Assembly: GCA_903919125.1 (NCBI GenBank)
Contig: CAIXGS010000052.1
Location: forward strand, 1 to 64,000
Length of the DNA stretch: 64,000 nt
Source of the DNA: an uncultured Spartobacteria bacterium
Lineage (GTDB): Bacteria > Verrucomicrobiota > Verrucomicrobiia > Chthoniobacterales > Chthoniobacteraceae
Direction of reading: 5' to 3'
This document shows positions 1 to 64,000 of this stretch, piece after piece; positions within the stretch are counted from its first letter, which is position 1, and each line of letters opens with the position of its first letter. Position numbers and translations under genes: made by a program. The notes below the pieces were generated by a model that saw only the letters and a program-made list of their open reading frames with translations, searched no databases and was not told the origin of the DNA.

Positions 1-520
1 GACTAAAGACCGCAGAGCCATTGCTGCTTACCCCCATCGTGTTCGAGGTTCCGATTGCGGTCGTTACCGATAGCGCAACCTCATTCACAGAGATTGCACC
101 AGTGAAACCAGTCTGCGTCCCAGACAGTGTCAAGGCGCCGTTCACGTTAAACGTACCCGCCCCGGCAAGCGTCCCAGTGAAGGTTCCACTGTAGACTTCA
201 AGAATCCCCGAGTTGGTCACATCCCCCCCATTGAAGGTGTTCACCACTAGAAGGGTGCCATTTTGGACAACCCCACCGGAGAGCAAGTCGACGTCTGTGG
301 CTCCGTTTACATTCACGCTCCCGCCGGAGAGCGTTTGAAGGGTATTCGCGTTGCCGTTGAGGACCAACCGTCCGTTGGTGACAACGTCGCCTGTTAGTGC
401 GCCAGTCGCGGTCAATAAGCCGCCGGAGAGAGTGCCCAGCGTCGTCACACCCGTCACATTCACAGTGCCGCCCGAGACCGTGCCAAGGGTTGCATCCGCT
501 GCGAAGTTTGCAGTGCCCGT
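1..520 (-). repeat. Copy A of a long internal duplication in the giant repeat gene
   Basis: Bases 1-520 closely match 2158-2677 in the same orientation, with scattered, mostly third-position differences. The offset is 2,157 bases, exactly 719 codons, so the duplication is in frame. It probably continues left of the window. Confidence 0.85.
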
Positions 521-3500
521 TCCACTGAGGGCATTGACTGTTCCGTTTGTCAGGAACGCTAGCGCACCGTTGTTAGCGACTGCGCCAAGCGTCCGGTCGG
601 ATTCGAGAGTCAGAGTACCGGTGCTCGAGACCCCGTAGCTCAGTGTGCTGTCCACCGTCGCAGCTGAAGCGATGTTGAAGGCGCCAGTCGTATTGACGCT
701 CCCTGTTCCAAGAAGCGAGCCGCTGAAGGAACCGCCCTGAGTGCTTAGAACACTACCCAAAGCGGTCTGAAAGGTTCCCGCTTCCAGTGTGCTGACCGTA
801 ATTAGACCGTTGTTGACAAGCTCACCACTGATGACAGAGCTAAGATTGAGGGTTCCATTGACAGTCGCTGTAGCCCCATCAAACGACGTAGCGGTCGCCG
901 TGGACTGGGAAGTCACCGTGAGGTTCACGCCAGAGAGTGAGCCCATCGTCGCAGTTGATGTCGCGTTCGTGGTGGTGATCGTAAGACTTCCACCCGTCAC
1001 ATCACCCAAAGTGACACCACCCGAAAACTCGGTCACACCGGAACCTGTAAGAGTCCCCATGCTAGCAGTAGAAAGGAAGCGAAGAAGGCCGCTATTGGCT
1101 ACGTCGCCAAGCAACGCTGCGTTAGAGAACTGAGCCGTCCCTGCGTTGATCGTCAGCGCGCTGCTAGATGCGAGACTTCCTGTGATTGACAGGAAGCCGC
1201 CGTTAACCGTTGTTCCGCCTGTGTATGTGTTGACACCGGCCAATGTCAGCGAGCCCGTGCCGAGAACGATTGAGCCGTTCCCAGAAATGACTCCCGCTGC
1301 GGTCAATCCTGCCCCGTCATTGATGGTCAGGCTGTTTGCGCCCAGATCAAGAGTGCTTGCGACCGAGGAGCTGAGACTGGAAACGCTCAGGCTGTTCGCG
1401 ATACTGACCGCTGCGCTATTCGAAATTATCAGGGCTGCAGTGAGGTCCGCCCCGATGCTTGCGGATCCGCCGCTGACTTTGACGGTGCCCGCCGTGACGG
1501 CTCCATTTAAGGTAAGATTGCCGGAAGTTGTCTCAAATTTGTTCGTGGCACCCAGTGAAATAGTTCCGTTTACAGTAAGAGTCCCATTGACCGTTAGGTT
1601 CGTAGCGGTGCCGGTGATAGAGCTGGTTGAGAGGGAATCAGAAAGTACCGACACCTTGGAATCACCGGTCAATGTCAGCAACCCACTCAGGGAATTATCT
1701 CCGCTATTACTTACCAAGGCACCAGAGCCGGAAGTACCGGAAATGGATATGGCATTTGTAAGTTGGATATTGTTCCCGAGAGCAAGGGAGGCTCCGTCTG
1801 TTACGGACACGTCGCCTACCGAGAGAGCCTGGCTTCCAGTGACGAGCAATGTACCTGCGGCAAGTGTCGTATTACCGACAAAGTCACTCGCGCCACTCAG
1901 CGTCAATGCGCCTGAACCAGATTTTACAAGGGTGATTCCACCGGTGAGACTCCCACTAAAGGTGGTGTCACTGCCGAGGCCGCCCACATTCACGTTCGAC
2001 GACGTACCGATTATAACGCCAGCGCCGCTCAACGCGCCGAACGTTGAAGTCCCGGACGAGAGCGTGAAATTGCCGGCCCCCGAGAGTGTACCCACCGTCG
2101 CCGCAGCCTGGAAGGTTACAGCGCCTTCGTTCGTCAGGCTGGTCAGTGTCACTTCTGGACTAAAGACCACAGAACCACTGCCGCTTACCGCCATTGTGTT
2201 CGACGTTCCGATTGCAGTCGTTACCGACAGCGCCACGTCATTCACAGAGATTGCGCCACTGAAACCAGTCTGCGTACCGGCCAGAGTCAGGTCGCCGTTG
2301 ACGTTAAACGCGCCAGCCCCGGCGAGCGTCCCAGTAAAGGTTCCACTATAGACGTCAAGAATCCCTGAGTTCGTCACATTCCCCCCATTGAAGGTGTGCA
2401 CAGTAAGATATGAACCATTCTGCACAACTCCACCAGAGAGCGTGACGACATCCGTGGCTCCGTTCACGTTCAGTGACCCACCGGATACAGTCTGAAGAGT
2501 GTTTGCATTGCTGTTGAGGATCAACTGTCCGTTGGAAACAGTGTCACCCGTCACAGTACCATTCGCGGTCAGCAAGCCGCCGGAGAGAGTGCCCAGCGTT
2601 GTGGCGCCCGTCACATTCACAATGCCGTCGGAGATCGTGCCAACGGTTGCATCGGCTACGAAATTAGTGGTGCCGCTTCCGCTAATAGAGCCAATTGCTG
2701 CACTTGCACCGAGGAAATTGGCGTAGGCACCGGAAGAAACGATAAGATTCCCGCTGGCACTGAGTGAACCTGTCGAAGCAATCGTGAGCGAGCCGCTATT
2801 GACTGTCGTGTCGCCCGAATAGTCGTTTTGACCGGAAAGAGTCGAGATCCCAGTCGAAGTCAACGTCGAAGTCAAAGTACCGGCGCCAGTAAGGCGTGCA
2901 GAAACCGTTGCGTCAGACAGCGTGAAACCTGTCCCTGACAGGGTTCCTGAGCTTACGGTAGCGCTTGTGATGGAGACGAGAGCCACACTTTGGGTGGTGG
3001 CACCGAGATCCAGCACGGTGGACGCACCGGTTACGGTAAGATCGCCCGAAGCGAGTGAACCTCCTGAGAGGATAAGCAGCGATCCTCCAGTCACGAAGGT
3101 GGCTGCAGTTGAGTCATTGGCACCAGTGAAAGTGAGTGCGCCATCGCCGGATTTTGTGAAGTCAAAGCTTCCGCTCATCGCGCCGAGAGCCACGGAGGCA
3201 TAGGAGCCTACGCTGAGTATTGGCGCCACGGTAAGTGTCGTCGCACCGAAAGTAATCCCCTGCACCGTACTACTGGTCGCGCCGGCAGCCGCAACGACCT
3301 GAAGGTCGCTTCCTAGCGAAAGTGCTCCAAGCACCTGAGTGAGAGTGCCCCCCACAATTAGAGAGGACACACCGGAAACACCGAGAGTGTGCTGGGCCGC
3401 CATCTGGGTGGGAGCTGAAAGCGAAAGCGTCCCTCCGTTGAGAGATATGGGGTTGACGGCGTCGCCAAGAGCGAGGGAATTTGCGATCTCCAAAATGCCA

Positions 3501-6500
3501 GCGCTGATGTTGATCCCGTTAAAGACCGCTCCGGTGGAATCTCCGGCCAGCACCTGCGTGCCCGTACCAGTTTTATAAATCGCGGCGACACCATTAGCAG
3601 TCATACTCCCGCTATAGGTCACGCTGTCGGTGCCGCTCAACACGAGGTCATAGGTGTAGATGTTAATGAGGCCCTGACTTCCGCCGGCAAGTGCCCCGCC
3701 CGACAGGGACGCGACGGTGGTATCCGTGGAAAGATTGAACGTGGGGCTAGCGACGGAGGCGTCGAAGATGATTGCGTTTGAGGCACCCACTGCGGTCGCG
3801 GCCCCTATGTCGAGAGTCCCGCCCTTCAGTAGAATGCTGCCCGTGAAGGCTGTGTTGCTGCCATTGAGCGATACTGTGCCAGGGGTGGTGTCCTTGACGA
3901 CCTGCCCAGATCCCGTGAGGTCGGCGGCGTAATTGCCAGCGGACAACGTGAGGTTGCTGAAGTTAAGCGTCCCGTTCTGGATAGTCCCCCCATTAAGGAT
4001 GGCCGAGCCCACGCTTTGGACGACCCCACCCAAGTCGAGCGCGCCTGCCGTCACGTTTACTGTGCCGTCGAAGCTATTGCTGCCCCCGACCGAAAAAGAA
4101 TTGTTCGCTACGGTAAATGTCTGGGTACCGCCACCAATGTTGAGGTAAGAGCCGGTGCCGCCCGAAATCACACCGCTGTAAGTCCCGCCACCTGAAAGAG
4201 TGAGGCTACTCGAGATCACAGTCAACCCGCTCCCGCTCAAGCTTGTAATACTGGTCGTGCCGCTGGTCGCGCTATACAACAGCGTGCCACCGTTGCTTAC
4301 AGCGCCGAATGATCCATCTGCCGCAGAGAAAACTGCTGAACCCGAGGTGACGGTCAAGGAGTTGTTCCCTGCAAGCGCACTGTTAATTGTCAACTGACCG
4401 CTGCTCACGTTCAGTGCGCCGCTGTAGCCGCTCAGCGTGCTGCTGGATGCCGCAGTTAACACCCCACTCGAGTACAACGACCCGGCTCCCGTCAAGGTGC
4501 CGACAAAAGTACCATTGGTAACATTCAGAGTGCCATCATTAGTGATGTCTGCCCCATTGAGCGTGGTGATCGCTGCAGATACCCCGGATCCCAACACAAG
4601 GCTTCCAAGCGACGATGTTCCAATCGCGTTTCCGTCACCGCTCAGCGTCAATGAACCGCCGCTCAGCGTCGTCAAGTACGCCGTACCCGCACTCATATTC
4701 ACTGTCCCCGAAGTCAAAGTCGTCAACAAGAGGTTGGCCCCATTGTCAAAACTCGTTATGCCAGCGCCGCTCAAAGCTCCAATGGCGACAGAACCGCTGC
4801 TCGCACTGAAGGCTAGGCTCCCATCGTTGTTCACGTTTCCAAGCGAACCCGCCGAGGTCGCAGTCGTTCCAAACGTCGCAGAGAACGTCGCCGAACCTCC
4901 AGAGGAAATGTTCAGCCCGTTACCGCCGCTTAGCAGCGCATCCACCGTCAGAGTCCCCGTGCCCACGTTCACCGTTCCGCCGTAGCCGCTCAACGAACCC
5001 GTCGCGTCCAAAGTCAACGACGCCGCGCTGCTCAAGCTCAACGAGCCCACGCCCGTCAACGCCCCGGTGAAGACCCCGCCGCCAGTCGTGAACGCGCTGT
5101 TTGCCACCAACGTCCCACCCGTGAGCGTTCCGATAGTCAGCGTCCCGTTGTTGGTCAACAATCCGGCATTCAGAGAGCCTGTCAGTGTGAACGAACCGGA
5201 GTTCGTCGCGCTGCCACTGTTGAATGCGCCGAGCGTCGCAGTTCCGCTATTGCTGATTGAGCCACCACTCAAAGTCGCAACCGTTAAGTTCCCCGTGTTC
5301 GTTGCCGCGCCGCCGCTGAGGGTCGTCACGGTGGCTATGCCACTGTTGGAAAGTGTACCCGTCGAGGAAAGCGTAGTGATCGTCGCAGCACCCGCGTTGG
5401 TCAAAAGCCCAGCCGATTGAGTCGTGGTCGTCAAAGAGCCCGTGCTATTGTTCACAACCGCACCGCCACTCAGAGTCGTCAACGTCAACGTGCCGCTGTT
5501 GGCAACTGCGCCGCCGCTGACCGTGGTCACCGCCGCACTCGCGACGGAAGCCAAGGACAACGTACCGCCACTTTGCGTGGTCAACGCCGTAGAACCGGCG
5601 CCGGATAACCTCAGAGAACCGCCGCCCAAAGTGGTCACGGCGTTCGTTGTCGCGCCGCTTAGTGTGATCGAGCCGTCGTTAATTGTTGTGAGATAGGCGG
5701 AACCCGCTACCACCACCGTGCCGCTGTTGATGGTTCCCACATTCGCCACACCCGAGAAATTCGTGACGCCCGTAGCACCAGTAATTGACGTCGCCGTGGA
5801 AGATCCACTTGTCGCGAGGAAGTTGAGGATGCCGCCGTTGTTGACGATAGAGTCGAGCGTATTTGCGTTGGTCACATTGACCGTCGCGCCGGAGGAAAGG
5901 GTCAAGTCGTTGGTGTCTCCGAAGTAACCGGTCACGTTTAATTTACCGGCCGTGACAAAGGTGGTTCCTCCATTGGACAAGGAGCCAGAAATCACCAAAG
6001 TCCCCGCACCAGATTTGGTGAAGTCGTAAGAAGATGCGCCGTCCGTGACGGTTCCCCCAACAGTGAGGCTGCCTGCAGCAACATTCAAAGTGATGCTGTT
6101 CATCAAGTAAGCAGAACTCGCGCTGAGCGTGCCACTGTTCGTCCCCACGAACCCGAAACTTCCCGCCCACACGGACGCATTGCTCACAGTCAACCCAGAG
6201 GAGGCAAAGTCCAGAGAACCGCCGTTGATCGTCAACGAGCCGCTGCCCAACGCAGAGGCGTTCCCGATATTTAACAGACCCGCCGCCAGAGTACCTGACG
6301 TGAATGTGTTTGCGCCGCTCAAAGTCAGCGCACCCGCCCCAGACTTGGTCAAATCACCTCCCGAGACGACCGAACTCACGGCTAAAGTGCCAGCGGAAAC
6401 GTTCAAGGTACTGCCGCTTGTGTCGAGATTGAGCGTGCCGCCCGTGATGGAGCCGCTGGAAGTGGATGTCACCTGTTTCCCGGAGGAGAGCGTGAGCTCG

Positions 6501-9118
6501 CCGCCGAGCGCCAAGGTGCTGCCATTCACAGCGAGACTGCCACTAAGCGTCGCACTGGAGTTGGAGAGGTAGAGGGAGCCGCCGTTCGCAGCGAGATCGG
6601 TGCCGAGCGAGGCAGAGCTGAGTTGCAAAGTTCCGGCGCTGGTCTTAGTGAGCGTTCCCCCGGTGATCTGGGAGTTTACGAGCAACAGGCTGCCGCTCCC
6701 CACAGAGAACGTGTTGCCGGCTGTCGCCAAAGTGAGCGTGTCGGCGTCGATTAAGCCGCCTGTCGAGGAGACGGCGGTCGCGGAGCTGAGGACAAGCGTG
6801 CCAGCGGAATAGATGGTGCCACCTTTCACAGCGAGGTTACCGTTGAGGCTCTCAGTGGTGCTACTGAACTCGATGGAACCGGCGGTCGCGGTTAAGTTAC
6901 TGTATACGGTATCAACCGTAAGTGTGAGGGAACCGGTGTTTGTTTTGTTGAAAGTCCCAGAAGCGAGCGTCGAATTGATGGTCAAGAGCGAGCCGGCGCT
7001 CACGTCGAGTGTACTGGTCCCAAGAGAAGCGAGGGAGCCACCATTGACTGTCCCGCCACCATTGGAGGTGAGGCCTTTGGCATTAGCAATGCTGAGCGTG
7101 TCGGTGACATTAACGATGCCAGTGTTGACCGCGAGGTTGCCACTGAGTGTTGGGGCCGAAGCGGTGAAGTTTAGGGAACCCGCACTGGAAATGAAGCTGC
7201 TGAAAAGAGCGGCTGCACTAAATTCGACAGTTCCAGTGCCAACCGCTGTGAAAGTACCGCCGACTGGAGTTGAACTAATTAAGAGAAGCGAACCAGCGCC
7301 CACATTGGAGCTCATACCGGAGTTGAATGTCACATTTCCGCCAGAAATCTCGCCTCCGCCATTGGAGGTGATTTGAGAGGCCGCCCCAAAGGTTACGGAA
7401 GAGTCGATGTAGACTACGGAACCATTCACAGCCAATGCTCCGGAGTACAATGCACCACTAGTAAACCCAAGCGACCCGGCACTCACCGTGATGTTGTTGG
7501 AAATAGATTCGGCACCTAAAGTGAGCGTTCCTGCGCTGGTCTTAGTGAGGGAGCCGCCCGAAAGAGTCGAGCCGATCGACAAAAGAGAACCGGAGGCAAC
7601 GTCCACGGTCGTCCCCGCGCTATTCAAATTGAGGTTGGCGCCCGAAATCGAACCACCACCACTGGAGGAGATCTGCGAAGTTCCGCCCAAAGAGAGACTT
7701 CCCGTTGTGATTTTGACCGCTCCGCCATTCACGGCGAGACTGCCAGAAAGCGTGGTCGACCCGCCCGTGAAAGAGACGGCACCTGCGTTATCGGTGATGT
7801 TATTGGCAATGGTCGCACCACTGAGCGCGAGCGTTCCCGCGCTGGTCTTGGTGATGGTGCCGCCCGTGAGGACGTTCGAGATGGAGAGCGTCACGCCTGA
7901 AGAGACGTCGACCGAGTTGCCCGCTGCGTCGATGAGGAGCGAACCGGCACCGGTGATCGCACCGTTCGCGGAGCTCGTGATTCCCGAGGTCGAGGCCAAC
8001 GTGAGCGTAGTGCCGGAATCCAACAGCACCGTACCGCCATTTACCGCGAGACTGCCAGAGAGCGAGTTGCTAGCAGCAAACTCCAACGAACCGGCAGTGA
8101 CAGTCGTCGTGCCTGAGTACGAGTTCGAAGAACCAAAGACGAGTGTACCGACACCGGACTTGGTCACAGCACTTGTGACAGACCCACCCGTGAGCGCCCC
8201 GCCAAACGTGAGCGAACCGCCTGTCACGGTAATCACGCGAACGGCTTCCGTGGAAGCGGCGTCGAGAGTCAAATTACTGGTGCCAAGGCTCAATCCATTG
8301 GAGCCAATGTAGGAAAAGTCGCCGCCCAAACTGGTACTCACACTTGAGAGCGTCACATTCGCACCAGAACTATTACCCACAGTGCCACCGAGGATAATGA
8401 ACTTCCCTGTACCCGAGGCTCCATTTTTTTGAAGTGACAGACTTCCGGCCGCAAGGGTGAGCCCCCCCGAGAAAGTGTTAGAACCAGCAGTCCCCCCGAT
8501 CACCAAAAGACCAAACCCATCCTTCGTCAAGGTGGCAGAAGCTCCCCCAGACACCAGTCCGGACAATGTGATTTTGTCCGTGCTGTTGTTTGCTGAGAAA
8601 GTCTGCAAACCAACCAAGTCTAGATCGGAAGAAATTGCGAGTGCTCTCTGAGCGCTGGTTCCGCTAGTCAGAACGCCGAATCGAACACCCGAACCCAGAG
8701 CCAAAGAGCCGCCAGAGAAGGTCAAAGTAGAATTCGCCGTAGCTTGAGCGGTGTCATCGATCACGATTGAGGCTGCACTCCCAGATCCAACCAGAGATAT
8801 CGTCAGATTCGTGTAGGAAGGCGACAACCCAGATCCATTAGGATTGAATTCGAGGCTTTTGTTGGAATCAGGGGCCGTTGACCAATTGGACGACACAGAA
8901 TAGGTGCCACCCGAGGCGAGCCCCACCCACACACTCGCCGCCATCGCCGCTGGGCCCTGCAAGAAAACAATCAGCGCGGTCAGGATCGCGAACACTCGAG
9001 AGATCAAACCGTGCCTGTGAGGCTCAACGCTGTTGCCAATCGCCAAGGAATTCTGCTCTTCGAAAGAGGACATTGAAACAGAATTTTGGACCCGTGATTT
9101 ACGAAACATCTTTATCAT
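1..9118 (-). CDS. Giant secreted autotransporter-type beta-strand (PATR) repeat protein, C-terminus beyond window
   Basis: A single frame stays open on the minus strand from the ATG at 9116-9118 to the left edge: 3,039 codons with no stop. The product has a roughly 40-residue basic/polar leader, a hydrophobic stretch (FAILTALIVFLQG) and an AMA-A cleavage site, so it is exported. The rest is Gly/Ser/Thr/Asn-rich with recurrent units such as 'LTKTSAGTLTL' and 'NTYTGGTTVNGG', the pattern of passenger-associated transport repeats (PF12951) that fold as a beta-helix. The function is probably a surface adhesin or matrix protein. The anchor (beta-barrel or PEP-CTERM) would lie left of the window and is not seen. 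Two in-frame ATGs lie 9 bases apart at the start. A GGGGAG sits about 15 nt upstream, too far for a typical RBS. I followed the frame by eye over the whole length and it remains in register at both ends. Confidence 0.9.
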   Translation of the reverse strand, partial: MIKMFRKSRVQNSVSMSSFEEQNSLAIGNSVEPHRHGLISRVFAILTALIVFLQGPAAMAASVWVGLASGGTYSVSSNWSTAPDSNKSLEFNPNGSGLSPSYTNLTISLVGSGSAASIVIDDTAQATANSTLTFSGGSLALGSGVRFGVLTSGTSAQRALAISSDLDLVGLQTFSANNSTDKITLSGLVSGGASATLTKDGFGLLVIGGTAGSNTFSGGLTLAAGSLSLQKNGASGTGKFIILGGTVGNSSGANVTLSSVSTSLGGDFSYIGSNGLSLGTSNLTLDAASTEAVRVITVTGGSLTFGGALTGGSVTSAVTKSGVGTLVFGSSNSYSGTTTVTAGSLEFAASNSLSGSLAVNGGTVLLDSGTTLTLASTSGITSSANGAITGAGSLLIDAAGNSVDVSSGVTLSISNVLTGGTITKTSAGTLALSGATIANNITDNAGAVSFTGGSTTLSGSLAVNGGAVKITTGSLSLGGTSQISSSGGGSISGANLNLNSAGTTVDVASGSLLSIGSTLSGGSLTKTSAGTLTLGAESISNNITVSAGSLGFTSGALYSGALAVNGSVVYIDSSVTFGAASQITSNGGGEISGGNVTFNSGMSSNVGAGSLLLISSTPVGGTFTAVGTGTVEFSAAALFSSFISSAGSLNFTASAPTLSGNLAVNTGIVNVTDTLSIANAKGLTSNGGGTVNGGSLASLGTSTLDVSAGSLLTINSTLASGTFNKTNTGSLTLTVDTVYSNLTATAGSIEFSSTTESLNGNLAVKGGTIYSAGTLVLSSATAVSSTGGLIDADTLTLATAGNTFSVGSGSLLLVNSQITGGTLTKTSAGTLQLSSASLGTDLAANGGSLYLSNSSATLSGSLAVNGSTLALGGELTLSSGKQVTSTSSGSITGGTLNLDTSGSTLNVSAGTLAVSSVVSGGDLTKSGAGALTLSGANTFTSGTLAAGLLNIGNASALGSGSLTINGGSLDFASSGLTVSNASVWAGSFGFVGTNSGTLSASSAYLMNSITLNVAAGSLTVGGTVTDGASSYDFTKSGAGTLVISGSLSNGGTTFVTAGKLNVTGYFGDTNDLTLSSGATVNVTNANTLDSIVNNGGILNFLATSGSSTATSITGATGVTNFSGVANVGTINSGTVVVAGSAYLTTINDGSITLSGATTNAVTTLGGGSLRLSGAGSTALTTQSGGTLSLASVASAAVTTVSGGAVANSGTLTLTTLSGGAVVNNSTGSLTTTTQSAGLLTNAGAATITTLSSTGTLSNSGIATVTTLSGGAATNTGNLTVATLSGGSISNSGTATLGAFNSGSATNSGSFTLTGSLNAGLLTNNGTLTIGTLTGGTLVANSAFTTGGGVFTGALTGVGSLSLSSAASLTLDATGSLSGYGGTVNVGTGTLTVDALLSGGNGLNISSGGSATFSATFGTTATSAGSLGNVNNDGSLAFSASSGSVAIGALSGAGITSFDNGANLLLTTLTSGTVNMSAGTAYLTTLSGGSLTLSGDGNAIGTSSLGSLVLGSGVSAAITTLNGADITNDGTLNVTNGTFVGTLTGAGSLYSSGVLTAASSSTLSGYSGALNVSSGQLTINSALAGNNSLTVTSGSAVFSAADGSFGAVSNGGTLLYSATSGTTSITSLSGSGLTVISSSLTLSGGGTYSGVISGGTGSYLNIGGGTQTFTVANNSFSVGGSNSFDGTVNVTAGALDLGGVVQSVGSAILNGGTIQNGTLNFSNLTLSAGNYAADLTGSGQVVKDTTPGTVSLNGSNTAFTGSILLKGGTLDIGAATAVGASNAIIFDASVASPTFNLSTDTTVASLSGGALAGGSQGLINIYTYDLVLSGTDSVTYSGSMTANGVAAIYKTGTGTQVLAGDSTGAVFNGINISAGILEIANSLALGDAVNPISLNGGTLSLSAPTQMAAQHTLGVSGVSSLIVGGTLTQVLGALSLGSDLQVVAAAGATSSTVQGITFGATTLTVAPILSVGSYASVALGAMSGSFDFTKSGDGALTFTGANDSTAATFVTGGSLLILSGGSLASGDLTVTGASTVLDLGATTQSVALVSITSATVSSGTLSGTGFTLSDATVSARLTGAGTLTSTLTSTGISTLSGQNDYSGDTTVNSGSLTIASTGSLSASGNLIVSSGAYANFLGASAAIGSISGSGTTNFVADATVGTISDGIVNVTGATTLGTLSGGLLTANGTVTGDTVSNGQLILNSNANTLQTVSGGSLNVNGATDVVTLSGGVVQNGSYLTVHTFNGGNVTNSGILDVYSGTFTGTLAGAGAFNVNGDLTLAGTQTGFSGAISVNDVALSVTTAIGTSNTMAVSGSGSVVFSPEVTLTSLTNEGAVTFQAAATVGTLSGAGNFTLSSGTSTFGALSGAGVIIGTSSNVNVGGLGSDTTFSGSLTGGITLVKSGSGALTLSGASDFVGNTTLAAGTLLVTGSQALSVGDVSVTDGASLALGNNIQLTNAISISGTSGSGALVSNSGDNSLSGLLTLTGDSKVSVLSDSLSTSSITGTATNLTVNGTLTVNGTISLGATNKFETTSGNLTLNGAVTAGTVKVSGGSASIGADLTAALIISNSAAVSIANSLSVSSLSSSVASTLDLGANSLTINDGAGLTAAGVISGNGSIVLGTGSLTLAGVNTYTGGTTVNGGFLSITGSLASSSALTINAGTAQFSNAALLGDVANSGLLRFLSTASMGTLTGSGVTEFSGGVTLGDVTGGSLTITTTNATSTATMGSLSGVNLTVTSQSTATATSFDGATATVNGTLNLSSVISGELVNNGLITVSTLEAGTFQTALGSVLSTQGGSFSGSLLGTGSVNTTGAFNIASAATVDSTLSYGVSSTGTLTLESDRTLGAVANNGALAFLTNGTVNALSGTGTANFAADATLGTVSGGTVNVTGVTTLGTLSGGLLTATGALTGDVVTNGRLVLNGNANTLQTLSGGSVNVNGATDVDLLSGGVVQNGTLLVVNTFNGGDVTNSGILEVYSGTFTGTLAGAGTFNVNGALTLSGTQTGFTGAISVNEVALSVTTAIGTSNTMGVSSNGSAVFS
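2158..2677 (-). repeat. Copy B of the long internal duplication
   Basis: Partner of bases 1-520. Shared landmarks on the + strand include 'gactaaagac' at both left ends and 'ttccccccattgaaggtgt'-type sequence about 230 bases in. Similarity fades after about 2680. Confidence 0.85.
5105..5510 (-). repeat. Tandem array of about eight 16-residue units inside the giant gene
   Basis: The encoded protein shows consecutive units of about 16 residues (48 bases), for example SNSGIATVTTLSGGAA, TNTGNLTVATLSGGSI and SNSGTATLGAFNSGSA. The regular T-L-S-G-G turn pattern fits one rung of a beta-helix per unit. Units have diverged at the DNA level, so this is an old expansion. Confidence 0.7.
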
Positions 9119-9560
9119 GACTAGAAAGTTAGGCTCCCCTCACAAGGCATCTATTTCACCAAGGTTAGTTGGCTCTAGATCAGTTAATGGAAGACAAGTG
9201 GATCGACTTCCATTAGCTGGAATCACGCCAAATCGCTATATTTTTCCCAAATCTTAAAGGAGGACAAAAGCTCCTGCTCACGCCTCAGCTTTAATCATCC
9301 CAATACAAAATGATTCATGCAGCACAAAGCATGTGACTGGAAAAATTTTCCGCCTTTCCCCATCGCGCGGCGTTATTTTCTCTACAGAAACGGGCTAACC
9401 TTTCCCGCTTAAGTTATTTTCTGCAGACGATGCGCCCTTCACCTTAACGATCTCAAAGCAATTTTAGGTTGGAAGCCGAGACCTAGACACGGAACACAAC
9501 ATTTCCTCGTGATTCTCTCGGAGTTCTTGGTTAAGACTCCTTCACACACACAAACCTCCC
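9119..9560. other. Divergent intergenic region between giant repeat gene and peroxidase gene
   Basis: This 442-base gap must hold both divergent promoters. I see no recognisable gene. It contains a 13-bp inverted repeat, GGAAAAATTTTCC (9339-9351), and a leader hairpin at 9520-9540. It is more AT-rich than the flanking genes. No convincing -35/-10 pair can be assigned by eye. Confidence 0.5.
9520..9540 (+). promoter_or_regulatory. Stem-loop in leader of the glutathione peroxidase gene
   Basis: GGAGTTCTT (9520-9528) pairs with AAGACTCC (9533-9540) around a GGTT loop, with one bulged T. It lies 20 bases before the ATG at 9561, where it could affect translation. No known riboswitch class is recognised. 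Confidence 0.35.
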
Positions 9561-10115
9561 ATGAAACGTCGCCACTTCCTTCTCGCCCTTCCCTTGCTGA
9601 TGACCACCCTCAATGCCGCCCCTTCGCCAGATCTTTTGAACATTCCCGTCAAAGACATTGCAGGCAAGGACACCACTCTCGCCGCACTCTCGGGCAAGGC
9701 CGTCCTTGTGGTGAATGTGGCTAGCAAATGCGGTTACACCCGCCAGTACGCTGGGCTGGAATCCCTCTATAAGTCCTATAAAGACAAGGGCCTGATCGTC
9801 GTCGGCTTTCCCTCAAACGATTTCGGTGGTCAAGAACCTGGCACCGAGGAGGAAATCCTCCAGTTCTGCACCTCTAAATATGCAGTGACCTTCCCGCTTT
9901 TCAGCAAGGTGACAGTCAAAGGTGACGCAGCACACCCTCTTTTTGCTGCCCTCACGGGCACGGCCGCAGGCGCGCCGGGCCCTGTGAAATGGAACTTCAA
10001 CAAGTTTCTTTTGGGCAAAGATGGGACTTTAGTGCAGCGCTTTGACTCCAAAGTGGAGCCGGAATCAGACGAGCTCAAAGCCGCCATCGACAAGGCGCTA
10101 GCCGCCGCGAAGTAG
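9561..10115 (+). CDS. Exported glutathione peroxidase (thioredoxin fold)
   Basis: This 184-residue protein reduces peroxides using a catalytic cysteine. An N-terminal signal peptide (basic MKRRH, hydrophobic LLALPLLM, then NAAP) places it in the periplasm or a membrane. The family motifs are present: NVASKCGYT with peroxidatic Cys57, FPSNDFGGQEPGT with Gln91, and KWNFNKFL with Trp144 and Asn145, which complete the catalytic tetrad. The active residue is Cys, not selenocysteine. Enzymes of this Cys type generally use thioredoxin rather than glutathione. No clear Shine-Dalgarno precedes the ATG. The next genes (ResB/CcsA) lie in the same direction but 388 bases away, so it is probably transcribed alone. 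Confidence 0.93.
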   Translation: MKRRHFLLALPLLMTTLNAAPSPDLLNIPVKDIAGKDTTLAALSGKAVLVVNVASKCGYTRQYAGLESLYKSYKDKGLIVVGFPSNDFGGQEPGTEEEILQFCTSKYAVTFPLFSKVTVKGDAAHPLFAALTGTAAGAPGPVKWNFNKFLLGKDGTLVQRFDSKVEPESDELKAAIDKALAAAK

Positions 10116-10503
10116 CCGCGCGGACGACCGAACGGATCGTTTTAAGCAGGGAGCGTTGGCATTGCCGTTTGGCAAAACGCGGGCGCTCCTGCGAAAAGCT
10201 GCTGCGCAGTTCCAGCAGCACTCAACAGGCAAACGGGCAAAACTTGCCGTGCACAGACAGCAAAGGCGCGCCCAATGCAGGTGCCATTTAGCGCCAGCGC
10301 ATGAAAAACCAATCAAGGCCTGTCGAAATGCTATCGCTTGATTTGAGATCTCTGCCCGAGAACGCGGTCCAGAGGCACTTGGAGAGCCTCAACTGCAAAT
10401 CAATTAAAGCGTCCCTAAGTCTTAATTGATTTTGCGGGTAGTCTCCTAGCTGCCATTGTGAGCGACAACACACAGCTAGTTGTACCAAATTATCCACCCC
10501 ATC
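10116..10503. other. Structured intergenic region downstream of the peroxidase gene
   Basis: These 388 bases contain no convincing gene. The first 110 bases hold two adjacent stem-loops (10146-10219). The rest is featureless and AT-richer toward the ResB start, where a promoter is expected. Confidence 0.4.
10146..10219 (+). terminator. Two consecutive stem-loops, possible terminator or structured RNA
   Basis: The first structure has outer arms GCAGGGAGCG (10146-10155) and CGCTCCTGC (10184-10192, one bulge), enclosing TTGCC-GTTT-GGCAA (10162-10175). The second pairs GCTGCTG (10198-10204) with CAGCAGC (10213-10219). Neither is followed by a clear T-tract, so intrinsic termination is uncertain. 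Confidence 0.35.
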
Positions 10504-12048
10504 ATGAGTCAACGTCTCTGGAAGTTTCTGACCTCGCTGAAAGTCACAGTCGTATTACTGCTACTGGCAACGCTCCTCGTCTTTCTTGGAACGCTGGCAC
10601 AAGTGCACGAGGGCCTTTGGGAGGCGCAAGAGCGGTGGTTTAAGAGCTACCTAGTCTTCCGCAGGGAAGGCGATGTGTGGTGGGTGCCTCCCATTTTTCC
10701 CGGCGGTTACACCATCGGCTTTTCAATGCTGATTAGCTTAGTGGCGGCGCACATCCACCGGTTTCAGATTGGTTGGAAAAAGGTCGGGATTCATCTCACT
10801 CACGCAGGAGTCGCGCTCCTATTGGTCGGACAATTGGTGACAGACATGCTTTCCCGCGAAAGCTTCATGCGGTTTGTGGAGGGAGAGACCCGCGCTTACT
10901 CCGAAGCCCATCGCGATGTGGAGCTGGTCGCAATCGGTGAGCCAGACAAGGACGGCCGTGAGCGGGTGATCTCTTTCACTGGCAAGGCCGTCAGTCGCCG
11001 TTTGCCCCTTCAGAACGCCGAACTTCCTTTCGAGATCAAGGTACTCGAATACGCCGAAAACTCCCAAGTGCTCTCCCTCGCTTCCGTGCGCGAGGTGGCG
11101 GCACAACTCACCACGGCGCTCGCAACTTTAGAAGCAAAATACGCTACGCCGGAGGGCCTTGCACCAGAGGCAGAACGGGCCGTTGAAAATGAAGGCCGCG
11201 CAGCCGTGTGGCAGGAAGCACTCAAAACGGTCGGCGAATCGGGCAAGGACATTGTTGCTGCCGCCCGCCGAATCGCCGCCGATCCCGCCCGCGAAGGCAA
11301 ACTCCGCGCCGAGTTAAAAGCGCGTTTCCGCGAACAGATGCTCGGTGCCTTCCAGCGCGTTCCTCCCATGCAGATGGCCAACGAACGCATGCGCTCTATG
11401 AAGTACGTCGGCGGCGAAATAGCGGCCGGACGCACGATAAATCCCGACGCGCTTCAACCCGCCTCCACTCAAGGCGCAGGCCAGCGCGTGCTGCTCCTTC
11501 CCCTCGCCCCAGTGCGCGGGATGGACGAACAAAACGTGCCGTCTGCGAAAGTCGAATTGTTCGCGAAGGGCGCGAGCCTCGGAGTGTGGGCGGTCTCACC
11601 GGAATTAACGCTGCAAGAAGTGCAGGTGGACGGGAGCACGTTTAAGATAGGCTTCCGCAACGAGCGCTATTACCAACCGTTCTCATTGACCTTGGTAAAG
11701 ACCACTCACGAGGTGTACCCTGGCACTGAGATTCCGAAGAACTTCCAGAGTCGCGTCCTATTGGAAAACAAGGAGAAAGGGGAAAAGCGCGAGATCGACA
11801 TTTCTATGAACAACCCCCTGCGATACGGCGGATTAACGTTCTACCAGCATCAGATGGGGCGTACCGAGGCCACCGGCGGCAAGGGAACCAGCGCGCTTCA
11901 GGTGGTGCGCAATCCGGGTTGGATCACGCCGTACTTGGGGTGCGCAATTGTGAGTCTGGGAATGGCGTGGCAATTTCTTTACCACCTCGTCGGCTTCCTC
12001 TCCAAGCCACGAACCCCGAAAGCCAACTCAATTCCCGCAAAGGCTTAA
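10504..12048 (+). CDS. resB: ResB-like system II cytochrome c biogenesis protein
   Basis: This protein of about 514 residues is the ResB/Ccs1 half of the system II haem export and ligation complex, which attaches haem to exported apocytochromes c. The N-terminus carries transmembrane segments (KVTVVLLLLATLLVFLGTLA; TIGFSMLISLVAAHIH; GVALLLVGQL), followed by a large periplasmic region. The family's C-terminal signature (NPLRYGGLTFYQHQMG) precedes a last membrane span. I chose the ATG at 10504 (MSQRLWKFLTSLK) over an upstream TTG at 10480, since it begins at the usual ResB start. The central periplasmic segment, about residues 190-320, is rich in Ala/Arg/Glu and longer than in compact ResB proteins. 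The ccsA gene follows 3 bases later. The pentahaem cytochrome at 29662 is a likely client. Confidence 0.88.
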   Translation: MSQRLWKFLTSLKVTVVLLLLATLLVFLGTLAQVHEGLWEAQERWFKSYLVFRREGDVWWVPPIFPGGYTIGFSMLISLVAAHIHRFQIGWKKVGIHLTHAGVALLLVGQLVTDMLSRESFMRFVEGETRAYSEAHRDVELVAIGEPDKDGRERVISFTGKAVSRRLPLQNAELPFEIKVLEYAENSQVLSLASVREVAAQLTTALATLEAKYATPEGLAPEAERAVENEGRAAVWQEALKTVGESGKDIVAAARRIAADPAREGKLRAELKARFREQMLGAFQRVPPMQMANERMRSMKYVGGEIAAGRTINPDALQPASTQGAGQRVLLLPLAPVRGMDEQNVPSAKVELFAKGASLGVWAVSPELTLQEVQVDGSTFKIGFRNERYYQPFSLTLVKTTHEVYPGTEIPKNFQSRVLLENKEKGEKREIDISMNNPLRYGGLTFYQHQMGRTEATGGKGTSALQVVRNPGWITPYLGCAIVSLGMAWQFLYHLVGFLSKPRTPKANSIPAKA

Positions 12049-12051
12049 GCG

Positions 12052-13929
12052 ATGAAAAAATACATTCCTCATCTGGTCACCGCGGTATTCGCACTTTGGG
12101 TGGCAGCCGACTGGCGCACACCAAGCGACCGCCCACAGGCCATTCCAGCCAATGCGTTTGCGCGTCTGCCCGTCCTTTCTAACGGCCGCGTTCAACCGCT
12201 GGACTCGCTTGCGCGCAATACGTTGCTTCAAATCCGTGAAAAGCAAAGCGTGCGCACCGGCCCCGGAGAGCAGCCCGCAAAATCGTTATCAGCCGCAGAG
12301 TGGCTCTTGGAAATGTTTTTCCAACAGGAACTTGCCGATACACGGCCAGTTTTCCGTATCCTTCACACCGAAATCAAAGGCCTCCTTGGTCTTGCGCTGG
12401 AAGCAGACCCGGCAAAAAATTCCGATGGCAAACATTTCTCTTGGAATCAGATTCGCGACAAGCTTGGCGAACTCCGGGACGAAGCACGCAGAGCGAGTGC
12501 CGTGGCGGAATCAGCGCGCACTCCTTTTGACAGAGCGGTTTTGCAGCTTTGGAACGCGGTCGGTCTTTACATGCGCACGCAGAACACCGTGCAACCGCAG
12601 GACTCCAAGAACTGGGAGCGCGAGTTGCAGTCTTTCGTGGATGCAGTTCCCGCCGGACGAGAGGCGGCCAAGGCGCAACAAGCTGGGCAGCCGTTTGAGT
12701 CGGGGCCACTCGAGCAGTTGATCCGCCAGTTGCAGCGGGCCTCGGTGATGAAGGAACTTGCCCCAGCCATGATCATCCCGCCGCCGGAGTCTAGCGAAAA
12801 CAAGGAGGGTTGGCTGCGCGTGGACGAGGTGCTGTTTAATCTGGCGCGCGGCGACACGATGCCTCTGGCGCTAAGAGCTTATGCGGCGATGGGGACGGCG
12901 TATCGCGGAAACGATCCCGTGGCCTTCAAGGCGGCGGTGGAACGCTACCGAGGTGAGTTGGGACAAAGCGCGCCAGCCGTTCTTGCGAAGTGCGGACGGG
13001 AGCAATTGTTCAATCACTTGGAACCGTTTTACAAGTGCATCATCCTTTATGTCACTGCGGGGCTATGCGTTATGATTTTCACACTTGCCCCTGAAAAGCT
13101 CGGCTGGCTACGAGACACAGCACGCCTGCTTCTTTTCATGACGCTTGCGGTGCATTCAGCCGGACTGATTTACCGAATGGTTTTGGAAGGACGCCCGCCG
13201 GTGACGAACTTGTATTCCTCGGCGATATTTATTGGTTGGGGAGCGTGCGTACTGGGGTTGGTCTTGGAACGAGTTTGGAAAAATGGGATTGGGGTTCTGG
13301 TGTCTTCCTCGGCTGGCTTTTTGACTTTGATCATCGCACACAACTTGGCGTTGGGCGGCGACACCATGGAGATGATGCGCGCGGTACTGGACACCAACTT
13401 CTGGTTGGCCACGCATGTCGTGGTGGTGACCTTGGGCTACTCCGCGACGTTTGTGGCAGGGTTGCTCGCCGTGTTGTACGTGGTGCTGGGAGTGTTCACC
13501 AAGTCGCTCACGCAGGACATGGCAAAGTCGCTCTCCAAAATGGTTTACGGAATCGTCTGTTTCGCGGCGCTGTTCAGCTTCATCGGCACCGTCCTCGGCG
13601 GGATTTGGGCCGACCAAAGCTGGGGCCGCTTCTGGGGTTGGGACGCAAAGGAAAACGGGGCCCTGATGATCGTGCTATGGAACGCGCTATTTCTTCATGC
13701 GCGCTGGGGCGGGATCGCGAGGGAGCGGGGGTTGATCAGTCTGGCAATTTTCGGAAACGTGGTCACGGCGTGGTCGTGGTTCGGAGTGAACATGCTGGGC
13801 ATCGGCTTGCATTCGTACGGCTTCATGTCGGCGGCGTTCACCTGGCTTATGCTATTTGTCACCACGCAATTAGCTTTGATGGGATTCGCCTCGCTGCCCA
13901 TTCGTTTTTGGAGAAGCGATCTACGCTGA
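12052..13929 (+). CDS. ccsA: CcsA/CcmF-like haem-handling cytochrome c synthase subunit
   Basis: This 625-residue protein is the haem-binding partner of ResB. The conserved tryptophan-rich haem motif WGRFWGWDAKE sits at residues 524-534. It is flanked by multiple membrane spans and by histidine-bearing loops (DTNFWLATHVVVV; GIGLHSYGF) expected to ligate haem. Unlike short CcsA proteins (about 300 residues), it has an N-terminal extension of about 320 residues after one signal-anchor. That extension is a soluble, Glu/Arg-rich, probably helical periplasmic domain starting near 'LPVLSNGRVQPLDSLAR', a feature I associate with long CcsA variants. The ATG lies 3 bases after the resB stop, so the two are translationally coupled. 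Confidence 0.88.
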   Translation: MKKYIPHLVTAVFALWVAADWRTPSDRPQAIPANAFARLPVLSNGRVQPLDSLARNTLLQIREKQSVRTGPGEQPAKSLSAAEWLLEMFFQQELADTRPVFRILHTEIKGLLGLALEADPAKNSDGKHFSWNQIRDKLGELRDEARRASAVAESARTPFDRAVLQLWNAVGLYMRTQNTVQPQDSKNWERELQSFVDAVPAGREAAKAQQAGQPFESGPLEQLIRQLQRASVMKELAPAMIIPPPESSENKEGWLRVDEVLFNLARGDTMPLALRAYAAMGTAYRGNDPVAFKAAVERYRGELGQSAPAVLAKCGREQLFNHLEPFYKCIILYVTAGLCVMIFTLAPEKLGWLRDTARLLLFMTLAVHSAGLIYRMVLEGRPPVTNLYSSAIFIGWGACVLGLVLERVWKNGIGVLVSSSAGFLTLIIAHNLALGGDTMEMMRAVLDTNFWLATHVVVVTLGYSATFVAGLLAVLYVVLGVFTKSLTQDMAKSLSKMVYGIVCFAALFSFIGTVLGGIWADQSWGRFWGWDAKENGALMIVLWNALFLHARWGGIARERGLISLAIFGNVVTAWSWFGVNMLGIGLHSYGFMSAAFTWLMLFVTTQLALMGFASLPIRFWRSDLR

Positions 13930-13969
13930 TGACTAAAAGCACAGCACGCATTTCAATCCTAAGCCCGCG

Positions 13970-14797
13970 ATGAAAGCCAACTTCCCCTTCAAGCTCCTGC
14001 TTGCGGCTGCAGTTCTGAATACTCCACTTCTGCGAGCGGAGACTCCGAAAGTCGAACCCACCAATGCCGCCGAAGCCGCTGCCAAAAAGGCGGCCGCCGA
14101 CGCACTGATCGAGGAGAAATACGCAGCGTTAGTCGCCACACTGTCCCCGGAACAACAGGCCTGGGAAACTCTTCTTCAGCAAAACCTCGGGAACTTTTAC
14201 CTACCCATCCACAAGCGCGACAAAGTGGCTGGACGCTCCACCGCCTGGGATTTCGTTCAAGATGCGGCGGGACTCCCCAAGGTTCTACTCATCGGCGACT
14301 CCGTCTCGCGAGGATACACGCAGGCCGTACGCAAGGCTTTAGCAGGTAAGGCAAACGTGCATCGTGCTCCTGAGAACTGTGGCCCGACGGCGAATGGGTT
14401 AAAGAAAATCGACGTCTGGTTGGGAGAGGAGAAATGGGATGTCATTCATTTCAACTTCGGCATTCACGATCGGAACACCCCGTTGGCCGAGTACGGAGCG
14501 CGGCTCGAACAACTCGTGCAGCGCATGGCCAAAACGGGGGCGAAGCTCGTCTGGGCGAGCACTACGCCGATTCCCGACGATGCACCGAAGCAGCAGACGG
14601 CGGCTTCAGTCGTGGAGCGCAACCAACTCGCCTCCAAATTAATGGAAAAGTATGGCGTGAAGATCGACGATCTTTTCGAGGCGATTACTCCACAACTTGC
14701 CGCATTACAAAACCCTAATGACGTTCACTTTAACGCAGCAGGGTACGACTTCCTCGGCCAGACCGTGGCCGCCGCCTTGGAGGCTGCGCTTAAGTAA
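13970..14797 (+). CDS. Exported SGNH/GDSL-family hydrolase
   Basis: This 275-residue secreted protein has a signal peptide (KLLLAAAVLNTPLLRA) and an SGNH-fold esterase domain. Block I is LLIGDSVSRGY with nucleophile Ser111. The oxyanion region includes Asn162 (HFNFGIHD). Block V is NDVHFNAAGYDF with Asp251 and His253 completing the triad. A helical Ala/Glu/Lys-rich linker (residues 30-70) precedes the domain. Family members remove acyl or acetyl groups from carbohydrates or lipids. The substrate cannot be read from sequence. It starts 40 bases after ccsA and may be co-transcribed with it, without an obvious functional link. Confidence 0.85.
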   Translation: MKANFPFKLLLAAAVLNTPLLRAETPKVEPTNAAEAAAKKAAADALIEEKYAALVATLSPEQQAWETLLQQNLGNFYLPIHKRDKVAGRSTAWDFVQDAAGLPKVLLIGDSVSRGYTQAVRKALAGKANVHRAPENCGPTANGLKKIDVWLGEEKWDVIHFNFGIHDRNTPLAEYGARLEQLVQRMAKTGAKLVWASTTPIPDDAPKQQTAASVVERNQLASKLMEKYGVKIDDLFEAITPQLAALQNPNDVHFNAAGYDFLGQTVAAALEAALK

Positions 14798-14843
14798 AAC
14801 GACCAGCCTTCGCAGCGGAGCTTGGACGACAACGATTCGACTG

Positions 14844-15167
14844 ATGAATATCGACGAGCTTCAAGCCCAAGCGCAGCAGGATCTCCAAGAAATCGGCGAC
14901 ACCTTCATGCCTTTCGGCAAATACGGTCCGCAACATTACCCTCCAAACGGCCTGCCGTTGTATGAGTTGCCCGTGGAGTATCTAGGCTGGTTTGCCGGCA
15001 AGGGTGGATTTCCAAAGGGACGCCTCGGCCAGCTTTTGCAAATGGTCTATCAGATGAAAGTCGATGGTTCCGATCTGATCTTCGACCGTTTTCGAAACGC
15101 GCGCGGAGGCCGGATACCGCTCCGCAAAAGTGCCCCGCGCAACTACCAGTTCGACCGTGGGGGCTGA
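14844..15167 (+). CDS. DUF3820 family protein
   Basis: This 107-residue protein matches DUF3820 (putative quorum-sensing-regulated virulence factor family) through the core MPFGKYG...LPLYELPVEYLGWFAGKGGFPKGRLG at residues 22-62, then a helix 'QLLQMVYQMKVDG'. The biochemical role of the family is not established. The basic C-terminal tail (residues 83-107) suggests nucleic-acid contact, which is inference. I use the ATG at 14844, since upstream in-frame codons overlap the SGNH gene. Confidence 0.8.
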   Translation: MNIDELQAQAQQDLQEIGDTFMPFGKYGPQHYPPNGLPLYELPVEYLGWFAGKGGFPKGRLGQLLQMVYQMKVDGSDLIFDRFRNARGGRIPLRKSAPRNYQFDRGG

Positions 15168-15191
15168 GCTTGAGGCGTTGCGGTTACGCGA

Positions 15192-16661
15192 TTACATTTC
15201 CGAACGCAAAGCAACGAGTGCAACGCGCTTGCCCTTGGCAAAGTTCCAGCCCGAAGCTTGGATTTGGGACCACGTGCCCGGTATTTTCTGAGACGACTCC
15301 TCGGTGAGAATACACACTCGGAGACCGGGCCGCGCAAGCCACTCAGAAACTTGATCGGCGCTGATGACTTCAATATAGCCATTCACGAATCCCCGCACGC
15401 CCCACACAAGGCTGGGCTCTTGAAAGTCCACGAGCGCAACGGCGGTCTCCGCTTTAAGGAAAGGCGAGAGTGAGCGGACCATGTTTTCTGTTACCGAAAG
15501 AGCACGCACCGTTCCAAACAAGGCCAACGGCGCGAGGGCAAAGACTGCGACGGTGGCGAGTGCCACATTGCGCCAGAGTTTCACGCCTCTATTTTCCTCC
15601 CACCAACAGGCCACCAGAATTGCGAGAAAAGGAAAACATGGCAAAGTGTAGTGCGGTAATTTGGTCCGGCTTAAAGTGAAAATGACGAAGGTGATAACCA
15701 CTCCGGACCCCAAGTAAAAATTGCCGGGGCTTGGATTGCGCCAATGAAAGCGCAGCGCCGCAGGGAGCCAGAAAGACCAAGGAGCAAAGCTGGGAAAGAT
15801 GGTGATCAAATACAACGGTAGGGTGAGAATATATCCCATTAAATTCTGCGCTCCATGACCTTCCATAGAGACGAGGGATCGTCCTACGACGTGCTCGCCC
15901 AACCCCACCGCGGCAAATTCTCCACCGGTACGCAACAGTGCAGGGATGCCCCACACGGCGACGATTCCGAGCATGAACACGAAGCCGAGAAGCATGGTCA
16001 ACCAGTGAGGAGGACGGCCTTCTTCCGTATTCCTCGCTATCGGACAAATGCGCCAAAAGGCCCAAGCCACCATTCCCAGCGGCACCCACGCGATAGGGCC
16101 CTTCGCTAGAAATCCCAAAGCCAGCGAGATCCAAAAGAAAAGCGCGGGAACGAATCGACGAGGGTGCTGCAACCATTCCCAACCTGCCCATGCCGCTGCA
16201 ATGGTAAAGAGCACCATCGGCGGATCAGCAACGGCGGCGCGCCCATGGACAAACACCTGCACGCAAAGCCCGTAAATAATTGCCGCCCGCATTCCAACCC
16301 TTACCCCGCCCAAACGCGCCCCCCACCATGCGAGCATCACGCAGCTTAGAGCCGTGCAAAGTACGGCTGGGAGGCGTGCGGCGAAGGCCCCTGCTCCGCC
16401 CGTGCTGCCAAGGGCGCGATAACACCCCAACTGCAACCAGTAGACTAGCGGAGGTTTGTCATAACGGACCGCGGCGTTGAAATGAGGTACGATCCAGTCG
16501 CCCGTTTGAAGCATTTCGCGAGAGGCTTCGGCGAAACGGGGTTCATCACGATCGATGAGAGGGAGAGTTTGATTGCCAAGACTAAACAGCAGAGTGAAGC
16601 CAATAAAGAGCAGCAGCAAGTGAGCGAGCTTGGGCCTTTCGTTGACGGGGGTGATGTGCAT
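15192..16661 (-). CDS. GT39/ArnT-like integral membrane glycosyltransferase
   Basis: This 489-residue polytopic membrane protein resembles dolichyl/undecaprenyl-phosphate-sugar transferases of the PMT/ArnT (GT39/GT83) type. The first periplasmic loop has the signature LIDRDEPRFAEASREMLQTG (Asp39-Glu40), followed by YDKPPLVYWL (67-76), which are hallmarks of ArnT. About ten hydrophobic segments follow. ArnT adds aminoarabinose to lipid A, but related enzymes move other sugars, so the substrate is open. It is divergently arranged with a PAP2-family phosphatase, which would fit an envelope-lipid modification pair. Confidence 0.85.
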   Translation of the reverse strand: MHITPVNERPKLAHLLLLFIGFTLLFSLGNQTLPLIDRDEPRFAEASREMLQTGDWIVPHFNAAVRYDKPPLVYWLQLGCYRALGSTGGAGAFAARLPAVLCTALSCVMLAWWGARLGGVRVGMRAAIIYGLCVQVFVHGRAAVADPPMVLFTIAAAWAGWEWLQHPRRFVPALFFWISLALGFLAKGPIAWVPLGMVAWAFWRICPIARNTEEGRPPHWLTMLLGFVFMLGIVAVWGIPALLRTGGEFAAVGLGEHVVGRSLVSMEGHGAQNLMGYILTLPLYLITIFPSFAPWSFWLPAALRFHWRNPSPGNFYLGSGVVITFVIFTLSRTKLPHYTLPCFPFLAILVACWWEENRGVKLWRNVALATVAVFALAPLALFGTVRALSVTENMVRSLSPFLKAETAVALVDFQEPSLVWGVRGFVNGYIEVISADQVSEWLARPGLRVCILTEESSQKIPGTWSQIQASGWNFAKGKRVALVALRSEM

Positions 16662-16735
16662 AGAACTAAAAAATGAGGGACGACAAACGGTTTGGCTTGG
16701 TCGATGGCTCAGTTAGTGAACTGTATCTACTTGTG

Positions 16736-17398
16736 ATGTCCACCCTCCGTCGAAGCTTATTTCTGCAGAAATTACTGTCCCTTCTGCCATTATGGAGCTG
16801 CGCTGCGCTTTTCAGCGGATTAATTCTGGCTCTCATTTTTTGGGTAGACGCGGCTGTCGTGGCGTTCGTGCGAGCTGAATCCACGGGCTGGAGCCGCTGG
16901 CTGGCTGGACGCATCAGCTATTGGGGAGACTGGTACGGTATACTCGCCGTGGGCCTGGCTGTATGGATTTGGGGGCGGCGCAGTGGGAGGGTTGGCGTCC
17001 AAAAACTTTTAGTTTTGATGGGATTGTGTGCGGCGATCAGTGGCCTGAGTGCCAATGTGATCCGCGCCAGCACAGGACGCGCCCGGCCCAATGCGCAGGC
17101 GGCTCCCGGATGGTACGGGCCTGCACAAGGAATGCGCATCGCAAAAAACGCGCGAGACTTTCAGTCGTTCCCCTCAGCGCACACTGCCGTCGTAGCGGGC
17201 TTTTTCGCGCCCCTTGGCCTTGTGGCGAGGCGCCGAAAACGCTACGCACTGCTTGGGCTGGCAGTCGCTGGGACCGCGTTCATGATGTGGGCGCGCGTTT
17301 GGATCGGAGCGCATCATTTGTCGGACGTGTGCGCAGCAGGAGCTTTGGGATGGGCGCTGGGCTGGGTCGTGTTGCGGCGCGGCGGCTGGAACACTTGA
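16736..17398 (+). CDS. PAP2 superfamily membrane phosphatase (lipid phosphatase)
   Basis: This 220-residue polytopic protein contains the three PAP2 motifs: R110-x6-R117-P118, SFPSAHT (His149) and RVWIGAHHLSD (Arg187, His193, Asp197). Such enzymes hydrolyse undecaprenyl pyrophosphate, phosphatidic acid or lipid A phosphates. The open frame extends to an ATG at 16673, only 11 bases from the divergent glycosyltransferase start. I prefer the ATG at 16736, which leaves room for promoters and puts a basic MSTLRRS leader before the first membrane span. With the ArnT-like neighbour, a lipid A or carrier-lipid role is plausible but inferred. Confidence 0.85.
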   Translation: MSTLRRSLFLQKLLSLLPLWSCAALFSGLILALIFWVDAAVVAFVRAESTGWSRWLAGRISYWGDWYGILAVGLAVWIWGRRSGRVGVQKLLVLMGLCAAISGLSANVIRASTGRARPNAQAAPGWYGPAQGMRIAKNARDFQSFPSAHTAVVAGFFAPLGLVARRRKRYALLGLAVAGTAFMMWARVWIGAHHLSDVCAAGALGWALGWVVLRRGGWNT

Positions 17399-17443
17399 GA
17401 CACGACACGACACGACAGGAAATGACATGACGCGCGCGGGCGC

Positions 17444-18292
17444 TTACATCATCTGTTCGACGAATTTACGTGCCTCAAAGAATTCGAAATCTTCCAACCG
17501 CTCTCCGGTCCCGCTGAAACGCGTGGGCAGGCCGAGTTCGTTCTGGATTGAGATAATGCAGCCGCCTTTACCTGAACCGTCCAACTTGGTGACGATCACA
17601 CCGGTGAGCCCAGTGGCCTCCTTAAATTCGCGAGCCTGAACCAAGGCGTTTCCGCCCGTGGTGGCGTCCACAACCAGCAGCGTTTCGTGTGGAGCTGTGG
17701 AATCACTTTTCCCAATCGCGCGACACACCTTGCTCAACTCCGACATCAGGTTGGCCTTGTTGTGCAGACGCCCCGCAGTGTCGCAGATGAGAAACTCGAT
17801 GTTGCGGGCGGCAGCAGCGCGATAAGCATCGTGGCAAACACCGGCGGGATCGGCGTTGTACTGGCCTTTGACGATGTCACAACCGATGCGCCCAGCCCAG
17901 ATTTCAAGCTGTTCGATGGCTGCTGCACGGAAAGTGTCTGCGGCGGCAAGCATCACGCTATGTCCTTTTCGCTTCAACAAATGAGCCAGCTTCGCCGTGG
18001 AAGTTGTCTTTCCTGTACCATTCACTCCTACGATCAAGATGACCTTCGGACGATCGGGAAGCGGGCGCAGCATATGGGTGTCGCGCGGTAAAATCTTGAC
18101 GATCTCCTCTCGCGCAACCGCGACTACTTTTTCCGCTGTGAGCTTATCGGGATTAGCCTGCAATTGGTCGAGAATGCGCGTCGTCATCGGCACCCCAAGA
18201 TCCGAGCGGATGAGTAACTCCTCCAATTCATCCCAATCCACAGGACGCCCTGCAAAACGTTGCACAAGGGATTTTAAAAATGTGAATGCCAT
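17444..18292 (-). CDS. ftsY: Signal recognition particle receptor FtsY
   Basis: This 282-residue SRP GTPase is the membrane receptor that docks SRP-ribosome complexes at the Sec translocon. It has a short N domain (residues 1-75) and a complete G domain: P-loop GVNGTGKTT (89-97), AADTFRAAA, DTAGR (171-175) and TKLDGSGKGG (from 235). The acidic A domain of enterobacterial FtsY is absent, as in many compact FtsY proteins. The adjacent ribH-nusB pair upstream has the same orientation. Confidence 0.95.
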   Translation of the reverse strand: MAFTFLKSLVQRFAGRPVDWDELEELLIRSDLGVPMTTRILDQLQANPDKLTAEKVVAVAREEIVKILPRDTHMLRPLPDRPKVILIVGVNGTGKTTSTAKLAHLLKRKGHSVMLAAADTFRAAAIEQLEIWAGRIGCDIVKGQYNADPAGVCHDAYRAAAARNIEFLICDTAGRLHNKANLMSELSKVCRAIGKSDSTAPHETLLVVDATTGGNALVQAREFKEATGLTGVIVTKLDGSGKGGCIISIQNELGLPTRFSGTGERLEDFEFFEARKFVEQMM

Positions 18293-18370
18293 GACAAAAA
18301 GTGAGGTGGAAAATCGACCCTACGCGCCCAGTTCAGGTGGAAGCGCAGAGGGGATTTAAGGCGCGGCTTT

Positions 18371-18997
18371 TTAGACTGGGGTCGGCAGCGGGTCAGGCTC
18401 CAGTGCAGGAGGTGCATCGTCTGCTTCTGGCACTTCTGCAACAGCTCTGGCAGCCTGACGCGCGGCGCGAGGAAACTCAGCGCGCACCTTGTCCAACAAT
18501 CCGTTCACGAAGCGGCCTGAATCCTCGGAGCCGAATTGCTTTGCGAGCTCTATGGCTTCGTTGATGGCAACGACAGGCGGAACTTCACTGGTGTGAATAA
18601 TCTCGAAAACAGCTAGGCGCAGAATGTTACGGTCAACGGCCGCGATTCTCGAGAGCCGATAATTTTTAGCGAGCCTTGTAATAAGTTCATCGATGGAGGC
18701 CTGATGAAGGCAGACACCTTTTATCAAAGACTCGGCAAAGGCACGAGCCTTTGGGGCGATTGGTCCACGCGCAGGAAGAGGGTTGAGTTCGTCGGGATCG
18801 GCGGCCCCATTGCGCAATTTCCAAAAATCCGGCTCGGGCACAGGCAACTCGACAGGCAAGTTCGCGGCTTTGTCGTGGGTACCTTCCACCGACTGAAAAT
18901 CTCGCTGAAAGAGAAATTGGATAGCGGCTTCGCGCCCCTCCCGACGTAGGCCTGATTGGGGGTAAATCGCTTTAGGCTGAGGAGAGGAGTCGCTCAT
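18371..18997 (-). CDS. nusB: Transcription antitermination factor NusB
   Basis: This 208-residue NusB-family protein binds boxA RNA with NusE (S10) in rRNA antitermination. It starts with RREGREAAIQFLFQRDF, and its C-terminal helices contain the family core: IAAVDRNILRLAVFEIIH, PPVVAINEAIELAKQF, and RFVNGLLDKV. It is longer than typical NusB (about 140 residues) because of an insertion near residues 40-85 and a Pro/Ala/Glu-rich tail. Its ATG overlaps the ribH stop by 4 bases (ATGA at 18994-18997), the classic ribH-nusB coupling. Confidence 0.93.
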   Translation of the reverse strand: MSDSSPQPKAIYPQSGLRREGREAAIQFLFQRDFQSVEGTHDKAANLPVELPVPEPDFWKLRNGAADPDELNPLPARGPIAPKARAFAESLIKGVCLHQASIDELITRLAKNYRLSRIAAVDRNILRLAVFEIIHTSEVPPVVAINEAIELAKQFGSEDSGRFVNGLLDKVRAEFPRAARQAARAVAEVPEADDAPPALEPDPLPTPV

Positions 18998-19488
18998 TCG
19001 GTGGGGGAGGAATGGGGCAGACGCAAGGCTTCGACCGTGCGCAACATTTGAACGGCGGCGCGTGCGGCCTCGGTGCCGCGATTTAGTTCGGGCTCCAGAC
19101 AGCGGGCGACGGCCTGGGAAGCGTCCTTCACCAAGAGGATTTCGTGCAGCACGGGAATACGGTGGCGCAGAGAGGTTTGAAGCAGGGCGCCGGTTACTGC
19201 CTGAGCCACCAGTGTGGCGTGAGCCGTGGAGCCATCCAATAGAACGCCGAAGGTCGCCACGGCATCGACGCTGCGGCTACCCGCTAAAATTTCAGCCGCC
19301 AACGGGATCTCGAAAGAGCCGGGCACGTGGTGCAACTGAATTTGAGAATTCGGGCTGATGGCGCGGAGTTCGGATTCGAAGTGGGACACCAAACCGTTCA
19401 CCCACTCAGGGTTATATAGGCTAGCGACGACAGCCACTCTCCACGGAGTGGTGCACGGTTCTGGACGGGGCGGCATGAGGCTGGACAT
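18994..19488 (-). CDS. ribH: 6,7-dimethyl-8-ribityllumazine synthase (divergent)
   Basis: This 164-residue lumazine synthase catalyses the penultimate step of riboflavin synthesis. The family elements are VPGSFEIPLAAEIL (57-68), GSTAHATLV with catalytic His90, and the C-terminal SQAVAR with Arg129. Several usually conserved positions differ: the CVIRG loop reads GVLLDG, the FGVLT strand reads LHEILLV, and GNKG reads LNRG. It is therefore divergent but keeps the key His and Arg. It overlaps nusB by 4 bases. No FMN riboswitch is visible in the short upstream gap. Confidence 0.85.
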   Translation of the reverse strand: MSSLMPPRPEPCTTPWRVAVVASLYNPEWVNGLVSHFESELRAISPNSQIQLHHVPGSFEIPLAAEILAGSRSVDAVATFGVLLDGSTAHATLVAQAVTGALLQTSLRHRIPVLHEILLVKDASQAVARCLEPELNRGTEAARAAVQMLRTVEALRLPHSSPTE

Positions 19489-19599
19489 GAGAAAAGAGCG
19501 AACCGCAGCGAGTGCGGGAGGGAAATTTTAGGGGGTCACGAGGTTTTGGGCAAACTACAAATCGCGACAGGACGGAGTATAGTCGTGTAGTATACTGAA

Positions 19600-20493
19600 A
19601 TGATGTCAACAAAACGCCTATGGACCATGGGGTTGAATATGAGTTTGGGTGTCGGATTCAGTCTCGGACTAATGTGCGCATCGGGGTTCGGGGAAGCAGA
19701 TGTCAGGCGTGGCGCGGCGCAGCCATCAGGAGGCGCAGCGCAGCCGCAAGAGGGGGAAAAGTTTGCGCCTGCGAAGGATGCAAAGTTGCAATTGGAAGAG
19801 CTATTCAAGGGCCCGGAACTCAACCGCTCGCTTTGGAACACGGACCTCAAGGTGTTTGGAAGATGGGGTGACCGCTATCACAACAGTAGCTATCTCAATT
19901 ACTTAAGCGACGAAGACGTACTCCTAGAAAAGGGCAAACTGCGCCTGCGCGCCGAACGCCGCTCCGTGGAGGGCGACAATCCCCCAGGTGCCTACGACTA
20001 TAGCGCCGGCATGATTTCGTCTCACGACAAGTTTACGTTCCGCTACGGATATGTTGAAATCCGCGCGCGTTTTCCGGGTGGAAAGGGCGTGTGGCCGGCA
20101 TTCTGGCTGATGCCACAGGCGCACCAGTGGCCTCCAGAGTTTGATGTCGCGGAATACTATGCGGGGCGAAAAATGATGCACCTAGGGCTTTGCCACGGTG
20201 ACTTTCCCGAAATTAACTGGGATAGCGGCGCGAATGACGACGTTAACTTTGAAGGTGAATGGAACACGTACGGTCTGCTGTGGTTGCCGGGCTACGCGGC
20301 GTGGATCCAAAACGGCGTGGTTAAGCGGATCGCACGCGGCCCACACGTTCCTTCGATACCGATGTACGTGATTTTGAGTAACGGCGTGAGCAGCCGGATT
20401 GGCCCCTCAGACGAACCGGATGGCGCCACCGTTTTCCCCAACTACTTCGAGGTGGAGTACCTCAAAGTGTGGGACCCACCGCAAGCGAACTGA
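19600..20493 (+). CDS. Exported glycoside hydrolase family 16
   Basis: This 297-residue secreted GH16 beta-glucanase/galactanase-type enzyme has a signal peptide (residues 10-30) and an Ala/Gly/Gln linker. The jelly-roll domain then shows GMISSHDKFTFRYGYVEIRA, VWPAFWLMP and the catalytic ExDxxE motif PEFDVAEYY (Glu180, Asp182, Glu185), all intact. GH16 enzymes cut laminarin, agar, carrageenan, porphyran or mixed-linkage glucans; the exact substrate is not readable. It stands alone and is convergent with the pilT-like genes. TAGTATACT just before the start may be part of a promoter -10. Confidence 0.9.
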   Translation: MMSTKRLWTMGLNMSLGVGFSLGLMCASGFGEADVRRGAAQPSGGAAQPQEGEKFAPAKDAKLQLEELFKGPELNRSLWNTDLKVFGRWGDRYHNSSYLNYLSDEDVLLEKGKLRLRAERRSVEGDNPPGAYDYSAGMISSHDKFTFRYGYVEIRARFPGGKGVWPAFWLMPQAHQWPPEFDVAEYYAGRKMMHLGLCHGDFPEINWDSGANDDVNFEGEWNTYGLLWLPGYAAWIQNGVVKRIARGPHVPSIPMYVILSNGVSSRIGPSDEPDGATVFPNYFEVEYLKVWDPPQAN

Positions 20494-20579
20494 AGCGCAG
20501 CGCAGGAGAATGGAAGTCCATTTTCAACAGCCCGCTTTTACTTCGCTACTGGTTGAGAATTCGTTTTTTTTTGCGGCGC
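20494..20579. other. Convergent gap with a T9 tract
   Basis: This 86-base gap lies between the GH16 gene and the pilT-like gene, which converge on it. Nine consecutive T bases lie at 20564-20572. No stable stem precedes them, so a terminator is only a possibility. Confidence 0.3.
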
Positions 20580-21653
20580 TTAGTGGGCTGGGGCACCGGT
20601 CGGCATGAACTGCTTAAAACGGTTTTTATCGGTGGCTTTCAGAAAGGCCTCTTCCCCAGAAACAATGCCCTGCTTGAGAGCGTCCATGATGGCGTCATCC
20701 ATGAATTGCATCCCCTCATTTTTTCCTCCAACCAAAACGTCCTGAAGCTTTTGCGTGGCACCTTCCCGGATGATCGCACTCGCGGCGGGATTGACAATCA
20801 GGATCTCGTTGACGGCCTTTCGGCCCTTCCCGTTTGCCGTTTTCATCAGCAACTGCGCCACGACGCCGCGCAGAGAATTGGCGAGCATGGTGCGCACTTG
20901 GGACTGCTGGTCAGCGGGGAAAACATCGATGAGACGGTCCACCGTTTTTCGCGCATTGTTGGTGTGCAGAGTACCGAATACGAGCAGGCCGGTTTCGGCG
21001 GCAGTAAGCGCCAGACTGATCGTTTCAAGATCGCGCATTTCGCCGACTAAAAGAATGTCGGCGTCCTCGCGCAAAGCAGCCTTCAGCGCCACAGGAAAAC
21101 TCGGGGCGTGATCGTGTACTTCACGCTGCGTGATGACTGAACGCTTGTTGGGATGCACGAACTCGATGGGCTCCTCGATGGTGACGATGTGCCTGGTGAA
21201 GTTCGTGTTAATGTAGTCAATCAGCGCCGCTAGTGTGGTCGACTTTCCAGAACCCGTCGGCCCAGTGACTAGCACAATGCCGCCGCGTAACTTCCCGAAA
21301 TCCTTGACCACTTCTGGAATTCCCAACTGCTCCAAGGTCATGATTTTCGTCGGGATGATACGAAAAACGCACCCCAACCCATTGGTCTGCTTGAGGTAAT
21401 TGCACCTGAAGCGGGAAGCAGCGTCCATCTGGTACGCGAAATCCATATCACCGAGTTCGAGGAATTTCTGCCAGCGTTCGGGCTCACAGATCTCTGCCAT
21501 CATGTAAGTCATCTCCTCTTCGGAAAGAGGCTCGGGACGGATCGCGTGGAGACCTCCGTGCCGACGAATTTTGGGAGGGGAGCCCTGCGCCATGTGGAGA
21601 TCGGAGCCGCCGGAAGTCACGAGCACCTGAAAAAACTGATCTAAGTAAGCCAT
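20580..21653 (-). CDS. pilT: PilT-like type IV pilus retraction ATPase
   Basis: This 357-residue GspE/PilT-superfamily ATPase powers pilus retraction. It has an N-terminal PAS-like domain (SGGSDLHMAQGSPPKIR), Walker A GPTGSGKST (131-139), an Asp-box region IVTIEEPIEF, Walker B DILLVGEMRD (from 199), and a His box GLLVFGTLHTNNA with His230. The frame extends upstream, but the ATG at 21653 (MAYLDQFFQV) is the natural family start and lies 14 bases after the upstream paralogue's stop. The Ala/Glu-rich AIRE-like segment is present (ALREDADI). Confidence 0.93.
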   Translation of the reverse strand: MAYLDQFFQVLVTSGGSDLHMAQGSPPKIRRHGGLHAIRPEPLSEEEMTYMMAEICEPERWQKFLELGDMDFAYQMDAASRFRCNYLKQTNGLGCVFRIIPTKIMTLEQLGIPEVVKDFGKLRGGIVLVTGPTGSGKSTTLAALIDYINTNFTRHIVTIEEPIEFVHPNKRSVITQREVHDHAPSFPVALKAALREDADILLVGEMRDLETISLALTAAETGLLVFGTLHTNNARKTVDRLIDVFPADQQSQVRTMLANSLRGVVAQLLMKTANGKGRKAVNEILIVNPAASAIIREGATQKLQDVLVGGKNEGMQFMDDAIMDALKQGIVSGEEAFLKATDKNRFKQFMPTGAPAH

Positions 21654-21667
21654 AACGGGGGAGGAGT

Positions 21668-22774
21668 TTAGGATTTCAAATGTGGGCGGAATAGCGCTTT
21701 TTGCTCGCACCGCGCGTAAGCTTCTTCAGCGGTGACGATGCCCGCCTCCAAAAGTTCCATCAGAGAATCATCCATGAGCTTCATCCCAGCACGTCGACCG
21801 GTCTGAATGATACCGGGAAGCATAAAAGTTTTGCCCTCGCGGATGACGTTTCCGACGGCCGAATTGTTGGTGAGCACTTCCAAGGCAAGCGCGCGACCTT
21901 GTCCGTCGGCACGAGGCAAAAGCTGCTGGGAGACGATGCCGCGAAGCGACTCGGAGACCATGACGCGAATCTGGTCGCGCTGATCGGAGGGGAAGACGTC
22001 CAACACGCGGTCCAAGGTGCGGGCGGCGTTGCCTGTGGTGAGAGTACCGAGCACCAGGTGACCGGTTTCCGAGGCGCTGATGGCGAGCTGGATGGTTTCC
22101 AAATCGCGCATTTCACCTACCATGATGATGTCGGGGTCCTCACGCAGGGCACCCCGCAAAGCGGCTGCGAAGCTCTTGGTATGACTGCCCACCTCGCGCT
22201 GGGTGACGTGGCAATTGGCCGAGGGAATGATGTACTCGACGGGATCTTCGAGGGTGATGATGTGATCATTGCGATCCTCGTTGAGGGCCGAGATGAGCGC
22301 CGCGAGAGTCGTAGATTTTCCAGAACCCACCGGGCCGGTAACCAGCACCAAGCCGTTGTGAAATTCGGTGAGTTTCTTGAGGCTTTCCGGCAGTCCAAGT
22401 TCGGTTAAAGTCCTGACTCTGGGATAAATGACACGGAAAACCAGATCATAGCCGAGACGCTGCCGGACCACCGAACTGCGAAAACGCCCGGCCCCCATGT
22501 CGTAAGCGAAGTCAACATCCCCACGGGAGTCCAGCATTTGAAGTTGCTCGGGTGTGAGGAAGCTTTCAGCCAACATCCGAGTATGGGCTGCGGTGAGGTG
22601 CTCCGAATCCGGAAAAATCGGGGCGAGGTTGCCGTTAAGGCGCCAGGTCGGGGCGGCGCCGCTGCAGAGAAGCACGTCGGAAGCATCCGCAGATTGGGCA
22701 TACTGCAGGAACTGGGAGACGTGAGTAATTTGGACGCCGTTGTAGAGATATTCGGCTGAAGGGATGGGTTCCAT
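21668..22774 (-). CDS. Second PilT/PilU-like ATPase with altered His box
   Basis: This 368-residue paralogue of the downstream PilT has Walker A GPVGSGKST (147-155), IITLEDPVEY with Glu176 and Asp177, and Walker B DIIMVGEMRD (from 215). The His box, normally TLHTN, reads GTLTTGNA, so Thr246 replaces the histidine. Its N-terminal 20 residues are extra relative to the partner. PilU-type proteins often act as accessory ATPases needing PilT; the lost His supports an accessory role, by inference. The two genes probably form an operon with this one first. The other pilus genes are not in the window. Confidence 0.9.
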   Translation of the reverse strand: MEPIPSAEYLYNGVQITHVSQFLQYAQSADASDVLLCSGAAPTWRLNGNLAPIFPDSEHLTAAHTRMLAESFLTPEQLQMLDSRGDVDFAYDMGAGRFRSSVVRQRLGYDLVFRVIYPRVRTLTELGLPESLKKLTEFHNGLVLVTGPVGSGKSTTLAALISALNEDRNDHIITLEDPVEYIIPSANCHVTQREVGSHTKSFAAALRGALREDPDIIMVGEMRDLETIQLAISASETGHLVLGTLTTGNAARTLDRVLDVFPSDQRDQIRVMVSESLRGIVSQQLLPRADGQGRALALEVLTNNSAVGNVIREGKTFMLPGIIQTGRRAGMKLMDDSLMELLEAGIVTAEEAYARCEQKALFRPHLKS

Positions 22775-23041
22775 GCGAGAGGGAGGAGGCTTAGAAAAGC
22801 GGTATTTTTGAGGGGTTCAAGTAGATTGCTCCAGAACCAAAGCGAGGAATGGAGAGAAAATGGGTAATTTCCTATTGGCGAGTCGGGCACAATCGGAGTA
22901 GCGATAGGAGGTCGGCAATGGGCGAATGAGGCTCTGCCGTAGATAACCGTAGTCTTTTGGCCTACAGATTCACAAAAATGATCTGAGTGTCCAGAGCCTG
23001 ATCTTATTCAACAAGAAGTCCACCCTACAGCAGCCTTTCAG

Positions 23042-25708
23042 ATGCCCAACGAATTTTCTGGCACCGCAAGTGCGCCTTCCACCGCCGGCTTCGACCCGGA
23101 ATACCTCAAGGCCGGTCAGCGCATTTCTCAGACCTTCACCTTACGCAGCGTGATTCCCTCGGCTTTGGGGGAATTTCCAGTATGGCTGGCGGAAGACGAA
23201 GTTGCAGGCCGCCAAGTGGCGCTTCATTTCGTTCCAGCGGAAGTCGCGGCTGATCCGGCGTTACGCAAGACCCTCAAGGAAATTGTCCGCAAGACGAAGA
23301 ATCTGCACCACGACAACATTTTGCGTGTGCACGAGTTGGTGGAAGGAACCGACTGGGCGGCGGTGGTCACCAATGCGTATGACGGCCAGTCCTTCGCCCG
23401 CACCCTGCAAGAGAATCCCGGCGGATCAATGGAAGCGAGTGAGATTTTGCACTCGCTCGAAACCGTCATCCAGACCCTCAGCGACGTACATGGCGTACCT
23501 GTTTTGCACGGAAATATCTGTCCTGCAGACGTCATTCTGACTGCCGACGGAGGGGTGCTTCTGTCCAATTTCGGCACCCGCCGTGCTATCGTGGACGCCT
23601 TGCGTTCAGCGGACGTTCGGGAGGGCAAATATCTTTGTTATACCAGCCCTCAGGTTCTCGGGGGAGCGGCACCGGCGGTTACTGATGACATCTATGGGCT
23701 GGGGGCGACTTTATTTGAGTTGCTCACAGGCAAGCGCATTTTCGAGGGAGCGAATGTCGAGGGGCGAATCGGCACGGAGCGACCGCCCGGGGTGATTGAG
23801 CTGCGCCACAAACTCAACCAGATCGGTGAGGCGTTGCCTCGCAATTGGGAACGTGCGATTGCGCAATGTCTTTCAAAGGATCCATCCGAGCGGCCCATGA
23901 ACACCGTGGATCTCGCGCGCAGGCTGGGCATTGGCGGGGAACCGGAAGTCGAAGTGTCAGGGAAATCAGCTGCGGCTGGCGCACTGCCACCGGAACACAT
24001 GGGCGTTGCGGGTGAAGACCTTGAAGAAGATCACCAGAAAGATGAAGCCAGTGAAAGAGTTTCCGCGCCGCGGCCTCTGCTAACGTCTTTCCCACCCGAG
24101 AAAAAGAAGGGTTCGCGGCGGGCGCTTGCTTTGATGGCGCTAGTCGCTGCCGGTGCCGTCAGCGCTTGGATGGGATCAAACTTCCTTTTCCAGAGACCGG
24201 ATATGGATCTCGACGAGGAGGATACCACCGCGGTGGCCCAAACGAGCAAACCCGCCCCAGCGGCTGAAAAAGCGCCGGACATTAAGTTCACCGCCCCCAC
24301 AGAGCCGGGATCTACACCCGACTTAACCGCGTTGCGCCCCGGACAATTGCCTCGCACCAAGCCCGCTCCGCTCAACGGTCCGGACCCGACAATGGATGCA
24401 TTGCCCACTCCGATCACTCCTGAGCCACCGACTCCACCCACAGTAGCGACGAAGCCGCCCGCAGTTCCTGCTAAGCCCGAACCTACGGCGCTCGCATCTG
24501 CAACGCCGACAGCTGCTGTTGCGGTTCCACAGTTAGAGGATACCGAAGCCGCTTCTAAAAAAGCGTTGGAAACGCTGCGCCTCAAGGCGGAAAGCGTGAA
24601 AGCCGAGGCAGTTAAGGCGGAAGCCAAAGCGAAAGCGGAGGCCGCTCAACAGATGAAGGAGCAGGAAGCTTTGGCGAAGAAAGAGCAAGAGGCTCTCGCT
24701 AAAAAGGAAGCTGAAGAAATAGAGCGCATTAAGGCACAAAAGAACCCGCCAGCTCCAGTTACTGCCGCCGTCCCGCCTGTGATGCCGACCGAACCAGCGC
24801 CGACGGCCAAGGTGGACAAGACCGATAAGAGCGACAAGGCAGACAAAGCCGGAACTCCGGCAAAGCCAGTTGCGACTAAGCCAGTCACGGCAAAACAGGA
24901 GCCAGCCAAGGACGCGCCCACGGAGCCAACCGCTCCCGCCGCTGTGGCAACTGCTACCCCGCCACCTCCCGCCGCGACTCAACAACCAGTCGTTTCCACG
25001 GAAAACAGTCTCGGAATGACGTTCGTCAAGGTTGGCAACGTCCAGTTTGCCACCCGAGGAACCCGTGTGAAAGATTACGCGCAATTCGTGCAGGAAACGG
25101 GCTATCCGAAGGCCGGTTGGAAGAATCCCGGCTTCGAACAAACCGAAGATCACCCAGTGGTCAATGTGAGCTGGACGGACGCTCTTTCCTTCTGTAAGTG
25201 GCTCACCGACAAAGATCGGGCTGCAGGAATCCTAGCCGCCAACGAATCATACAGGCTGCCCACCGACGCGGAATGGAGCAAGGCCGTCGGGCTTCCCGCC
25301 GAGAAAGGCGACTCTCCTGAAATGCGCGACATGGGCATTCAAGACCAGTACCCATGGGGCACCCAATGGCCGCCGCCCAATAATGCAGGCAATTACACGG
25401 GCAAGGAAACCGGCGCAGAAGTCGCGATCGCCGGATTCGATGACGGCTACGTGCACACCTCGCCAGTCGGAGCTTTCGCACCCAACGCTCAGGGAATTTA
25501 CGACATGGGCGGAAACGTCTGGCAGTGGTGCATGGACACATGGAACCCCAAGGCGCGCTCCCGCGTGCTGCGCGGCGGTTCTTGGGATCAAGGCGCACTG
25601 CGGCTTAGTTTGCTCTCCTCCTGCCGTATTCACTCCATGCCCGACCGTGAGAGTTCCAACTACGGCTTCCGCGTAGTACGCGCAACATCCCCGGCAAAGA
25701 GCCGGTAA
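23042..25708 (+). CDS. Membrane pseudokinase fused to FGE/SUMF1-like domain
   Basis: This is an 888-residue protein. Residues 25-300 have the Ser/Thr kinase fold, but the catalytic positions are changed. The Lys of VAIK is His62 (VALHF), HRD is HGN (156-158) and DFG is NFG (176-178). The glycine loop is unrecognisable. DDIYGLG (215-221) and the APE-region SPQ keep the fold recognisable. One membrane span lies at 361-379. A Pro/Ala/Thr-rich and Lys/Glu/Ala coiled-coil linker follows, then a formylglycine-generating-enzyme/SUMF1 domain from residue 654 (ENSLGM) through NVSWTDALSFCKWL, GNVWQWCMD and RGGSW (about 844). The FGE-like module would lie outside the membrane. It probably senses or binds a ligand rather than phosphorylating. 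Confidence 0.88.
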   Translation: MPNEFSGTASAPSTAGFDPEYLKAGQRISQTFTLRSVIPSALGEFPVWLAEDEVAGRQVALHFVPAEVAADPALRKTLKEIVRKTKNLHHDNILRVHELVEGTDWAAVVTNAYDGQSFARTLQENPGGSMEASEILHSLETVIQTLSDVHGVPVLHGNICPADVILTADGGVLLSNFGTRRAIVDALRSADVREGKYLCYTSPQVLGGAAPAVTDDIYGLGATLFELLTGKRIFEGANVEGRIGTERPPGVIELRHKLNQIGEALPRNWERAIAQCLSKDPSERPMNTVDLARRLGIGGEPEVEVSGKSAAAGALPPEHMGVAGEDLEEDHQKDEASERVSAPRPLLTSFPPEKKKGSRRALALMALVAAGAVSAWMGSNFLFQRPDMDLDEEDTTAVAQTSKPAPAAEKAPDIKFTAPTEPGSTPDLTALRPGQLPRTKPAPLNGPDPTMDALPTPITPEPPTPPTVATKPPAVPAKPEPTALASATPTAAVAVPQLEDTEAASKKALETLRLKAESVKAEAVKAEAKAKAEAAQQMKEQEALAKKEQEALAKKEAEEIERIKAQKNPPAPVTAAVPPVMPTEPAPTAKVDKTDKSDKADKAGTPAKPVATKPVTAKQEPAKDAPTEPTAPAAVATATPPPPAATQQPVVSTENSLGMTFVKVGNVQFATRGTRVKDYAQFVQETGYPKAGWKNPGFEQTEDHPVVNVSWTDALSFCKWLTDKDRAAGILAANESYRLPTDAEWSKAVGLPAEKGDSPEMRDMGIQDQYPWGTQWPPPNNAGNYTGKETGAEVAIAGFDDGYVHTSPVGAFAPNAQGIYDMGGNVWQWCMDTWNPKARSRVLRGGSWDQGALRLSLLSSCRIHSMPDRESSNYGFRVVRATSPAKSR

Positions 25709-25781
25709 GTGCGGTCCTTTTTTGGGGAGCCACGATCTGGCTCCGACGTTGACGGCGGAACTCCCCAATTTACCCCCGCCC

Positions 25782-26810
25782 ATGAACTCGATTTTTACGG
25801 ATGAACCCATCACCGACCCCCTGCCGTTATACAGGTTGCGCGATGGATTGATGGCGGTTGACCTCTTGGCGGCTGCCATTTCGCACCTCGACTTTTTTAC
25901 CTGGCTGGCAGACCACCCTTCGACACTGGGTGCCATCTGCGTCCATTTTCAAATCAAGCCCCGTCCGGGAGATGTGCTTTTGACATTGTGCTACGCGCTG
26001 GGTTTGGTGACCCAAGCTGGCGGCGTCTTCCATGTGACGGCACGGTCACGTGAACACTTGGTGGCCACCTCGCCCTGGAGCTTGAAACCGTACTACGACA
26101 CACTCAAGACTCGCCCTCAAACGCTCGAATACGTCGAGGTGCTGCGCACTGGCCGCGCCGCCAACTGGGGCAGTTCACACTCTGCCGCGTGGGCGCAGTC
26201 GATGGAATCCGACGCGTTTGCGGATGAATTCACCGCCGCGATGGATTGTCGTGGCGTGCTTCTCGCCCCAGCGCTGGCGAAGAAGGTGGATCTTTCGCAA
26301 CACAAAGCTCTTTTGGATGTTGCGGGCGGTTCGGGAATCTACGCGTGCGCCTTTGCGATGCGTTATGCGCACCTTCAAACTACGGTGTTTGAGAAACCTC
26401 CCGTCGATCGCATAGCACGAAGAGCCATTCAGCGACGGGGCTTGGAGAAACGCGTTGAGGTTCTGGCTGGGGACATGTTTGAGGGCGAACTTCCCGAGGG
26501 CTTTGACGCGGTTTTACTGTCCAATATTCTCCACGATTGGGATGAGCCCGTGGCAGAAGCATTGCTTGCAAAAGCGGCCCGCGCACTTCCCTCGGGCGGC
26601 CTATTGCTGATTCATGACGCCTTTCTAGACGCCGCAAAAACCGGTCCCCTTCCCGTGGCCATGTATTCAGCACTGCTGATGCACTCCACAGAAGGTCGCT
26701 GCTATTCTACGACTGAGCTGCGCATCTGGCTGGAACGTCATGGCCTGGATTGGGCCGGACAATATCCCACCGCAGTAGATCGCAGCGTAATTCTCGCGCG
26801 AAAAATCTAA
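25782..26810 (+). CDS. SAM-dependent O-methyltransferase, COMT/ASMT type
   Basis: This 342-residue class I methyltransferase has an N-terminal winged-helix dimerisation region (LRDGLMAVDLLAAAISHLDFF) and a C-terminal Rossmann domain. The SAM motif is LLDVAGGSGIYACAFA, with the acidic end of beta-2 at VFEKP. The family segment LSNILHDWDEPVAEALL carries the catalytic-type His-Asp pair (HDWD). Members methylate hydroxyls of small aromatic compounds or carry out ring chemistry in secondary metabolism. The ATG at 25782 is preferred over an upstream TTG. It lies 73 bases after the pseudokinase gene. Confidence 0.85.
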   Translation: MNSIFTDEPITDPLPLYRLRDGLMAVDLLAAAISHLDFFTWLADHPSTLGAICVHFQIKPRPGDVLLTLCYALGLVTQAGGVFHVTARSREHLVATSPWSLKPYYDTLKTRPQTLEYVEVLRTGRAANWGSSHSAAWAQSMESDAFADEFTAAMDCRGVLLAPALAKKVDLSQHKALLDVAGGSGIYACAFAMRYAHLQTTVFEKPPVDRIARRAIQRRGLEKRVEVLAGDMFEGELPEGFDAVLLSNILHDWDEPVAEALLAKAARALPSGGLLLIHDAFLDAAKTGPLPVAMYSALLMHSTEGRCYSTTELRIWLERHGLDWAGQYPTAVDRSVILARKI

Positions 26811-26823
26811 CGTTCCCCAGCTT

Positions 26824-27231
26824 ATGGCCGACACAAATTCTCCCGAAAAACAGCCTTCAACTGAAGCAAAGGAAGTGCCTTTGGAGTTTGTGGGAAAAAC
26901 CTCGGCTACTGGAGGCGAGAGTAAAAGCGGGGCAAAAGGGTCTGGAAAAGTGGAAATGAGCCACACGATGCGCTTTGCACTGAGCGTGCTGGTAGCCGTG
27001 ATTGCAGATTCCATAGAGTTACCTTTGGGGGCTATTCCTCCGGCCTGGATTCTCGTCGATGCACTGACTGCCGGGGCTTTCCTGTTCATTTGGGGGGTCC
27101 GCTGGGAAATAGCGCTGGTGCTCATCCCTGAGTTGATCCCTGGACTGAACGTATTTCCCACATGGTTCCTTTTGGCGATGTACTTGGGGCAACAGGCGCA
27201 GCCGAACACTCCCAAAAAACCGACTAATTAG
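26824..27231 (+). CDS. Small membrane protein of unknown function
   Basis: This 135-residue protein has a soluble Ser/Lys/Gly/Glu-rich N-terminal 45 residues, then hydrophobic segments (MRFALSVLVAVIADSIELPL; LVDALTAGAFLFIWGV; ALVLIPELIPGLNVFPTWFLLAMYLG). I do not recognise a named family. The ATG is 13 bases after the methyltransferase stop, so the two are likely co-transcribed. Confidence 0.7.
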   Translation: MADTNSPEKQPSTEAKEVPLEFVGKTSATGGESKSGAKGSGKVEMSHTMRFALSVLVAVIADSIELPLGAIPPAWILVDALTAGAFLFIWGVRWEIALVLIPELIPGLNVFPTWFLLAMYLGQQAQPNTPKKPTN

Positions 27232-27318
27232 CCAGCCGACCCGCTGAGCAAATGGCCGCATCTCTCCCGCTTTCGTACGACGTGGGGTGTGCTTCAGCTT
27301 TTCCGGCACGGAGCGAAA

Positions 27319-27330
27319 AGTGTCTGTCCC
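27319..27330 (+). repeat. Left arm of 12-bp inverted repeat bounding the toxin-antitoxin island
   Basis: AGTGTCTGTCCC is the exact reverse complement of 28495-28506. The pair encloses the DinJ-like, MazF-like, AbrB-like and PIN genes. No target-site duplication is visible outside the arms. Confidence 0.7.
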
Positions 27331-27380
27331 CTGCGGCTCGCTGCCTTGACAGTTGAGCCGTTTTGAGCACTATTGTGATC

Positions 27381-27608
27381 ATGGCGGCATCGACTCTTTT
27401 CCGCGCAAGAGTTCCCGCAGAGCGCCTCAAGCGAGCAGAAGAAGTGTTCGCACGCCTCGGGATGAAGACAAGCGATGCGTTCAATATTTTCCTCGCTCAG
27501 GTAGAGTTGAGAAACGACATGCCCTTTACAATCACCACAAAAGCAGACCGCCTGCTCACCACCCAAGAACAGGGCAAAGCGTGGGAGAACGCACTCGGTG
27601 AGTACTAA
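27381..27608 (+). CDS. RelB/DinJ-family antitoxin
   Basis: This 75-residue protein has the RelB/DinJ ribbon-helix-helix arrangement: a short beta strand (LFRARVPAE), helices RLKRAEEVFARLGM and SDAFNIFLAQVELRNDMPF, then a C-terminal toxin-binding tail ending in GKAWENALGEY. Such antitoxins bind their own operator and neutralise an mRNA-cleaving toxin. The ATG at 27381 is chosen over a TTG at 27363. The toxin frame that follows, overlapping by 11 bases, is broken, so this antitoxin is probably orphaned. Confidence 0.8.
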   Translation: MAASTLFRARVPAERLKRAEEVFARLGMKTSDAFNIFLAQVELRNDMPFTITTKADRLLTTQEQGKAWENALGEY

Positions 27609-27807
27609 CGCGGAATCTGGCGAGATCTGGATCGTCGATTTCGGATTTGTTGCAAAAGCGATTGAACGGACGCAGAGGGCAGACACTCTAGTAAAACCTC
27701 CAAAAGCGAACGGCGCCACCTGTTTCGCATGGAGTTCATTAGGCCCTCTGTGTCGGAAGAAAAATGCTGGCAGATCTCTCTCCGTTCATTTACCATTCAG
27801 ATTGTGA
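27598..27807 (+). pseudogene. MazF/PemK-like toxin remnant
   Basis: A GTG-initiated frame overlaps the DinJ-like antitoxin gene. Its first residues (SGEIWIVDFGFVAK) match the beta-1 start of MazF/PemK endoribonucleases. After about residue 22 the sequence is unlike the family, and the frame ends at 69 residues against the usual 105-120. The break coincides with an 11-base sequence (27677-27687) resembling the arms bounding this island. I read it as a truncated, inactive toxin. The alternative is a short unrelated reading frame. Confidence 0.6.
27677..27687 (-). repeat. Third, one-base-shorter copy of the island-bounding repeat
   Basis: GGGCAGACACT matches GGGACAGACACT (28495-28506) with one A missing. 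It lies inside the MazF-like remnant where homology to that family stops. Confidence 0.5.
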
Positions 27808-28070
27808 CCATTACGCAACAGATTCCTGTCGAACAGGTTTTGGGACTTGGTTTGCACGAAGGAGACACGCTTCATGTGCTTTCGAGATTGGACTCCTCGT
27901 TTTTGGTGCAGGTTGTGCGTCTTCGTGAAAATGCACCTTCCGCTGGATCCAGTGCGGCAGAGTGGCTTCACACGGCGCGTGGAAGTGTTCACTTGAATGC
28001 AGGAGAAGAAGTTCAGGATCTTCGAATGAGTTACTACTCAGAGAAATATGGCTTTGATAGTCGGATCTAA
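27804..28070 (+). CDS. AbrB/MazE-like antitoxin of a PIN-domain toxin
   Basis: This protein of about 88 residues has an N-terminal half (VEQVLGLGLHEGDTLHVLSR) resembling the swapped-hairpin AbrB DNA-binding fold. Its C-terminal segment WLHTARGSVHLNAGEEVQDL plus RMSYYSEKYG is typical of antitoxins partnered with PIN toxins. The GTG at 27804 is preferred; an ATG at 27729 in the same frame is possible but overlaps the MazF-like remnant. The stop overlaps the toxin start by one base (TAATG), giving translational coupling. Confidence 0.75.
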   Translation: MTITQQIPVEQVLGLGLHEGDTLHVLSRLDSSFLVQVVRLRENAPSAGSSAAEWLHTARGSVHLNAGEEVQDLRMSYYSEKYGFDSRI

Positions 28071-28486
28071 TGCGTGTTTTTTTGGATACGAATATCCTTC
28101 TGGATATTTTGCTGAATCGAGCCGAGCTGTTTGAAGAGAGTTCTGCGGTGATCCTTCTATGTGAGTCTTCACGGCATGAGATGTTTATCGCATGGCACGG
28201 TCTCGCCACGGCTTATTACTTGTTGCGAAGAGGACGAAGTGAGGCAGCTGCCCAATTGGAAGTGGCGAAAATTTTGTCGTGGGCAAAGGTCGCCGAGGTT
28301 AGTGACGCGAGTGCCCGAGAGGCACTCGCGTTAGATTTTGGAGATTTCGAGGACGCGCTTCAAGTGGTCTCGGCGAGCGCGTGCGGGGCAAATTGTATTG
28401 TCACCCGAAACTTATCGGACTTCTTAAAGTCAGCGACAACAGCGCTCACGCCAAGACAGTTTATTGATCGATTTTCAGCAAAGTAG
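28070..28486 (+). CDS. PIN-domain ribonuclease toxin (VapC type)
   Basis: This 138-residue PIN domain has the conserved acidic residues: FLDTNILLDILL with Asp6, DFGDFEDALQ with Asp95, and TRNLSDF with Asp117. PIN toxins are Mg-dependent ribonucleases that cut tRNA, rRNA or mRNA. It is intact in length and paired with the overlapping AbrB-like antitoxin, so this second system in the island looks functional. Confidence 0.88.
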   Translation: MRVFLDTNILLDILLNRAELFEESSAVILLCESSRHEMFIAWHGLATAYYLLRRGRSEAAAQLEVAKILSWAKVAEVSDASAREALALDFGDFEDALQVVSASACGANCIVTRNLSDFLKSATTALTPRQFIDRFSAK

Positions 28487-28494
28487 AGACGCGC

Positions 28495-28506
28495 GGGACA
28501 GACACT
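28495..28506 (-). repeat. Right arm of 12-bp inverted repeat bounding the toxin-antitoxin island
   Basis: GGGACAGACACT is an exact reverse complement of 27319-27330. It lies 8 bases after the PIN toxin stop codon. Confidence 0.7.
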
Positions 28507-28747
28507 CCGGTAACCCCCCTCAATGCAATAATAGCTCTGGCGGGGCTACGCAAAAGGACTGGCTTTTTGGCCAAGGGAGACCGAAAAGAGGAGGGCAGCG
28601 TTCTGCGCAAAGGTTGAGGTTATCTTTTGTGTGGTAACTCTCTTTAAACAAACCCTCACTAGCAGAATGATGCCTTTTCAACCTCGGCATTTGGATTAAG
28701 CAGCGTTGAAAACGCTTCATCTCCACAAGATTCACCATCCTAATTTC

Positions 28748-29665
28748 ATGCTCCCCCGTCGCACCTTCCTCAAAACCCTCGCCGCTGCAGCCTTGGTTCC
28801 ATCTCTGAGGGCCGCTAGCGAACCCTTTCGATTTCGCTACGTGCTAGCCTCCGCCCTTTACGGTGAGATGCCCTTGGAGACGATTTTGCCGGAAGTGGCG
28901 AAGGCTGGGTGTTCGGCCATCGACATTTGGGGCAAAGTCCACGGCAACCAGCGCGAGCAAATCACAGAGATGGGCGACGATGCCTTCGCCGCGCTTCTCA
29001 CGAAACACGGAGCAAAGCTCGCGGTGAGCACGCGCTATCCGCTGGGTCCGTTTCGTTTGCAGGAAGAGATGGCCTGGGTCAAAAAGCTCGGAGGAAAGAT
29101 GATCGTGGTGGGGATTTCCGGTCCGAAAAACCCCGAAGGCGCCGAGGCTAAGGCCGCGATCCAGAAGTTTTTCGAAGATATGAAGCCTCATGCCGAAAAA
29201 GCGCAGGAACTCGGCGTCACCATCGCCATTGAGAACCATGGAAACTCCACGCTCTCGCACCCAGATTCGCTGCGATACTTTGCGGAGTTCAACCGCTCTC
29301 AGGCGTTGGGGATCGCATTTGCGCCCCACCATTTGCATCAATGGTCGGAGCAGATTCCAACGTTGATTAGGGACTTGGGGGCGAAACAGTTGCCGTTTGT
29401 GTACTTTCAGGAACATTCGGAAGGCTCGCAAAAGAAGATGCCCAAGGAAATTGAGCTCCAACAGTTGCCCGGCTTTGGTGGCGGGCTGGATTATCGCCCG
29501 ATTGTGAAAGCGCTTTCGGACATTCGCTTTACGGGTGAAGTGGAAATTTTCATGCACCCCACTCCTCGCGGAGTCCCCATTTTGCCCACCGCCGCAGAAA
29601 TCACTGCAGCCGTGAACCAATCACGGGCATACATCGAAAAGTGCATCGCTGAAGTGCTCTCATGA
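28748..29665 (+). CDS. Tat-exported sugar isomerase/epimerase-like TIM barrel
   Basis: This 305-residue protein belongs to the xylose isomerase-like TIM-barrel (AP endonuclease 2) superfamily. The leader LPRRTFLKTLAAAALVPSL carries an RRxFLK twin-arginine motif, so it is exported folded, probably with metal bound. Barrel features include AGCSAIDIWGK, VTIAIENHGNSTL (likely metal-ligand Glu) and TGEVEIFMHPT. The first gene of a four-gene unit, it overlaps the cytochrome gene by 4 bases. The substrate is unknown; the context suggests conversion of an oxidised or acylated sugar outside the cytoplasm. Confidence 0.82.
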   Translation: MLPRRTFLKTLAAAALVPSLRAASEPFRFRYVLASALYGEMPLETILPEVAKAGCSAIDIWGKVHGNQREQITEMGDDAFAALLTKHGAKLAVSTRYPLGPFRLQEEMAWVKKLGGKMIVVGISGPKNPEGAEAKAAIQKFFEDMKPHAEKAQELGVTIAIENHGNSTLSHPDSLRYFAEFNRSQALGIAFAPHHLHQWSEQIPTLIRDLGAKQLPFVYFQEHSEGSQKKMPKEIELQQLPGFGGGLDYRPIVKALSDIRFTGEVEIFMHPTPRGVPILPTAAEITAAVNQSRAYIEKCIAEVLS

Positions 29666-31743
29666 GTGCGCGAGCCCTTCTGGGGTTACTCAGCTTAATT
29701 TGGGCGACGCCGCTTCAGGCCGAACCGCTGGTCATCGGGTTCGAACGCTTTAACTCCGAACAGCCCAGCGCAGAAGGTGGCCGACTTCTGTATAACGAAC
29801 TGGGTTGCGTTAATTGTCATGGTGGCACTACCGGCCTGCCCATGCGCCGCGGCCCGCAACTTGCGGGAGTCACCCAGCGGATCCAAGCGGATTGGTTACG
29901 GAACTTTTTAAGCGACCCAGCACGCGCGCATTCGGGTTCCAACATGCCTCAATTTTCCTCCTTAAGCTCGGCTGAAGATGTGGAGGCCGTTCTGCACTAT
30001 TTGGGCGACCTGCCGACAAAGCCCGCAAAGAAACCCAAGAAAGTCGGCCACGTGAATGCCGAGCACGGGAAGGAATTGTTCCACACAATGGGCTGCGTGG
30101 CATGTCATGGGGCAGCGAAGGATTTTCAGCCGCCGGAAGGCACGCCAAAGCCTGAAGACTTCACGTACTCGGCAATCGCTTTTCCTGAGCTACAGCAAAA
30201 ATACGGTTTGCAGACGTTAGCCGAATTCTTGCGAGATCCGTTGCAAACGCGGCCTGACGGGCGGATGCCTCGCATCGATATGGAGGAATCCGACGCGTTG
30301 GATTTGGCGGGGTATTTACTGGAGTTTGCCAGCAGCGACGGTGAATCGGCCCAAAAACTGCCTCCGTTTGCGGTGGATCAGGCGCTTGCGTTGCGAGGAC
30401 GCGGAATTGTCGCGGCGGCGGGGTGCGCGGCTTGCCACGAACTTCCCAAGGAGGTGGGAACCGCCCCTGTGGCGTTGCGAAGCGGAGCGGGCGGGTGCCT
30501 CGAGGGGAATGCGGGACGAAAGTCGCCGCAGTATCAACTTGGCGCAAAACAGCGCGCCTCGTTGAAACTCTATTTGGCTGAACGGGAAAAAGAGCTGCCA
30601 AAAGCTCAGGTGGCGGAACTCACTTTGCAGGCGCTCAACTGTGCGGCCTGCCACGAACGCGACGGGCGCGGCGGCCCAGATCTGGCAAGAAAAGCGTATT
30701 TTCAAGGGGACCATAATCTGGGGGATACCGGCCGATATCCACCGCCGCTTACGGGTGTGGGTCGGAAATTACAGCCGGAATGGCTCAGCGACGTGCTGGA
30801 AGGAAAGGCACGCGTGCGTCCTTATTTGCAGACGAAAATGCCGGTTTACGGAGCGGCGACCAGCGGTTTGGCGGCTCTCCTTTCCAGCGTGGACGCAAAA
30901 ACGCAGGGCGCGTTGCCCGGAGGGGACGATGCGGCTGGGCGCAAGCTGATGGGAACTCAGGGCGGGGTGGGTTGCATTACTTGCCACCGGTGGGGCGGGC
31001 ACGCAGCGCTGGGAATTCAAGCGCTGGATCTGAGTAGCATGGGACAACGGCTGCAGCCCGGTTGGTTGCGAGATTATCTTATAAACCCAGCCGCGTATCG
31101 CCCTGGCACCCTGATGCCGTCATTTTGGCCGGGGGGCAAAGCGGCTAATGGTGAAATTCTCGGGGGTGATACGGAGCGGCAAATCGCTTCGATTTATGCG
31201 TTCGCAAAAAGCGATAATGGAGAACCTGAGGGTTTTCCTGCCGTAGACGGAGGCGAATTCGAACTCAAGCCGCTGGCGCAGCCGATTGTGCAACGCACGT
31301 TTTTTGCCGGTGTTGGGACGCATGCGATTCTGGTCGGCTTTCCGCATGGCGTGAATCTCGCCTACGACGGCAAAACAGGACGGCCCGCTCGTGCGTGGCG
31401 GGGGCGGTTCTTCGACGCGTACACGACGTGGTTTTCGAGGTTCGCCCCATTTGAAAAACCGTTGGGCGACTCTGTGTTAAAATGGCCTTCGAGCGAAGGG
31501 GAAAACGTCCGATTTGAAGGCTACCGACTGGATGCTCAAAAGGTACCCGTTTTCCTTCTGAAAGTAGGCGGTTCACCAGTCGCGGACCGTTTTGACGCCA
31601 TCGACGGAGGTCTGAAGCGCACGCTCACCGGAACCGTCGCGGCATTGAACGCACTCGCCGTGACGCACCCCGACGGAGTGGTCGTACAGGAGGAAAATTC
31701 GGATTCAAAAGAGACGCGGATTTTTACGTATTTATGGAAATGA
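29662..31743 (+). CDS. Exported pentahaem c-type cytochrome
   Basis: This 693-residue protein has a signal peptide (ALLGLLSLIWATPLQA) and five CxxCH haem-binding motifs: CVNCH (Cys49), CVACH (Cys145), CAACH (Cys255), CAACH (Cys327) and CITCH (Cys438). Most are followed by distal Met-containing segments such as GSNMPQF and DGRMPRI, suggesting His/Met-ligated mono-haem domains in series. The last 190 residues lack haem motifs and are beta-rich. It would pass electrons from a periplasmic dehydrogenase to a terminal oxidase. Haem attachment would depend on the ResB/CcsA pair. It overlaps both neighbours by 4 bases. Confidence 0.88.
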   Translation: MSARALLGLLSLIWATPLQAEPLVIGFERFNSEQPSAEGGRLLYNELGCVNCHGGTTGLPMRRGPQLAGVTQRIQADWLRNFLSDPARAHSGSNMPQFSSLSSAEDVEAVLHYLGDLPTKPAKKPKKVGHVNAEHGKELFHTMGCVACHGAAKDFQPPEGTPKPEDFTYSAIAFPELQQKYGLQTLAEFLRDPLQTRPDGRMPRIDMEESDALDLAGYLLEFASSDGESAQKLPPFAVDQALALRGRGIVAAAGCAACHELPKEVGTAPVALRSGAGGCLEGNAGRKSPQYQLGAKQRASLKLYLAEREKELPKAQVAELTLQALNCAACHERDGRGGPDLARKAYFQGDHNLGDTGRYPPPLTGVGRKLQPEWLSDVLEGKARVRPYLQTKMPVYGAATSGLAALLSSVDAKTQGALPGGDDAAGRKLMGTQGGVGCITCHRWGGHAALGIQALDLSSMGQRLQPGWLRDYLINPAAYRPGTLMPSFWPGGKAANGEILGGDTERQIASIYAFAKSDNGEPEGFPAVDGGEFELKPLAQPIVQRTFFAGVGTHAILVGFPHGVNLAYDGKTGRPARAWRGRFFDAYTTWFSRFAPFEKPLGDSVLKWPSSEGENVRFEGYRLDAQKVPVFLLKVGGSPVADRFDAIDGGLKRTLTGTVAALNALAVTHPDGVVVQEENSDSKETRIFTYLWK

Positions 31744-33227
31744 AACCGCTTTTCCTTTTCTTGGTTTCACTCACGGCAACCGCCCTCGCGGGGACGCCCT
31801 ATGAAATTCAGGACATCCTCACCGGCAACTCGCCCTCGGCCTCCAGAAGCAAGGAATGGAAGCCCGGTTCGGGAATTCCGCTAGAAGTCAGCGGGATGGA
31901 CTGGACGGCGGACGGCAAGTTGGCCCTAGCAATTCGCAAAGGGGAAGTCTGGCTTGTGGACGGCGTCCTAAGTCACGAGGCGGACAAAGTGAAATTTAGC
32001 CTCTTCGCCTCCGGTCTCCACGAGCCGCTAGGGTTGCTGCGCGACGGGGACAGTCTTCTGGTCACCCAACGCACGGAGCTCACCCGCCTGCGCGACACTC
32101 GCGGGGACGGTTTTGCAAATGAGTACCTCACCGCGGGCCACGGCTGGAATGTTTCCGGGTCTTATCACGGGTATGCTTACGGTCCCAAACGGGATGGAAC
32201 GGGGCAGCTTTGGGTGACGTTAAACGTCGATATGGGTGAATTTAGCGACAACAAAGCCGCTTGGCGTGGCTGGGCCGGTATTATCGACTCGAAGGGCGAG
32301 TTTCAGCCCATGGCCGCCGGAATGCGTTCCCCCTGCGGGCTCGGTGCAAACTTGGCGGGCGACATGTTTTGCGTGGATCAACAGGGAACCTGGGTGCCCA
32401 CCACGCCCATTTATCACCTCAGAAAAGGCGCATTTTTTCTAAACCCCGAGGGCATCGCCTCCCAGAATTTACCCGAATCGCCACTAAAACTATCCGCGAA
32501 AGTCCCCGAAAAAATCCCCTATCCAGAAGCCATTAAAGCGCTGCCAGAGATGTGCCCTCCTGCGGTCTGGTTGCCCTACAACAAAATGGGGCGCAGCGGC
32601 ACCGACTTGGCTGTTTGCGATGCAACCGGGAAGTTCGGTCCCTTCGACGGCCAAATGCTTGTGGCAGAATTCACCGACGCGAAGATCAGTCGGGTTTTTA
32701 TGGAAAAGGTGGACGGCGAGTACCAAGGGGCGGCGTTCCCCTTTTTGCGCGGCTTTGCCTCGGGGATCGTGCGGCTGCTTTTCGCCCCGGACGGCACGTT
32801 AATGGTCGGCATGACGAGTCGCGGCTGGTCTTCGCTTGGCACAAAGGCGTACGGCCTACAGCGGGTGCGTTGGAACGGCGAAATGCCTTTTGAAATCCGG
32901 GAAATGCGAGCCCTGCCGGACGGCTTTGAATTGGTGTTTACCCAGCCAGTTGACGCAAAAGCCTGTGGGACAGCCGCCGCATACTCGATGACGAGCTACA
33001 CCCATCTTTACTCAGGCGCTTACGGGAGCGAGGAAATTCAACTCGAAACGCATCCCATCAGCGGAGTCACTGTGAGTCCCGACGGTTTGAGCGTCCGCTT
33101 GAAAGTAGATGGCTTGCGCGCCCTATACGTCCATGAATTACACGCCGATGGGGTGCGCTCTGCGGCGGGCGCGAAGCTCGATCACGCCGACGCCTATTAC
33201 ACCTTGAATCGCATTCCCAAAAAATGA
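31740..33227 (+). CDS. Sorbosone/glucose dehydrogenase-like secreted beta-propeller
   Basis: This 495-residue exported protein (signal MKPLFLFLVSLTATALAG) has beta-propeller blades like the L-sorbosone dehydrogenase/PVC 'membrane-bound dehydrogenase' group. Examples are SGMDWTADGKLALAIRKGE, HEPLGLLRDGDSLLVTQR, and RSPCGLGANLAGDMFCVDQQG. It lacks the CxxCH domain that many relatives carry; the neighbouring pentahaem gene may supply that electron acceptor. I chose the ATG at 31740, which gives a 4-base ATGA overlap, over the one at 31734. PQQ or another cofactor cannot be confirmed by eye. Confidence 0.8.
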   Translation: MKPLFLFLVSLTATALAGTPYEIQDILTGNSPSASRSKEWKPGSGIPLEVSGMDWTADGKLALAIRKGEVWLVDGVLSHEADKVKFSLFASGLHEPLGLLRDGDSLLVTQRTELTRLRDTRGDGFANEYLTAGHGWNVSGSYHGYAYGPKRDGTGQLWVTLNVDMGEFSDNKAAWRGWAGIIDSKGEFQPMAAGMRSPCGLGANLAGDMFCVDQQGTWVPTTPIYHLRKGAFFLNPEGIASQNLPESPLKLSAKVPEKIPYPEAIKALPEMCPPAVWLPYNKMGRSGTDLAVCDATGKFGPFDGQMLVAEFTDAKISRVFMEKVDGEYQGAAFPFLRGFASGIVRLLFAPDGTLMVGMTSRGWSSLGTKAYGLQRVRWNGEMPFEIREMRALPDGFELVFTQPVDAKACGTAAAYSMTSYTHLYSGAYGSEEIQLETHPISGVTVSPDGLSVRLKVDGLRALYVHELHADGVRSAAGAKLDHADAYYTLNRIPKK

Positions 33228-34495
33228 GCTTTCGTCACCTCGTAAAACCCATCTTCGCACTCTCCCTCGCGATACTCGCCCCGCTCGCTCTCCAAGCCAC
33301 TGAACCCGCCAAAATCGGTCCGTGGGACATTCAGGCACTCCAGCAAGTTCCCGCGATGCATTGGGTAGACCAAACTAAGTCGGTTCACTCGCTGCTCTAC
33401 ACAGGCGAGGAGTTCCAAGGCCACGCAACGGAGGTTTTCGCCTTCTATGCCTCGCCCGCCACGCTCGGTGACGCGAGTGCAGGCACGAAATTTCCAGGGG
33501 TCGTGCTCATTCATGGCGGGGGCGGAACAGCTTTCGCGGACTGGGCGTATTTATGGGCGAAACGCGGATACGCAGCGATTGCGATGGATTTGTCGGGGTC
33601 GCGTCCGCCTGATCCGACTTTCGATCCCGCCACGGGCGCACCCGTCGGGCACCAGTCTGATGCGAAGGTTCGAACGCGCTTGCCCAACGGCGGCCCCAAC
33701 CATGGGCACCCCGAAAAGTTCGATTCCATCGGCAGTGGAATTAGCGATCACTGGCCGTTTCATGCGGTAGCTTCTGTGATGCGGGCGCATTCGCTGTTGA
33801 GAAGTTTCGCCGAAGTGGATGCCGAGCGCACCGCCGTTACGGGGATTAGCTGGGGCGGGTACACGACGTGTCTGGTGGCGTCCGTGGACGCGCGTTTCAA
33901 GGCGGCCGTGCCAGTTTACGGTTGCGGCTTTTTGTTCGAGGGCGAATCCGTCCAAAAGCCTTCGATCGTTAAACTGGGCGAGCTTCGCCAAAAGTGGATC
34001 CACGAATACGACCCCAGCAGCCTCCTTCCCAAATGCCGTGTCCCTATTTTATTCGTCAACGGCACCAACGACGTCCATTACCCGTTGGACAGTTACATGA
34101 AGAGCTTCGATTGCGTGCCTGGATTTAAGCAGATGCGCATTCAGGTAAACATGGGACACGGCCATCCCCCAGGCTGGGCGCCACAGGAAATCGGCATCTT
34201 CATCGACTCGTTTTGCCGTGGAGGCGACGCCTTGCCGGTGATTGGTAAATTGAGCGTGGAGGGCGAAGAAATCCGTGCGGCGTACACGGCGAAAACTCCG
34301 CTCAAGGAGGCGAAGCTCAACTATACTACGGACAGCGGGCTGCGCTCTAAACGCCAGTGGAAAAGTGTGCCGATGAATTTGAGGAATAGCGTCATCAGCG
34401 CCCCTAAGCCACCGGCGGACGCGAATACTTGGTTTTTGACGGCGACGGATGAACGGGGGGCGATGGTAAGTTCCACCGTGCAATTCGCGCCTTAG
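33224..34495 (+). CDS. Exported alpha/beta-hydrolase esterase (acetyl xylan esterase-like)
   Basis: This 423-residue protein has a signal peptide (HLVKPIFALSLAILAPLALQA) and an alpha/beta-hydrolase core. VVLIHGGGGTAF forms the oxyanion strand, GISWGGYT carries the nucleophile Ser, NGTNDVHYP the Asp and MGHGHPP the His. The length and architecture fit secreted carbohydrate-esterase or dienelactone-hydrolase-like enzymes of PVC bacteria. The last 90 residues form an immunoglobulin-like tail. It overlaps the sorbosone dehydrogenase-like gene by 4 bases, completing the four-gene unit. Confidence 0.83.
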   Translation: MSFRHLVKPIFALSLAILAPLALQATEPAKIGPWDIQALQQVPAMHWVDQTKSVHSLLYTGEEFQGHATEVFAFYASPATLGDASAGTKFPGVVLIHGGGGTAFADWAYLWAKRGYAAIAMDLSGSRPPDPTFDPATGAPVGHQSDAKVRTRLPNGGPNHGHPEKFDSIGSGISDHWPFHAVASVMRAHSLLRSFAEVDAERTAVTGISWGGYTTCLVASVDARFKAAVPVYGCGFLFEGESVQKPSIVKLGELRQKWIHEYDPSSLLPKCRVPILFVNGTNDVHYPLDSYMKSFDCVPGFKQMRIQVNMGHGHPPGWAPQEIGIFIDSFCRGGDALPVIGKLSVEGEEIRAAYTAKTPLKEAKLNYTTDSGLRSKRQWKSVPMNLRNSVISAPKPPADANTWFLTATDERGAMVSSTVQFAP

Positions 34496-34687
34496 GCCTA
34501 AGGCACTCGGTAGAGCGAGCACGGCGAACAAGGTACGTGGGTGCCCCGTTTTCGGACTCGAACTGAGGGCCAGAAGGGATCTCCATCGTTTCGGCACGTC
34601 GTATCCAATCCATTACCCCGAGTTGTTTGTGGATGAAGTCTGAAGGAATCCCCTCCCAGTAACTCGTCTAAAACGAATTCGGGATGT
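34496..34687. other. Gap after the four-gene unit, no recognised feature
   Basis: This is 192 bases. A short minus-strand frame can be read but resembles nothing I know. A TTCGAGTCC on the minus strand looks like a tRNA T-loop, but no cloverleaf forms around it. Confidence 0.3.
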
Positions 34688-34921
34688 ATGAAAAATTTTT
34701 CAAGACTAAGCCTGCTCGTAACCCTGACGCTCACCCTTGGCGGTTGCGCTGGATCCCGGCCCGCAGAAATGGCGGACACAATGCAAACAGGAAAATTCGA
34801 AGTCGCGCCCCCAATATTTGATCCGCAGATTTATGACGACGAAAGCGGTGACTCGAAGTTCCTCAGGCCGACGGATGACTCGCTCCCATTCGCCAAGCCG
34901 AGTCTGGCCTTGCCGGAATAA
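34688..34921 (+). CDS. Small lipoprotein
   Basis: This 77-residue protein has a type II signal sequence ending in LTLGGC, with lipidated Cys20. The mature part is short, acidic and Pro-rich (FEVAPPIFDPQIYDDESGD) without a recognised domain. Its function is unknown. Confidence 0.75.
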   Translation: MKNFSRLSLLVTLTLTLGGCAGSRPAEMADTMQTGKFEVAPPIFDPQIYDDESGDSKFLRPTDDSLPFAKPSLALPE

Positions 34922-34940
34922 TTCGAGGTTTGGGGTACTC

Positions 34941-35609
34941 TCACCGCACCACGCTTTGGATTCCGGCCGCCACGGCATCTGCCACCTTTTTCTGATAACG
35001 AGCGCTGCGGGCCAGATTCGCTCCCTCCTTCGGATTGGTGAGAAAACCCAACTCCGCCAAAACCGCTACCCGGCGGTTTTTGCGTAGCACATAAAACCGC
35101 GCCTTCCGCACACCGCGATCCTCTTCGCCGGTTGCCGCGACGACTCGGGTATGAATCGCCTGCGCCAAACGCCCACTTCGCGAGCTGTAATGGTACGTCT
35201 CTATTCCGTGAGCAGAGGAATTCGGGGCTGAGTTACAATGGATGCTGACAAAAACGGCGCGGTAGGGAGCGCTGTTTGAAATGTCGACGCGATCTTCAAG
35301 TTCCACAAATTCATCCCTAGTGCGCGTCATAATGACCTTGTGACCCGAGGCGAGTAAGCGGGCCTGGATGAGTTTGGAGATTTCTAGGGTGACCTTTTTC
35401 TCGATAAAACGTTGACGGGGAACCCCACCCGGATCGTATCCACCGTGCCCCGGATCCAGCACCACGGTAGCGGCCTGAACGCGCAGGCTGGCCCAGATGA
35501 AATAGAGGAGCCCGACGCACCAGCACAGCAAACGCAGTCCCCGCCCGAAATAGGGAGGAATGTAAGGCAGCAATGTCAAATCACGGGGGATTTGAGTCGG
35601 GTGGCGCAT
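34941..35609 (-). CDS. N-acetylmuramoyl-L-alanine amidase (Amidase_3)
   Basis: This 222-residue zinc amidase cleaves the muramic acid-peptide bond of peptidoglycan. An N-terminal membrane/signal segment (residues 24-44) precedes the domain. Zinc ligands and catalytic Glu are visible: DPGHGGYDPG (His55), FIEKKVTLEI (Glu70), VSIHCNSA (His124) and LAELGFLTNP (Glu186). I chose the ATG at 35609; the frame continues upstream into the preceding TamB-like gene. It lies close behind that envelope gene on the same strand. Confidence 0.9.
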   Translation of the reverse strand: MRHPTQIPRDLTLLPYIPPYFGRGLRLLCWCVGLLYFIWASLRVQAATVVLDPGHGGYDPGGVPRQRFIEKKVTLEISKLIQARLLASGHKVIMTRTRDEFVELEDRVDISNSAPYRAVFVSIHCNSAPNSSAHGIETYHYSSRSGRLAQAIHTRVVAATGEEDRGVRKARFYVLRKNRRVAVLAELGFLTNPKEGANLARSARYQKKVADAVAAGIQSVVR

Positions 35610-35709
35610 GAGAAACCTTAAGGCGGAAATGCAGCGAAAACGAGCGGTTTTCCACCCTAAAATAGCCCTCGGTGCAAACCCTCTGAACTCCGTCAAAAAC
35701 GCTCCGCCC

Positions 35710-38604
35710 TTACCAACTCTTGCCCTCTTCAAATACGGCGCGCACCGCTTCCGAAGACAACGGCGCCTGCGCCTGATATTCTTTCACAGTCTGACCAAAG
35801 GGCCCCACAGCCCCAGCCTGAAAACTCAGCCCTTCCACCGTTCCGCTCGCGTGAATCTCCAAATCCGGGACGATTTGCCCAGGCACAAACTGTACCACCC
35901 AAGGCGCCACCTCTAAAACCGCCCCCGCAGCCGCAGCGCGCACCGCCAAACGCACTTCGCCTGCCCACTCAGGCGCGCCCGCAAGGCCCGTCGCTTTGAG
36001 GTCGACGCGAGCTGCCCCCGTAGTGCCTCGCACAGCCGCCCCTTCACCACTCCCCACCTGCAATTGTAACCGGCACCCCCGCAACAACTCAGAGCGCAAC
36101 CCAGGCAACTCAACCGCCTTGGGTTCAACGGCACGCCACATGGGACGCAAATCAGGCACTCCGCCGAAGTCGATTTCCTGAATCATCAAATCTCCCGTCA
36201 GCAGCGGGGTGGCAATCGGCCCGGAAATCTTCCAGACGGCATTTCCCTTAAATTGGACCGGGCTCAATGGAACAGCCAGTCCTTCCTTAAAACCGCCCGC
36301 TGCAAACTTAAATCCAGGCGGCGCGAACCACTGCGCGGCTGCGCTGGATGCCGAACCTCCCAACACTGCCCCCTGTTCTCCGGCCCACTGAAGCGTGCCA
36401 GATCCCGTGTAGAGACCCGTCAAATCTCTCCATTGCAAATGCTTTGCTAACAACTTATCCGCATCCCAAGCCAGCTCCAACTCAACTTCCGAGTGCCGCT
36501 CCCCACCTTCCTTCCCCCAAGCCGCCCGATGCAATTGTAACCCTCCGCGCCCCTCGAGACGCTTCGACTCGCCTTTGAGCTCCCATTCGCCTTCCAGCGT
36601 CCCAGCCAGCCCCACAGGCATCCCCGGCAAACGCCCCAAAACCGCCAAGTCCATCCCTTTGGACGCCATACGCAACTCGATCGGTTCGCTGCCTTTCAAC
36701 CAAGCCTGCCAGTCCACCTTGGGCCACGTTTTCCAGAGCGAGGGCGGAAGCAATGCCTCCCCTTCCATGACCGTTCCCTGACCTTGCTGAAGACTGCATT
36801 TCGTCCAGCGCATCCCCTCTTTGTTCACCGTCACGCCCGCCTTGAGTTGCACCACCTCGTCTCCGAGTTGAAACGCATCCACGACAATCCCAGCCTGATC
36901 GTAACCCCCGGAAAATGAACCGCTCATCGGATGCTCCCAACGCTCTTTAGCCCCCGCTGGACCAAACTGCCGAAACCGCCCCTTGACCGTTCCCTCGTGA
37001 GTCTGAGCACTCCCTTTTCCTGTCCAATCCAAATCCAATCCACCCGTATAAGAACGCGCTGCCGCCAACTGCCATAGCGCTTCGTATTGGCTCAAATCCC
37101 GCACCGCTCCATGAAGTTCACCACGGTAGGTCCAGTTTTCCCCAACGGAAACAGCGCCCCGCCCCCTCAGCAAATCTCCGCCCTGCGCCAATTCCACGTT
37201 GAGCACCTGCACTTCGCTCCCCTGCAACTTCACTGCGGCGTGCAGTTCATCAATCGGCGCGTTTCTCCAAGTCAAATGAGCACCGGAGACAATCAGAGCG
37301 CCGCCCAGCACCCCAGCTTGACTGCGAATAGCACCATCCACGGTTAGGCCGCCTGCCGCGTACTTAAACTCTGGCAACACCAAGGCCGACAACTCCGTGA
37401 GATTGTCGATCTTTGCGGTAAGATTCACTCCAAAATCAGCCTTCCACCAAGAAGTATCTCCGCCGGGCCATTGCATATCACCGTTTAAAACCAGCTGGTT
37501 ATGACCTTGCCGCAAGGAAAACTCCGGCACTTGAATATGATGATCTAAAAGTGTCGCACCAAGCACCAGAGCGTCCCATTGCCGGGATTCCCACTGAAAA
37601 TTACGCGCCTCCAAACGGAGACTGGCCGTACCGCGTTCTAATTGTGAAGGGCGCCCGCGAAAGCTGAACTTGCCCGTTTCCAGCGAACCCCCAGCGGCTT
37701 CGGTTACGTTCAGAAAAGAGGCAAGCTGCGCCACGCCGAGTTTGGAAAAAGTGCCACTAGCCTCTAACGGGGAATCTTGGGAGGCCGAATTAAATTGGGC
37801 CAGAACGCGAAGTTCACCGCCGAATATTTCGGTTTGAAGCTCAAAATCCGCTCGACCTTCAGCGAGAGCGGAAAAGTTAGAGGTGAATGAAATAATCTTA
37901 AGCCCATCCAGAAGAGTGAGTTCACCCAACTGCAGGCGACCATCTTGCCGAGCGGTTTTCCCCTGCAAATCCCGAAAAGACTTACTCCAGCTTTGGGAGC
38001 GCACCTCCATGCGAGCGGCTTTGAACTCGCCCGGCGCCACATCGCTAAGAGTGAGAATGGCGTCTTCGAGAAGAAGCTGGGAATCACCAAAACGCAACGT
38101 GCCTTCTTGCAATTGGAGATCGAGTTGTTCTGGCATTGGAAGCGGAAGTGGCGCCCCCCAACCCAAAAAAGATGGAGTAGAAACTTCACCCCTGCGCTGG
38201 CCAGGTTCCCAAAGCACATGGCCACCTAAAAGTGTGCATTTTTGCAAAAACGGCCGTGTCCCAACGCGCTCCAGCAACGCGGCCCAGCGGCACTGAATAC
38301 GAACTTGATCCGCAGAAAGTTGAAAATACCCACCCCGAAAGCCCGGAAGGCTGAGCGTCACCTCGGAAAGGACCAATGGCTCCCAAAGCGATCCGGTAAG
38401 GGCCCCGATGTGCAGCTCGCCACCTTGGCGCCGAACCTCCTCTTGGCATACCAGCCTCACCATTCCACGAAACACGGGTGGCACACTCAGAAAAACCAAC
38501 AACACCACCACAGACAGCAGCAGACGCCTGATCGGCCGCCGAGGGCGGGGTGGACGGTCGGAGTGCGGAGCAAGATGAGAGGAATCGGAAGCCAAAGCGG
38601 ACAC
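35710..38604 (-). CDS. TamB/AsmA-like envelope protein
   Basis: This 964-residue protein has one N-terminal membrane anchor (RRLLLSVVVLLVFLSVPPVF), then a long beta-rich region. Repetitive motifs such as GELHIGALTGSLWEPLVLSEVTL resemble the AsmA/TamB group, which form hydrophobic grooves moving lipids, or act in outer-membrane biogenesis. The C-terminal DUF490-like region (VQFVPGQIVPDLEIHASGTVEG) partly matches TamB. No tamA/bamA gene lies in the window. The weak family signal makes the exact class uncertain. Confidence 0.7.
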   Translation of the reverse strand: MSALASDSSHLAPHSDRPPRPRRPIRRLLLSVVVLLVFLSVPPVFRGMVRLVCQEEVRRQGGELHIGALTGSLWEPLVLSEVTLSLPGFRGGYFQLSADQVRIQCRWAALLERVGTRPFLQKCTLLGGHVLWEPGQRRGEVSTPSFLGWGAPLPLPMPEQLDLQLQEGTLRFGDSQLLLEDAILTLSDVAPGEFKAARMEVRSQSWSKSFRDLQGKTARQDGRLQLGELTLLDGLKIISFTSNFSALAEGRADFELQTEIFGGELRVLAQFNSASQDSPLEASGTFSKLGVAQLASFLNVTEAAGGSLETGKFSFRGRPSQLERGTASLRLEARNFQWESRQWDALVLGATLLDHHIQVPEFSLRQGHNQLVLNGDMQWPGGDTSWWKADFGVNLTAKIDNLTELSALVLPEFKYAAGGLTVDGAIRSQAGVLGGALIVSGAHLTWRNAPIDELHAAVKLQGSEVQVLNVELAQGGDLLRGRGAVSVGENWTYRGELHGAVRDLSQYEALWQLAAARSYTGGLDLDWTGKGSAQTHEGTVKGRFRQFGPAGAKERWEHPMSGSFSGGYDQAGIVVDAFQLGDEVVQLKAGVTVNKEGMRWTKCSLQQGQGTVMEGEALLPPSLWKTWPKVDWQAWLKGSEPIELRMASKGMDLAVLGRLPGMPVGLAGTLEGEWELKGESKRLEGRGGLQLHRAAWGKEGGERHSEVELELAWDADKLLAKHLQWRDLTGLYTGSGTLQWAGEQGAVLGGSASSAAAQWFAPPGFKFAAGGFKEGLAVPLSPVQFKGNAVWKISGPIATPLLTGDLMIQEIDFGGVPDLRPMWRAVEPKAVELPGLRSELLRGCRLQLQVGSGEGAAVRGTTGAARVDLKATGLAGAPEWAGEVRLAVRAAAAGAVLEVAPWVVQFVPGQIVPDLEIHASGTVEGLSFQAGAVGPFGQTVKEYQAQAPLSSEAVRAVFEEGKSW

Positions 38605-38731
38605 AAGAATAAAGGGGTAAAAGGAAACGAGGGTGGCCCTTCGACAAAGTCGAAATGGAGCTATAACATTTCAGAAAGCATCCTAGCAAAAAGGGATTTG
38701 GGTTTTCGAGCGCGAAAGGCAAAATGGAGCG

Positions 38732-40702
38732 ATGATCCCAACTGTAACAGTCGTGGAACCACCCGAGTGCCGGACCTGTTTGCTACGCGTGACACAACGC
38801 CGAATCGAGGTCGATGCGGAGCATTCCGGCGAATGGCGCTGGCAATTGGGGGCCGCAGGGATGTGCGCAGCCTTTGGTGTTGGCGGCTGGCTGGCACCGG
38901 AGGGCAGCGCCTTGGCTCTCGGACTCCACCTTGCGGGGTACATTGCCGGCGGCTGGTTCGCCATGAAAGACACGTGGGAGTTACTCCTCAAACGCGAAAT
39001 CGACGTGCATTTTCTCATGCTCGCCGTCGCGGTGGGTGCCGCTTCCATCGGCGAATGGAATGAGGGAGTCACGCTCCTTTTCCTCTTCTCCTTCGCGGGC
39101 GCGCTCGAACATTTTGCAATGGAACGCACTCAGCGAGAAATTCGTGCGCTCATCGATACTGCGCCGAAAACCGCCACACTGGTCACGGCCAACGGCTCGG
39201 AGCACGAGGTGCCCGTGGATCAGGTGCGTCCAGGGCACACGTTGCGAATCCTCCCGGGCGCGCTCTTTCCTTTGGACGGCGAGTTGGCAGCCGGCGAAAC
39301 GGCCGTGGACGAAGCGACCCTTACCGGTGAGGCGACTCCCGTGGAAAAGAAACCGGGCGACTCCGTGATGGCAGGCACACTCAATCTTTGGGGAGCGGTA
39401 GACGTTCATGTCACCAAGCTGGCTGCCGAAAGCGCGTTGCAGCGTATTATTCGCCTCATCCAGGAGGCACAACGGCAAAAAGCGCCCTCCCAGCGATTCA
39501 CGGACCGCTTCGGAAGCAATTACACCTTCGCAATCCTCTCCTTGACCGGGGGCATGTTCCTCTTTTGGTGGCTTTTCCAAGGTAAAGCTCCATTTGAAAC
39601 CGTCTCCGGCCAACCCAGCGCCTTTTACCTTGCGATGACTCTTCTCGTTGTCGCATCTCCATGCGCTCTAGTTCTTTCTGTGCCATCCGCAATTCTCGCA
39701 GCGATCGCCGCTGGGGCGCGCCACGGAATTCTGTTTCGCGGCGGAGTTGCCGTAGAACAACTGGCCCAGGTTCGCGTGGTAGCGATGGACAAAACCGGCA
39801 CCCTCACCACTGGAGAATTGCGGGTGGAAAGCGTCGAAAGTTTTCCCTCCGGACACGAAACCGAAGTACTCGAATGGGCATACGCGCTAGAGCGGCTTTC
39901 GACCCATCCTTTGGCTCGGGCAATCACGAAACACGCGCGCCTGCTCAAAAGCCGCGAGCGTGTGGTGCTCAAGTTCAACTCGGTAACGGGCTTTGGATTG
40001 GAGGCGGAGGATGAGGGGAGGAAAGTGCGTTTGGGAAAACGGGAGTGGGTTTTGGAAGGCGCGACCGCTCCGCAGCAGGTAGAGATGCAGGCAGCGCTAG
40101 GAGTCTCGGAAGTGTGGGTCTCCTGCGGCGGAGTGTCGGGACGACTGACCCTGCGTGACGATATTCGGCCGCAAGCGCGCGCGGTGGTGGAGGCGCTGCA
40201 CAAGCGGGGTTTGCGCACCGTGGTACTCACCGGGGACCGGCCAGAGGCAGCGGCGCACCTGCAGGAAATCATTGCAGTGCAGGAGATTCGTTCGGGGTTG
40301 CGCCCGGAGCAAAAGCTGGAATTTATCTTGGAGACGGCGCGCAGCGGACGAAAGACGGCGATGATCGGGGACGGCATTAACGACGCGCCAAGTCTGGCGG
40401 CGGCACACGTGGGGGTGGCCATGGGGGCGCGCGGGTCGGACGCGGCACTGGAGCAAGCCGACGTGGTGTTGATGCATGACCGTTTGGAGGGCTTTTTGGA
40501 GGCGTTCGACCTGAGCGCAGCGGCGGGGCGCATTATCCGGCAGAACATGATCCTATCACTGGCCGTCATTCTGGTGCTTGTGGGCTTTGCACTGGCGGGG
40601 CGCATTCCCCTGACCCTTGGCGTCATGGGCCACGAGGGCAGCACGTTAGTAGTGGTGTTGAATAGCTTGAGGCTGCTTTGGCGAGGACGCTTCCAGAGCT
40701 AA
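38732..40702 (+). CDS. P1B-4 type metal-transporting P-type ATPase
   Basis: This 656-residue heavy-metal ATPase shows the metal-site SPCAL (Ser309-Pro-Cys311), phosphorylation motif DKTGTLT (Asp353), STHPLARA (HP motif), TGDRPEA, and hinge GDGINDAPSL (Asp547). In the last helix pair it has HEGST (His634). SPC together with HEGxT defines the P1B-4 subgroup, known to export Co, Fe or Zn rather than Cu. There is no N-terminal HMA domain; only CRTC (residues 13-16) could bind metal. It starts 127 bases from the divergent TamB-like gene. Confidence 0.92.
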   Translation: MIPTVTVVEPPECRTCLLRVTQRRIEVDAEHSGEWRWQLGAAGMCAAFGVGGWLAPEGSALALGLHLAGYIAGGWFAMKDTWELLLKREIDVHFLMLAVAVGAASIGEWNEGVTLLFLFSFAGALEHFAMERTQREIRALIDTAPKTATLVTANGSEHEVPVDQVRPGHTLRILPGALFPLDGELAAGETAVDEATLTGEATPVEKKPGDSVMAGTLNLWGAVDVHVTKLAAESALQRIIRLIQEAQRQKAPSQRFTDRFGSNYTFAILSLTGGMFLFWWLFQGKAPFETVSGQPSAFYLAMTLLVVASPCALVLSVPSAILAAIAAGARHGILFRGGVAVEQLAQVRVVAMDKTGTLTTGELRVESVESFPSGHETEVLEWAYALERLSTHPLARAITKHARLLKSRERVVLKFNSVTGFGLEAEDEGRKVRLGKREWVLEGATAPQQVEMQAALGVSEVWVSCGGVSGRLTLRDDIRPQARAVVEALHKRGLRTVVLTGDRPEAAAHLQEIIAVQEIRSGLRPEQKLEFILETARSGRKTAMIGDGINDAPSLAAAHVGVAMGARGSDAALEQADVVLMHDRLEGFLEAFDLSAAAGRIIRQNMILSLAVILVLVGFALAGRIPLTLGVMGHEGSTLVVVLNSLRLLWRGRFQS

Positions 40703-40907
40703 TTCCAAGCAACAAAGGCGATTGACATTACTCCATCGCATATTAGCTTGCGCACCAAGGCTTGGCGGTGTATTAATGAACATATCGCCGGATCCTCCCT
40801 CTCAAGCGATGTACCCTCGATTCAGCTAGTTTTCGGGTAACTCCGGCCTGTTTCGATTGGTTCCGGTTAGTTCAGATCAGTTATCACGCCATTCTCCGGC
40901 GCTCATC

Positions 40908-41447
40908 ATGCGACACAACAACACCTTTTACTTTAGTGCCTTGCGATTATTTCTGTGCACAATCCTGTGCGCAATTTGCGTACCACCCACCTCGGCAAAG
41001 GCGAGCTCCTTCCTCTACACTCCCGATCAGGTCAAGTCTCCCTCACCAGAAGCACGGCGGTTTTTCGGCCCGCGCTCCAATAGTTTTCGTTACGATAGCC
41101 GTATGGTGGAGGCGGCCGAGCTCGCAGCCCAACGCGCCGCAAGTTCTTCCCGAATGAGCTGCTGGCGCTACGTGAAAACAGCGCTGCTCCAAGCGCACAT
41201 CATAGACTCCTACCCAAAAACGCGTTACGCCAAGGAAGCTGGAATCGAGTTACAAAACTCCTTCGGTTTTCGCAAAATTGCAGTATCCGACCCTTACAAA
41301 GCACCTCCCGGATCTGTGCTAGTGTACGGAGGCTCCGGCGCGGGCCACGTCGAACTGCGTTTAAAAGAAGGCTTTGTGAGTGACTTTATTTCCGCAAAAC
41401 CCTCTCCTCGCCCGCTAATTGGCGTTTACGTCAAACCTCGGCAGTGA
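40908..41447 (+). CDS. Secreted CHAP/NlpC-P60-like putative amidase
   Basis: This 179-residue protein has a signal peptide (LRLFLCTILCAICVPPTSAKA). The mature part has a Cys-containing helix (RMSCWRYVKTALL, Cys85) and a later His in a strand (GAGHVELRL, His147) following APPGSVLVYGG. That Cys...His order matches papain-like peptidoglycan hydrolases of the CHAP/NlpC group, which it probably resembles distantly. The ATG at 40908 is preferred over an upstream TTG at 40857. Its stop overlaps the YggU start (GTGA). Confidence 0.65.
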   Translation: MRHNNTFYFSALRLFLCTILCAICVPPTSAKASSFLYTPDQVKSPSPEARRFFGPRSNSFRYDSRMVEAAELAAQRAASSSRMSCWRYVKTALLQAHIIDSYPKTRYAKEAGIELQNSFGFRKIAVSDPYKAPPGSVLVYGGSGAGHVELRLKEGFVSDFISAKPSPRPLIGVYVKPRQ

Positions 41448-41761
41448 AACAGTCGCCATCCACGCGGCAAGCGTTTGAGGAAAGTGGCGTGGCGCTGCGA
41501 GTTGTCCCCAACGCCAAAAGAACAGCCGTGGTTGGCATGCACGGGGAAGCGGTCAAACTAAAAGTGGCCAGTCCGGCGTTGGAAGGAAAAGCCAACGCTG
41601 CGGTGCTGGCGTTTGTCGAGCAGACGGTGGGAGAGAGCGGGAGTGCCGAACTCGTTTCTGGGGCAAAAACACGAGACAAGGTCGTTCGCTTTAGCGGCTT
41701 ATCCGCGGTAGAGTTACGTCGAAGATTGCTCGCATCAGTAATAGCACGGAATCTTTCCTGA
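41444..41761 (+). CDS. YggU/UPF0235 (DUF167) family protein
   Basis: This 105-residue protein shows the UPF0235 core: VALRVVPNAKRTAVVGMHG, KLKVASPALEGKANAAVLAFV and SGAKTRDKVVRF. The function of the family is unestablished. Translation starts at the GTG at 41444, overlapping the preceding stop by 4 bases, so it is coupled to the secreted CHAP-like gene. Confidence 0.88.
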   Translation: MKQSPSTRQAFEESGVALRVVPNAKRTAVVGMHGEAVKLKVASPALEGKANAAVLAFVEQTVGESGSAELVSGAKTRDKVVRFSGLSAVELRRRLLASVIARNLS

Positions 41762-42069
41762 ATGCTACTTGGCGAGTGATCTGGCGACTTGCTTGGCAAA
41801 CCGTAGTTTCCCACACCTACAGGAATTCCGAAAAATTCTTTACGGAACGGTTACACACGGTTGAGTGAACCAAGCTCATTCCCGAAGATCTCGCAAAACA
41901 GTTAGCAAATATTTGTTAACATCTTACGACAAAAACGGAAAACGATTGCAGAATATTCGTTATCGGTAAATGCTATGCGTGCAGGGATTTGAGTTTATTA
42001 AATAACTTTAGCCCTTCGGCGGGGCGTAACAAAGCGCATCCGCGCAGTTAGTTCCGAATAAACGTTCCC
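41762..42069. other. AT-rich region upstream of the DEAD-box helicase gene
   Basis: These 308 bases contain no gene. They include TTCCG/CGGAA arms (41826-41830 and 41843-41847), ACGGTT direct repeats nearby, and a near-perfect 20-bp palindrome at 41901-41920. A promoter and a long leader are expected here, as for many cold-induced RNA helicase genes. Confidence 0.5.
41901..41920. promoter_or_regulatory. 20-bp imperfect palindrome, candidate operator
   Basis: GTTAGCAAAT is followed by ATTTGTTAAC, so 9 of 10 base pairs match. It lies about 150 bases upstream of the helicase start. The regulator is unknown. Confidence 0.45.
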
Positions 42070-43326
42070 ATGCCATTCCAAGCGCTCGGTCTTCATCCAC
42101 TCATTCTGCAAGCCATCCAAGAAACAGGTTACACAGAACCGACCCCCATCCAAGGAGCTGCCATTCCCGAAATTCTCAAGGGCAACGATCTCATAGGCAT
42201 CGCCCAAACAGGCACGGGCAAGACCGCAGCATTTACGCTGCCACTGTTGCATCGCCTTCACAGCGTAGCGCCAGCACGACAAAACGCGACCCGCACCCTT
42301 ATCCTTGCCCCGACCCGCGAGCTCGTAGTGCAAATCGAGGAGAACGTCCAAGCTTACGCTAAACATCTCCCCATCAGCATCACAAAAGTCTTCGGTGGCG
42401 TCTCAGAGCGCCCTCAAATCCAAGCACTTCGCTCCGGAGCACAAATGGTCATCGCAACCCCAGGCCGTCTCTTAGACCTCATGAGCCAGCGCTGCGCCGA
42501 CTTCTCCGCGCTGGAGCATCTCGTTCTTGACGAGGCGGATCGCATGTTGGACATGGGCTTCCTCCCAGCCATCCGGCGTGTGGTGAATGCGCTACCCAAA
42601 AAGCGGCAAACCCTCATGTTTTCGGCGACGCTTTCTAAGGAAATCGAGTCGCTTACCCACGAATTTCAGCGTAGCCCAAAGGTCGTCCAAATCGGACGCC
42701 GCTCCAATCCGGCGGAGACAGTAACCCAACTGGTTTACGAAGTTCCTAGGCATCTCAAAGCCTCGCTACTGTGCCACTTGCTCACCGACCCCACCATGAA
42801 CATGGTACTCGTCTTCACTCGGACCAAGCACGGCGCAGATCGCGTAGCTCGTAAGCTGGAATCGCTTTCAATTAAAACAGCGACACTTCATTCCAACCGC
42901 TCTCAGAACCAACGACTCCGCGCCTTGGATGACTTCCGCTCTGGGGCCGTCCGAGTGCTGATCGCCACAGATATCGCGGCACGCGGCATCGATGTGGACG
43001 GGATTTCACACGTGGTCAACTTAGACTTTCCTCCTCAGGTGGAGGACTATGTACACCGTATCGGGCGTACCGGCCGGGCCAAGGCGATTGGGGACGCCAT
43101 CAGCTTTATTTGTCAGGACGACCACAGTAATTTGCGTGCTTTAGAGCGCTTCATTGGCCGCGGGCTAGTACGCAAGCTGGCCAAGGACTTCAACTACGCA
43201 GAACCCGAGCCTCTCAACCAACCCAGAGACGAGGAACGGGGCCGTCGTAATGGCGGCGGTGGCGGAGGTGGCGGACGACGGTTTTCGACCAACAGCAGTT
43301 CCCGATTCGGAGGCAGGAGCCGATAA
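42070..43326 (+). CDS. DEAD-box RNA helicase, RhlE-like
   Basis: This 418-residue ATP-dependent RNA helicase has all motifs: Q motif (GYTEPTPIQ), I AQTGTGKTAAF, Ia APTRELV, Ib TPGRLLDL, II LDEADRMLDMGF, III SATL, IV VFTRTK, V ATDIAARGID and VI YVHRIGRTGRA. The C-terminus is a short Arg/Gly-rich tail with a nine-glycine run. It probably unwinds structured RNA in ribosome assembly or RNA decay. It converges with an RGG-rich protein gene. Confidence 0.95.
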   Translation: MPFQALGLHPLILQAIQETGYTEPTPIQGAAIPEILKGNDLIGIAQTGTGKTAAFTLPLLHRLHSVAPARQNATRTLILAPTRELVVQIEENVQAYAKHLPISITKVFGGVSERPQIQALRSGAQMVIATPGRLLDLMSQRCADFSALEHLVLDEADRMLDMGFLPAIRRVVNALPKKRQTLMFSATLSKEIESLTHEFQRSPKVVQIGRRSNPAETVTQLVYEVPRHLKASLLCHLLTDPTMNMVLVFTRTKHGADRVARKLESLSIKTATLHSNRSQNQRLRALDDFRSGAVRVLIATDIAARGIDVDGISHVVNLDFPPQVEDYVHRIGRTGRAKAIGDAISFICQDDHSNLRALERFIGRGLVRKLAKDFNYAEPEPLNQPRDEERGRRNGGGGGGGGRRFSTNSSSRFGGRSR

Positions 43327-43470
43327 ACGCATTGACCATCGGAGTTAGGCGCGCTGCATCATGGCGAATCAAGGCGCGCCCTCGTTGGCCTACCAAAACT
43401 GTAACCCAGAAGCCTCTTTCGCAAGACGCTTCAATCTGAGTTGAATACTTAAGCCGCTGAGGCGACTGAG

Positions 43471-45321
43471 TTAAGCCGGATTAATTTGATTATCCGGAGT
43501 CAAGGGAACTTCGTGTTCTAAATTTGAGTGCGCAGGAAGAGCGTCCTCAGTGGGATGCAATGCGCTTAAAGGCGCTGCATCAGCAGTCTCAACGTGTTCA
43601 GATGAGTGCTCGATGTTTGTAATGGCTTCCTCGACGGACTCCGTCACAGCCGCATGATCGTGCGGCACAACTTCGGGCATCGTGGCAGCGACCTCAGGTT
43701 CGTCGGCATGTAAAACGACCGCTTCTTCAACGGCCGGCTCGTGTGGCGAAGCAACGACATCTTCAGCGGAAACAGCCGCCACAGTGACGACATCCTCAGG
43801 AGCTGAATCAGCAACGGCTTGCGAACCGTCGTCTTCCCCAGCGGCGTCTTCCAACTCTTCGGCACTCTCCCGAGTACCGGATCCTTGTGGCGAAAGAGGC
43901 AAATCCAAACGGCCATCGGCAAATTCCACAATGTGCCCAGCGTGAATGAGGTAATACAAATCTGCGGCGAGCTGCGACTTCCGTGCTGCAACTTCAGGCG
44001 ACTCAAGGTCTTCAGTGTTCGCAACGCCCAACAGTTTGATGGCAGCGTCGCGCTTGGTAATGCGAGGCGAGGCTTCCACCAAGCGTAAAAGCGAGGCTGG
44101 CCCCTCGGCGAAACCGGCAACGACAGCGCGCTTCGGACGGATCGCGGAGACGTAAAGCACACGCTTTTTGTGCTTAAAAACCTGCAGCCCCTGTTCGTCA
44201 AAAAATGCGCGCAACCCGTGCACCATCCCCGCTGGATAAGCGAGTTCTCGCTCGAATGCATCGCGCGCGGCATTCACCAAACCACGTTCCGGAAGCTCGC
44301 GAGAAGACCGTCCTGAACACGAGAGCGTCGTCGCAGATTTGCGCAGCGTCGGCAGACACACTTTACGGAAATGCGCCTCAGTTTCCTCAATGGACTTAAA
44401 CTGAATGGGCGCAGCTTCATCCTTGGTGTGATAAACCGTCTGACGACTCGCCAAAGCTTTCCAATCTGCCACGGCTTGCTCGCCAGCAAGGATCTCAATT
44501 TCCTCGCGTTGAAATTCGAGAAAACTCATCCGTCGGCTGAAGCGCTCTTCGTAAAGTTTGCGCAGCGCCACCTGATAACCATGATAACTTGTCGGCCCAA
44601 GAATCTGGCCGTTGGCGCGGCAACGGGCGACGCTGGTGTAATTTCCCTTGGGTGGTTCCGTCTCAACCACCTCTTCGCGATAAAATCGATCCCACAAAGC
44701 ACGAAAGGCACCCCGTTCCAGAATTTCGGCGTCAAACCCAATCGCCCCATCCTCCAATTGATGCAGCGGATGCGCCGCATCACTACTGGTAATGCGCACC
44801 ACGTGGCGCTCAGGCTTTTCCAGAAACATCCTAGCGGTTCCAAATAGCGGATAGGCCCGGCCACTCTGGCGAATTTGTTTGGCAATATTCTCCGCAGCAA
44901 TAGGTTCAGGCAAAAACTGAATGCGCACCTGAGCGGGAATCTTATCCCCTCCAGCAGACTCACGACGCGCCTCATTTCCTCGGCTAGCGTCTTGAGTGTG
45001 ATGCTCCCGCCGCTGTCCCCCCGGCCCACTGCGACCGCCACCTTGGGAACGACCGTCCGAGCGACCGGAGCGCGCGCCACCGCCACCTCCATCGCGGCGC
45101 CCTGGACCACCACCGCTACCTCCGCCACCACGACCGCCGCCTGCACCACCTGGACCTCCCCGTCCACCGCCACCACCTTGGCCACGACCAAAACGTTCAC
45201 GCCCCTCCTGACGACGCTCTGAGGAGTCCCCCTCGAAGCCAGCATAGCGGTTCGGCGCGGGTGATTCCTTCAACCAATCAGGCAGAAATTTTAGATCAAG
45301 AGATGAGAGCAGATCGCTCAT
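43471..45321 (-). CDS. Uncharacterised RGG-rich protein with conserved central domain
   Basis: This 616-residue protein starts at the ATG at 45321 (MSDLLSSLDLKFLPDWLKE). Residues 33-110 are Gly/Arg/Ser-rich with RGG boxes, a low-complexity RNA-binding type. The central region (about 120-490) is a predicted globular part with DGAIGFDAEILERGAFRALW, ANGQILGPTSYHGYQVAL and YVSAIRPKRAVV; I do not recognise a named family. The last 110 residues are acidic Ala/Val/Glu-rich with His runs. It converges with the DEAD-box gene, which also has a Gly/Arg tail, suggesting a shared RNA role by inference. Confidence 0.75.
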   Translation of the reverse strand: MSDLLSSLDLKFLPDWLKESPAPNRYAGFEGDSSERRQEGRERFGRGQGGGGGRGGPGGAGGGRGGGGSGGGPGRRDGGGGGARSGRSDGRSQGGGRSGPGGQRREHHTQDASRGNEARRESAGGDKIPAQVRIQFLPEPIAAENIAKQIRQSGRAYPLFGTARMFLEKPERHVVRITSSDAAHPLHQLEDGAIGFDAEILERGAFRALWDRFYREEVVETEPPKGNYTSVARCRANGQILGPTSYHGYQVALRKLYEERFSRRMSFLEFQREEIEILAGEQAVADWKALASRQTVYHTKDEAAPIQFKSIEETEAHFRKVCLPTLRKSATTLSCSGRSSRELPERGLVNAARDAFERELAYPAGMVHGLRAFFDEQGLQVFKHKKRVLYVSAIRPKRAVVAGFAEGPASLLRLVEASPRITKRDAAIKLLGVANTEDLESPEVAARKSQLAADLYYLIHAGHIVEFADGRLDLPLSPQGSGTRESAEELEDAAGEDDGSQAVADSAPEDVVTVAAVSAEDVVASPHEPAVEEAVVLHADEPEVAATMPEVVPHDHAAVTESVEEAITNIEHSSEHVETADAAPLSALHPTEDALPAHSNLEHEVPLTPDNQINPA

Positions 45322-45436
45322 GAGAATGCAGGAAGGGTGACGGGACGGAGGAAACGGAGAGAAAAGCGTTGGCGCCGAATATGGCACCTTCACTATCAGA
45401 ATATAAATAGAGCCGTTGCGCTACACCGAAACTTCG

Positions 45437-47509
45437 TTAAGGACGAAGTTTTATCCGATTGTCATCTGGATTCGGGAGGATATTTGGAGGCGTATTGATA
45501 TGCTTTCGCTTGATCGATGATGCAAACTGCACAGCGGCTGATAATTCACGCTTCTCCCAAGCCCAGCCGTCTTGAGGATGACTGCCATTCTCCAAACCAA
45601 GCTCAAGATCAGACTCCATTTGTTCTAGCGGGATACAACCTGGGTCGGCGGTAGCGGCGAGTCTAAAGTCTGTAAGAGCTTCGGAATAAAAGCCTAGCTG
45701 CGTGTTCGCCAAGCCCCTTATGATAAGATATCTAGCTTGAACTTTAGGTGAATCATTAACCCCCACCAGCGCTAGGTTAATCTGGGAAAGAGCCTGACCG
45801 CCACGCTTCTGTTTGAGCTGCGCCAAAGCGTCCTCAAAGTTGCGCAGGGAAGTGGCCCGCAACTGAAATACAATTTGCTCCAGTTGCTGATTCTTCCGCT
45901 TCAAATCTTGGTTGGCACTGGCTAATTCCGACTCATTTCTTCGCAACGCCCTCCGATCTGCAGAGATACGCCCTAAAAAATAAGTCAGCAACACTTGCGA
46001 AAACACTAAAAAACACACCGCAACCACGGCCTCCCTGCGCCTGCGCCCTAGAAGCAACTGTAATTGCCGAAAAAAACCAGCCTTCTCCGCCGAAGGCGCA
46101 AAGCCGTTTTGGTACGCCAGAAGATCCCTCTGAAAGGCATCCATGGTTTGGTAGCGATTTTGCACGTTGTACTGCATTGCCTTTTCCACAATTGCCACCA
46201 ATCCCTCTGGCGGCTTGCCTCCAGGACAATGCAGCAGAGCCGGCGCAGATGCCCCATTTTTCCCAAGTTGCCGCACCCTTTCCTCCAAGGGAACCCAACG
46301 CCCCGCACAGATTTTCTGCAGTACCGCATCCAAATCATGCAACTCCAGCGGCAATCTTAATGAGATAATGTTATACAATATCACCCCCATCACGAAGACG
46401 TCCGAGCGCACGTCTAGGGGCGCATTCCCTGCGGCCTGCTCCGGTGACAAAAAAGGAGGCGTGCCAACCACCGCACCGTCGAGGGTCTCAAACCGGCCCT
46501 CTGATGGCAGGATAATTTTGGGCAAACTCCTCTCCTCCGCACCCACCGCCTCAGGTCCCTCCGCAATGCGCCGCGCCAGCCCCCAGTCCATCACCAATAC
46601 TTCCCCGAAAGCGCCAATCATAATGTTTGCCGGTTTCAAGTCCCGGTGCACCACTCCTTGGGCATGCGCAAAAGCAATGGCATCGGCGACCTTCATGAAA
46701 ACCGTCAGCAGCGCAGGCAAAGGATACTGAGCACACATCTGGGCATCCCCCGCCTTCAGCCCCTCCAGCACCTCCTCCAGCGTCCGGCCACGGACATGCT
46801 TCATCGTGTAAAACACTTGTGCATCAGCCCCAACCCCAAGCTGATACACTGGAATAATATTAGGATGCTCCAGCTGCCCAGTGAGTTGCGCCTCACTTAC
46901 AAATCGCAACAGTTTGTCCGCCGAAAACTCATTCCCAGGACGCAACACCTTCATCGCCACAGACCGGTGAATCCGTAAATCTCTAGCAGCGAGGACAAGC
47001 CCCATCCCTCCTTGCCCCAATGTATTCGTCACCTGATGCGGTTCCTGCAGCAATTCACTGCGAATGCCCTCCAGCCCTAAAGTCGGATCGGAAAGCTCCG
47101 CTGCGATCTGGACGCGACTCTCCTCATCAAACTCAAAGTAGAAACGCGCAGCTCCCAAATGAACCTCAGTTTTTTGGTAAATCGGCGTGGGCAAACGAAT
47201 CTGCGCACCGCCAATAAAAACTCCACCTGTATTCTCCAAATCCTCCACCAACAGACGATGCCCGTGAAAGGAAAGCCGCAAATGCATCCCCGCAACTCGC
47301 TCTGCATGAATGGGTAAATGGCAACTGTCATCCCGGCCCAACAAGTAAATCCCGGGTTGAATGGAATAAATCGCTACGGGTTCCGCCCCCACAAAGACAT
47401 GGATCTCCGCCTTAACAAAAGTCTCTCCGAAAAGTTGCGTCGTCGGCCCCACCCCTGAAGACGCCGACATCCATGTTGCCGGTTTTGAAGAAGGAGGAGA
47501 TTTTGTCAT
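45437..47509 (-). CDS. FHA-domain Ser/Thr kinase with membrane span and TPR-like tail
   Basis: This 690-residue protein has an N-terminal FHA domain (residues 36-125, YLLGRDDSCHLPI), which reads phosphothreonine. The kinase domain (160-470) has GQGGMG, Lys187, Glu206 and HRDLKPAN (288-295). DWG (308-310) stands in place of DFG, a common PVC-type variant that retains the metal-binding Asp. GTPPFLSPEQA serves as the activation-loop end. It is likely active, in contrast to the pseudokinase at 23042. A membrane span lies near residues 495-520, followed by a coiled coil (ASANQDLKRKNQQLEQ) and TPR-like helices in a predicted extracytoplasmic tail. Confidence 0.9.
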   Translation of the reverse strand: MTKSPPSSKPATWMSASSGVGPTTQLFGETFVKAEIHVFVGAEPVAIYSIQPGIYLLGRDDSCHLPIHAERVAGMHLRLSFHGHRLLVEDLENTGGVFIGGAQIRLPTPIYQKTEVHLGAARFYFEFDEESRVQIAAELSDPTLGLEGIRSELLQEPHQVTNTLGQGGMGLVLAARDLRIHRSVAMKVLRPGNEFSADKLLRFVSEAQLTGQLEHPNIIPVYQLGVGADAQVFYTMKHVRGRTLEEVLEGLKAGDAQMCAQYPLPALLTVFMKVADAIAFAHAQGVVHRDLKPANIMIGAFGEVLVMDWGLARRIAEGPEAVGAEERSLPKIILPSEGRFETLDGAVVGTPPFLSPEQAAGNAPLDVRSDVFVMGVILYNIISLRLPLELHDLDAVLQKICAGRWVPLEERVRQLGKNGASAPALLHCPGGKPPEGLVAIVEKAMQYNVQNRYQTMDAFQRDLLAYQNGFAPSAEKAGFFRQLQLLLGRRRREAVVAVCFLVFSQVLLTYFLGRISADRRALRRNESELASANQDLKRKNQQLEQIVFQLRATSLRNFEDALAQLKQKRGGQALSQINLALVGVNDSPKVQARYLIIRGLANTQLGFYSEALTDFRLAATADPGCIPLEQMESDLELGLENGSHPQDGWAWEKRELSAAVQFASSIKRKHINTPPNILPNPDDNRIKLRP

Positions 47510-47656
47510 GGGCCTGCTCTCGCTCCTTATCTGTAAGTCAAACCCGTAGTTGGTTCAGCTAAAAATCACAGCCAACCCACGTCGTACTGAAACCCCGCAC
47601 TTTGTGAAACTTTGTTTGGAAAAAATAGAAAAACCCCGTCACGCGAGAAAATAAGA

Positions 47657-47671
47657 TTCCAAGCCTTGGAA
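47657..47671. promoter_or_regulatory. 15-bp perfect palindrome between lipoprotein and kinase genes
   Basis: TTCCAAG and CTTGGAA flank one central base. On the minus strand it precedes a T-rich stretch, so it could be a weak terminator for the lipoprotein gene or an operator for the kinase gene. Confidence 0.4.
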
Positions 47672-47703
47672 CGCCTGAAACTTTTGCTTGCGACAGCGCT
47701 GTT

Positions 47704-48324
47704 CTAAAGGCCCGGAAGCATTGCGGGTGCGGCCGGCTTCGGAGCGGAAGCGGGAGCGGGAGCCGCTCCTGAAGACATACCTCCGTCCATGGACGCACCC
47801 ATCATGCCACCGCTCATCGTCGAGGCTGGCGCGGGAGCTGCCCCAGACATTGAACTGCCTGACATCGAACTACCCGACATGCTCGAATCCAAACCAGGGA
47901 TGCTCCCCGAGGACATGGATGAGGCCCCAGAAGACATCGAATCGAGTCCAGGTATTGACGACGACCCGCCCATACCGCCTGCACCTACCGGAGGAAGCCC
48001 GCCCAATCCTGAATCTAATTTCAACGCTGGGGAATCCGTGGCCATACGATCGGCATTCACCTTTTCTGAATTCCTCGCCGCCAAACTCAGCCTCTCGGCC
48101 TCGCCTCGCTGCCTATCCACCTCTGCACGCGCAAGAGCCTGCTGCTCATAGGGTTGAAATGTATAGCTAGATTTAATCTGGTTATTCCCAGCGGAATCTT
48201 TCACCACCATGAACTTCGTCTTCTGGTAGGAGTAATTATTCGAGTAAATCGTGTCGCAACCGCTAAACACCAGCAGCAGCGGGCTGACTAAAAGCAATGC
48301 AGCGGAGGGGAGAGATCGGCTCAT
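47704..48324 (-). CDS. Lipoprotein with Ser/Met/Gly low-complexity tail
   Basis: This 206-residue protein has a type II signal peptide (LLLVFSGC, Cys23). The first part is a helix-rich globular segment (QPYEQQALARAEVDRQRGEAERL). The second half is Ser/Gly/Met/Ala/Pro-rich with SSMSG units and repeats of SIPGLDS. No domain is recognised. Tandem repeats make it a fast-evolving surface or periplasmic protein. Confidence 0.72.
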   Translation of the reverse strand: MSRSLPSAALLLVSPLLLVFSGCDTIYSNNYSYQKTKFMVVKDSAGNNQIKSSYTFQPYEQQALARAEVDRQRGEAERLSLAARNSEKVNADRMATDSPALKLDSGLGGLPPVGAGGMGGSSSIPGLDSMSSGASSMSSGSIPGLDSSMSGSSMSGSSMSGAAPAPASTMSGGMMGASMDGGMSSGAAPAPASAPKPAAPAMLPGL

Positions 48325-48401
48325 ACCTCTCAGAGTAGCAACTTGAACCGCAGGGTCAATTCTCGAAAATGCTCCGCGGCCTCAATGGTCCCTCTCAAAA
48401 T

Positions 48402-48698
48402 TCATTTTCTGAGCTTTGCCAAATATTTCTCCGGATTCGCGTGAAATTTTCGCACGCAGGGCCCGCAGCAAAAGCGCAATTCCTGTCCGTTGTAGACCTC
48501 CACACGGGTGTCTCCCATGGAGTCCAAATCATTTCCAGTCACCAAGCAAACTTTGAGTGGATAGGGTGTTACGCTAGAGGTAGTTTTCGATGTGGCACAG
48601 GCTCCTAAAAGCAGCGTGAGGCAGGTTACACCCAAGCAACGGGTGAGTCTGTGTAGAGAAGGTTGAGTGGAGAGCTTGGGATTCGTGATCAGGTTCAT
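48402..48698 (-). CDS. YHS/TRASH-like metal-binding lipoprotein
   Basis: This 98-residue lipoprotein (lipobox LLGAC, Cys34) has a small metal-binding domain: KVCLVTGNDL with Cys51, RFCCGPCVRKF with Cys77, Cys78 and Cys81, and the family ending FHANPEKYLAKL. Such YHS/TRASH modules bind Cu or Zn. It lies next to the multicopper oxidase on the same strand, so copper sensing or scavenging in the periplasm is likely. Confidence 0.75.
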   Translation of the reverse strand: MNLITNPKLSTQPSLHRLTRCLGVTCLTLLLGACATSKTTSSVTPYPLKVCLVTGNDLDSMGDTRVEVYNGQELRFCCGPCVRKFHANPEKYLAKLRK

Positions 48699-48749
48699 AC
48701 TTTAAGTTGGTTTAATGCAATTAACTGCGGAGTAGGATTTTTTGAGGAC

Positions 48750-50957
48750 TCAAAATCGAAAGGACAAACCGGCGCCAAAGCCGTAGTCAGTGTGGAACGC
48801 GGCGCTCAGAGCGACCGCTTTAGAGAGGGTGTAGTCGGCACGGACGGCCTCCTGCCAACGCTGGCGAGTGTCGTACTGGCCTCGCACCTGGACGCTCAAT
48901 CGGGAGGTTAGCTGAAAATCTTTACTGAGCATGATACGGACCGCCCCCTTGGCATCCACCGTGGCCATCCCCATTACCAAATAGGGGAGACGATACCACC
49001 CGCCAGCCAAAGGCCGATTGCCGCCGGGATGCATATTACTCAAACGCATCCCACCCACTACACCAAGATTGCTGCTGAGCACGTGTTCCCCCAGCGCATC
49101 CACTTCATACTCAGTGAGTCCGTCGGTGTGCCGCCAGCCCAGCTCCCATGGCACCAGCAAGCTGTTGCGCCCCTGCTGAATCCGCGCCTGCCCACTGGAC
49201 ATATTAGAAAGCGCGTTGAAATCTGCAAACGCATAGCGCATGTCCATCCCGTGTTCGCCCATCATCGGCTTCTCACTCGCCGGACCATAATGCATAACGC
49301 ACCCCATCCCCTCCATCATGTGATACAGCACATGGCAATGAAACAACCAGTCGCCCTCCTCGTTGGCCTCAAATTCAATCACCCGACGACTCATGGGCGG
49401 CACGTCTACAGTGTGCTTGAGCGGCGAGTAATCGCCCTGCCCATTTAGCAACCGGAAGAAGTGCCCGTGAAGATGCATCGGGTGGTGCATCATGGTGTCG
49501 TTAATTAACTCCAAGCGAAGCACCTCACCGCGTTTAACCGGGATAGTGCTCTCCTCGCTCATCGTTTTCTGGTTCAAGGACCAAACGTATCGCTGCATAT
49601 CGCCAGTCAGATGCAGCGCCAGCGTGCGCCGAGGCAGTGACTCTGCCACCGCGGTAGACTGCAAAGCACGCAGTTGGCGATAGGGCGGAAGTGGCCGCTC
49701 CATACACGTCTTACAAATCCCGGCCTGTCCGCCCGCCCCTCTTGAGTGCGCACCCGAGCTAGCCGACTTTTCTTCAAGCGGTTGCGCAAGGTCGCCCTCC
49801 TCCAAAGCCGGCATCAACACCTCGTCCATGTCATACAGATTTGGGCGCGGCACGGCAGGCGCCTCATGCAAAGGACCGCTTCCCACCAAAGCAGACGCGG
49901 AGCCCGTCCCGTCGTGCGCCGTCGCCCTAATCTCCCAGCTTCCAGTAGGCGGGACTTTCACCAAAACATCGTACGTTTCCGCTATCCCGATCAGCAGGCG
50001 CTTAACGCCAATCGGCTCCACTGCAAGGCCATCTGCGGCAACAATCGTTAAGGGGCCTGTCGCGGATTCCACATAAAAGTAGCTGGAGGCGGAGGCGTTG
50101 ATGACACGCAGCCGGATCGTCTCCCCCGGTTTTCCCTCCACGTGAAAGCGGCGCTGACCATTGACCAGGAATGCGTCGTAAGCTACGTCCGCCACATCCA
50201 TTGGGGGAAGGCGCGCACCTTCCCGCTTCACATACTGTCCCAAAAAGCCCGCGCGGACTGCTCCAAGCAGCGACTGGGGCGCCCCTTTTTGGATCGAATA
50301 CCAGTTCGATCCGCGCTTCAAAGTGCGCAGCACCTCCTCCGGACTTTCATTAGTCCAATCATTCAACACCACCACCTGATCGCGGTCTGAGTGGAAGGTA
50401 TCCGGTTTGCGAGGCAGCACGACGATGGAGCCCAAAACCCCGCGTTGTTCCTGCATCCCGGTATGGGAATGGTACCAGTACGTTCCACTTTGCCGCACCG
50501 GGAACTCGTAAGTAAACGTTCCTCCAGGCGGCACAGGAGGCGTGGTCAAATGCGGCACTCCGTCCTGATCGTTGGGGAGGAGCAGCCCGTGCCAGTGGAG
50601 GGACGTCTCATCGTGCGTCAGACTGTTGTGAAGGCGAATGCGCGCCACATCACCTTCGTTAAACCGCAGGGTGGGGCCGGGAAATTCGCCGTTGATTGTG
50701 AGAACGCGCACCGACTTGCCTGCGGGGGAGAGCACCTGCTCCGCAACCTCGAGGTCGTATTCCACCACGCGACCAGTCGCCTGCAATGCTCGGCGGCCAG
50801 TCGGGGCGGGGGTGTGCGAATCAGCGGAATTGCGACGCTCCGACTTCGCGGACATCGCAGCAGGTTCGTGCGCTAGTCCAGAGACGGTTAAGGAACTGAA
50901 CAGCATTAAACTGAACAGGAAGCCTGTTAGAGAATGGGTGAAAAAGAAGTAGTTCAT
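48750..50957 (-). CDS. Multicopper oxidase (CopA-like) fused to a C-terminal beta-rich domain
   Basis: This protein of about 735 residues oxidises Cu(I) or phenolics in the periplasm. The signal peptide is TGFLFSLMLFSSLTVSGLA. All four copper-binding motifs are visible: HWHGLLLP (121-124), WYHSHTG (163-165), HPMHLHGHF (about 490) and HCHVLYHMMEGM (about 540). After about residue 555 comes a 180-residue segment absent from ordinary CopA. It is rich in alternating hydrophobic/polar strands (RLSVQVRGQYDTRQ; AVALSAAFHTDYGFG) and ends in Phe, as outer-membrane barrels do. This may be a CopA-CopB fusion. The ATG at 50957 is preferred; the frame continues upstream. Confidence 0.85.
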   Translation of the reverse strand: MNYFFFTHSLTGFLFSLMLFSSLTVSGLAHEPAAMSAKSERRNSADSHTPAPTGRRALQATGRVVEYDLEVAEQVLSPAGKSVRVLTINGEFPGPTLRFNEGDVARIRLHNSLTHDETSLHWHGLLLPNDQDGVPHLTTPPVPPGGTFTYEFPVRQSGTYWYHSHTGMQEQRGVLGSIVVLPRKPDTFHSDRDQVVVLNDWTNESPEEVLRTLKRGSNWYSIQKGAPQSLLGAVRAGFLGQYVKREGARLPPMDVADVAYDAFLVNGQRRFHVEGKPGETIRLRVINASASSYFYVESATGPLTIVAADGLAVEPIGVKRLLIGIAETYDVLVKVPPTGSWEIRATAHDGTGSASALVGSGPLHEAPAVPRPNLYDMDEVLMPALEEGDLAQPLEEKSASSGAHSRGAGGQAGICKTCMERPLPPYRQLRALQSTAVAESLPRRTLALHLTGDMQRYVWSLNQKTMSEESTIPVKRGEVLRLELINDTMMHHPMHLHGHFFRLLNGQGDYSPLKHTVDVPPMSRRVIEFEANEEGDWLFHCHVLYHMMEGMGCVMHYGPASEKPMMGEHGMDMRYAFADFNALSNMSSGQARIQQGRNSLLVPWELGWRHTDGLTEYEVDALGEHVLSSNLGVVGGMRLSNMHPGGNRPLAGGWYRLPYLVMGMATVDAKGAVRIMLSKDFQLTSRLSVQVRGQYDTRQRWQEAVRADYTLSKAVALSAAFHTDYGFGAGLSFRF

Positions 50958-51120
50958 TGAAAAATGGGTTGAAAAAGGCGCGCGTTGATAAAACGCGCAA
51001 ACATCTGCTGAATGGGCCGCTCTCCACATTGCGCCAATGCGCCTAGGGGGTGCCAATGAAGGCAATTCGTCACCGCCAGATCAGTGGGCGGGACACAAGT
51101 CGTCTCTGAGCGAGATCAAC

Positions 51121-51870
51121 TCAGAGTAAAAAACTGCAATGCAACACCTCAACCGCCTCCCCCACGACCCGATGAACCACACGGTACGCTCCCCTTTGGG
51201 CTCGCACACTCGCCAAGATTCGGGCTTCGCCGACCAACTGCGGATCCCAGCAGCGCCGCGTGAATCCCGGTTCCATCCGAAAGGTCGTCCAAGAAAGTTC
51301 AGGCACCATCCCGCCTGAAGGCGCCGAAGCAGGCGGCACAACGGGTTCCAATGTTGGTAAATCCACTTTTATGACACAACAGCAAGCGGCACTTTCCCCT
51401 TGAAGCCCCACCTCCGACATTACGCCAATCCCTTCGATGCGTTGCAAAGCCCCTTCAAAAGCTTCGCGGGCTTCTGGTTGACGGCGACAACACGACAAAC
51501 CGCACTCACTCAAAACTGGCCTCGCCTCCTCAAGAGCAAGCACAGCACAACAAGAGAGCGCAGGCCGAGTGATCTCACGTACCCTCCCGTCGCAATGACC
51601 CTGAGCGTGAAAACCACCCACGCCACCTCGGGCCCCCAGGGAGTCTAGATTCCACTGCGCGACAGAAGCTCCAAAATCAGTCTCCTTTTTGTCGGGAGCC
51701 TCGACCACCGCGTGCGCTTCCGCTCCTTTGTATGATGTCGTCCGCAACCCTTCCTGCAACCCTTCAGCGTGCACTCCGTGGGAAAAAGCCGGTTGCCAAG
51801 CCCCTTGAAGCAAAAGCAACAAGAGGGCCCACGTTTTGAAAAGTCGCAAGAGTACGGGTGGTGTTCCCAT
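51121..51870 (-). CDS. Exported cysteine-rich protein of unknown function
   Basis: This 249-residue protein starts with a signal sequence (LFKTWALLLLLLQGAWQPAFS). The mature part has 11 cysteines in clusters (Cys107-108, Cys123, Cys127-128, Cys163-165, Cys207 and Cys245) with several His. The clustering next to copper genes suggests metal binding. I do not recognise the family. It lies 163 bases upstream of the multicopper oxidase and has the same orientation. Confidence 0.6.
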   Translation of the reverse strand: MGTPPVLLRLFKTWALLLLLLQGAWQPAFSHGVHAEGLQEGLRTTSYKGAEAHAVVEAPDKKETDFGASVAQWNLDSLGARGGVGGFHAQGHCDGRVREITRPALSCCAVLALEEARPVLSECGLSCCRRQPEAREAFEGALQRIEGIGVMSEVGLQGESAACCCVIKVDLPTLEPVVPPASAPSGGMVPELSWTTFRMEPGFTRRCWDPQLVGEARILASVRAQRGAYRVVHRVVGEAVEVLHCSFLL

Positions 51871-51932
51871 ATTTTTATAATCCCAGATCTTCCTTACTTA
51901 TAGGCTTAGCAGGCAAATGAGCTCTGGCAACT

Positions 51933-51968
51933 GTGGACGTCCGTGGCGGGGTGAGTGGACGTCCGTAG
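51933..51968. promoter_or_regulatory. Pair of GGACGTCC palindromic boxes, candidate operator
   Basis: GGACGTCC occurs at 51935-51942 and 51957-51964 inside two longer direct repeats (GTGGACGTCCGTGGC and GTGGACGTCCGTAGC). The 22-base spacing is about two helical turns. The position upstream of the Cys-rich gene suggests control of the copper cluster. Confidence 0.45.
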
Positions 51969-52150
51969 CAAGGCAATCTCAAACCGTCCTTAGACGGAGG
52001 TTACCCAGATCGCCCCACATTTTCCCGAATTCTCCAAAAATTTAGATTATTTCTGAATTCTGATCTTATTTTCCTCAGGTCACACAACCGAGGCAGCTGG
52101 AACCCGCGATAGATAGGGTGGAAACCGCAACATTACATGGGTGTGTTTCC

Positions 52151-52184
52151 GCGGGCGCGTCGACAGGGGTGGCGACGCGCCCGC
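52151..52184. promoter_or_regulatory. Strong 12-bp stem-loop upstream of argB
   Basis: GCGGGCGCGTCG (52151-52162) and CGACGCGCCCGC (52173-52184) pair perfectly around a 10-base loop. GTGTG and CACAC lie just outside. No T-tract follows. It could be an attenuator, a roadblock or a recombination-type site. Confidence 0.5.
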
Positions 52185-52273
52185 ATCCTCACACTCGTGC
52201 AGGGTATCGAAATTTTCAAATACTTTTGAGTTTCCACCCGCCGTTGGCTCGGCTCAGTTGATGAGGTTTCGTT

Positions 52274-53146
52274 ATGCCATCGCCCACCCACTCCCGCATG
52301 GAGGCCCTCATCGAGGCGCTTCCTTATCTTCAAAAGTATCGAGGCCAGATATTTGTCATCAAATATGGCGGCAGCGCCATGGAAGATGAGGCCATCGTAG
52401 CCAGCATGTTGCAGGACGTGGTGTTTTTAGAGGCGGTGGGCATCAACCCCGTTTTAATCCATGGAGGCGGCAAGGCGATCACCCATCGCATGACAGAGGC
52501 GGGTCTAGCGGCGCGCTTCGTCAACGGCCTGCGAGTCACCAGCGCTGAAGCGGTGCAAATCGTTGAAAACGTTCTTGATACCGTTATCAATCCAAGCATC
52601 GTCAGCCACCTCAACGCCAACGGCGGGCGCGCCGTGGGCATCCCCGGCAAACGGGTGCTTCTGGGAAAAAAGCTCGCACCGCAGGAAGACCGCGGCGAAT
52701 TGGTGGACCTCGGCTTCGTCGGCGAAGTCGTCGACGTGCGCCTCGACGAAATCGAGCGCGCCATCGCGGCAGAAGCCGTCCCAGTGATTTCGCCGCTGGC
52801 TCAAGACGCCTCCGGTGCCTCGCTCAACATTAACGCCGACATCGCCGCTGGCACTGTCGCAGGCGGCTTGCGCGCAGCCAAGATGATCTACCTCTCGGAC
52901 GTCCCCGGCATCATGCGCGACCATCTTGACCCGAGCACGCTAATCGCTTCGGTCAATCGCGCCCAAATCGAGCAACTCGTCTCCCAAGGCATCATCGCTG
53001 GAGGGATGCTGCCCAAGGTGCACTCCGCATTGAATGCCCTACAACGCGGGGTGCGCAAGGTGCACTTTATCGACGGTCGCCAGCCCCACGCCCTGCTCCA
53101 AGAGATCTTCACCGATGCCGGCATTGGCACCGAAATCGTGCGGTAA
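52274..53146 (+). CDS. argB: Acetylglutamate kinase
   Basis: This 290-residue amino-acid kinase phosphorylates N-acetylglutamate in arginine synthesis. Motifs: IKYGGSAM (ATP site), LIHGGGKAIT, GLRVTSAEAVQIVENVL, and the C-terminal GIIAGGMLPKVHSALNAL. The first 10 residues are an extra leader, with MEALIEALPYLQKYRGQ as the usual family start at Met9 (52298). The N-terminal helix responsible for arginine feedback may be partly present. No other arg genes lie alongside; carB is 4 kb away. Confidence 0.95.
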   Translation: MPSPTHSRMEALIEALPYLQKYRGQIFVIKYGGSAMEDEAIVASMLQDVVFLEAVGINPVLIHGGGKAITHRMTEAGLAARFVNGLRVTSAEAVQIVENVLDTVINPSIVSHLNANGGRAVGIPGKRVLLGKKLAPQEDRGELVDLGFVGEVVDVRLDEIERAIAAEAVPVISPLAQDASGASLNINADIAAGTVAGGLRAAKMIYLSDVPGIMRDHLDPSTLIASVNRAQIEQLVSQGIIAGGMLPKVHSALNALQRGVRKVHFIDGRQPHALLQEIFTDAGIGTEIVR

Positions 53147-53178
53147 TAACCCGCAAGTTCCGCGTGGCGGCCAACTGT

Positions 53179-54270
53179 TTACCCAATCAAACGCAAGATT
53201 TCGCTGCGCTCCGCACGCGCTGAGATCACCTTTTCGCACTGTTCTTTGCCGACATCAGGGTCCTTCAACCCGTGCCCGGTGACCACACAAACAATTTTTG
53301 ATCCTTCAGGAAACTGAGCTGCATCGTAAGCACGAGCGCTCTTCGGATCCAGCGACTTCAACAAACCAGCGATACTCGAAGCGCTCGCGGGTTCGACAAA
53401 AATGCCCTCGTTCGACGCCAACCAGAACTGAGCTGCGAGAATTTCTTCATCCGTAACGATATCCACCGCGCCTCCGCTCTGAGCGATAGCGTCGTTGGCC
53501 TTATCCCAACTTGCCGGATTCCCAATTCGAATGGCGGTGGCCACGGTTTCAGGGCGCTCGATGACTTTCTGATGAAAAATGGGGGCGGATCCTGCGGCCT
53601 GAAAACCAAGCATCACAGGCATTCGGGTAGACTTTTTCAGTGCATAAAACTCCTGATAACCCAGCCAGTAAGCGCTGATATTACCCGCATTTCCAACGGG
53701 AAGAATATGCACATCCGGGGCGTCCCCGAGTTCTTCAATAATCTCGAAACTTGCCGTTTTCTGGCCCTGCAACCGGTGTGGATTAATGGAATTAACCACC
53801 GCGATAGGTTCCGTCTCGCCGATTTCGCGTACCAACCTCAGAGCGTCGTCAAAGTTGCCATCGATAGCCACCACTTTCGCCCCATACATAAAGGCCTGAA
53901 CCAGTTTTCCAAACGAGATTTTGCCTGCGGGAAGCAGCACGATACACGTCATGTTTGCACGGGCCGCGTAAGCCGCAGCCGCCGCGCTGGTGTTACCCGT
54001 CGAGGCGCAAATCACGGCGCGCGCCCCATCCTCCAAAGCCTTGGAGAGGGCCACCGTCATTCCACGATCCTTGAAGGAACCCGTCGGATTCAATCCCTCG
54101 TACTTGATGTACACCTCGCAACCACGCCCCACCTTGGCACTTAATTTGGGCGAATGTATCAAAGGCGTGGAGCCCTCGTTTAAGGAAACCACCGGCGTCG
54201 CCTCGGTTACGGGCAAATAGTCGCTGTAGCGGGCAATGACGCCTCGGTCGTGAAGAGTGCGAAAGCTCAT
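53179..54270 (-). CDS. thrC: Threonine synthase
   Basis: This 363-residue PLP enzyme converts O-phosphohomoserine to threonine. The PLP lysine is Lys67 in NPTGSFKDRGM. Other motifs: STGNTSAAAAAYAARA, LPVGNAGNISAYWLGY and GIFVEPASASSIAG. It matches the short class II type, not the long enterobacterial form. Its ATG (54268-54270) overlaps the hom stop by 4 bases. Confidence 0.94.
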   Translation of the reverse strand: MSFRTLHDRGVIARYSDYLPVTEATPVVSLNEGSTPLIHSPKLSAKVGRGCEVYIKYEGLNPTGSFKDRGMTVALSKALEDGARAVICASTGNTSAAAAAYAARANMTCIVLLPAGKISFGKLVQAFMYGAKVVAIDGNFDDALRLVREIGETEPIAVVNSINPHRLQGQKTASFEIIEELGDAPDVHILPVGNAGNISAYWLGYQEFYALKKSTRMPVMLGFQAAGSAPIFHQKVIERPETVATAIRIGNPASWDKANDAIAQSGGAVDIVTDEEILAAQFWLASNEGIFVEPASASSIAGLLKSLDPKSARAYDAAQFPEGSKIVCVVTGHGLKDPDVGKEQCEKVISARAERSEILRLIG

Positions 54271-55643
54271 GAGAAATGCTCCACCCGAATCATTCGCGGC
54301 GTCTTGCGCACACACTCCAGCGCGCCAATGCGATCCAATGCCATGCGCATCTGCGCGTGACTCGCCGTGTGAATCATCATCACCAGAGGCACCGTCGCCG
54401 CTTCGGTGTCCGCTTCAGGCTGGAATATCGAAGAAATCCCCACATTCAGTTCGCCTAAAATACCAGCCACTTGCGCAATCACGCCCGGCCTGTCCTCCAC
54501 GCATAATTGGAGGAAATACTCCGAAAGAATCTCGTCCAACGGCTTGCACGAACCATAAAGCCCGTGCGGCATAAATCCCAGATTGCGCCGCGGATACTGC
54601 AACGCTTCTGCCGCCTCGGCGATATCGCTCAAAATCGCACTCGAGGTCGGATCCTGCCCCGCGCCGCGGCCGTAAAACAGCGTGTCGCCCACCACGTTGC
54701 CCTTCACGGCGACCGCGTTGAAAACCCCGTTCACAGAGGCCAACACGTGCTTCTCGGGCACAAGCGTCGGATGAACACGCACCTCAATCGCCGCCCCCTG
54801 CGTATCACTCGCCGCCTTAATAATCCCCAGCAGCTTGATCCCGTACCCTAATTCCCGCGCAAAACGGAAGTCCGACGCGGTCAATGACTCGATCCCCTCC
54901 ACATAAATTTTGTCCGCTGGAATCCAGAACCCGTACGCTAGGGAGGCCAAGATAATGGCCTTGTGCGCGGCATCCCACCCATTGACGTCTGCCGCCGGAT
55001 CCGGCTCCGCATAGCCAAGCGCCTGAGCTTCTTCCAGCGCCTGCGGGAAACTCAGCCCAGCTTCCTGCATTCTCGTTAAAATGTAGTTTGATGTGCCGTT
55101 GATGATCCCATGGATCGACACGATATGATTGCCCACCAGCGCCTCGCGAAGCGCCTTGATGATCGGAATGCCACCACCCACCGCCGCTTCATAGAAGACC
55201 GGCACCCCGTGGAGCGTCGCCGCTTCAAAAATTTCCCTCCCATATTCCGCGAGCAACGCCTTATTGGCCGTCACCACGATCTTTTTACGCGCAATGGCCT
55301 CCAAAATAAGCGCCAGACTTTCCTCCTTGCGGCCCATCACTTCCACGATGATGCGCACTTCTGGATCTTCCACAAGATCCTGCCAGCGTTCGGTTAAAAT
55401 TGCCTCTGGGAAACCTTCCGCGGCCCGCCGCACACGATCCCGAACCGCGACTTTACGAACCTCCAAGTCCAGTCCGAGCCTTTCGCGCAGCAAAGTCCGT
55501 TTGCTTTGGAGATGCTTAAACACCCCAGCACCCACGTTTCCAAGACCGGCGAGGCCGATCCCAATAGACTTGGACTGTTGAGGTTGAGTTTGCTGCGTGT
55601 TGGGCTGCTGCATGGGATGGTGAGCGAGCTGCGAAGTTTGCAT
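54267..55643 (-). CDS. hom: Homoserine dehydrogenase with C-terminal ACT domain
   Basis: This 458-residue enzyme makes homoserine from aspartate semialdehyde. It has an NAD(P) motif GLAGLGNVGAGVF near residue 30, VTANKALLAEYG, GGGIPIIKAL, and NGTSNYILTRM. The C-terminal ACT domain (about 380-455, VEDRPGVIAQVAGILGELN) probably mediates threonine feedback. The first 26 residues are Gln/Pro-rich and extra; Met11 is an alternative start. GGTTTAAACAAACC directly upstream of the ATG is a short inverted repeat. It is co-transcribed with thrC. Confidence 0.94.
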   Translation of the reverse strand: MQTSQLAHHPMQQPNTQQTQPQQSKSIGIGLAGLGNVGAGVFKHLQSKRTLLRERLGLDLEVRKVAVRDRVRRAAEGFPEAILTERWQDLVEDPEVRIIVEVMGRKEESLALILEAIARKKIVVTANKALLAEYGREIFEAATLHGVPVFYEAAVGGGIPIIKALREALVGNHIVSIHGIINGTSNYILTRMQEAGLSFPQALEEAQALGYAEPDPAADVNGWDAAHKAIILASLAYGFWIPADKIYVEGIESLTASDFRFARELGYGIKLLGIIKAASDTQGAAIEVRVHPTLVPEKHVLASVNGVFNAVAVKGNVVGDTLFYGRGAGQDPTSSAILSDIAEAAEALQYPRRNLGFMPHGLYGSCKPLDEILSEYFLQLCVEDRPGVIAQVAGILGELNVGISSIFQPEADTEAATVPLVMMIHTASHAQMRMALDRIGALECVRKTPRMIRVEHFS

Positions 55644-55925
55644 GGTTTAAACAAACCGAAGCAAGGCGATTCCAGCTCAGAACGCCTTCTGGTTGAAAAA
55701 CGAAAGGGCGAAAGACCCATGACGGCACCTTTCTTCATAAACTTCGTCCATCCCGCGCTCCTAAGCAAGGGCAAGAATGGCTCACTCGAACCGCTACTCA
55801 TACCATCTCTTTTAGGTTGATGGATGATTCAAAGACCGCAGCACCCGAGATCGCGGAGTCCAAACTCCGCAAAGGTTGTCTTAGTTTTTGGAGCGTCAAA
55901 GCAGCACCTTTTTAACCCTCCCGCA

Positions 55926-56546
55926 CTACTCCAGTCCGTTTACATACGGATTATGCCGTCGCTCCTCCCCAATCGTCGTATCCGGTCCGTGGCCTGAAAG
56001 CACCTGAACCGTGTCTCCCAAAGGCAGCAACTTTTCCCGAATGCCGCTCAACAACAGTTCCTTGCTTCCACCCGGCAAATCCCAACGCCCCACGGCTCCT
56101 GCAAACAAAACGTCTCCGCCAAACAGCAAATTCGCTTCCTTGATCAAAAAACACAGCGACCCCGGACAATGCCCAGGCACCTCCAACACTTCAAACCTCT
56201 GCCCGCCCAACTCCACGGCGGCGCTGGCTGACAAGAAAAGGCCCGGTTGAATCGGTGCCACCGTCCACGGAAATCCAAACCGCTTGTAAAAATCAGGGTC
56301 TCTCACCATCGGCTCGGTTTCCGGGTGATAATACACTTCGCATCCGTGTTCGCGCTGGATTTGGGCGGCGTCCCACACGTGGTCCACATGTCCGTGGGTG
56401 AGCAACAAAATGGCCACCTCGTGCCCCGAATCCCTCAGCCACTCAGCAGCTCCCTCCGGCGCGTCTATGAGAATCTTACTCTGCACCAAGTAGTAACAGT
56501 TTGTTTCAAACAAACCTCCTGTAAACCTGTCGAAAATGGGTTCCAT
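55926..56546 (-). CDS. Metallo-beta-lactamase-fold hydrolase (glyoxalase II-like)
   Basis: This 206-residue metal hydrolase has the HxHxDH motif THGHVDH (51-56), then VPGHCPGSL, FGGDVLF and LSGHGPDTTIGEE, all typical of small glyoxalase II-like proteins. The terminal NPYV segment is a family hallmark. The ATG at 56546 is preferred over an upstream GTG at 56558. Thioester or persulfide substrates are possible. Confidence 0.9.
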   Translation of the reverse strand: MEPIFDRFTGGLFETNCYYLVQSKILIDAPEGAAEWLRDSGHEVAILLLTHGHVDHVWDAAQIQREHGCEVYYHPETEPMVRDPDFYKRFGFPWTVAPIQPGLFLSASAAVELGGQRFEVLEVPGHCPGSLCFLIKEANLLFGGDVLFAGAVGRWDLPGGSKELLLSGIREKLLPLGDTVQVLSGHGPDTTIGEERRHNPYVNGLE

Positions 56547-56621
56547 GTGTGACGCCACTGAATCGCGGCGAATGGTGCAAAGGTCAATCTCGGGGTTTCG
56601 CGGCGCCGTTACGCCAGAATA

Positions 56622-56911
56622 TCACGGATGACTATTTCCCTTGGTGTCCGTGAGTCGAAAATCTCGCCCCGCATGTCGGCTGGTGAGTCTCTCCTCCAAA
56701 TGCAGCAGAGTGAGGATCATGCGTTCCTGGGGGGCAAGCGCATCAAGCTGAATACTTCCTGCGCCAGATCCTCGGCATCCCGATTACGCGGCAGATGATT
56801 TTTTACAATCCGAAGCACCTGCGGATAAAGCATATCCACAAGATGAGTCGCGGCGTCCTGACCACCGGAATCGAGCCACGCCGAGGCATAAGTCTGGAGG
56901 GATGGACTCAT
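56622..56911 (-). pseudogene. Decayed ECF-type sigma factor
   Basis: The first 54 residues from the ATG at 56911 match sigma-70 region 2 (AATHLVDMLYPQVLRIVKNHL and RNRDAEDLAQEVF). The frame then runs into SLMRLPPRNA and stops at 56717. In another frame, APQERMILTLLHLEERLTS matches sigma region 4, continuing to a stop at 56622. The middle (end of region 2 and the linker, roughly 60-80 codons) is missing. So the gene has an internal deletion plus a frame change. Confidence 0.75.
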
Positions 56912-57034
56912 CGGCACGCATAGGTGCTCCAACACGGCAGGCCAAGTCAGCCAAAAATGATTACTGCACGTGAGTGCACCAAACTCCAAGGCGCAGCAAG
57001 CGCTCGGGGCACACCTCAGAGCCCCAATCGCAAC

Positions 57035-60000
57035 TCAAAGGCCGTGAAACTCTTGCAAGGTCCGCACTGTGATTCCGTGTTCGCGCATCGCCCGAATGCC
57101 GTCCAAGCTGGCCTTCGCCGCACGCAAAGTCGTCACCACCGAAATGCGTGCGCTGTTAGCCGTGGAACGGATGCGCACCTCATCTGCGCGGGCGATCTTG
57201 CCCGTAGGCGTGTTGATGATCAGCGCCAACTCCCCGTTTTTGACCATGTCCAACGCGTTGGGACGCCCTTCGCCTATCTTGTGCAACAGCTTCGCAGAAA
57301 TACCCGCTGCCTTCAGCGCAGCCGCAGTCCCTTGCGTCGCAAACAACTTAAAACCAAGCTCTTCAAATCCACGCGCCAATTCTATCGCCTTGGGTTTGTC
57401 CCGCTCAGGCACCGAAATAAAAACGTTACCAGACTGCGGCAGAGCCGGTTGCGCCGCCATCTGCGCCTTTGCAAACGCCAGCCCGATACTCTGGTCAATC
57501 CCCATAACCTCCCCAGTGCTACGCATTTCCGGCCCTAAAACGATGTCCACACCTGGAAACTTGATGAACGGGAAAACCGCTTCCTTCACCGAAAAATGGC
57601 TGGGAACAATTTCCTTGGTGAATCCCAGTTCCTTTAACGTCATGCCCGCCATGATCTTGGCCGCAAGCTTTGCCAACGGTACCCCTATTGCCTTGGACAC
57701 AAACGGCGCCGTACGAGAGGCGCGGGGGTTGACCTCCAAAACGTAAACCGTCTCGTCCTTGACTGCGAACTGCACGTTCATGAGTCCCCTAACTTCCAGC
57801 GCAAGTGCCATCCGCTTGGTCGCCTCGGCGATCTCACGTTTCACCGGCTCACTCAAACTGAACGGAGGAATCACGCACGCCGAATCGCCGGAATGGATCC
57901 CAGCCTCCTCGATGTGCTCCATAATTGCACCAATCACGACTGTCTCGCCGTCGGAGATACAGTCTACGTCGACCTCGGTCGCGTCCTCCAAAAAATGATC
58001 CACGAGCACTGGATGATCCGGGCTCGCTTCCACTGCAGTACGCATATAGCGACGCAGATCTTCTTCGTTATGAACACACTCCATCGCTCGACCGCCCAGG
58101 ACAAACGACGGACGCACCAACACCGGATACCCGACACGCCGAGCAACCTCAATCGCCTCTACCTCGTTAACCGCCGTGGCACCCGGCGTCTGCTTGATGC
58201 CCAACTCGTCCAACATCGCAGAGAATTGCTTGCGATCCTCCGCGCGCTCAATGCTCTTGGGGGATGTCCCGATAATGGGAACTCCCGCATCGAAAAGACC
58301 CTTGGCGAGGTTCAGCGGGGTCTGGCCGCCAAACTGGACAATCACGCCCCACGGTTTTTCCTGTTCACAAATGTTGAGCGTATCCTCCAGAGTCAGAGGC
58401 TCGAAATACAGCTTGTCGCTGGTGTCGTAATCCGTGGAAACCGTCTCCGGGTTGGAGTTTACCATGATGGTCTCAAACCCCAACTCTCGCAACGCGAAGG
58501 CCGCGTGCACACAGCAATAATCGAACTCGATGCCCTGGCCAATCCGGTTTGGACCGCCGCCTAAAATGATGATTTTGCGCTTTCCACTTTCGCGCCGCTC
58601 ATTCTCATCGCCGTAGCCCGAATAATAATAAGGCGTGTACGCCTCGAACTCCGCCGCGCACGTATCCACAAGCCGATAATAAGGTTCCACGCCCGCTGCG
58701 AGGCGAATTGCCCGCGCTTCCTTCTCCGTCTTCCCCCAAGCCACGCCAAGTTGCCGGTCTGAAAATCCGAACTTCTTCGCGCGCCGAATCTTTTCCGCAG
58801 AGCCCTCCGCGTCCTTGAGATGGCGCGCCTCTTCCACAATCCCGCGCAACTGTTCCAGAAACCAACGGTCTATTTTGGTGAGTTCAAAAATCTCCTCCAC
58901 ACTCATTCCGTCAGAAAACGCCTGACCAAGATAAAAGATCCGGTCTACATTTGGAATGACGAGGCGCTTGCGCAAGTCCTCGGCCGACACAGGTTTTTCT
59001 GCACCGTCACCGATGAGACCGAAGCGCTTGATTTCCAGACTGCGCAACGCCTTCTGCATCGCCTCTTTAAAAGTGCGTCCTATGGCCATGGCCTCGCCGA
59101 TGCTTTTCATCTGAGTGGTCAGAGTGGCGTCGGCGAGCGGAAATTTCTCGAACGTGAAGCGCGGAATCTTGACCACCACGTAATCAATCGACGGCTCAAA
59201 ACTCGCCGGAGTCTCTCGCGTGATGTCGTTTTTGATCTCATCCAAAGTGTACCCCACCGCCAGACGGGCCGCGATTTTTGCAATCGGAAAACCCGTCGCC
59301 TTTGACGCCAGCGCTGAGGAGCGCGACACACGCGGATTCATCTCAATAACGATCATCCGCCCCGTTTCCGGGTGGACGCAAAACTGAATATTGGATCCAC
59401 CCGTTTCCACGCCGATCTCGCGGATCACGGCGAACGAAGCGTCGCGCATCGATTGATACTCTCTGTCGGTAAGTGTCTGGATAGGAGCGACGGTAATGGA
59501 ATCCCCAGTATGGACGCCCATCGGATCGAGGTTCTCAATGGAGCATACGATCACGCAATTGTCGGCCTTGTCGCGCATCACCTCCATCTCGAACTCCTTC
59601 CACCCAAGGAGGCTTTCTTCGATCAGAACCTCACTCACAGGAGACAAGTCCAGACCGCGCGCTACGATTTCCTCAAATTCCTCACGGTTGTACGCGATTC
59701 CGCCACCCATCCCGCCTAAGGTGAAAGCAGGCCGGATGACCAGAGGAAACCCGCCGATTTCCGCAGCGGCTTTGCGCGCATCGTCCATCGTGTGCGCAGT
59801 CCCCGAACGGGCCACCTCTAAACCGATCTTATGCATCGCCTCCTTGAACGCCTGACGATCTTCTCCTTTGTGGATGGCCTCCGCATTGGCGCCGATCATG
59901 CGCACGCCATGCTTTTCCAAAACGCCGGCCTTCACCAAGGCCATCGCGCAGTTGAGCGCCGTTTGACCGCCCAAGGTCGGCAACAGGGCGTCAGGCTTTT

Positions 60001-60247
60001 CCCGCTCGATAATCTTCTCCACCACCTCGGGCGTGATTGGCTCGATGTACGTCCTGTGCGCAAACTCAGGATCCGTCATAATGGTGGCCGGATTGGAGTT
60101 CACCAACACCACCTCGTAACCCTCTTCCTTCAAGGCTTTACAGGCTTGAACGCCCGAATAATCAAACTCGCATCCCTGCCCGATAATAATCGGTCCGGAG
60201 CCTATGAGAAGAATCTTATGAATAGAGGTGTCGCGTGGCATGGGCAA
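57035..60247 (-). CDS. carB: Carbamoyl-phosphate synthase large subunit
   Basis: This 1,070-residue enzyme makes carbamoyl phosphate for arginine and pyrimidines. It has two homologous ATP-grasp halves ([17 protein letters not shown] near residue 17; [16 protein letters not shown] near 565), an oligomerisation domain, and a C-terminal MGS-like allosteric domain from about 935 ([14 protein letters not shown]). The length is normal (E. coli CarB 1,073). An ATG at 60241 is an alternative start. carA is not in the window. It follows def in the same direction by 82 bases. Confidence 0.97.
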
Positions 60248-60269
60248 AAGTGTGCGAAGGTCTAACAGA

Positions 60270-60285
60270 GCCCAACGGCTTGGGC
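60270..60285. terminator. Stem-loop between def and carB
   Basis: GCCCAA and TTGGGC pair perfectly around CGGC. No run of T follows on the minus strand, so this may be a weak terminator, an attenuator or a processing site between def and carB. Confidence 0.4.
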
Positions 60286-60329
60286 AACGATAGCAAAGTT
60301 AAAAAAAGACGGGCAGCCCCTCCTGAACT

Positions 60330-60875
60330 TCAGCGGCGCATCAAACGCTTGAGTTTCCCCGCCAGACTCGCCTTCGCCGCAGAACTCATCCTGTCGATGA
60401 AAAGGACGCCGTTGAGATGATCCACCTCGTGCTGAAGCGCCCGTGCAAGAAAACCCTCTGCCTCAAAGTCGTATTCTGTTCCGTCGAGCTTCTGCGCGCG
60501 GCAATGAACCCGGACGGAACGCAAAATCTCAGAAGTCATTTTGGGAAAGGAAAGACATCCTTCTTTGCCGAGCTCCCGCTCCTTGCCCAGAACCAGTTCA
60601 GGATTGAGCAGCACCATGGGCATAAATGGAAGGGGATCCACCTCCTCGCCGTTCACCCACATCCTGCTCGGGCGCTCTTCGACCTCCCGAATATCGACAA
60701 CGGCGAGTTGCGACGCCACGCCAACCTGCTGAGCAGCAAGACCTACGCCTTCAGCGGCCTGCATCGTGTCCAACATGTCTGCCGCAAGACGCATCACCTC
60801 CTCGGTAACGGTTGTGATTTTCGCGCCAACAGTGCGCAACACCGGATCTGCAAAATAAACGATCGGTCGAATCAT
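60330..60875 (-). CDS. def: Peptide deformylase
   Basis: This 181-residue metalloenzyme removes the formyl group from nascent proteins. Motif 1 is GVGLAAQQVG (43-52), motif 2 EGCLSFP (Cys107) and motif 3 QHEVDHLNG (His149, Glu150, His153), all intact. Its ATG overlaps the exbD stop by 4 bases (60872-60875). Confidence 0.96.
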   Translation of the reverse strand: MIRPIVYFADPVLRTVGAKITTVTEEVMRLAADMLDTMQAAEGVGLAAQQVGVASQLAVVDIREVEERPSRMWVNGEEVDPLPFMPMVLLNPELVLGKERELGKEGCLSFPKMTSEILRSVRVHCRAQKLDGTEYDFEAEGFLARALQHEVDHLNGVLFIDRMSSAAKASLAGKLKRLMRR

Positions 60876-61285
60876 TTGGGACGCTCCATAAAAGCCGTGA
60901 GACTGCCCTTAACGCCCGCTTCTTTCAAGCCGTCGAGCACGCGCATGACCATTCCAAACGGAGCGTCGCGATCGGCGTTGAGCGCAAAGAAGGTCGCGGG
61001 ATCCTGCAACACGAGTTGCTTGAGAAGCGGCGCAAGGCGCTCGATGTCCACTGGGTTGTTGTCCCAAAACAATTGGGACTCTTTTGAAATGGTAAGCACT
61101 ATGGGCTCACGCTTGGGCGCCGCAGTCGTTGCCCGTTTCGATTCCGGCAACCGGATCGTCACCGCAGGCTGCTCCTTTCGGAACTGGGTAGAAACGATCA
61201 CAAAAATCAGAAGGATGGCGAAGATGTCGATGAGCGAAACGATCATCACCTGCGGCATGCGGCGGCGCTTGGGATAGAAATTCAT
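60872..61285 (-). CDS. exbD: ExbD/TolR-family biopolymer transport protein
   Basis: This 137-residue protein has one membrane span (MIVSLIDIFAILLIFVIVSTQF) with the conserved Asp (LIDIF) used for proton coupling, then a periplasmic domain. It works with ExbB to energise TonB or TolA. It overlaps def by 4 bases. Confidence 0.92.
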   Translation of the reverse strand: MNFYPKRRRMPQVMIVSLIDIFAILLIFVIVSTQFRKEQPAVTIRLPESKRATTAAPKREPIVLTISKESQLFWDNNPVDIERLAPLLKQLVLQDPATFFALNADRDAPFGMVMRVLDGLKEAGVKGSLTAFMERPK

Positions 61286-61330
61286 GGAACAGCCTCTTTA
61301 TAGCTAGGGAGGACAATTAAGGGCGGGAGC

Positions 61331-62008
61331 CTACTGGCGGGCGGCCGCTTCGTTTTGGCGGATCTGCTTGTGCTGGTAGCACTTTGTCAACAAAAGCGAC
61401 ACCAGCGACTCCAGCTCAGACGCTATCGTCTCCACTTTTCGCACAAAACAGGAATACGCCACCAGACACGGTATCGCAATCGCCAGCCCCACCACCGTGG
61501 TACTCAGCGCCTCCGAAATCCCAGCCGCAATCGTGTGCGGATCACTCTGCCCAGCCGCATCTCCGAATGCGCCGAAAACCTTTACCAATCCGGACACCGC
61601 CCCCAACAGCCCCAACAAGGGAGAAATCCCCACCATGATCTCCAAGATGAAAAGCCCCTGCTCCAACCGCACCACTTCCCTGCGCGCTGCGGCTTGGACA
61701 GCGTCCTGATTTTCTGAGCGCACGACGTCCATGTGCTTCAAAGCCACTCGAACGATACGCCCCAAGGGGGAGCGATCCCCCATCAACAAAGCGGCAAGCG
61801 GCCCTAACGGATTGGTTCCTTCGGGCTGCATGCGCTCGATCTCGGAACGCAACGACGGCGGCACGGCAAGATCTCGGCGCAAACCAAGCAGTCGAAGCAC
61901 GATGACGGCCACGCCGATGACCGAGCACAAGGCGAGGACGTACATGAAAATGCCGCCCTTGTTAAAAAATTGCAGCAACCAGCTCATTCCCTGTGGGTTA
62001 AGTTCCAT
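61331..62008 (-). CDS. exbB: ExbB/TolQ-family proton channel protein
   Basis: This 225-residue protein has three membrane spans (GGIFMYVLALCSVIGVAVIVL; ILEIMVGISPLLGLLGAVSGLV; LSTTVVGLAIAIPCLVAYSCF). GISPLLGLLGAVSGLVKVF is a MotA/TolQ/ExbB signature. It follows the tonB-like gene by 4 bases and is 45 bases from exbD. Confidence 0.93.
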   Translation of the reverse strand: MELNPQGMSWLLQFFNKGGIFMYVLALCSVIGVAVIVLRLLGLRRDLAVPPSLRSEIERMQPEGTNPLGPLAALLMGDRSPLGRIVRVALKHMDVVRSENQDAVQAAARREVVRLEQGLFILEIMVGISPLLGLLGAVSGLVKVFGAFGDAAGQSDPHTIAAGISEALSTTVVGLAIAIPCLVAYSCFVRKVETIASELESLVSLLLTKCYQHKQIRQNEAAARQ

Positions 62009-62012
62009 AAAA

Positions 62013-63119
62013 TTAGTATAAAGAAAAAGTGAAGGGAATTTCCAAAAGCTCGTCTTTCATCAAGGGAATAGCCTCTGGCGGGGGTGGATCGAGGTCTGCT
62101 TGGCGGACGACTTCCAGACAGAGGTCGGCAAACTCGGCGTTAGCGGTGCAGTTTTCAAGCACGACTTGTCTCACCGTGCCATCAAGGGCAACTCGGAACC
62201 GCACTTTGGCTGAGCCCGTATCCAGCGCGTCCATCCGAGATTTCACAAGCATGTTCCAGCGCGCGCCAATGGCACGGCTCACCGACTTCATGTACACGGC
62301 CATCGGCGCGCGGGACGCATTCACCCCAGGTTTACCGTTCTCGGCCAAGCCGCCGTTAATCTTGCTCTGCTGCTTTCCCTCCTGAGGCACCTCGTCCGGC
62401 ACGTCCTCGACGTTTTTCTGCCGTTTGCCCGTGCCCACCTTCTCACTCACTTTCACCGGCGCAGACACACTGGAGGCCACTTTCCGGAACACCATCTCTC
62501 CACCCAGATCTTCAATTTCATCAATGCGCTCCACCTCGGCACCGGGCTGCGGTTGTGGTGTCTTCTTCTTCGCAGGCACACTCGCCTTGGAGTTCGCACT
62601 CTTCGCCCCCATGCGGCTCACCTGCGGCTCAGACGATGCCGCTTTCGAACCCTGCGTGCCCACTCGCGCTTCACGTTGCACAGCAGATTTATCCACGCTC
62701 GACTGCCGCCCATTGGATTGTGGTAGCGGCGCACTCCCCTTGGGCCGCTCTTTGCTGCCCGCCTCCAAGTCCCGATCGGATTGTACGTCCTGAGGCGACT
62801 GAGGCTTCTTCGCCTCCCGCATTCCATCGGAATCCACGCGTTGCTTTTCTTGAAGCTGATCCAGCGGAGCAATGATGCGCGGACTGGGTTCCGGCGCGGT
62901 CTGGATCACTATTTCGATGGTCGGCTGGCGCGAGGACAAGGCCTGCGTCAACTTCGGAAACCACGCATTCTGAAAGACTAGCCACAAAATAAAGAGCAGG
63001 AAATGCACCGCCAGCGAGCAAAGCACCGAGACGCTCCATTGCACGCCCTCAGGCTGCCCGCTCATATCGGGCAACGCATTGATCGCGCGCCTTACAGTTG
63101 GAGGCCATTCCCAGTTCAT
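62013..63119 (-). CDS. TonB/TolA-like energy transducer
   Basis: This 368-residue protein has an N-terminal span (VLCSLAVHFLLFILWLVFQ) with a His, a long Lys/Glu/Pro/Ser-rich periplasmic linker, and a C-terminal globular domain (GSAKVRFRVALDGTVRQVVL; EVVRQADLDPPPPEAI) like TonB/TolA. The ATG at 63119 overlaps the comB stop by 4 bases (63116-63119). Placement with exbB and exbD supports an energy-coupling complex; whether Ton or Tol-Pal is not settled. Confidence 0.85.
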   Translation of the reverse strand: MNWEWPPTVRRAINALPDMSGQPEGVQWSVSVLCSLAVHFLLFILWLVFQNAWFPKLTQALSSRQPTIEIVIQTAPEPSPRIIAPLDQLQEKQRVDSDGMREAKKPQSPQDVQSDRDLEAGSKERPKGSAPLPQSNGRQSSVDKSAVQREARVGTQGSKAASSEPQVSRMGAKSANSKASVPAKKKTPQPQPGAEVERIDEIEDLGGEMVFRKVASSVSAPVKVSEKVGTGKRQKNVEDVPDEVPQEGKQQSKINGGLAENGKPGVNASRAPMAVYMKSVSRAIGARWNMLVKSRMDALDTGSAKVRFRVALDGTVRQVVLENCTANAEFADLCLEVVRQADLDPPPPEAIPLMKDELLEIPFTFSLY

Positions 63120-63841
63120 GCGCACAACCTAGCAACGTGCCACTTGCGCACCACTCCCGCCTCCATGCAGCCGACCGTTTCCAAACGGTCCCGCATCGCA
63201 CACCATTCTACGTCGGCCTCGCGACCATTCCTCAAAAGAGCGCGCCCGTTTTCCGATTCGCGCAACGCCGCCCCAGCATCAGACCACGCGCCATACACCG
63301 CGACTGCCGTGCGGGCCGCGTCACTCCAACTCGCTCCCGCAAAATGTTTCACCAGCGCGCCCGCCGCCCAAACGTCCTCCAGCGCAAGGCCATTCCCCGT
63401 CCCCGCGCAGACCACCACGAGGCGCTCCGGTCGCAGGGCTTCCACCGCTCCCGCCAAGGCAGCCAAATTCACCACCGCCCCAACCAAAACTTGGGAAGCG
63501 CCCGCGCAAGCCTGCAATGCCACAGTCCCGTTCGTCGTCGTCGTAATAATGCTCTTCCCCTTCTGATCCTGATACTCGAATGGCGAGTTCCCCAAATCAA
63601 ACCCCTCGATGCGCTCGCCTCCCCGCTCCCCGCCCAACAATGCCGAAGGGCGCTGTGCCCGCAGCTGCAGCGCCGCCTCAATCGTGGCCACTGGATAAAA
63701 CTCGCTCACTCCCCAAGCCAGCCCCGCCAGCATGCTCGAGGTCGCCCGCAACACATCGAAAACAACGCACAGCGCCCCCGCACTCTCGCTTTGGGCGAAA
63801 GCCGCGATGGCACAAGGCTGCAACAAAACGTCTATCTTCAT
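63116..63841 (-). CDS. comB: 2-phosphosulfolactate phosphatase ComB-like
   Basis: This 241-residue protein matches the ComB family, which dephosphorylates 2-phosphosulfolactate in coenzyme M or sulfolactate synthesis. Signatures: VVFDVLRATSSM, GERGGERIEGFDLGNSP and ITTTTNGTVAL. No other coenzyme M genes lie in the window. In bacteria it may serve another sulfonate pathway. Confidence 0.9.
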   Translation of the reverse strand: MKIDVLLQPCAIAAFAQSESAGALCVVFDVLRATSSMLAGLAWGVSEFYPVATIEAALQLRAQRPSALLGGERGGERIEGFDLGNSPFEYQDQKGKSIITTTTNGTVALQACAGASQVLVGAVVNLAALAGAVEALRPERLVVVCAGTGNGLALEDVWAAGALVKHFAGASWSDAARTAVAVYGAWSDAGAALRESENGRALLRNGREADVEWCAMRDRLETVGCMEAGVVRKWHVARLCA

Positions 63842-63906
63842 GGGGTGGTCAGCTAGATGAGTCTGAAATTTATAAAGTTAAAATCCGCCCCGTACAATGC
63901 ACTGCG

Positions 63907-64000
63907 CTAGCCCTTCTTCCATGTCAAACGCGCGTGATGAAACAGGTATTGCTGCATATATCCTCCATAAGGCCCAAATGCGCTCGCGCAAAACTCACGG
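63907..64000 (-). CDS. C-terminal end of a protein, possibly HhH-GPD DNA glycosylase
   Basis: An open frame enters from the right edge and stops at TAG (63907-63909), 66 bases downstream of the comB start. The visible residues read REFCASAFGPYGGYMQQYLF then HHARLTWKKG. The segment FGPYGGYMQQYLFHHAR resembles the C-terminus of some DNA-3-methyladenine glycosylase/HhH proteins. Family assignment from 30 residues is tentative. Confidence 0.45.
   Translation of the reverse strand, partial: REFCASAFGPYGGYMQQYLFHHARLTWKKG

Follow-up and report, generated by a model that had tools for sequence, protein, structure and literature searches.

Gene content and conservation of the operon

The window, a 64,000-nucleotide stretch of the genome of an uncultured Spartobacteria bacterium, contains four co-directional genes whose products carry export signals (judged by eye for cytc5, propeller and esterase) and which are joined by three ATGA overlaps, all as described in the original prediction and upheld when we re-read the open reading frames and junctions. 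The genes and their junctions, the latter read from the sequence, are:

28748..29665, + strand: isoT, 305 aa, Tat-type signal and AP_endonuc_2 (xylose-isomerase-like) TIM barrel (Pfam PF01261, 4.4e-18); a longer alternative start, TTG at 28706, is in frame and open
29662..29665, + strand: ATGA overlap isoT/cytc5; an in-frame start is kept at this 4-nt position at 48 of 58 isoT–cytc5 junctions (loci)
29662..31743, + strand: cytc5, 693 aa, c-type cytochrome, exported, five haems, DUF6797-like domain at the C-terminus (Pfam Cytochrom_C and CBB3)
31740..31743, + strand: ATGA overlap cytc5/propeller; in-frame start kept at 44 of 48 cytc5–propeller junctions (loci)
31740..33227, + strand: propeller, 495 aa, exported, six-bladed, sugar-dehydrogenase-like, haem-less, TIGR02604/DUF7133-related; second ATG at 31734 as alternative start
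33224..33227, + strand: ATGA overlap propeller/esterase; also in the sister MAG G009 (locus L053)
33224..34495, + strand: esterase, 423 aa, exported alpha/beta-hydrolase, PhoPQ_related/AXE1/DLH-like (Pfam)
33842..33856, + strand: GISWG nucleophile elbow of the esterase, read from the sequence

The significance of the overlaps was judged by their conservation; crude open reading frame calling in the window merged or missed genes and provides an unreliable baseline. A sigma-70 promoter scan of the operon returned 0 sites against 2.8 expected in shuffles and is uninformative for the operon.

We scanned an isoT alignment against genome contigs, which gave 243 relatives, and retrieved the best 80 of these 243; a further 57 related genomes were screened for a propeller orthologue, at loci picked on propeller similarity alone, although some of the 80 isoT loci belong to these same genomes. 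Verrucomicrobiota and Planctomycetota supplied the 80 retrieved loci, together with one MAG labelled Bacteroidetes; all three of isoT, cytc5 and propeller are present in 49 of the 80, and many of the others stop at a contig edge. DJ-1/PfpI lies upstream of isoT in 41 of the 49 three-gene loci, and the order classes of the 80 loci additionally place a divergent XylR-type regulator in 25 of the three-gene loci. Across Verrucomicrobiota the conserved order is XylR(-) DJ1 isoT cytc5 propeller. The isoT–cytc5–propeller arrangement is also found in a Phycisphaeraceae MAG (L119), the operon is present in Chthoniobacter flavus Ellin428, and one genome (G011) has the same partners in a different order (cytc5, propeller, isoT, DJ1). 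The conserved unit comprises DJ-1/PfpI–isoT–cytc5–propeller, to which a divergent XylR-type regulator is frequently added; a literature search found nothing on this operon.

Among the 57 relatives, 14 encode both isoT and the propeller orthologue, two isoT only, none the propeller only and 41 neither, a co-occurrence whose Fisher value is inflated by kinship and which is not significant within the genus. In the loci inspected, DJ1-isoT frequently occurs without cytc5 or propeller, and isoT may therefore have a role wider than the oxidative operon. Single loci or small groups depart from the common layout: TonB-receptor-sized genes separate DJ1 from isoT in four Opitutales loci, the domain having been tested in L068, and the operon at L085 includes a sulfatase. 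A PSCyt1-PSCyt2-PSD1 protein is encoded near the operon in genome G002 (L041:2470-5472). The operon of the window genome has no linked DJ-1 and no linked XylR, and may have been rearranged at the DJ-1 position; the genome holds two unlinked DJ-1 copies, one of them in L150 near an XylR-type regulator. A PIN-domain gene, possibly the toxin of a toxin-antitoxin pair, occupies the DJ-1 position of relatives in the window (28070-28486).

The esterase is linked to the operon only in the window genome and the sister MAG G009 (L053) in the 80-locus census, and is a recent, local and lineage-specific addition; we rejected it as a core component on this count of two genomes. Its orthologues co-occur with the propeller (10 of 14 genomes versus 1 of 43), a pattern that is confounded by kinship and not significant within the genus. 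The four-gene module originally predicted is accordingly reduced to isoT, cytc5 and propeller as its conserved part, with the DJ-1/PfpI and XylR-type partners having been overlooked. The prediction had staked itself on the gene order not being unique to this strain; the order is shared for three genes and nearly unique for the esterase, so that deacylation of an acylated sugar as a core step would rest on two genomes and a weak phyletic co-occurrence. Elsewhere, an esterase orthologue (64%) lies one gene away from a propeller–cupredoxin pair (G005:C3, L156:5226-10493). Three Pirellulaceae- and Planctomycetaceae-labelled MAGs (L102, L110, L114) encode an alpha/beta hydrolase downstream of isoT, the L110 copy being a BD-FAE esterase, and this isoT–hydrolase association is separate from that of the window esterase.

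The propeller and its putative electron carrier

At the sequence level the propeller is a distant member of known families, scoring below the family cut-off of NCBIfam TIGR02604 (31.1 bits versus 122.2; 1.6e-7) and matching only DUF7133 in Pfam, also sub-cut-off (5.6e-5), with no match to GSDH (PF07995). Its AlphaFold2 model (pLDDT 85) includes an extra C-terminal domain at approximately residues 382-495. Foldseek and VIA-align comparisons of the model placed the PQQ aldose sugar dehydrogenase/sGDH group in the top six entries, with Z scores of 27.6-29.9 for the Asd group (2ism 29.9, 3a9g 29.6, 2g8s 27.6) and at most 23.9 for AA12, sGDH, SMP30 and NHL. Searching PDB sequences with a profile of the propeller yielded no meaningful match; hhalign to five Asd chains, with the mis-stranded row L027 excluded from the input, aligned residues 42-371 (probability 96, E 1e-9). 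Two putative active-site residues can be placed:

32166..32168, + strand: H143 of the propeller, putative catalytic base corresponding to sGDH His144; invariant in A2 and A3, displaced by 3 residues in hhalign
32325..32327, + strand: propeller R196 in GMRSPCG, aligned with GIRNPQG (Arg228 of sGDH) in the alignment and by hhalign

In the GIRNPQG motif the Arg aligns with R196 while Asn is replaced by Ser and Gln by Cys, and RIRD aligns with GIVR; the alignment to the Asd chains showed neither the N, nor the Q, nor the RIR pair that contribute to the PQQ site. The roles of His144, Arg228 and Asn229 in sGDH have been described (PMC6881810). The propeller resembles the PQQ aldose sugar dehydrogenases (Asd/YliI 2g8s, 2ism, 3a9g, 3das) and sGDH in its six-bladed fold and its profile homology, and one His and one Arg of the active site may be kept as well. 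It differs from them in the altered Arg motif, in an RIR pair that the alignment does not show and in the extra C-terminal domain, and further in having a dedicated haem or copper partner and, in most hosts, no pqqC.

The gene pqqC is absent from the window genome; when 195 genomes were sampled across the phylum, 5 had it above cut-off, and these belong to a single family. Two of the 57 relatives encode it, one of them (G026) matching the Chthoniobacter flavus record by locus, and G026 is the one searched module genome that has it. Because most hosts lack pqqC, PQQ use by them would require import, or else the propeller would depend on another cofactor. Matches to pqqE in the window genome are weak and sub-cut-off, as they are in all 14 control genomes, and are uninformative.

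The cytochrome encoded beside the propeller had been predicted to be a pentahaem protein that could accept its electrons. Exactly five CXXCH motifs are present in cytc5, and its orthologues retain five:

29806..29820, + strand: haem motif 1, CVNCH, read from the sequence
30094..30108, + strand: haem motif 2, CVACH, read from the sequence
30424..30438, + strand: haem motif 3, CAACH, read from the sequence
30640..30654, + strand: haem motif 4, CAACH, read from the sequence
30973..30987, + strand: haem motif 5, CITCH, read from the sequence
31219..31734, + strand: C-terminal DUF6797-like domain of cytc5, from profile search, shared with the cupredoxin carriers that adjoin paralogous propellers

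A profile built from this domain matches both pentahaem and haem-less carriers. With a permissive threshold, Pfam DUF6797 (PF20601) picks up 8 of 19 carriers (best 3e-5), cytc5 of the window itself being unmatched, and hhalign of the carrier domain to the DUF6797 of a fused protein is weak, as is the single-sequence link. A literature search found no paper that mentions DUF6797.

Among non-redundant propellers without a CXXCH of their own, 53 of 59 adjoin a same-strand DUF6797-like carrier; the remaining six are no more than three bases from a locus end, so that all 53 testable propellers have such a neighbour, whereas the three propellers with their own CXXCH have no adjoining DUF6797-like carrier. 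This set is biased to the retrieved loci, although the loci from the 57 genomes were chosen on propeller similarity alone. Paralogous propellers in the window genome adjoin a cupredoxin protein rather than a cytochrome (L029), and all 13 zero-haem carrier entries, some of them from overlapping loci, have a copper motif of the C-x-x-PGH-x4-M type, with Pfam cupredoxin matches backing five of the scanned carriers. A further paralogue in the window genome (G000:C76 243894; locus L031) is a single chain of 1488 aa that runs DUF6797, propeller, five CXXCH, which suggests the same three modules in a different order.

The constant carrier neighbour and the single-chain paralogue support the passage of electrons from the propeller to its partner carrier, as does the exchange of haem for copper. 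The original prediction correctly described the propeller as missing the haem domain that its fused relatives carry, and its proposal of the cytochrome as acceptor, like that of a co-expressed exported redox module, is supported; the DUF6797-like domain on cytc5 had escaped it. The PVC-type heme-binding CxxCH proteins (TIGR02604/DUF7133, with GSDH, HEAT and cytochrome c) have a related propeller, with scores below cut-off, but the propeller chain in the window is haem-less and its carrier is encoded separately, with five haems plus a DUF6797-like domain. The PSCyt/PSD planctomycete-type proteins are likewise expanded PVC cytochromes that are carbohydrate-linked and unassigned in function (PMC5615132), but the window genes have no PSCyt or PSD domain. 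PVC bacteria encode many propeller and cytochrome proteins without an assigned function, and the fixed pairing of propellers with exchangeable haem or copper carriers offers a testable role for DUF6797, a domain of unknown function.

The TIM barrel and its putative metal site

The assignment of isoT as a Tat-exported, isomerase-like TIM barrel holds for its fold and for an RR motif that is invariant in ten orthologues, while its unusual active site had been overlooked. Pfam PF01261 is matched at 66.3 bits (cut-off 31.1) and TAT_signal under its cut-off (E 0.0017). The structure model (pLDDT 92) is a TIM barrel of the IolI/epimerase superfamily (best Z 23.8; IolI 1i60, Z 23.6), with fold matches that include AtHYD (8ro4), DgpC and CGD. 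By HMM alignment to 1i60, only one of the four canonical metal ligands, E162, is kept:

29231..29239, + strand: isoT E162, the one canonical ligand retained, and H164, where strand 5 ends; neither varies among 37 homologues
29327..29329, + strand: isoT H194, invariant in 37 homologues; the canonical Asp position is A192
29411..29413, + strand: isoT E222, invariant in 37 homologues; the canonical His position is F220
29555..29557, + strand: isoT H270, invariant in 37 homologues; the canonical Glu position is F268

Each of H164, H194, E222 and H270 is two residues beyond a canonical ligand position, and together they are candidates for a relocated metal site. By sequence alignment, isoT lacks the metal site that 3-keto-glycoside β-eliminases/hydratases have at the canonical positions. 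With LgdB1/LgdB2, AtOGE, AtHYD and DgpC/CGD, isoT shares the TIM-barrel family and a gene position next to a sugar dehydrogenase, here a predicted one (PMC7676230, PMC10628242), but it differs from them in its Tat export, in the cytochrome of its operon and in a ligand set apparently shifted by two positions.

Proposed function

Beyond the conservation, coupling, fold, carrier swapping and fused paralogue, which were computed directly, we propose, with slightly better than even confidence, that the operon encodes an extracytoplasmic oxidative catabolic module in which a sugar is oxidised and the TIM barrel processes the product. The propeller would dehydrogenate a sugar or glycoside outside the cytoplasm and hand its electrons to the pentahaem cytc5, which its C-terminal DUF6797-like domain may keep beside the propeller and which would relay them to the respiratory chain. 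The oxidised product, a ketone or lactone, would then be isomerised, dehydrated or cleaved by the Tat-exported TIM barrel, and in this lineage only, the esterase may strip acyl groups from the substrate. The operon of Chthoniobacter flavus Ellin428 is a concrete case for asking whether PVC bacteria oxidise sugars extracytoplasmically, and with which cofactor.

Two specific forms of this proposal differ in the carbon that is oxidised, and we regard both as tentative. In one, the propeller or a partner would produce a 3-keto-glycoside, and isoT would be a periplasmic β-eliminase or hydratase like LgdB1, AtOGE and AtHYD. Related AP_endonuc_2 TIM barrels catalyse β-elimination or hydration of 3-keto-glycosides (PMC7676230, PMC10628242), and the fold matches of isoT to AtHYD, DgpC and CGD are in keeping with such a role. 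A sister operon in the window genome (G000:C60, L150:5309-9285 and 12328-13488) encodes DJ-1 (85%), a Tat TIM barrel, a GMC oxidoreductase and Gluconate_2-dh3 with the XylR-type regulator nearby, so that a GMC dehydrogenase stands in place of propeller and cytochrome; its barrel, unlike isoT, appears to retain Asp, His and Glu. GMC and Gluconate_2-dh3 also lie near DJ1-isoT in the Bacteroidetes-labelled MAG (L115), and a Tat-exported Gfo/Idh adjoins DJ1-isoT in L059; therefore different dehydrogenases accompany the same partners. The GMC/Gluconate_2-dh3 architecture of the sister operon is that of the lactose 3-dehydrogenase LacABC. Periplasmic 3-keto routes are known: in Caulobacter and relatives, LacABC oxidises the sugar in the periplasm, where a second enzyme is proposed to act on the resulting keto product (PMC9007349). 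The window operon differs from this system in dehydrogenase fold and second enzyme, and the L150 operon is the closer analogue. A C3 route is, however, at odds with sGDH-type enzymes, which oxidise C1, and with the loss of the canonical Asp/His/Glu ligands from isoT.

In the other form, to which we give the same limited credence, the propeller would generate a lactone or aldonate that isoT isomerises or dehydrates toward a sugar-acid pathway. This agrees with the propeller having the fold of C1-oxidising aldose dehydrogenases and with the neighbourhood of DJ1-isoT in L115, which includes HpcH/HpaI aldolase, RraA-like and enolase-superfamily (MR_MLE) proteins; however, that neighbourhood is a single MAG contig, and none of those sugar-acid genes adjoins the window operon.

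More speculatively, and in our judgement unlikely, the propeller may use a cofactor other than PQQ, with the DUF6797-like domain docking it to interchangeable pentahaem or blue-copper carriers and the TIM barrel relying on a relocated metal site, such that these operons would represent PVC-wide modular extracytoplasmic dehydrogenases.

An improbable alternative is that the propeller is a glycosidase, hydrolysing or redox-neutrally cleaving a glycoside while the carrier has a part in regulation, assembly or an unrelated electron route. The one PVC propeller relative for which we found an activity test is Lac161_ORF7, which comes from a Chthoniobacter-assigned cosmid and combines a TIGR02604 propeller with HEAT and CXXCH. 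The purified protein is reported to be a β-galactosidase that hydrolyses lactose with a Km of 1.8 mM (PMC5342196), and most module genomes lack PQQ synthesis. However, that report measured lactose hydrolysis only, the nearest folds are dehydrogenases, and every testable stand-alone propeller adjoins a redox carrier, the haem/copper swap of which a hydrolase would not need. Lac161_ORF7 is also a relative of a protein encoded at L151:992-4363.

Finally, we rejected on context a role in sulfur oxidation, which is very improbable. The 693-aa cytc5 exceeds the cut-off of the NCBIfam SoxX equivalog TIGR04485 (82.8 bits versus 61), but its best match is restricted to residues 49-116, one of several haem domains; no sox-like gene was seen in the inspected operon loci, and the operon partners are carbohydrate-type proteins. 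Automatic annotation may, on this score, label cytc5 a sulfur-oxidation cytochrome.

Follow-up and report, generated by a model that had tools for sequence, protein, structure and literature searches.

The 64,000-nucleotide window analysed here contains an open reading frame on the minus strand (complement 48750-50957, read from 50957 to 48750) that encodes a protein of 735 residues, a multicopper oxidase followed by a predicted barrel. The start Met of this fused protein is shared with a same-genus relative at 89% identity. The gene is the second of three in the same direction, preceded by a gene for a Cys-rich secreted protein and followed by one for a YHS/TRASH-like lipoprotein. The locus comprises the following features.

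51121..51870, minus strand: upstream secreted Cys-rich protein, outside any Pfam or NCBIfam family
50871..50957, minus strand: signal peptide, residues 1-29, Sec-like, without a twin arginine; cleavage placed by eye after SGLA
49284..50777, minus strand: multicopper oxidase part, residues 61-558, three cupredoxin-type domains (Pfam and Foldseek)
50586..50597, minus strand: copper motif 1, HWHG, residues 121-124, invariant in the 15- and 45-row alignments
50463..50474, minus strand: copper motif 2, YHSH, residues 162-165 (motif pattern)
49464..49484, minus strand: copper motif 3, HPMHLHG, residues 492-498 (motif pattern; His invariant in the alignment)
49305..49340, minus strand: copper motif 4, HCHVLYHMMEGM, residues 540-551 (motif pattern; key residues invariant in the alignment)
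49239..49304, minus strand: oxidase-barrel junction, residues 552-573, between the last copper ligand Met551 and the barrel, containing GEHGMDM
48753..49238, minus strand: predicted CopB/PcoB-like 12-strand beta-barrel, residues 574-735, last residue Phe (AlphaFold2, Foldseek, VIA-align, hhalign)
48402..48698, minus strand: downstream small lipoprotein with a YHS/TRASH-like metal-binding signature, 51 nt after the oxidase gene

The oxidase part is assigned by domain content, motifs and fold alike. The Pfam families PF07732 (Cu-oxidase_3), PF00394 (Cu-oxidase) and PF07731 (Cu-oxidase_2) match residues 71-558 above their cut-offs, and a Foldseek comparison of the full-length model with solved structures finds matches to ascorbate oxidase, Fet3p and laccases, the lowest E being 5.0e-40. 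The four copper motifs mentioned by an earlier note on this DNA are all present, beginning at residues 121, 162, 492 and 540; the last one supplies the Cys, His and Met of the type 1 copper site. The protein thus combines the three cupredoxin-type domains and four copper motifs that characterize multicopper oxidases. Of the best 80 of 588 relatives, 76 have all four motifs under a strict pattern. TIGR01480 (CopA/PcoA) is the best-scoring NCBIfam model for the oxidase, yet its score of 405.7 bits lies below the cut-off of 478.95. The full-length alignment used 45 of the 81 available rows, and the full-length model (pTM 0.85) again has 12 strands in the tail. The junction of 22 residues is at the lower end of the range of 22-66 residues (median 30) across 72 relatives.

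The tail is, as a high-confidence prediction, a 12-strand outer-membrane barrel of the PcoB fold. AlphaFold2 was run on an alignment of 73 tails (A3), those of the window protein and 72 relatives, which omits 8 of the 80 named tails (L105-L108, L116, L118, L121 and L122); the model has 12 antiparallel strands and a mean pLDDT of 94.6. Its top match is the PcoB structure 7PGE, both in Foldseek (E 4.4e-6) and in VIA-align (Z 16.4, rmsd 3.6, 161 of 172 residues), where the second match, at 14.4, is the phospholipase OmpLA, a protein that PcoB itself is described as resembling (PMC9210255). Charged residues in the predicted strands are segregated, occupying 19 of 59 lumen-facing positions (D, E, K, R and H) and 3 of 58 lipid-facing positions (D, E, K and R; His uncounted). 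The last residue is aromatic in all 73 tails (35 Phe, 37 Tyr and one Trp). The even strand number, the aromatic last residue and the combination of a charged lumen with a hydrophobic outside argue for an outer-membrane location. The earlier note had described about 180 residues of stranded tail with a C-terminal Phe, a description that the model bears out, and had proposed structure prediction as a check. The prediction returned a barrel; the extra cupredoxin and the disordered tail named there as the refuting outcomes are ruled out by the 12 predicted strands and by PcoB as the top structural match. A reading of the tail as disordered, as a soluble beta domain or as one more cupredoxin could draw on the window tail taken alone, which has only weak sub-threshold Pfam matches, to PLipase_C_C and TamB; given the confidence of the predicted barrel, the PcoB match, the charge segregation and the aromatic C-terminus, we attach practically no probability to such a reading.

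Kinship with CopB emerges at the level of the family. Direct scans of the approximately 180 C-terminal residues of the window protein gave no Pfam domain and no NCBIfam name, and PF05275 (CopB) was absent from the window tail in Pfam scans at E up to 1 and up to 0.1; nor did the window's own genome have a match to it. The search for PF05275 similarity that had been suggested was therefore successful for the relatives but not for the window's own tail: 20 of the 73 tails match the family at E up to 0.1 (best 1.1e-7). CopB is the most frequent family in this Pfam scan, and 18 of the 73 tails match a general outer-membrane barrel family. Comparison of the tail alignment with that of eight CopB proteins (A5) in hhalign scores 96.7%, with E 3.6e-10 across 120 columns. 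Against structures, the tail profile reaches 7PGE with E 1.2e-4, narrowly behind a designed 12-strand barrel at 3.9e-5, and general barrel similarity could add to the profile scores against CopB. In a survey of Verrucomicrobiota, the same profile picks out the separate CopB gene of one genome (G242) at E 3.7e-8. Judged by the predicted fold and the profile comparisons, the reading of the protein as CopA and CopB in one chain, which the earlier note had put forward, holds for fold and ancestry.

The fusion is widespread. A scan of species genomes yielded 588 confirmed relatives, of which the best 80 were kept; the barrel tail is present in all 80, a conservation that excludes a chance feature. 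L047 and L048, the top matches among the named relatives, are both MAGs of Chthoniobacteraceae. By record titles, about ten phyla are represented among the best 80 of 588, including Verrucomicrobiota, Bacteroidota, Balneolota, Nitrospirota and Planctomycetota, with Acidobacteriota, Bdellovibrionota, Thermodesulfobacteriota, Pseudomonadota and a Delongbacteria MAG as further groups; many of the fused rows are MAGs, and some phylum labels may be binning errors, as for L096 and L098, which are placed among Flavobacteriaceae. The fusion is encoded in a single frame in each of these 80 relatives, in 11 other loci of the window's genus and family with complete genes and in finished plasmids. This rules out the joining of two genes by a frameshift or an assembly error, and the likelihood of such an artefact is negligible. 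Of 2946 plasmid records, 25 have a coverage of at least 80% of a fused query; the 25 top records belong to Bacteroidota genera and Ilyobacter polytropus. The records below these have a coverage of about 70% and names mostly of the classical type, and no Legionella fusion was seen among the 40 listed of 2946.

A set of 147 genomes, made up of the window's own and its relatives, has 12 places at which the match extends to residue 735. The fused form occurs in 17 of 194 Verrucomicrobiota genomes and a separate CopB in 5, with no genome carrying both (an 18th tail match, in G242, is that genome's separate CopB); this exclusion alone proves nothing, because fewer than one genome with both would be expected by chance. 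A separate CopB accompanies the fusion in one of 79 fusion genomes (G341, the genome of L053, at C10:634-1251). Two other PF05275 matches in fusion genomes sit in frames that equal the fused genes of the same genomes in length. One genome, G229, has two copies of the tail, C65:1673-2239 and C31:4883-5460, the latter split into two overlapping matches in different frames and perhaps representing a broken duplicate.

In a tree of the oxidase part (99 rows, 538 columns), a branch with support 98 sets apart 80 fused rows, and another, with support 99, sets apart 16 classical CopA rows; three rows serve as the outgroup. The fused oxidases fall outside the classical CopA group. This is a quick tree with SH-aLRT support only; it left out 9 of the 80 named loci (near-identical sequences and L092) and drew on the window protein and, from the 14 further fused proteins in alignment A1, on 9. 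The separation of fused and classical rows is partly a product of sampling, since the two sets were fetched by different queries: the fused set by similarity to the window family, the classical set by similarity to Alteromonas CopA or by a neighbouring CopB. With this caveat, a single old fusion that spread later would fit the tree.

Fused and classical proteins differ in their export signals. The N-terminus of the window protein has a hydrophobic core without RR ahead of it, and residues 1-59 have low pLDDT in the full-length model. Of 78 assessed fused proteins, one has a twin arginine in the stretch from the nearest Met to the hydrophobic core (L056; L065 and L092 were not assessable, and L011 lies outside the signal counts), whereas 13 of 15 classical CopA proteins carry RR near the N-terminus, the exceptions being L135 of Acinetobacter and L176 of Ruegeria. 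In a looser test, 3 of 102 proteins are Tat-like, namely L054, whose RR precedes its presumed start Met, and two proteins without the fusion, L015 and L016. The frame of L054 (3669-6998, Planctomycetota) extends about 450 residues upstream of the oxidase, an extension that is probably non-coding or an extra domain. The Tat pathway exports folded proteins, and barrels reach the outer membrane unfolded via Sec. If the barrel needs Sec export, the lack of a twin arginine is what one would expect in fused proteins.

The gene neighbourhood points to metal handling. The downstream lipoprotein matches PF04945 at E 5e-6, a match that narrowly misses the Pfam cut-off, and PF24273 at E 9e-4. It lies beside the fused gene in 10 of 11 loci of the genus and family, the window included (the miss is L167), and is likely to be a metal-binding partner of the fused protein. 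The upstream Cys-rich protein has no Pfam or NCBIfam match; Cys-rich ORFs with an LHC-like end lie upstream of the fused gene in four of five same-genus loci compared, and the protein is possibly a copper-binding or leader protein. A scan of 85 of the 133 flanking ORFs at 23 loci found P-type ATPases (6), DUF3347 (5), YHS (5), HMA (3) and also heavy-metal-binding domains. Fused copies on plasmids reside in copper clusters, adjoined by copper ATPases, HMA proteins, DUF305 and four-helix copper-binding proteins.

The earlier note was not aware of any description of such a fusion; descriptions do exist, and the form is common among the relatives. A fused PcoA-PcoB was reported in five Legionella species in 2012 (PMC3548706) and, like the window protein, joins an oxidase of the PcoA type to an outer-membrane protein of the PcoB type in one chain; the available text of that gammaproteobacterial survey gives it one sentence, without structure, mechanism or domain order. 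The protein G2EDV6 of Bizionia argentinensis is described as a multicopper oxidase with a porin-like C-terminus, residues 611-809, bearing some similarity to PcoB (PMC11213822, 2024). It shares with the window protein three cupredoxin-type domains, a signal peptide, the oxidase in first place and the PcoB-like end, but comes from Bacteroidota and is called a putative periplasmic oxidase, with no cross-phylum comparison in the accessible part of the account. With an oxidase and a PcoB-like barrel in one chain, the window protein is itself a fused PcoA-PcoB, a well-supported member of an architecture that has already been noticed and is widespread. No dedicated account of the oxidase-barrel fusion was found in the open-licence PMC literature; the grouping of the fused proteins apart from classical CopA over many phyla and the switch from a Tat-type to a Sec-type signal seem to have been little explored so far. 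The separate PcoA/CopA and PcoB/CopB of Escherichia coli, Pseudomonas and Caulobacter have the same two parts in the same order, but are encoded by separate genes, often overlapping or abutting, and form two proteins instead of one. Most PcoB proteins have a disordered N-terminus, 109 residues long in Caulobacter according to PMC12509749, in place of which the fused protein has its short junction.

Taken together, the protein is probably a one-polypeptide PcoA-PcoB (CopA-CopB), a Sec-exported, barrel-anchored Cu(I) oxidase positioned under an outer-membrane barrel that offers a possible path for Cu(II). Sec would export the chain unfolded, so that the oxidase would have to load copper in the periplasm. 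The C-terminal barrel would then enter the outer membrane; since its strand number is even, both ends would be periplasmic, and the link of about 22 residues to the first strand would keep the oxidase directly below the barrel mouth. From the model we strongly infer anchoring of the oxidase at the outer membrane by the barrel. We also infer oxidation of Cu(I) to Cu(II) with oxygen, which would lessen copper toxicity. Besides anchoring the oxidase, the barrel may let Cu(II) cross the outer membrane, a role put forward for PcoB; both conduction and its direction are argued by analogy. How PcoA and PcoB cooperate and in which direction PcoB moves copper are unsettled in print: PcoB conducts Cu(II) in liposomes and is argued to be an importer (PMC9210255), whereas work on Caulobacter PcoAB favours efflux and suggests that the disordered N-terminus of PcoB may dock PcoA (PMC12509749). 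By analogy, the fused protein is this docking made covalent. Besides this dispute over direction, points that count against the CopA-CopB reading are the lack of PF05275 in the window tail, the sub-cut-off TIGR01480 score, the pore pairs and the balanced lumen.

The last two of these points bear on whether the barrel might serve as an anchor only, conducting no copper and leaving detoxification to oxidation alone. The metal-binding pairs described for PcoB, D97-E207 and E130-E223 (PMC9210255), are not clearly kept in the fused barrel: in an HMM alignment read by eye, a mapping at sequence level only, E207 aligns with D680, acidic in 66% of tails, and E223 with a Gln in the window tail. The lumen, with 10 acidic and 9 basic residues, is not strikingly electronegative, and the barrel is shorter than that of PcoB (162 residues against 198 modelled). 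On the other hand, acidic residues facing the lumen are strongly kept over the 73 tails at positions 618 (99%) and 620 (90%), and a lipid would be a simpler anchor that should need no conserved lumen. A purely anchoring role appears unlikely, though it deserves serious consideration.

The barrel could also be put to use in a conduit of porin and oxidase that serves metal outside the cell, Fe(II) for example, or carries electrons outward, which would make the protein a multicopper counterpart of Cyc2. Multicopper oxidases hand electrons to oxygen on the same protein and hence need no conduit, and the gene neighbours point to copper handling; we regard this use as highly improbable. It finds a precedent in the proposal that PcoAB acts as an Fe(II) porin-oxidase system in some iron oxidisers, although the same source leaves metal efflux open (PMC5566968). 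The likeness to Cyc2, a fused porin-cytochrome, lies in a redox domain N-terminal to an outer-membrane barrel; Cyc2 differs in its haem domain and its role in iron oxidation, and the comparison is one of architecture, without a claim of sequence kinship (PMC5566968).

Under the preferred reading as a fused PcoA-PcoB, a more specific and rather doubtful version would make the protein a redox-driven exporter, in which Cu(II) made at the barrel mouth enters the lumen and the reduction of oxygen drives net efflux. If so, outer-membrane copper efflux would be driven by neither ATP nor a proton gradient, and the covalent link would fix a transfer that may be transient between PcoA and PcoB. That the fusion has been kept as a single group in about ten phyla argues strongly, if circumstantially, for a one-to-one partnership of the two parts at contact distance, and the lack of a twin arginine in the fused form suggests an export constraint on proteins ending in an outer-membrane barrel. 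The fused gene is a natural tool for the study of copper resistance, as oxidation and channel can be disabled separately. Among the separate genes, a plasmid of Acinetobacter schindleri (L135) carries a Sec-type CopA of the classical group at 849-2591 and CopB at 2578-3567, the two genes overlapping by 14 nt.
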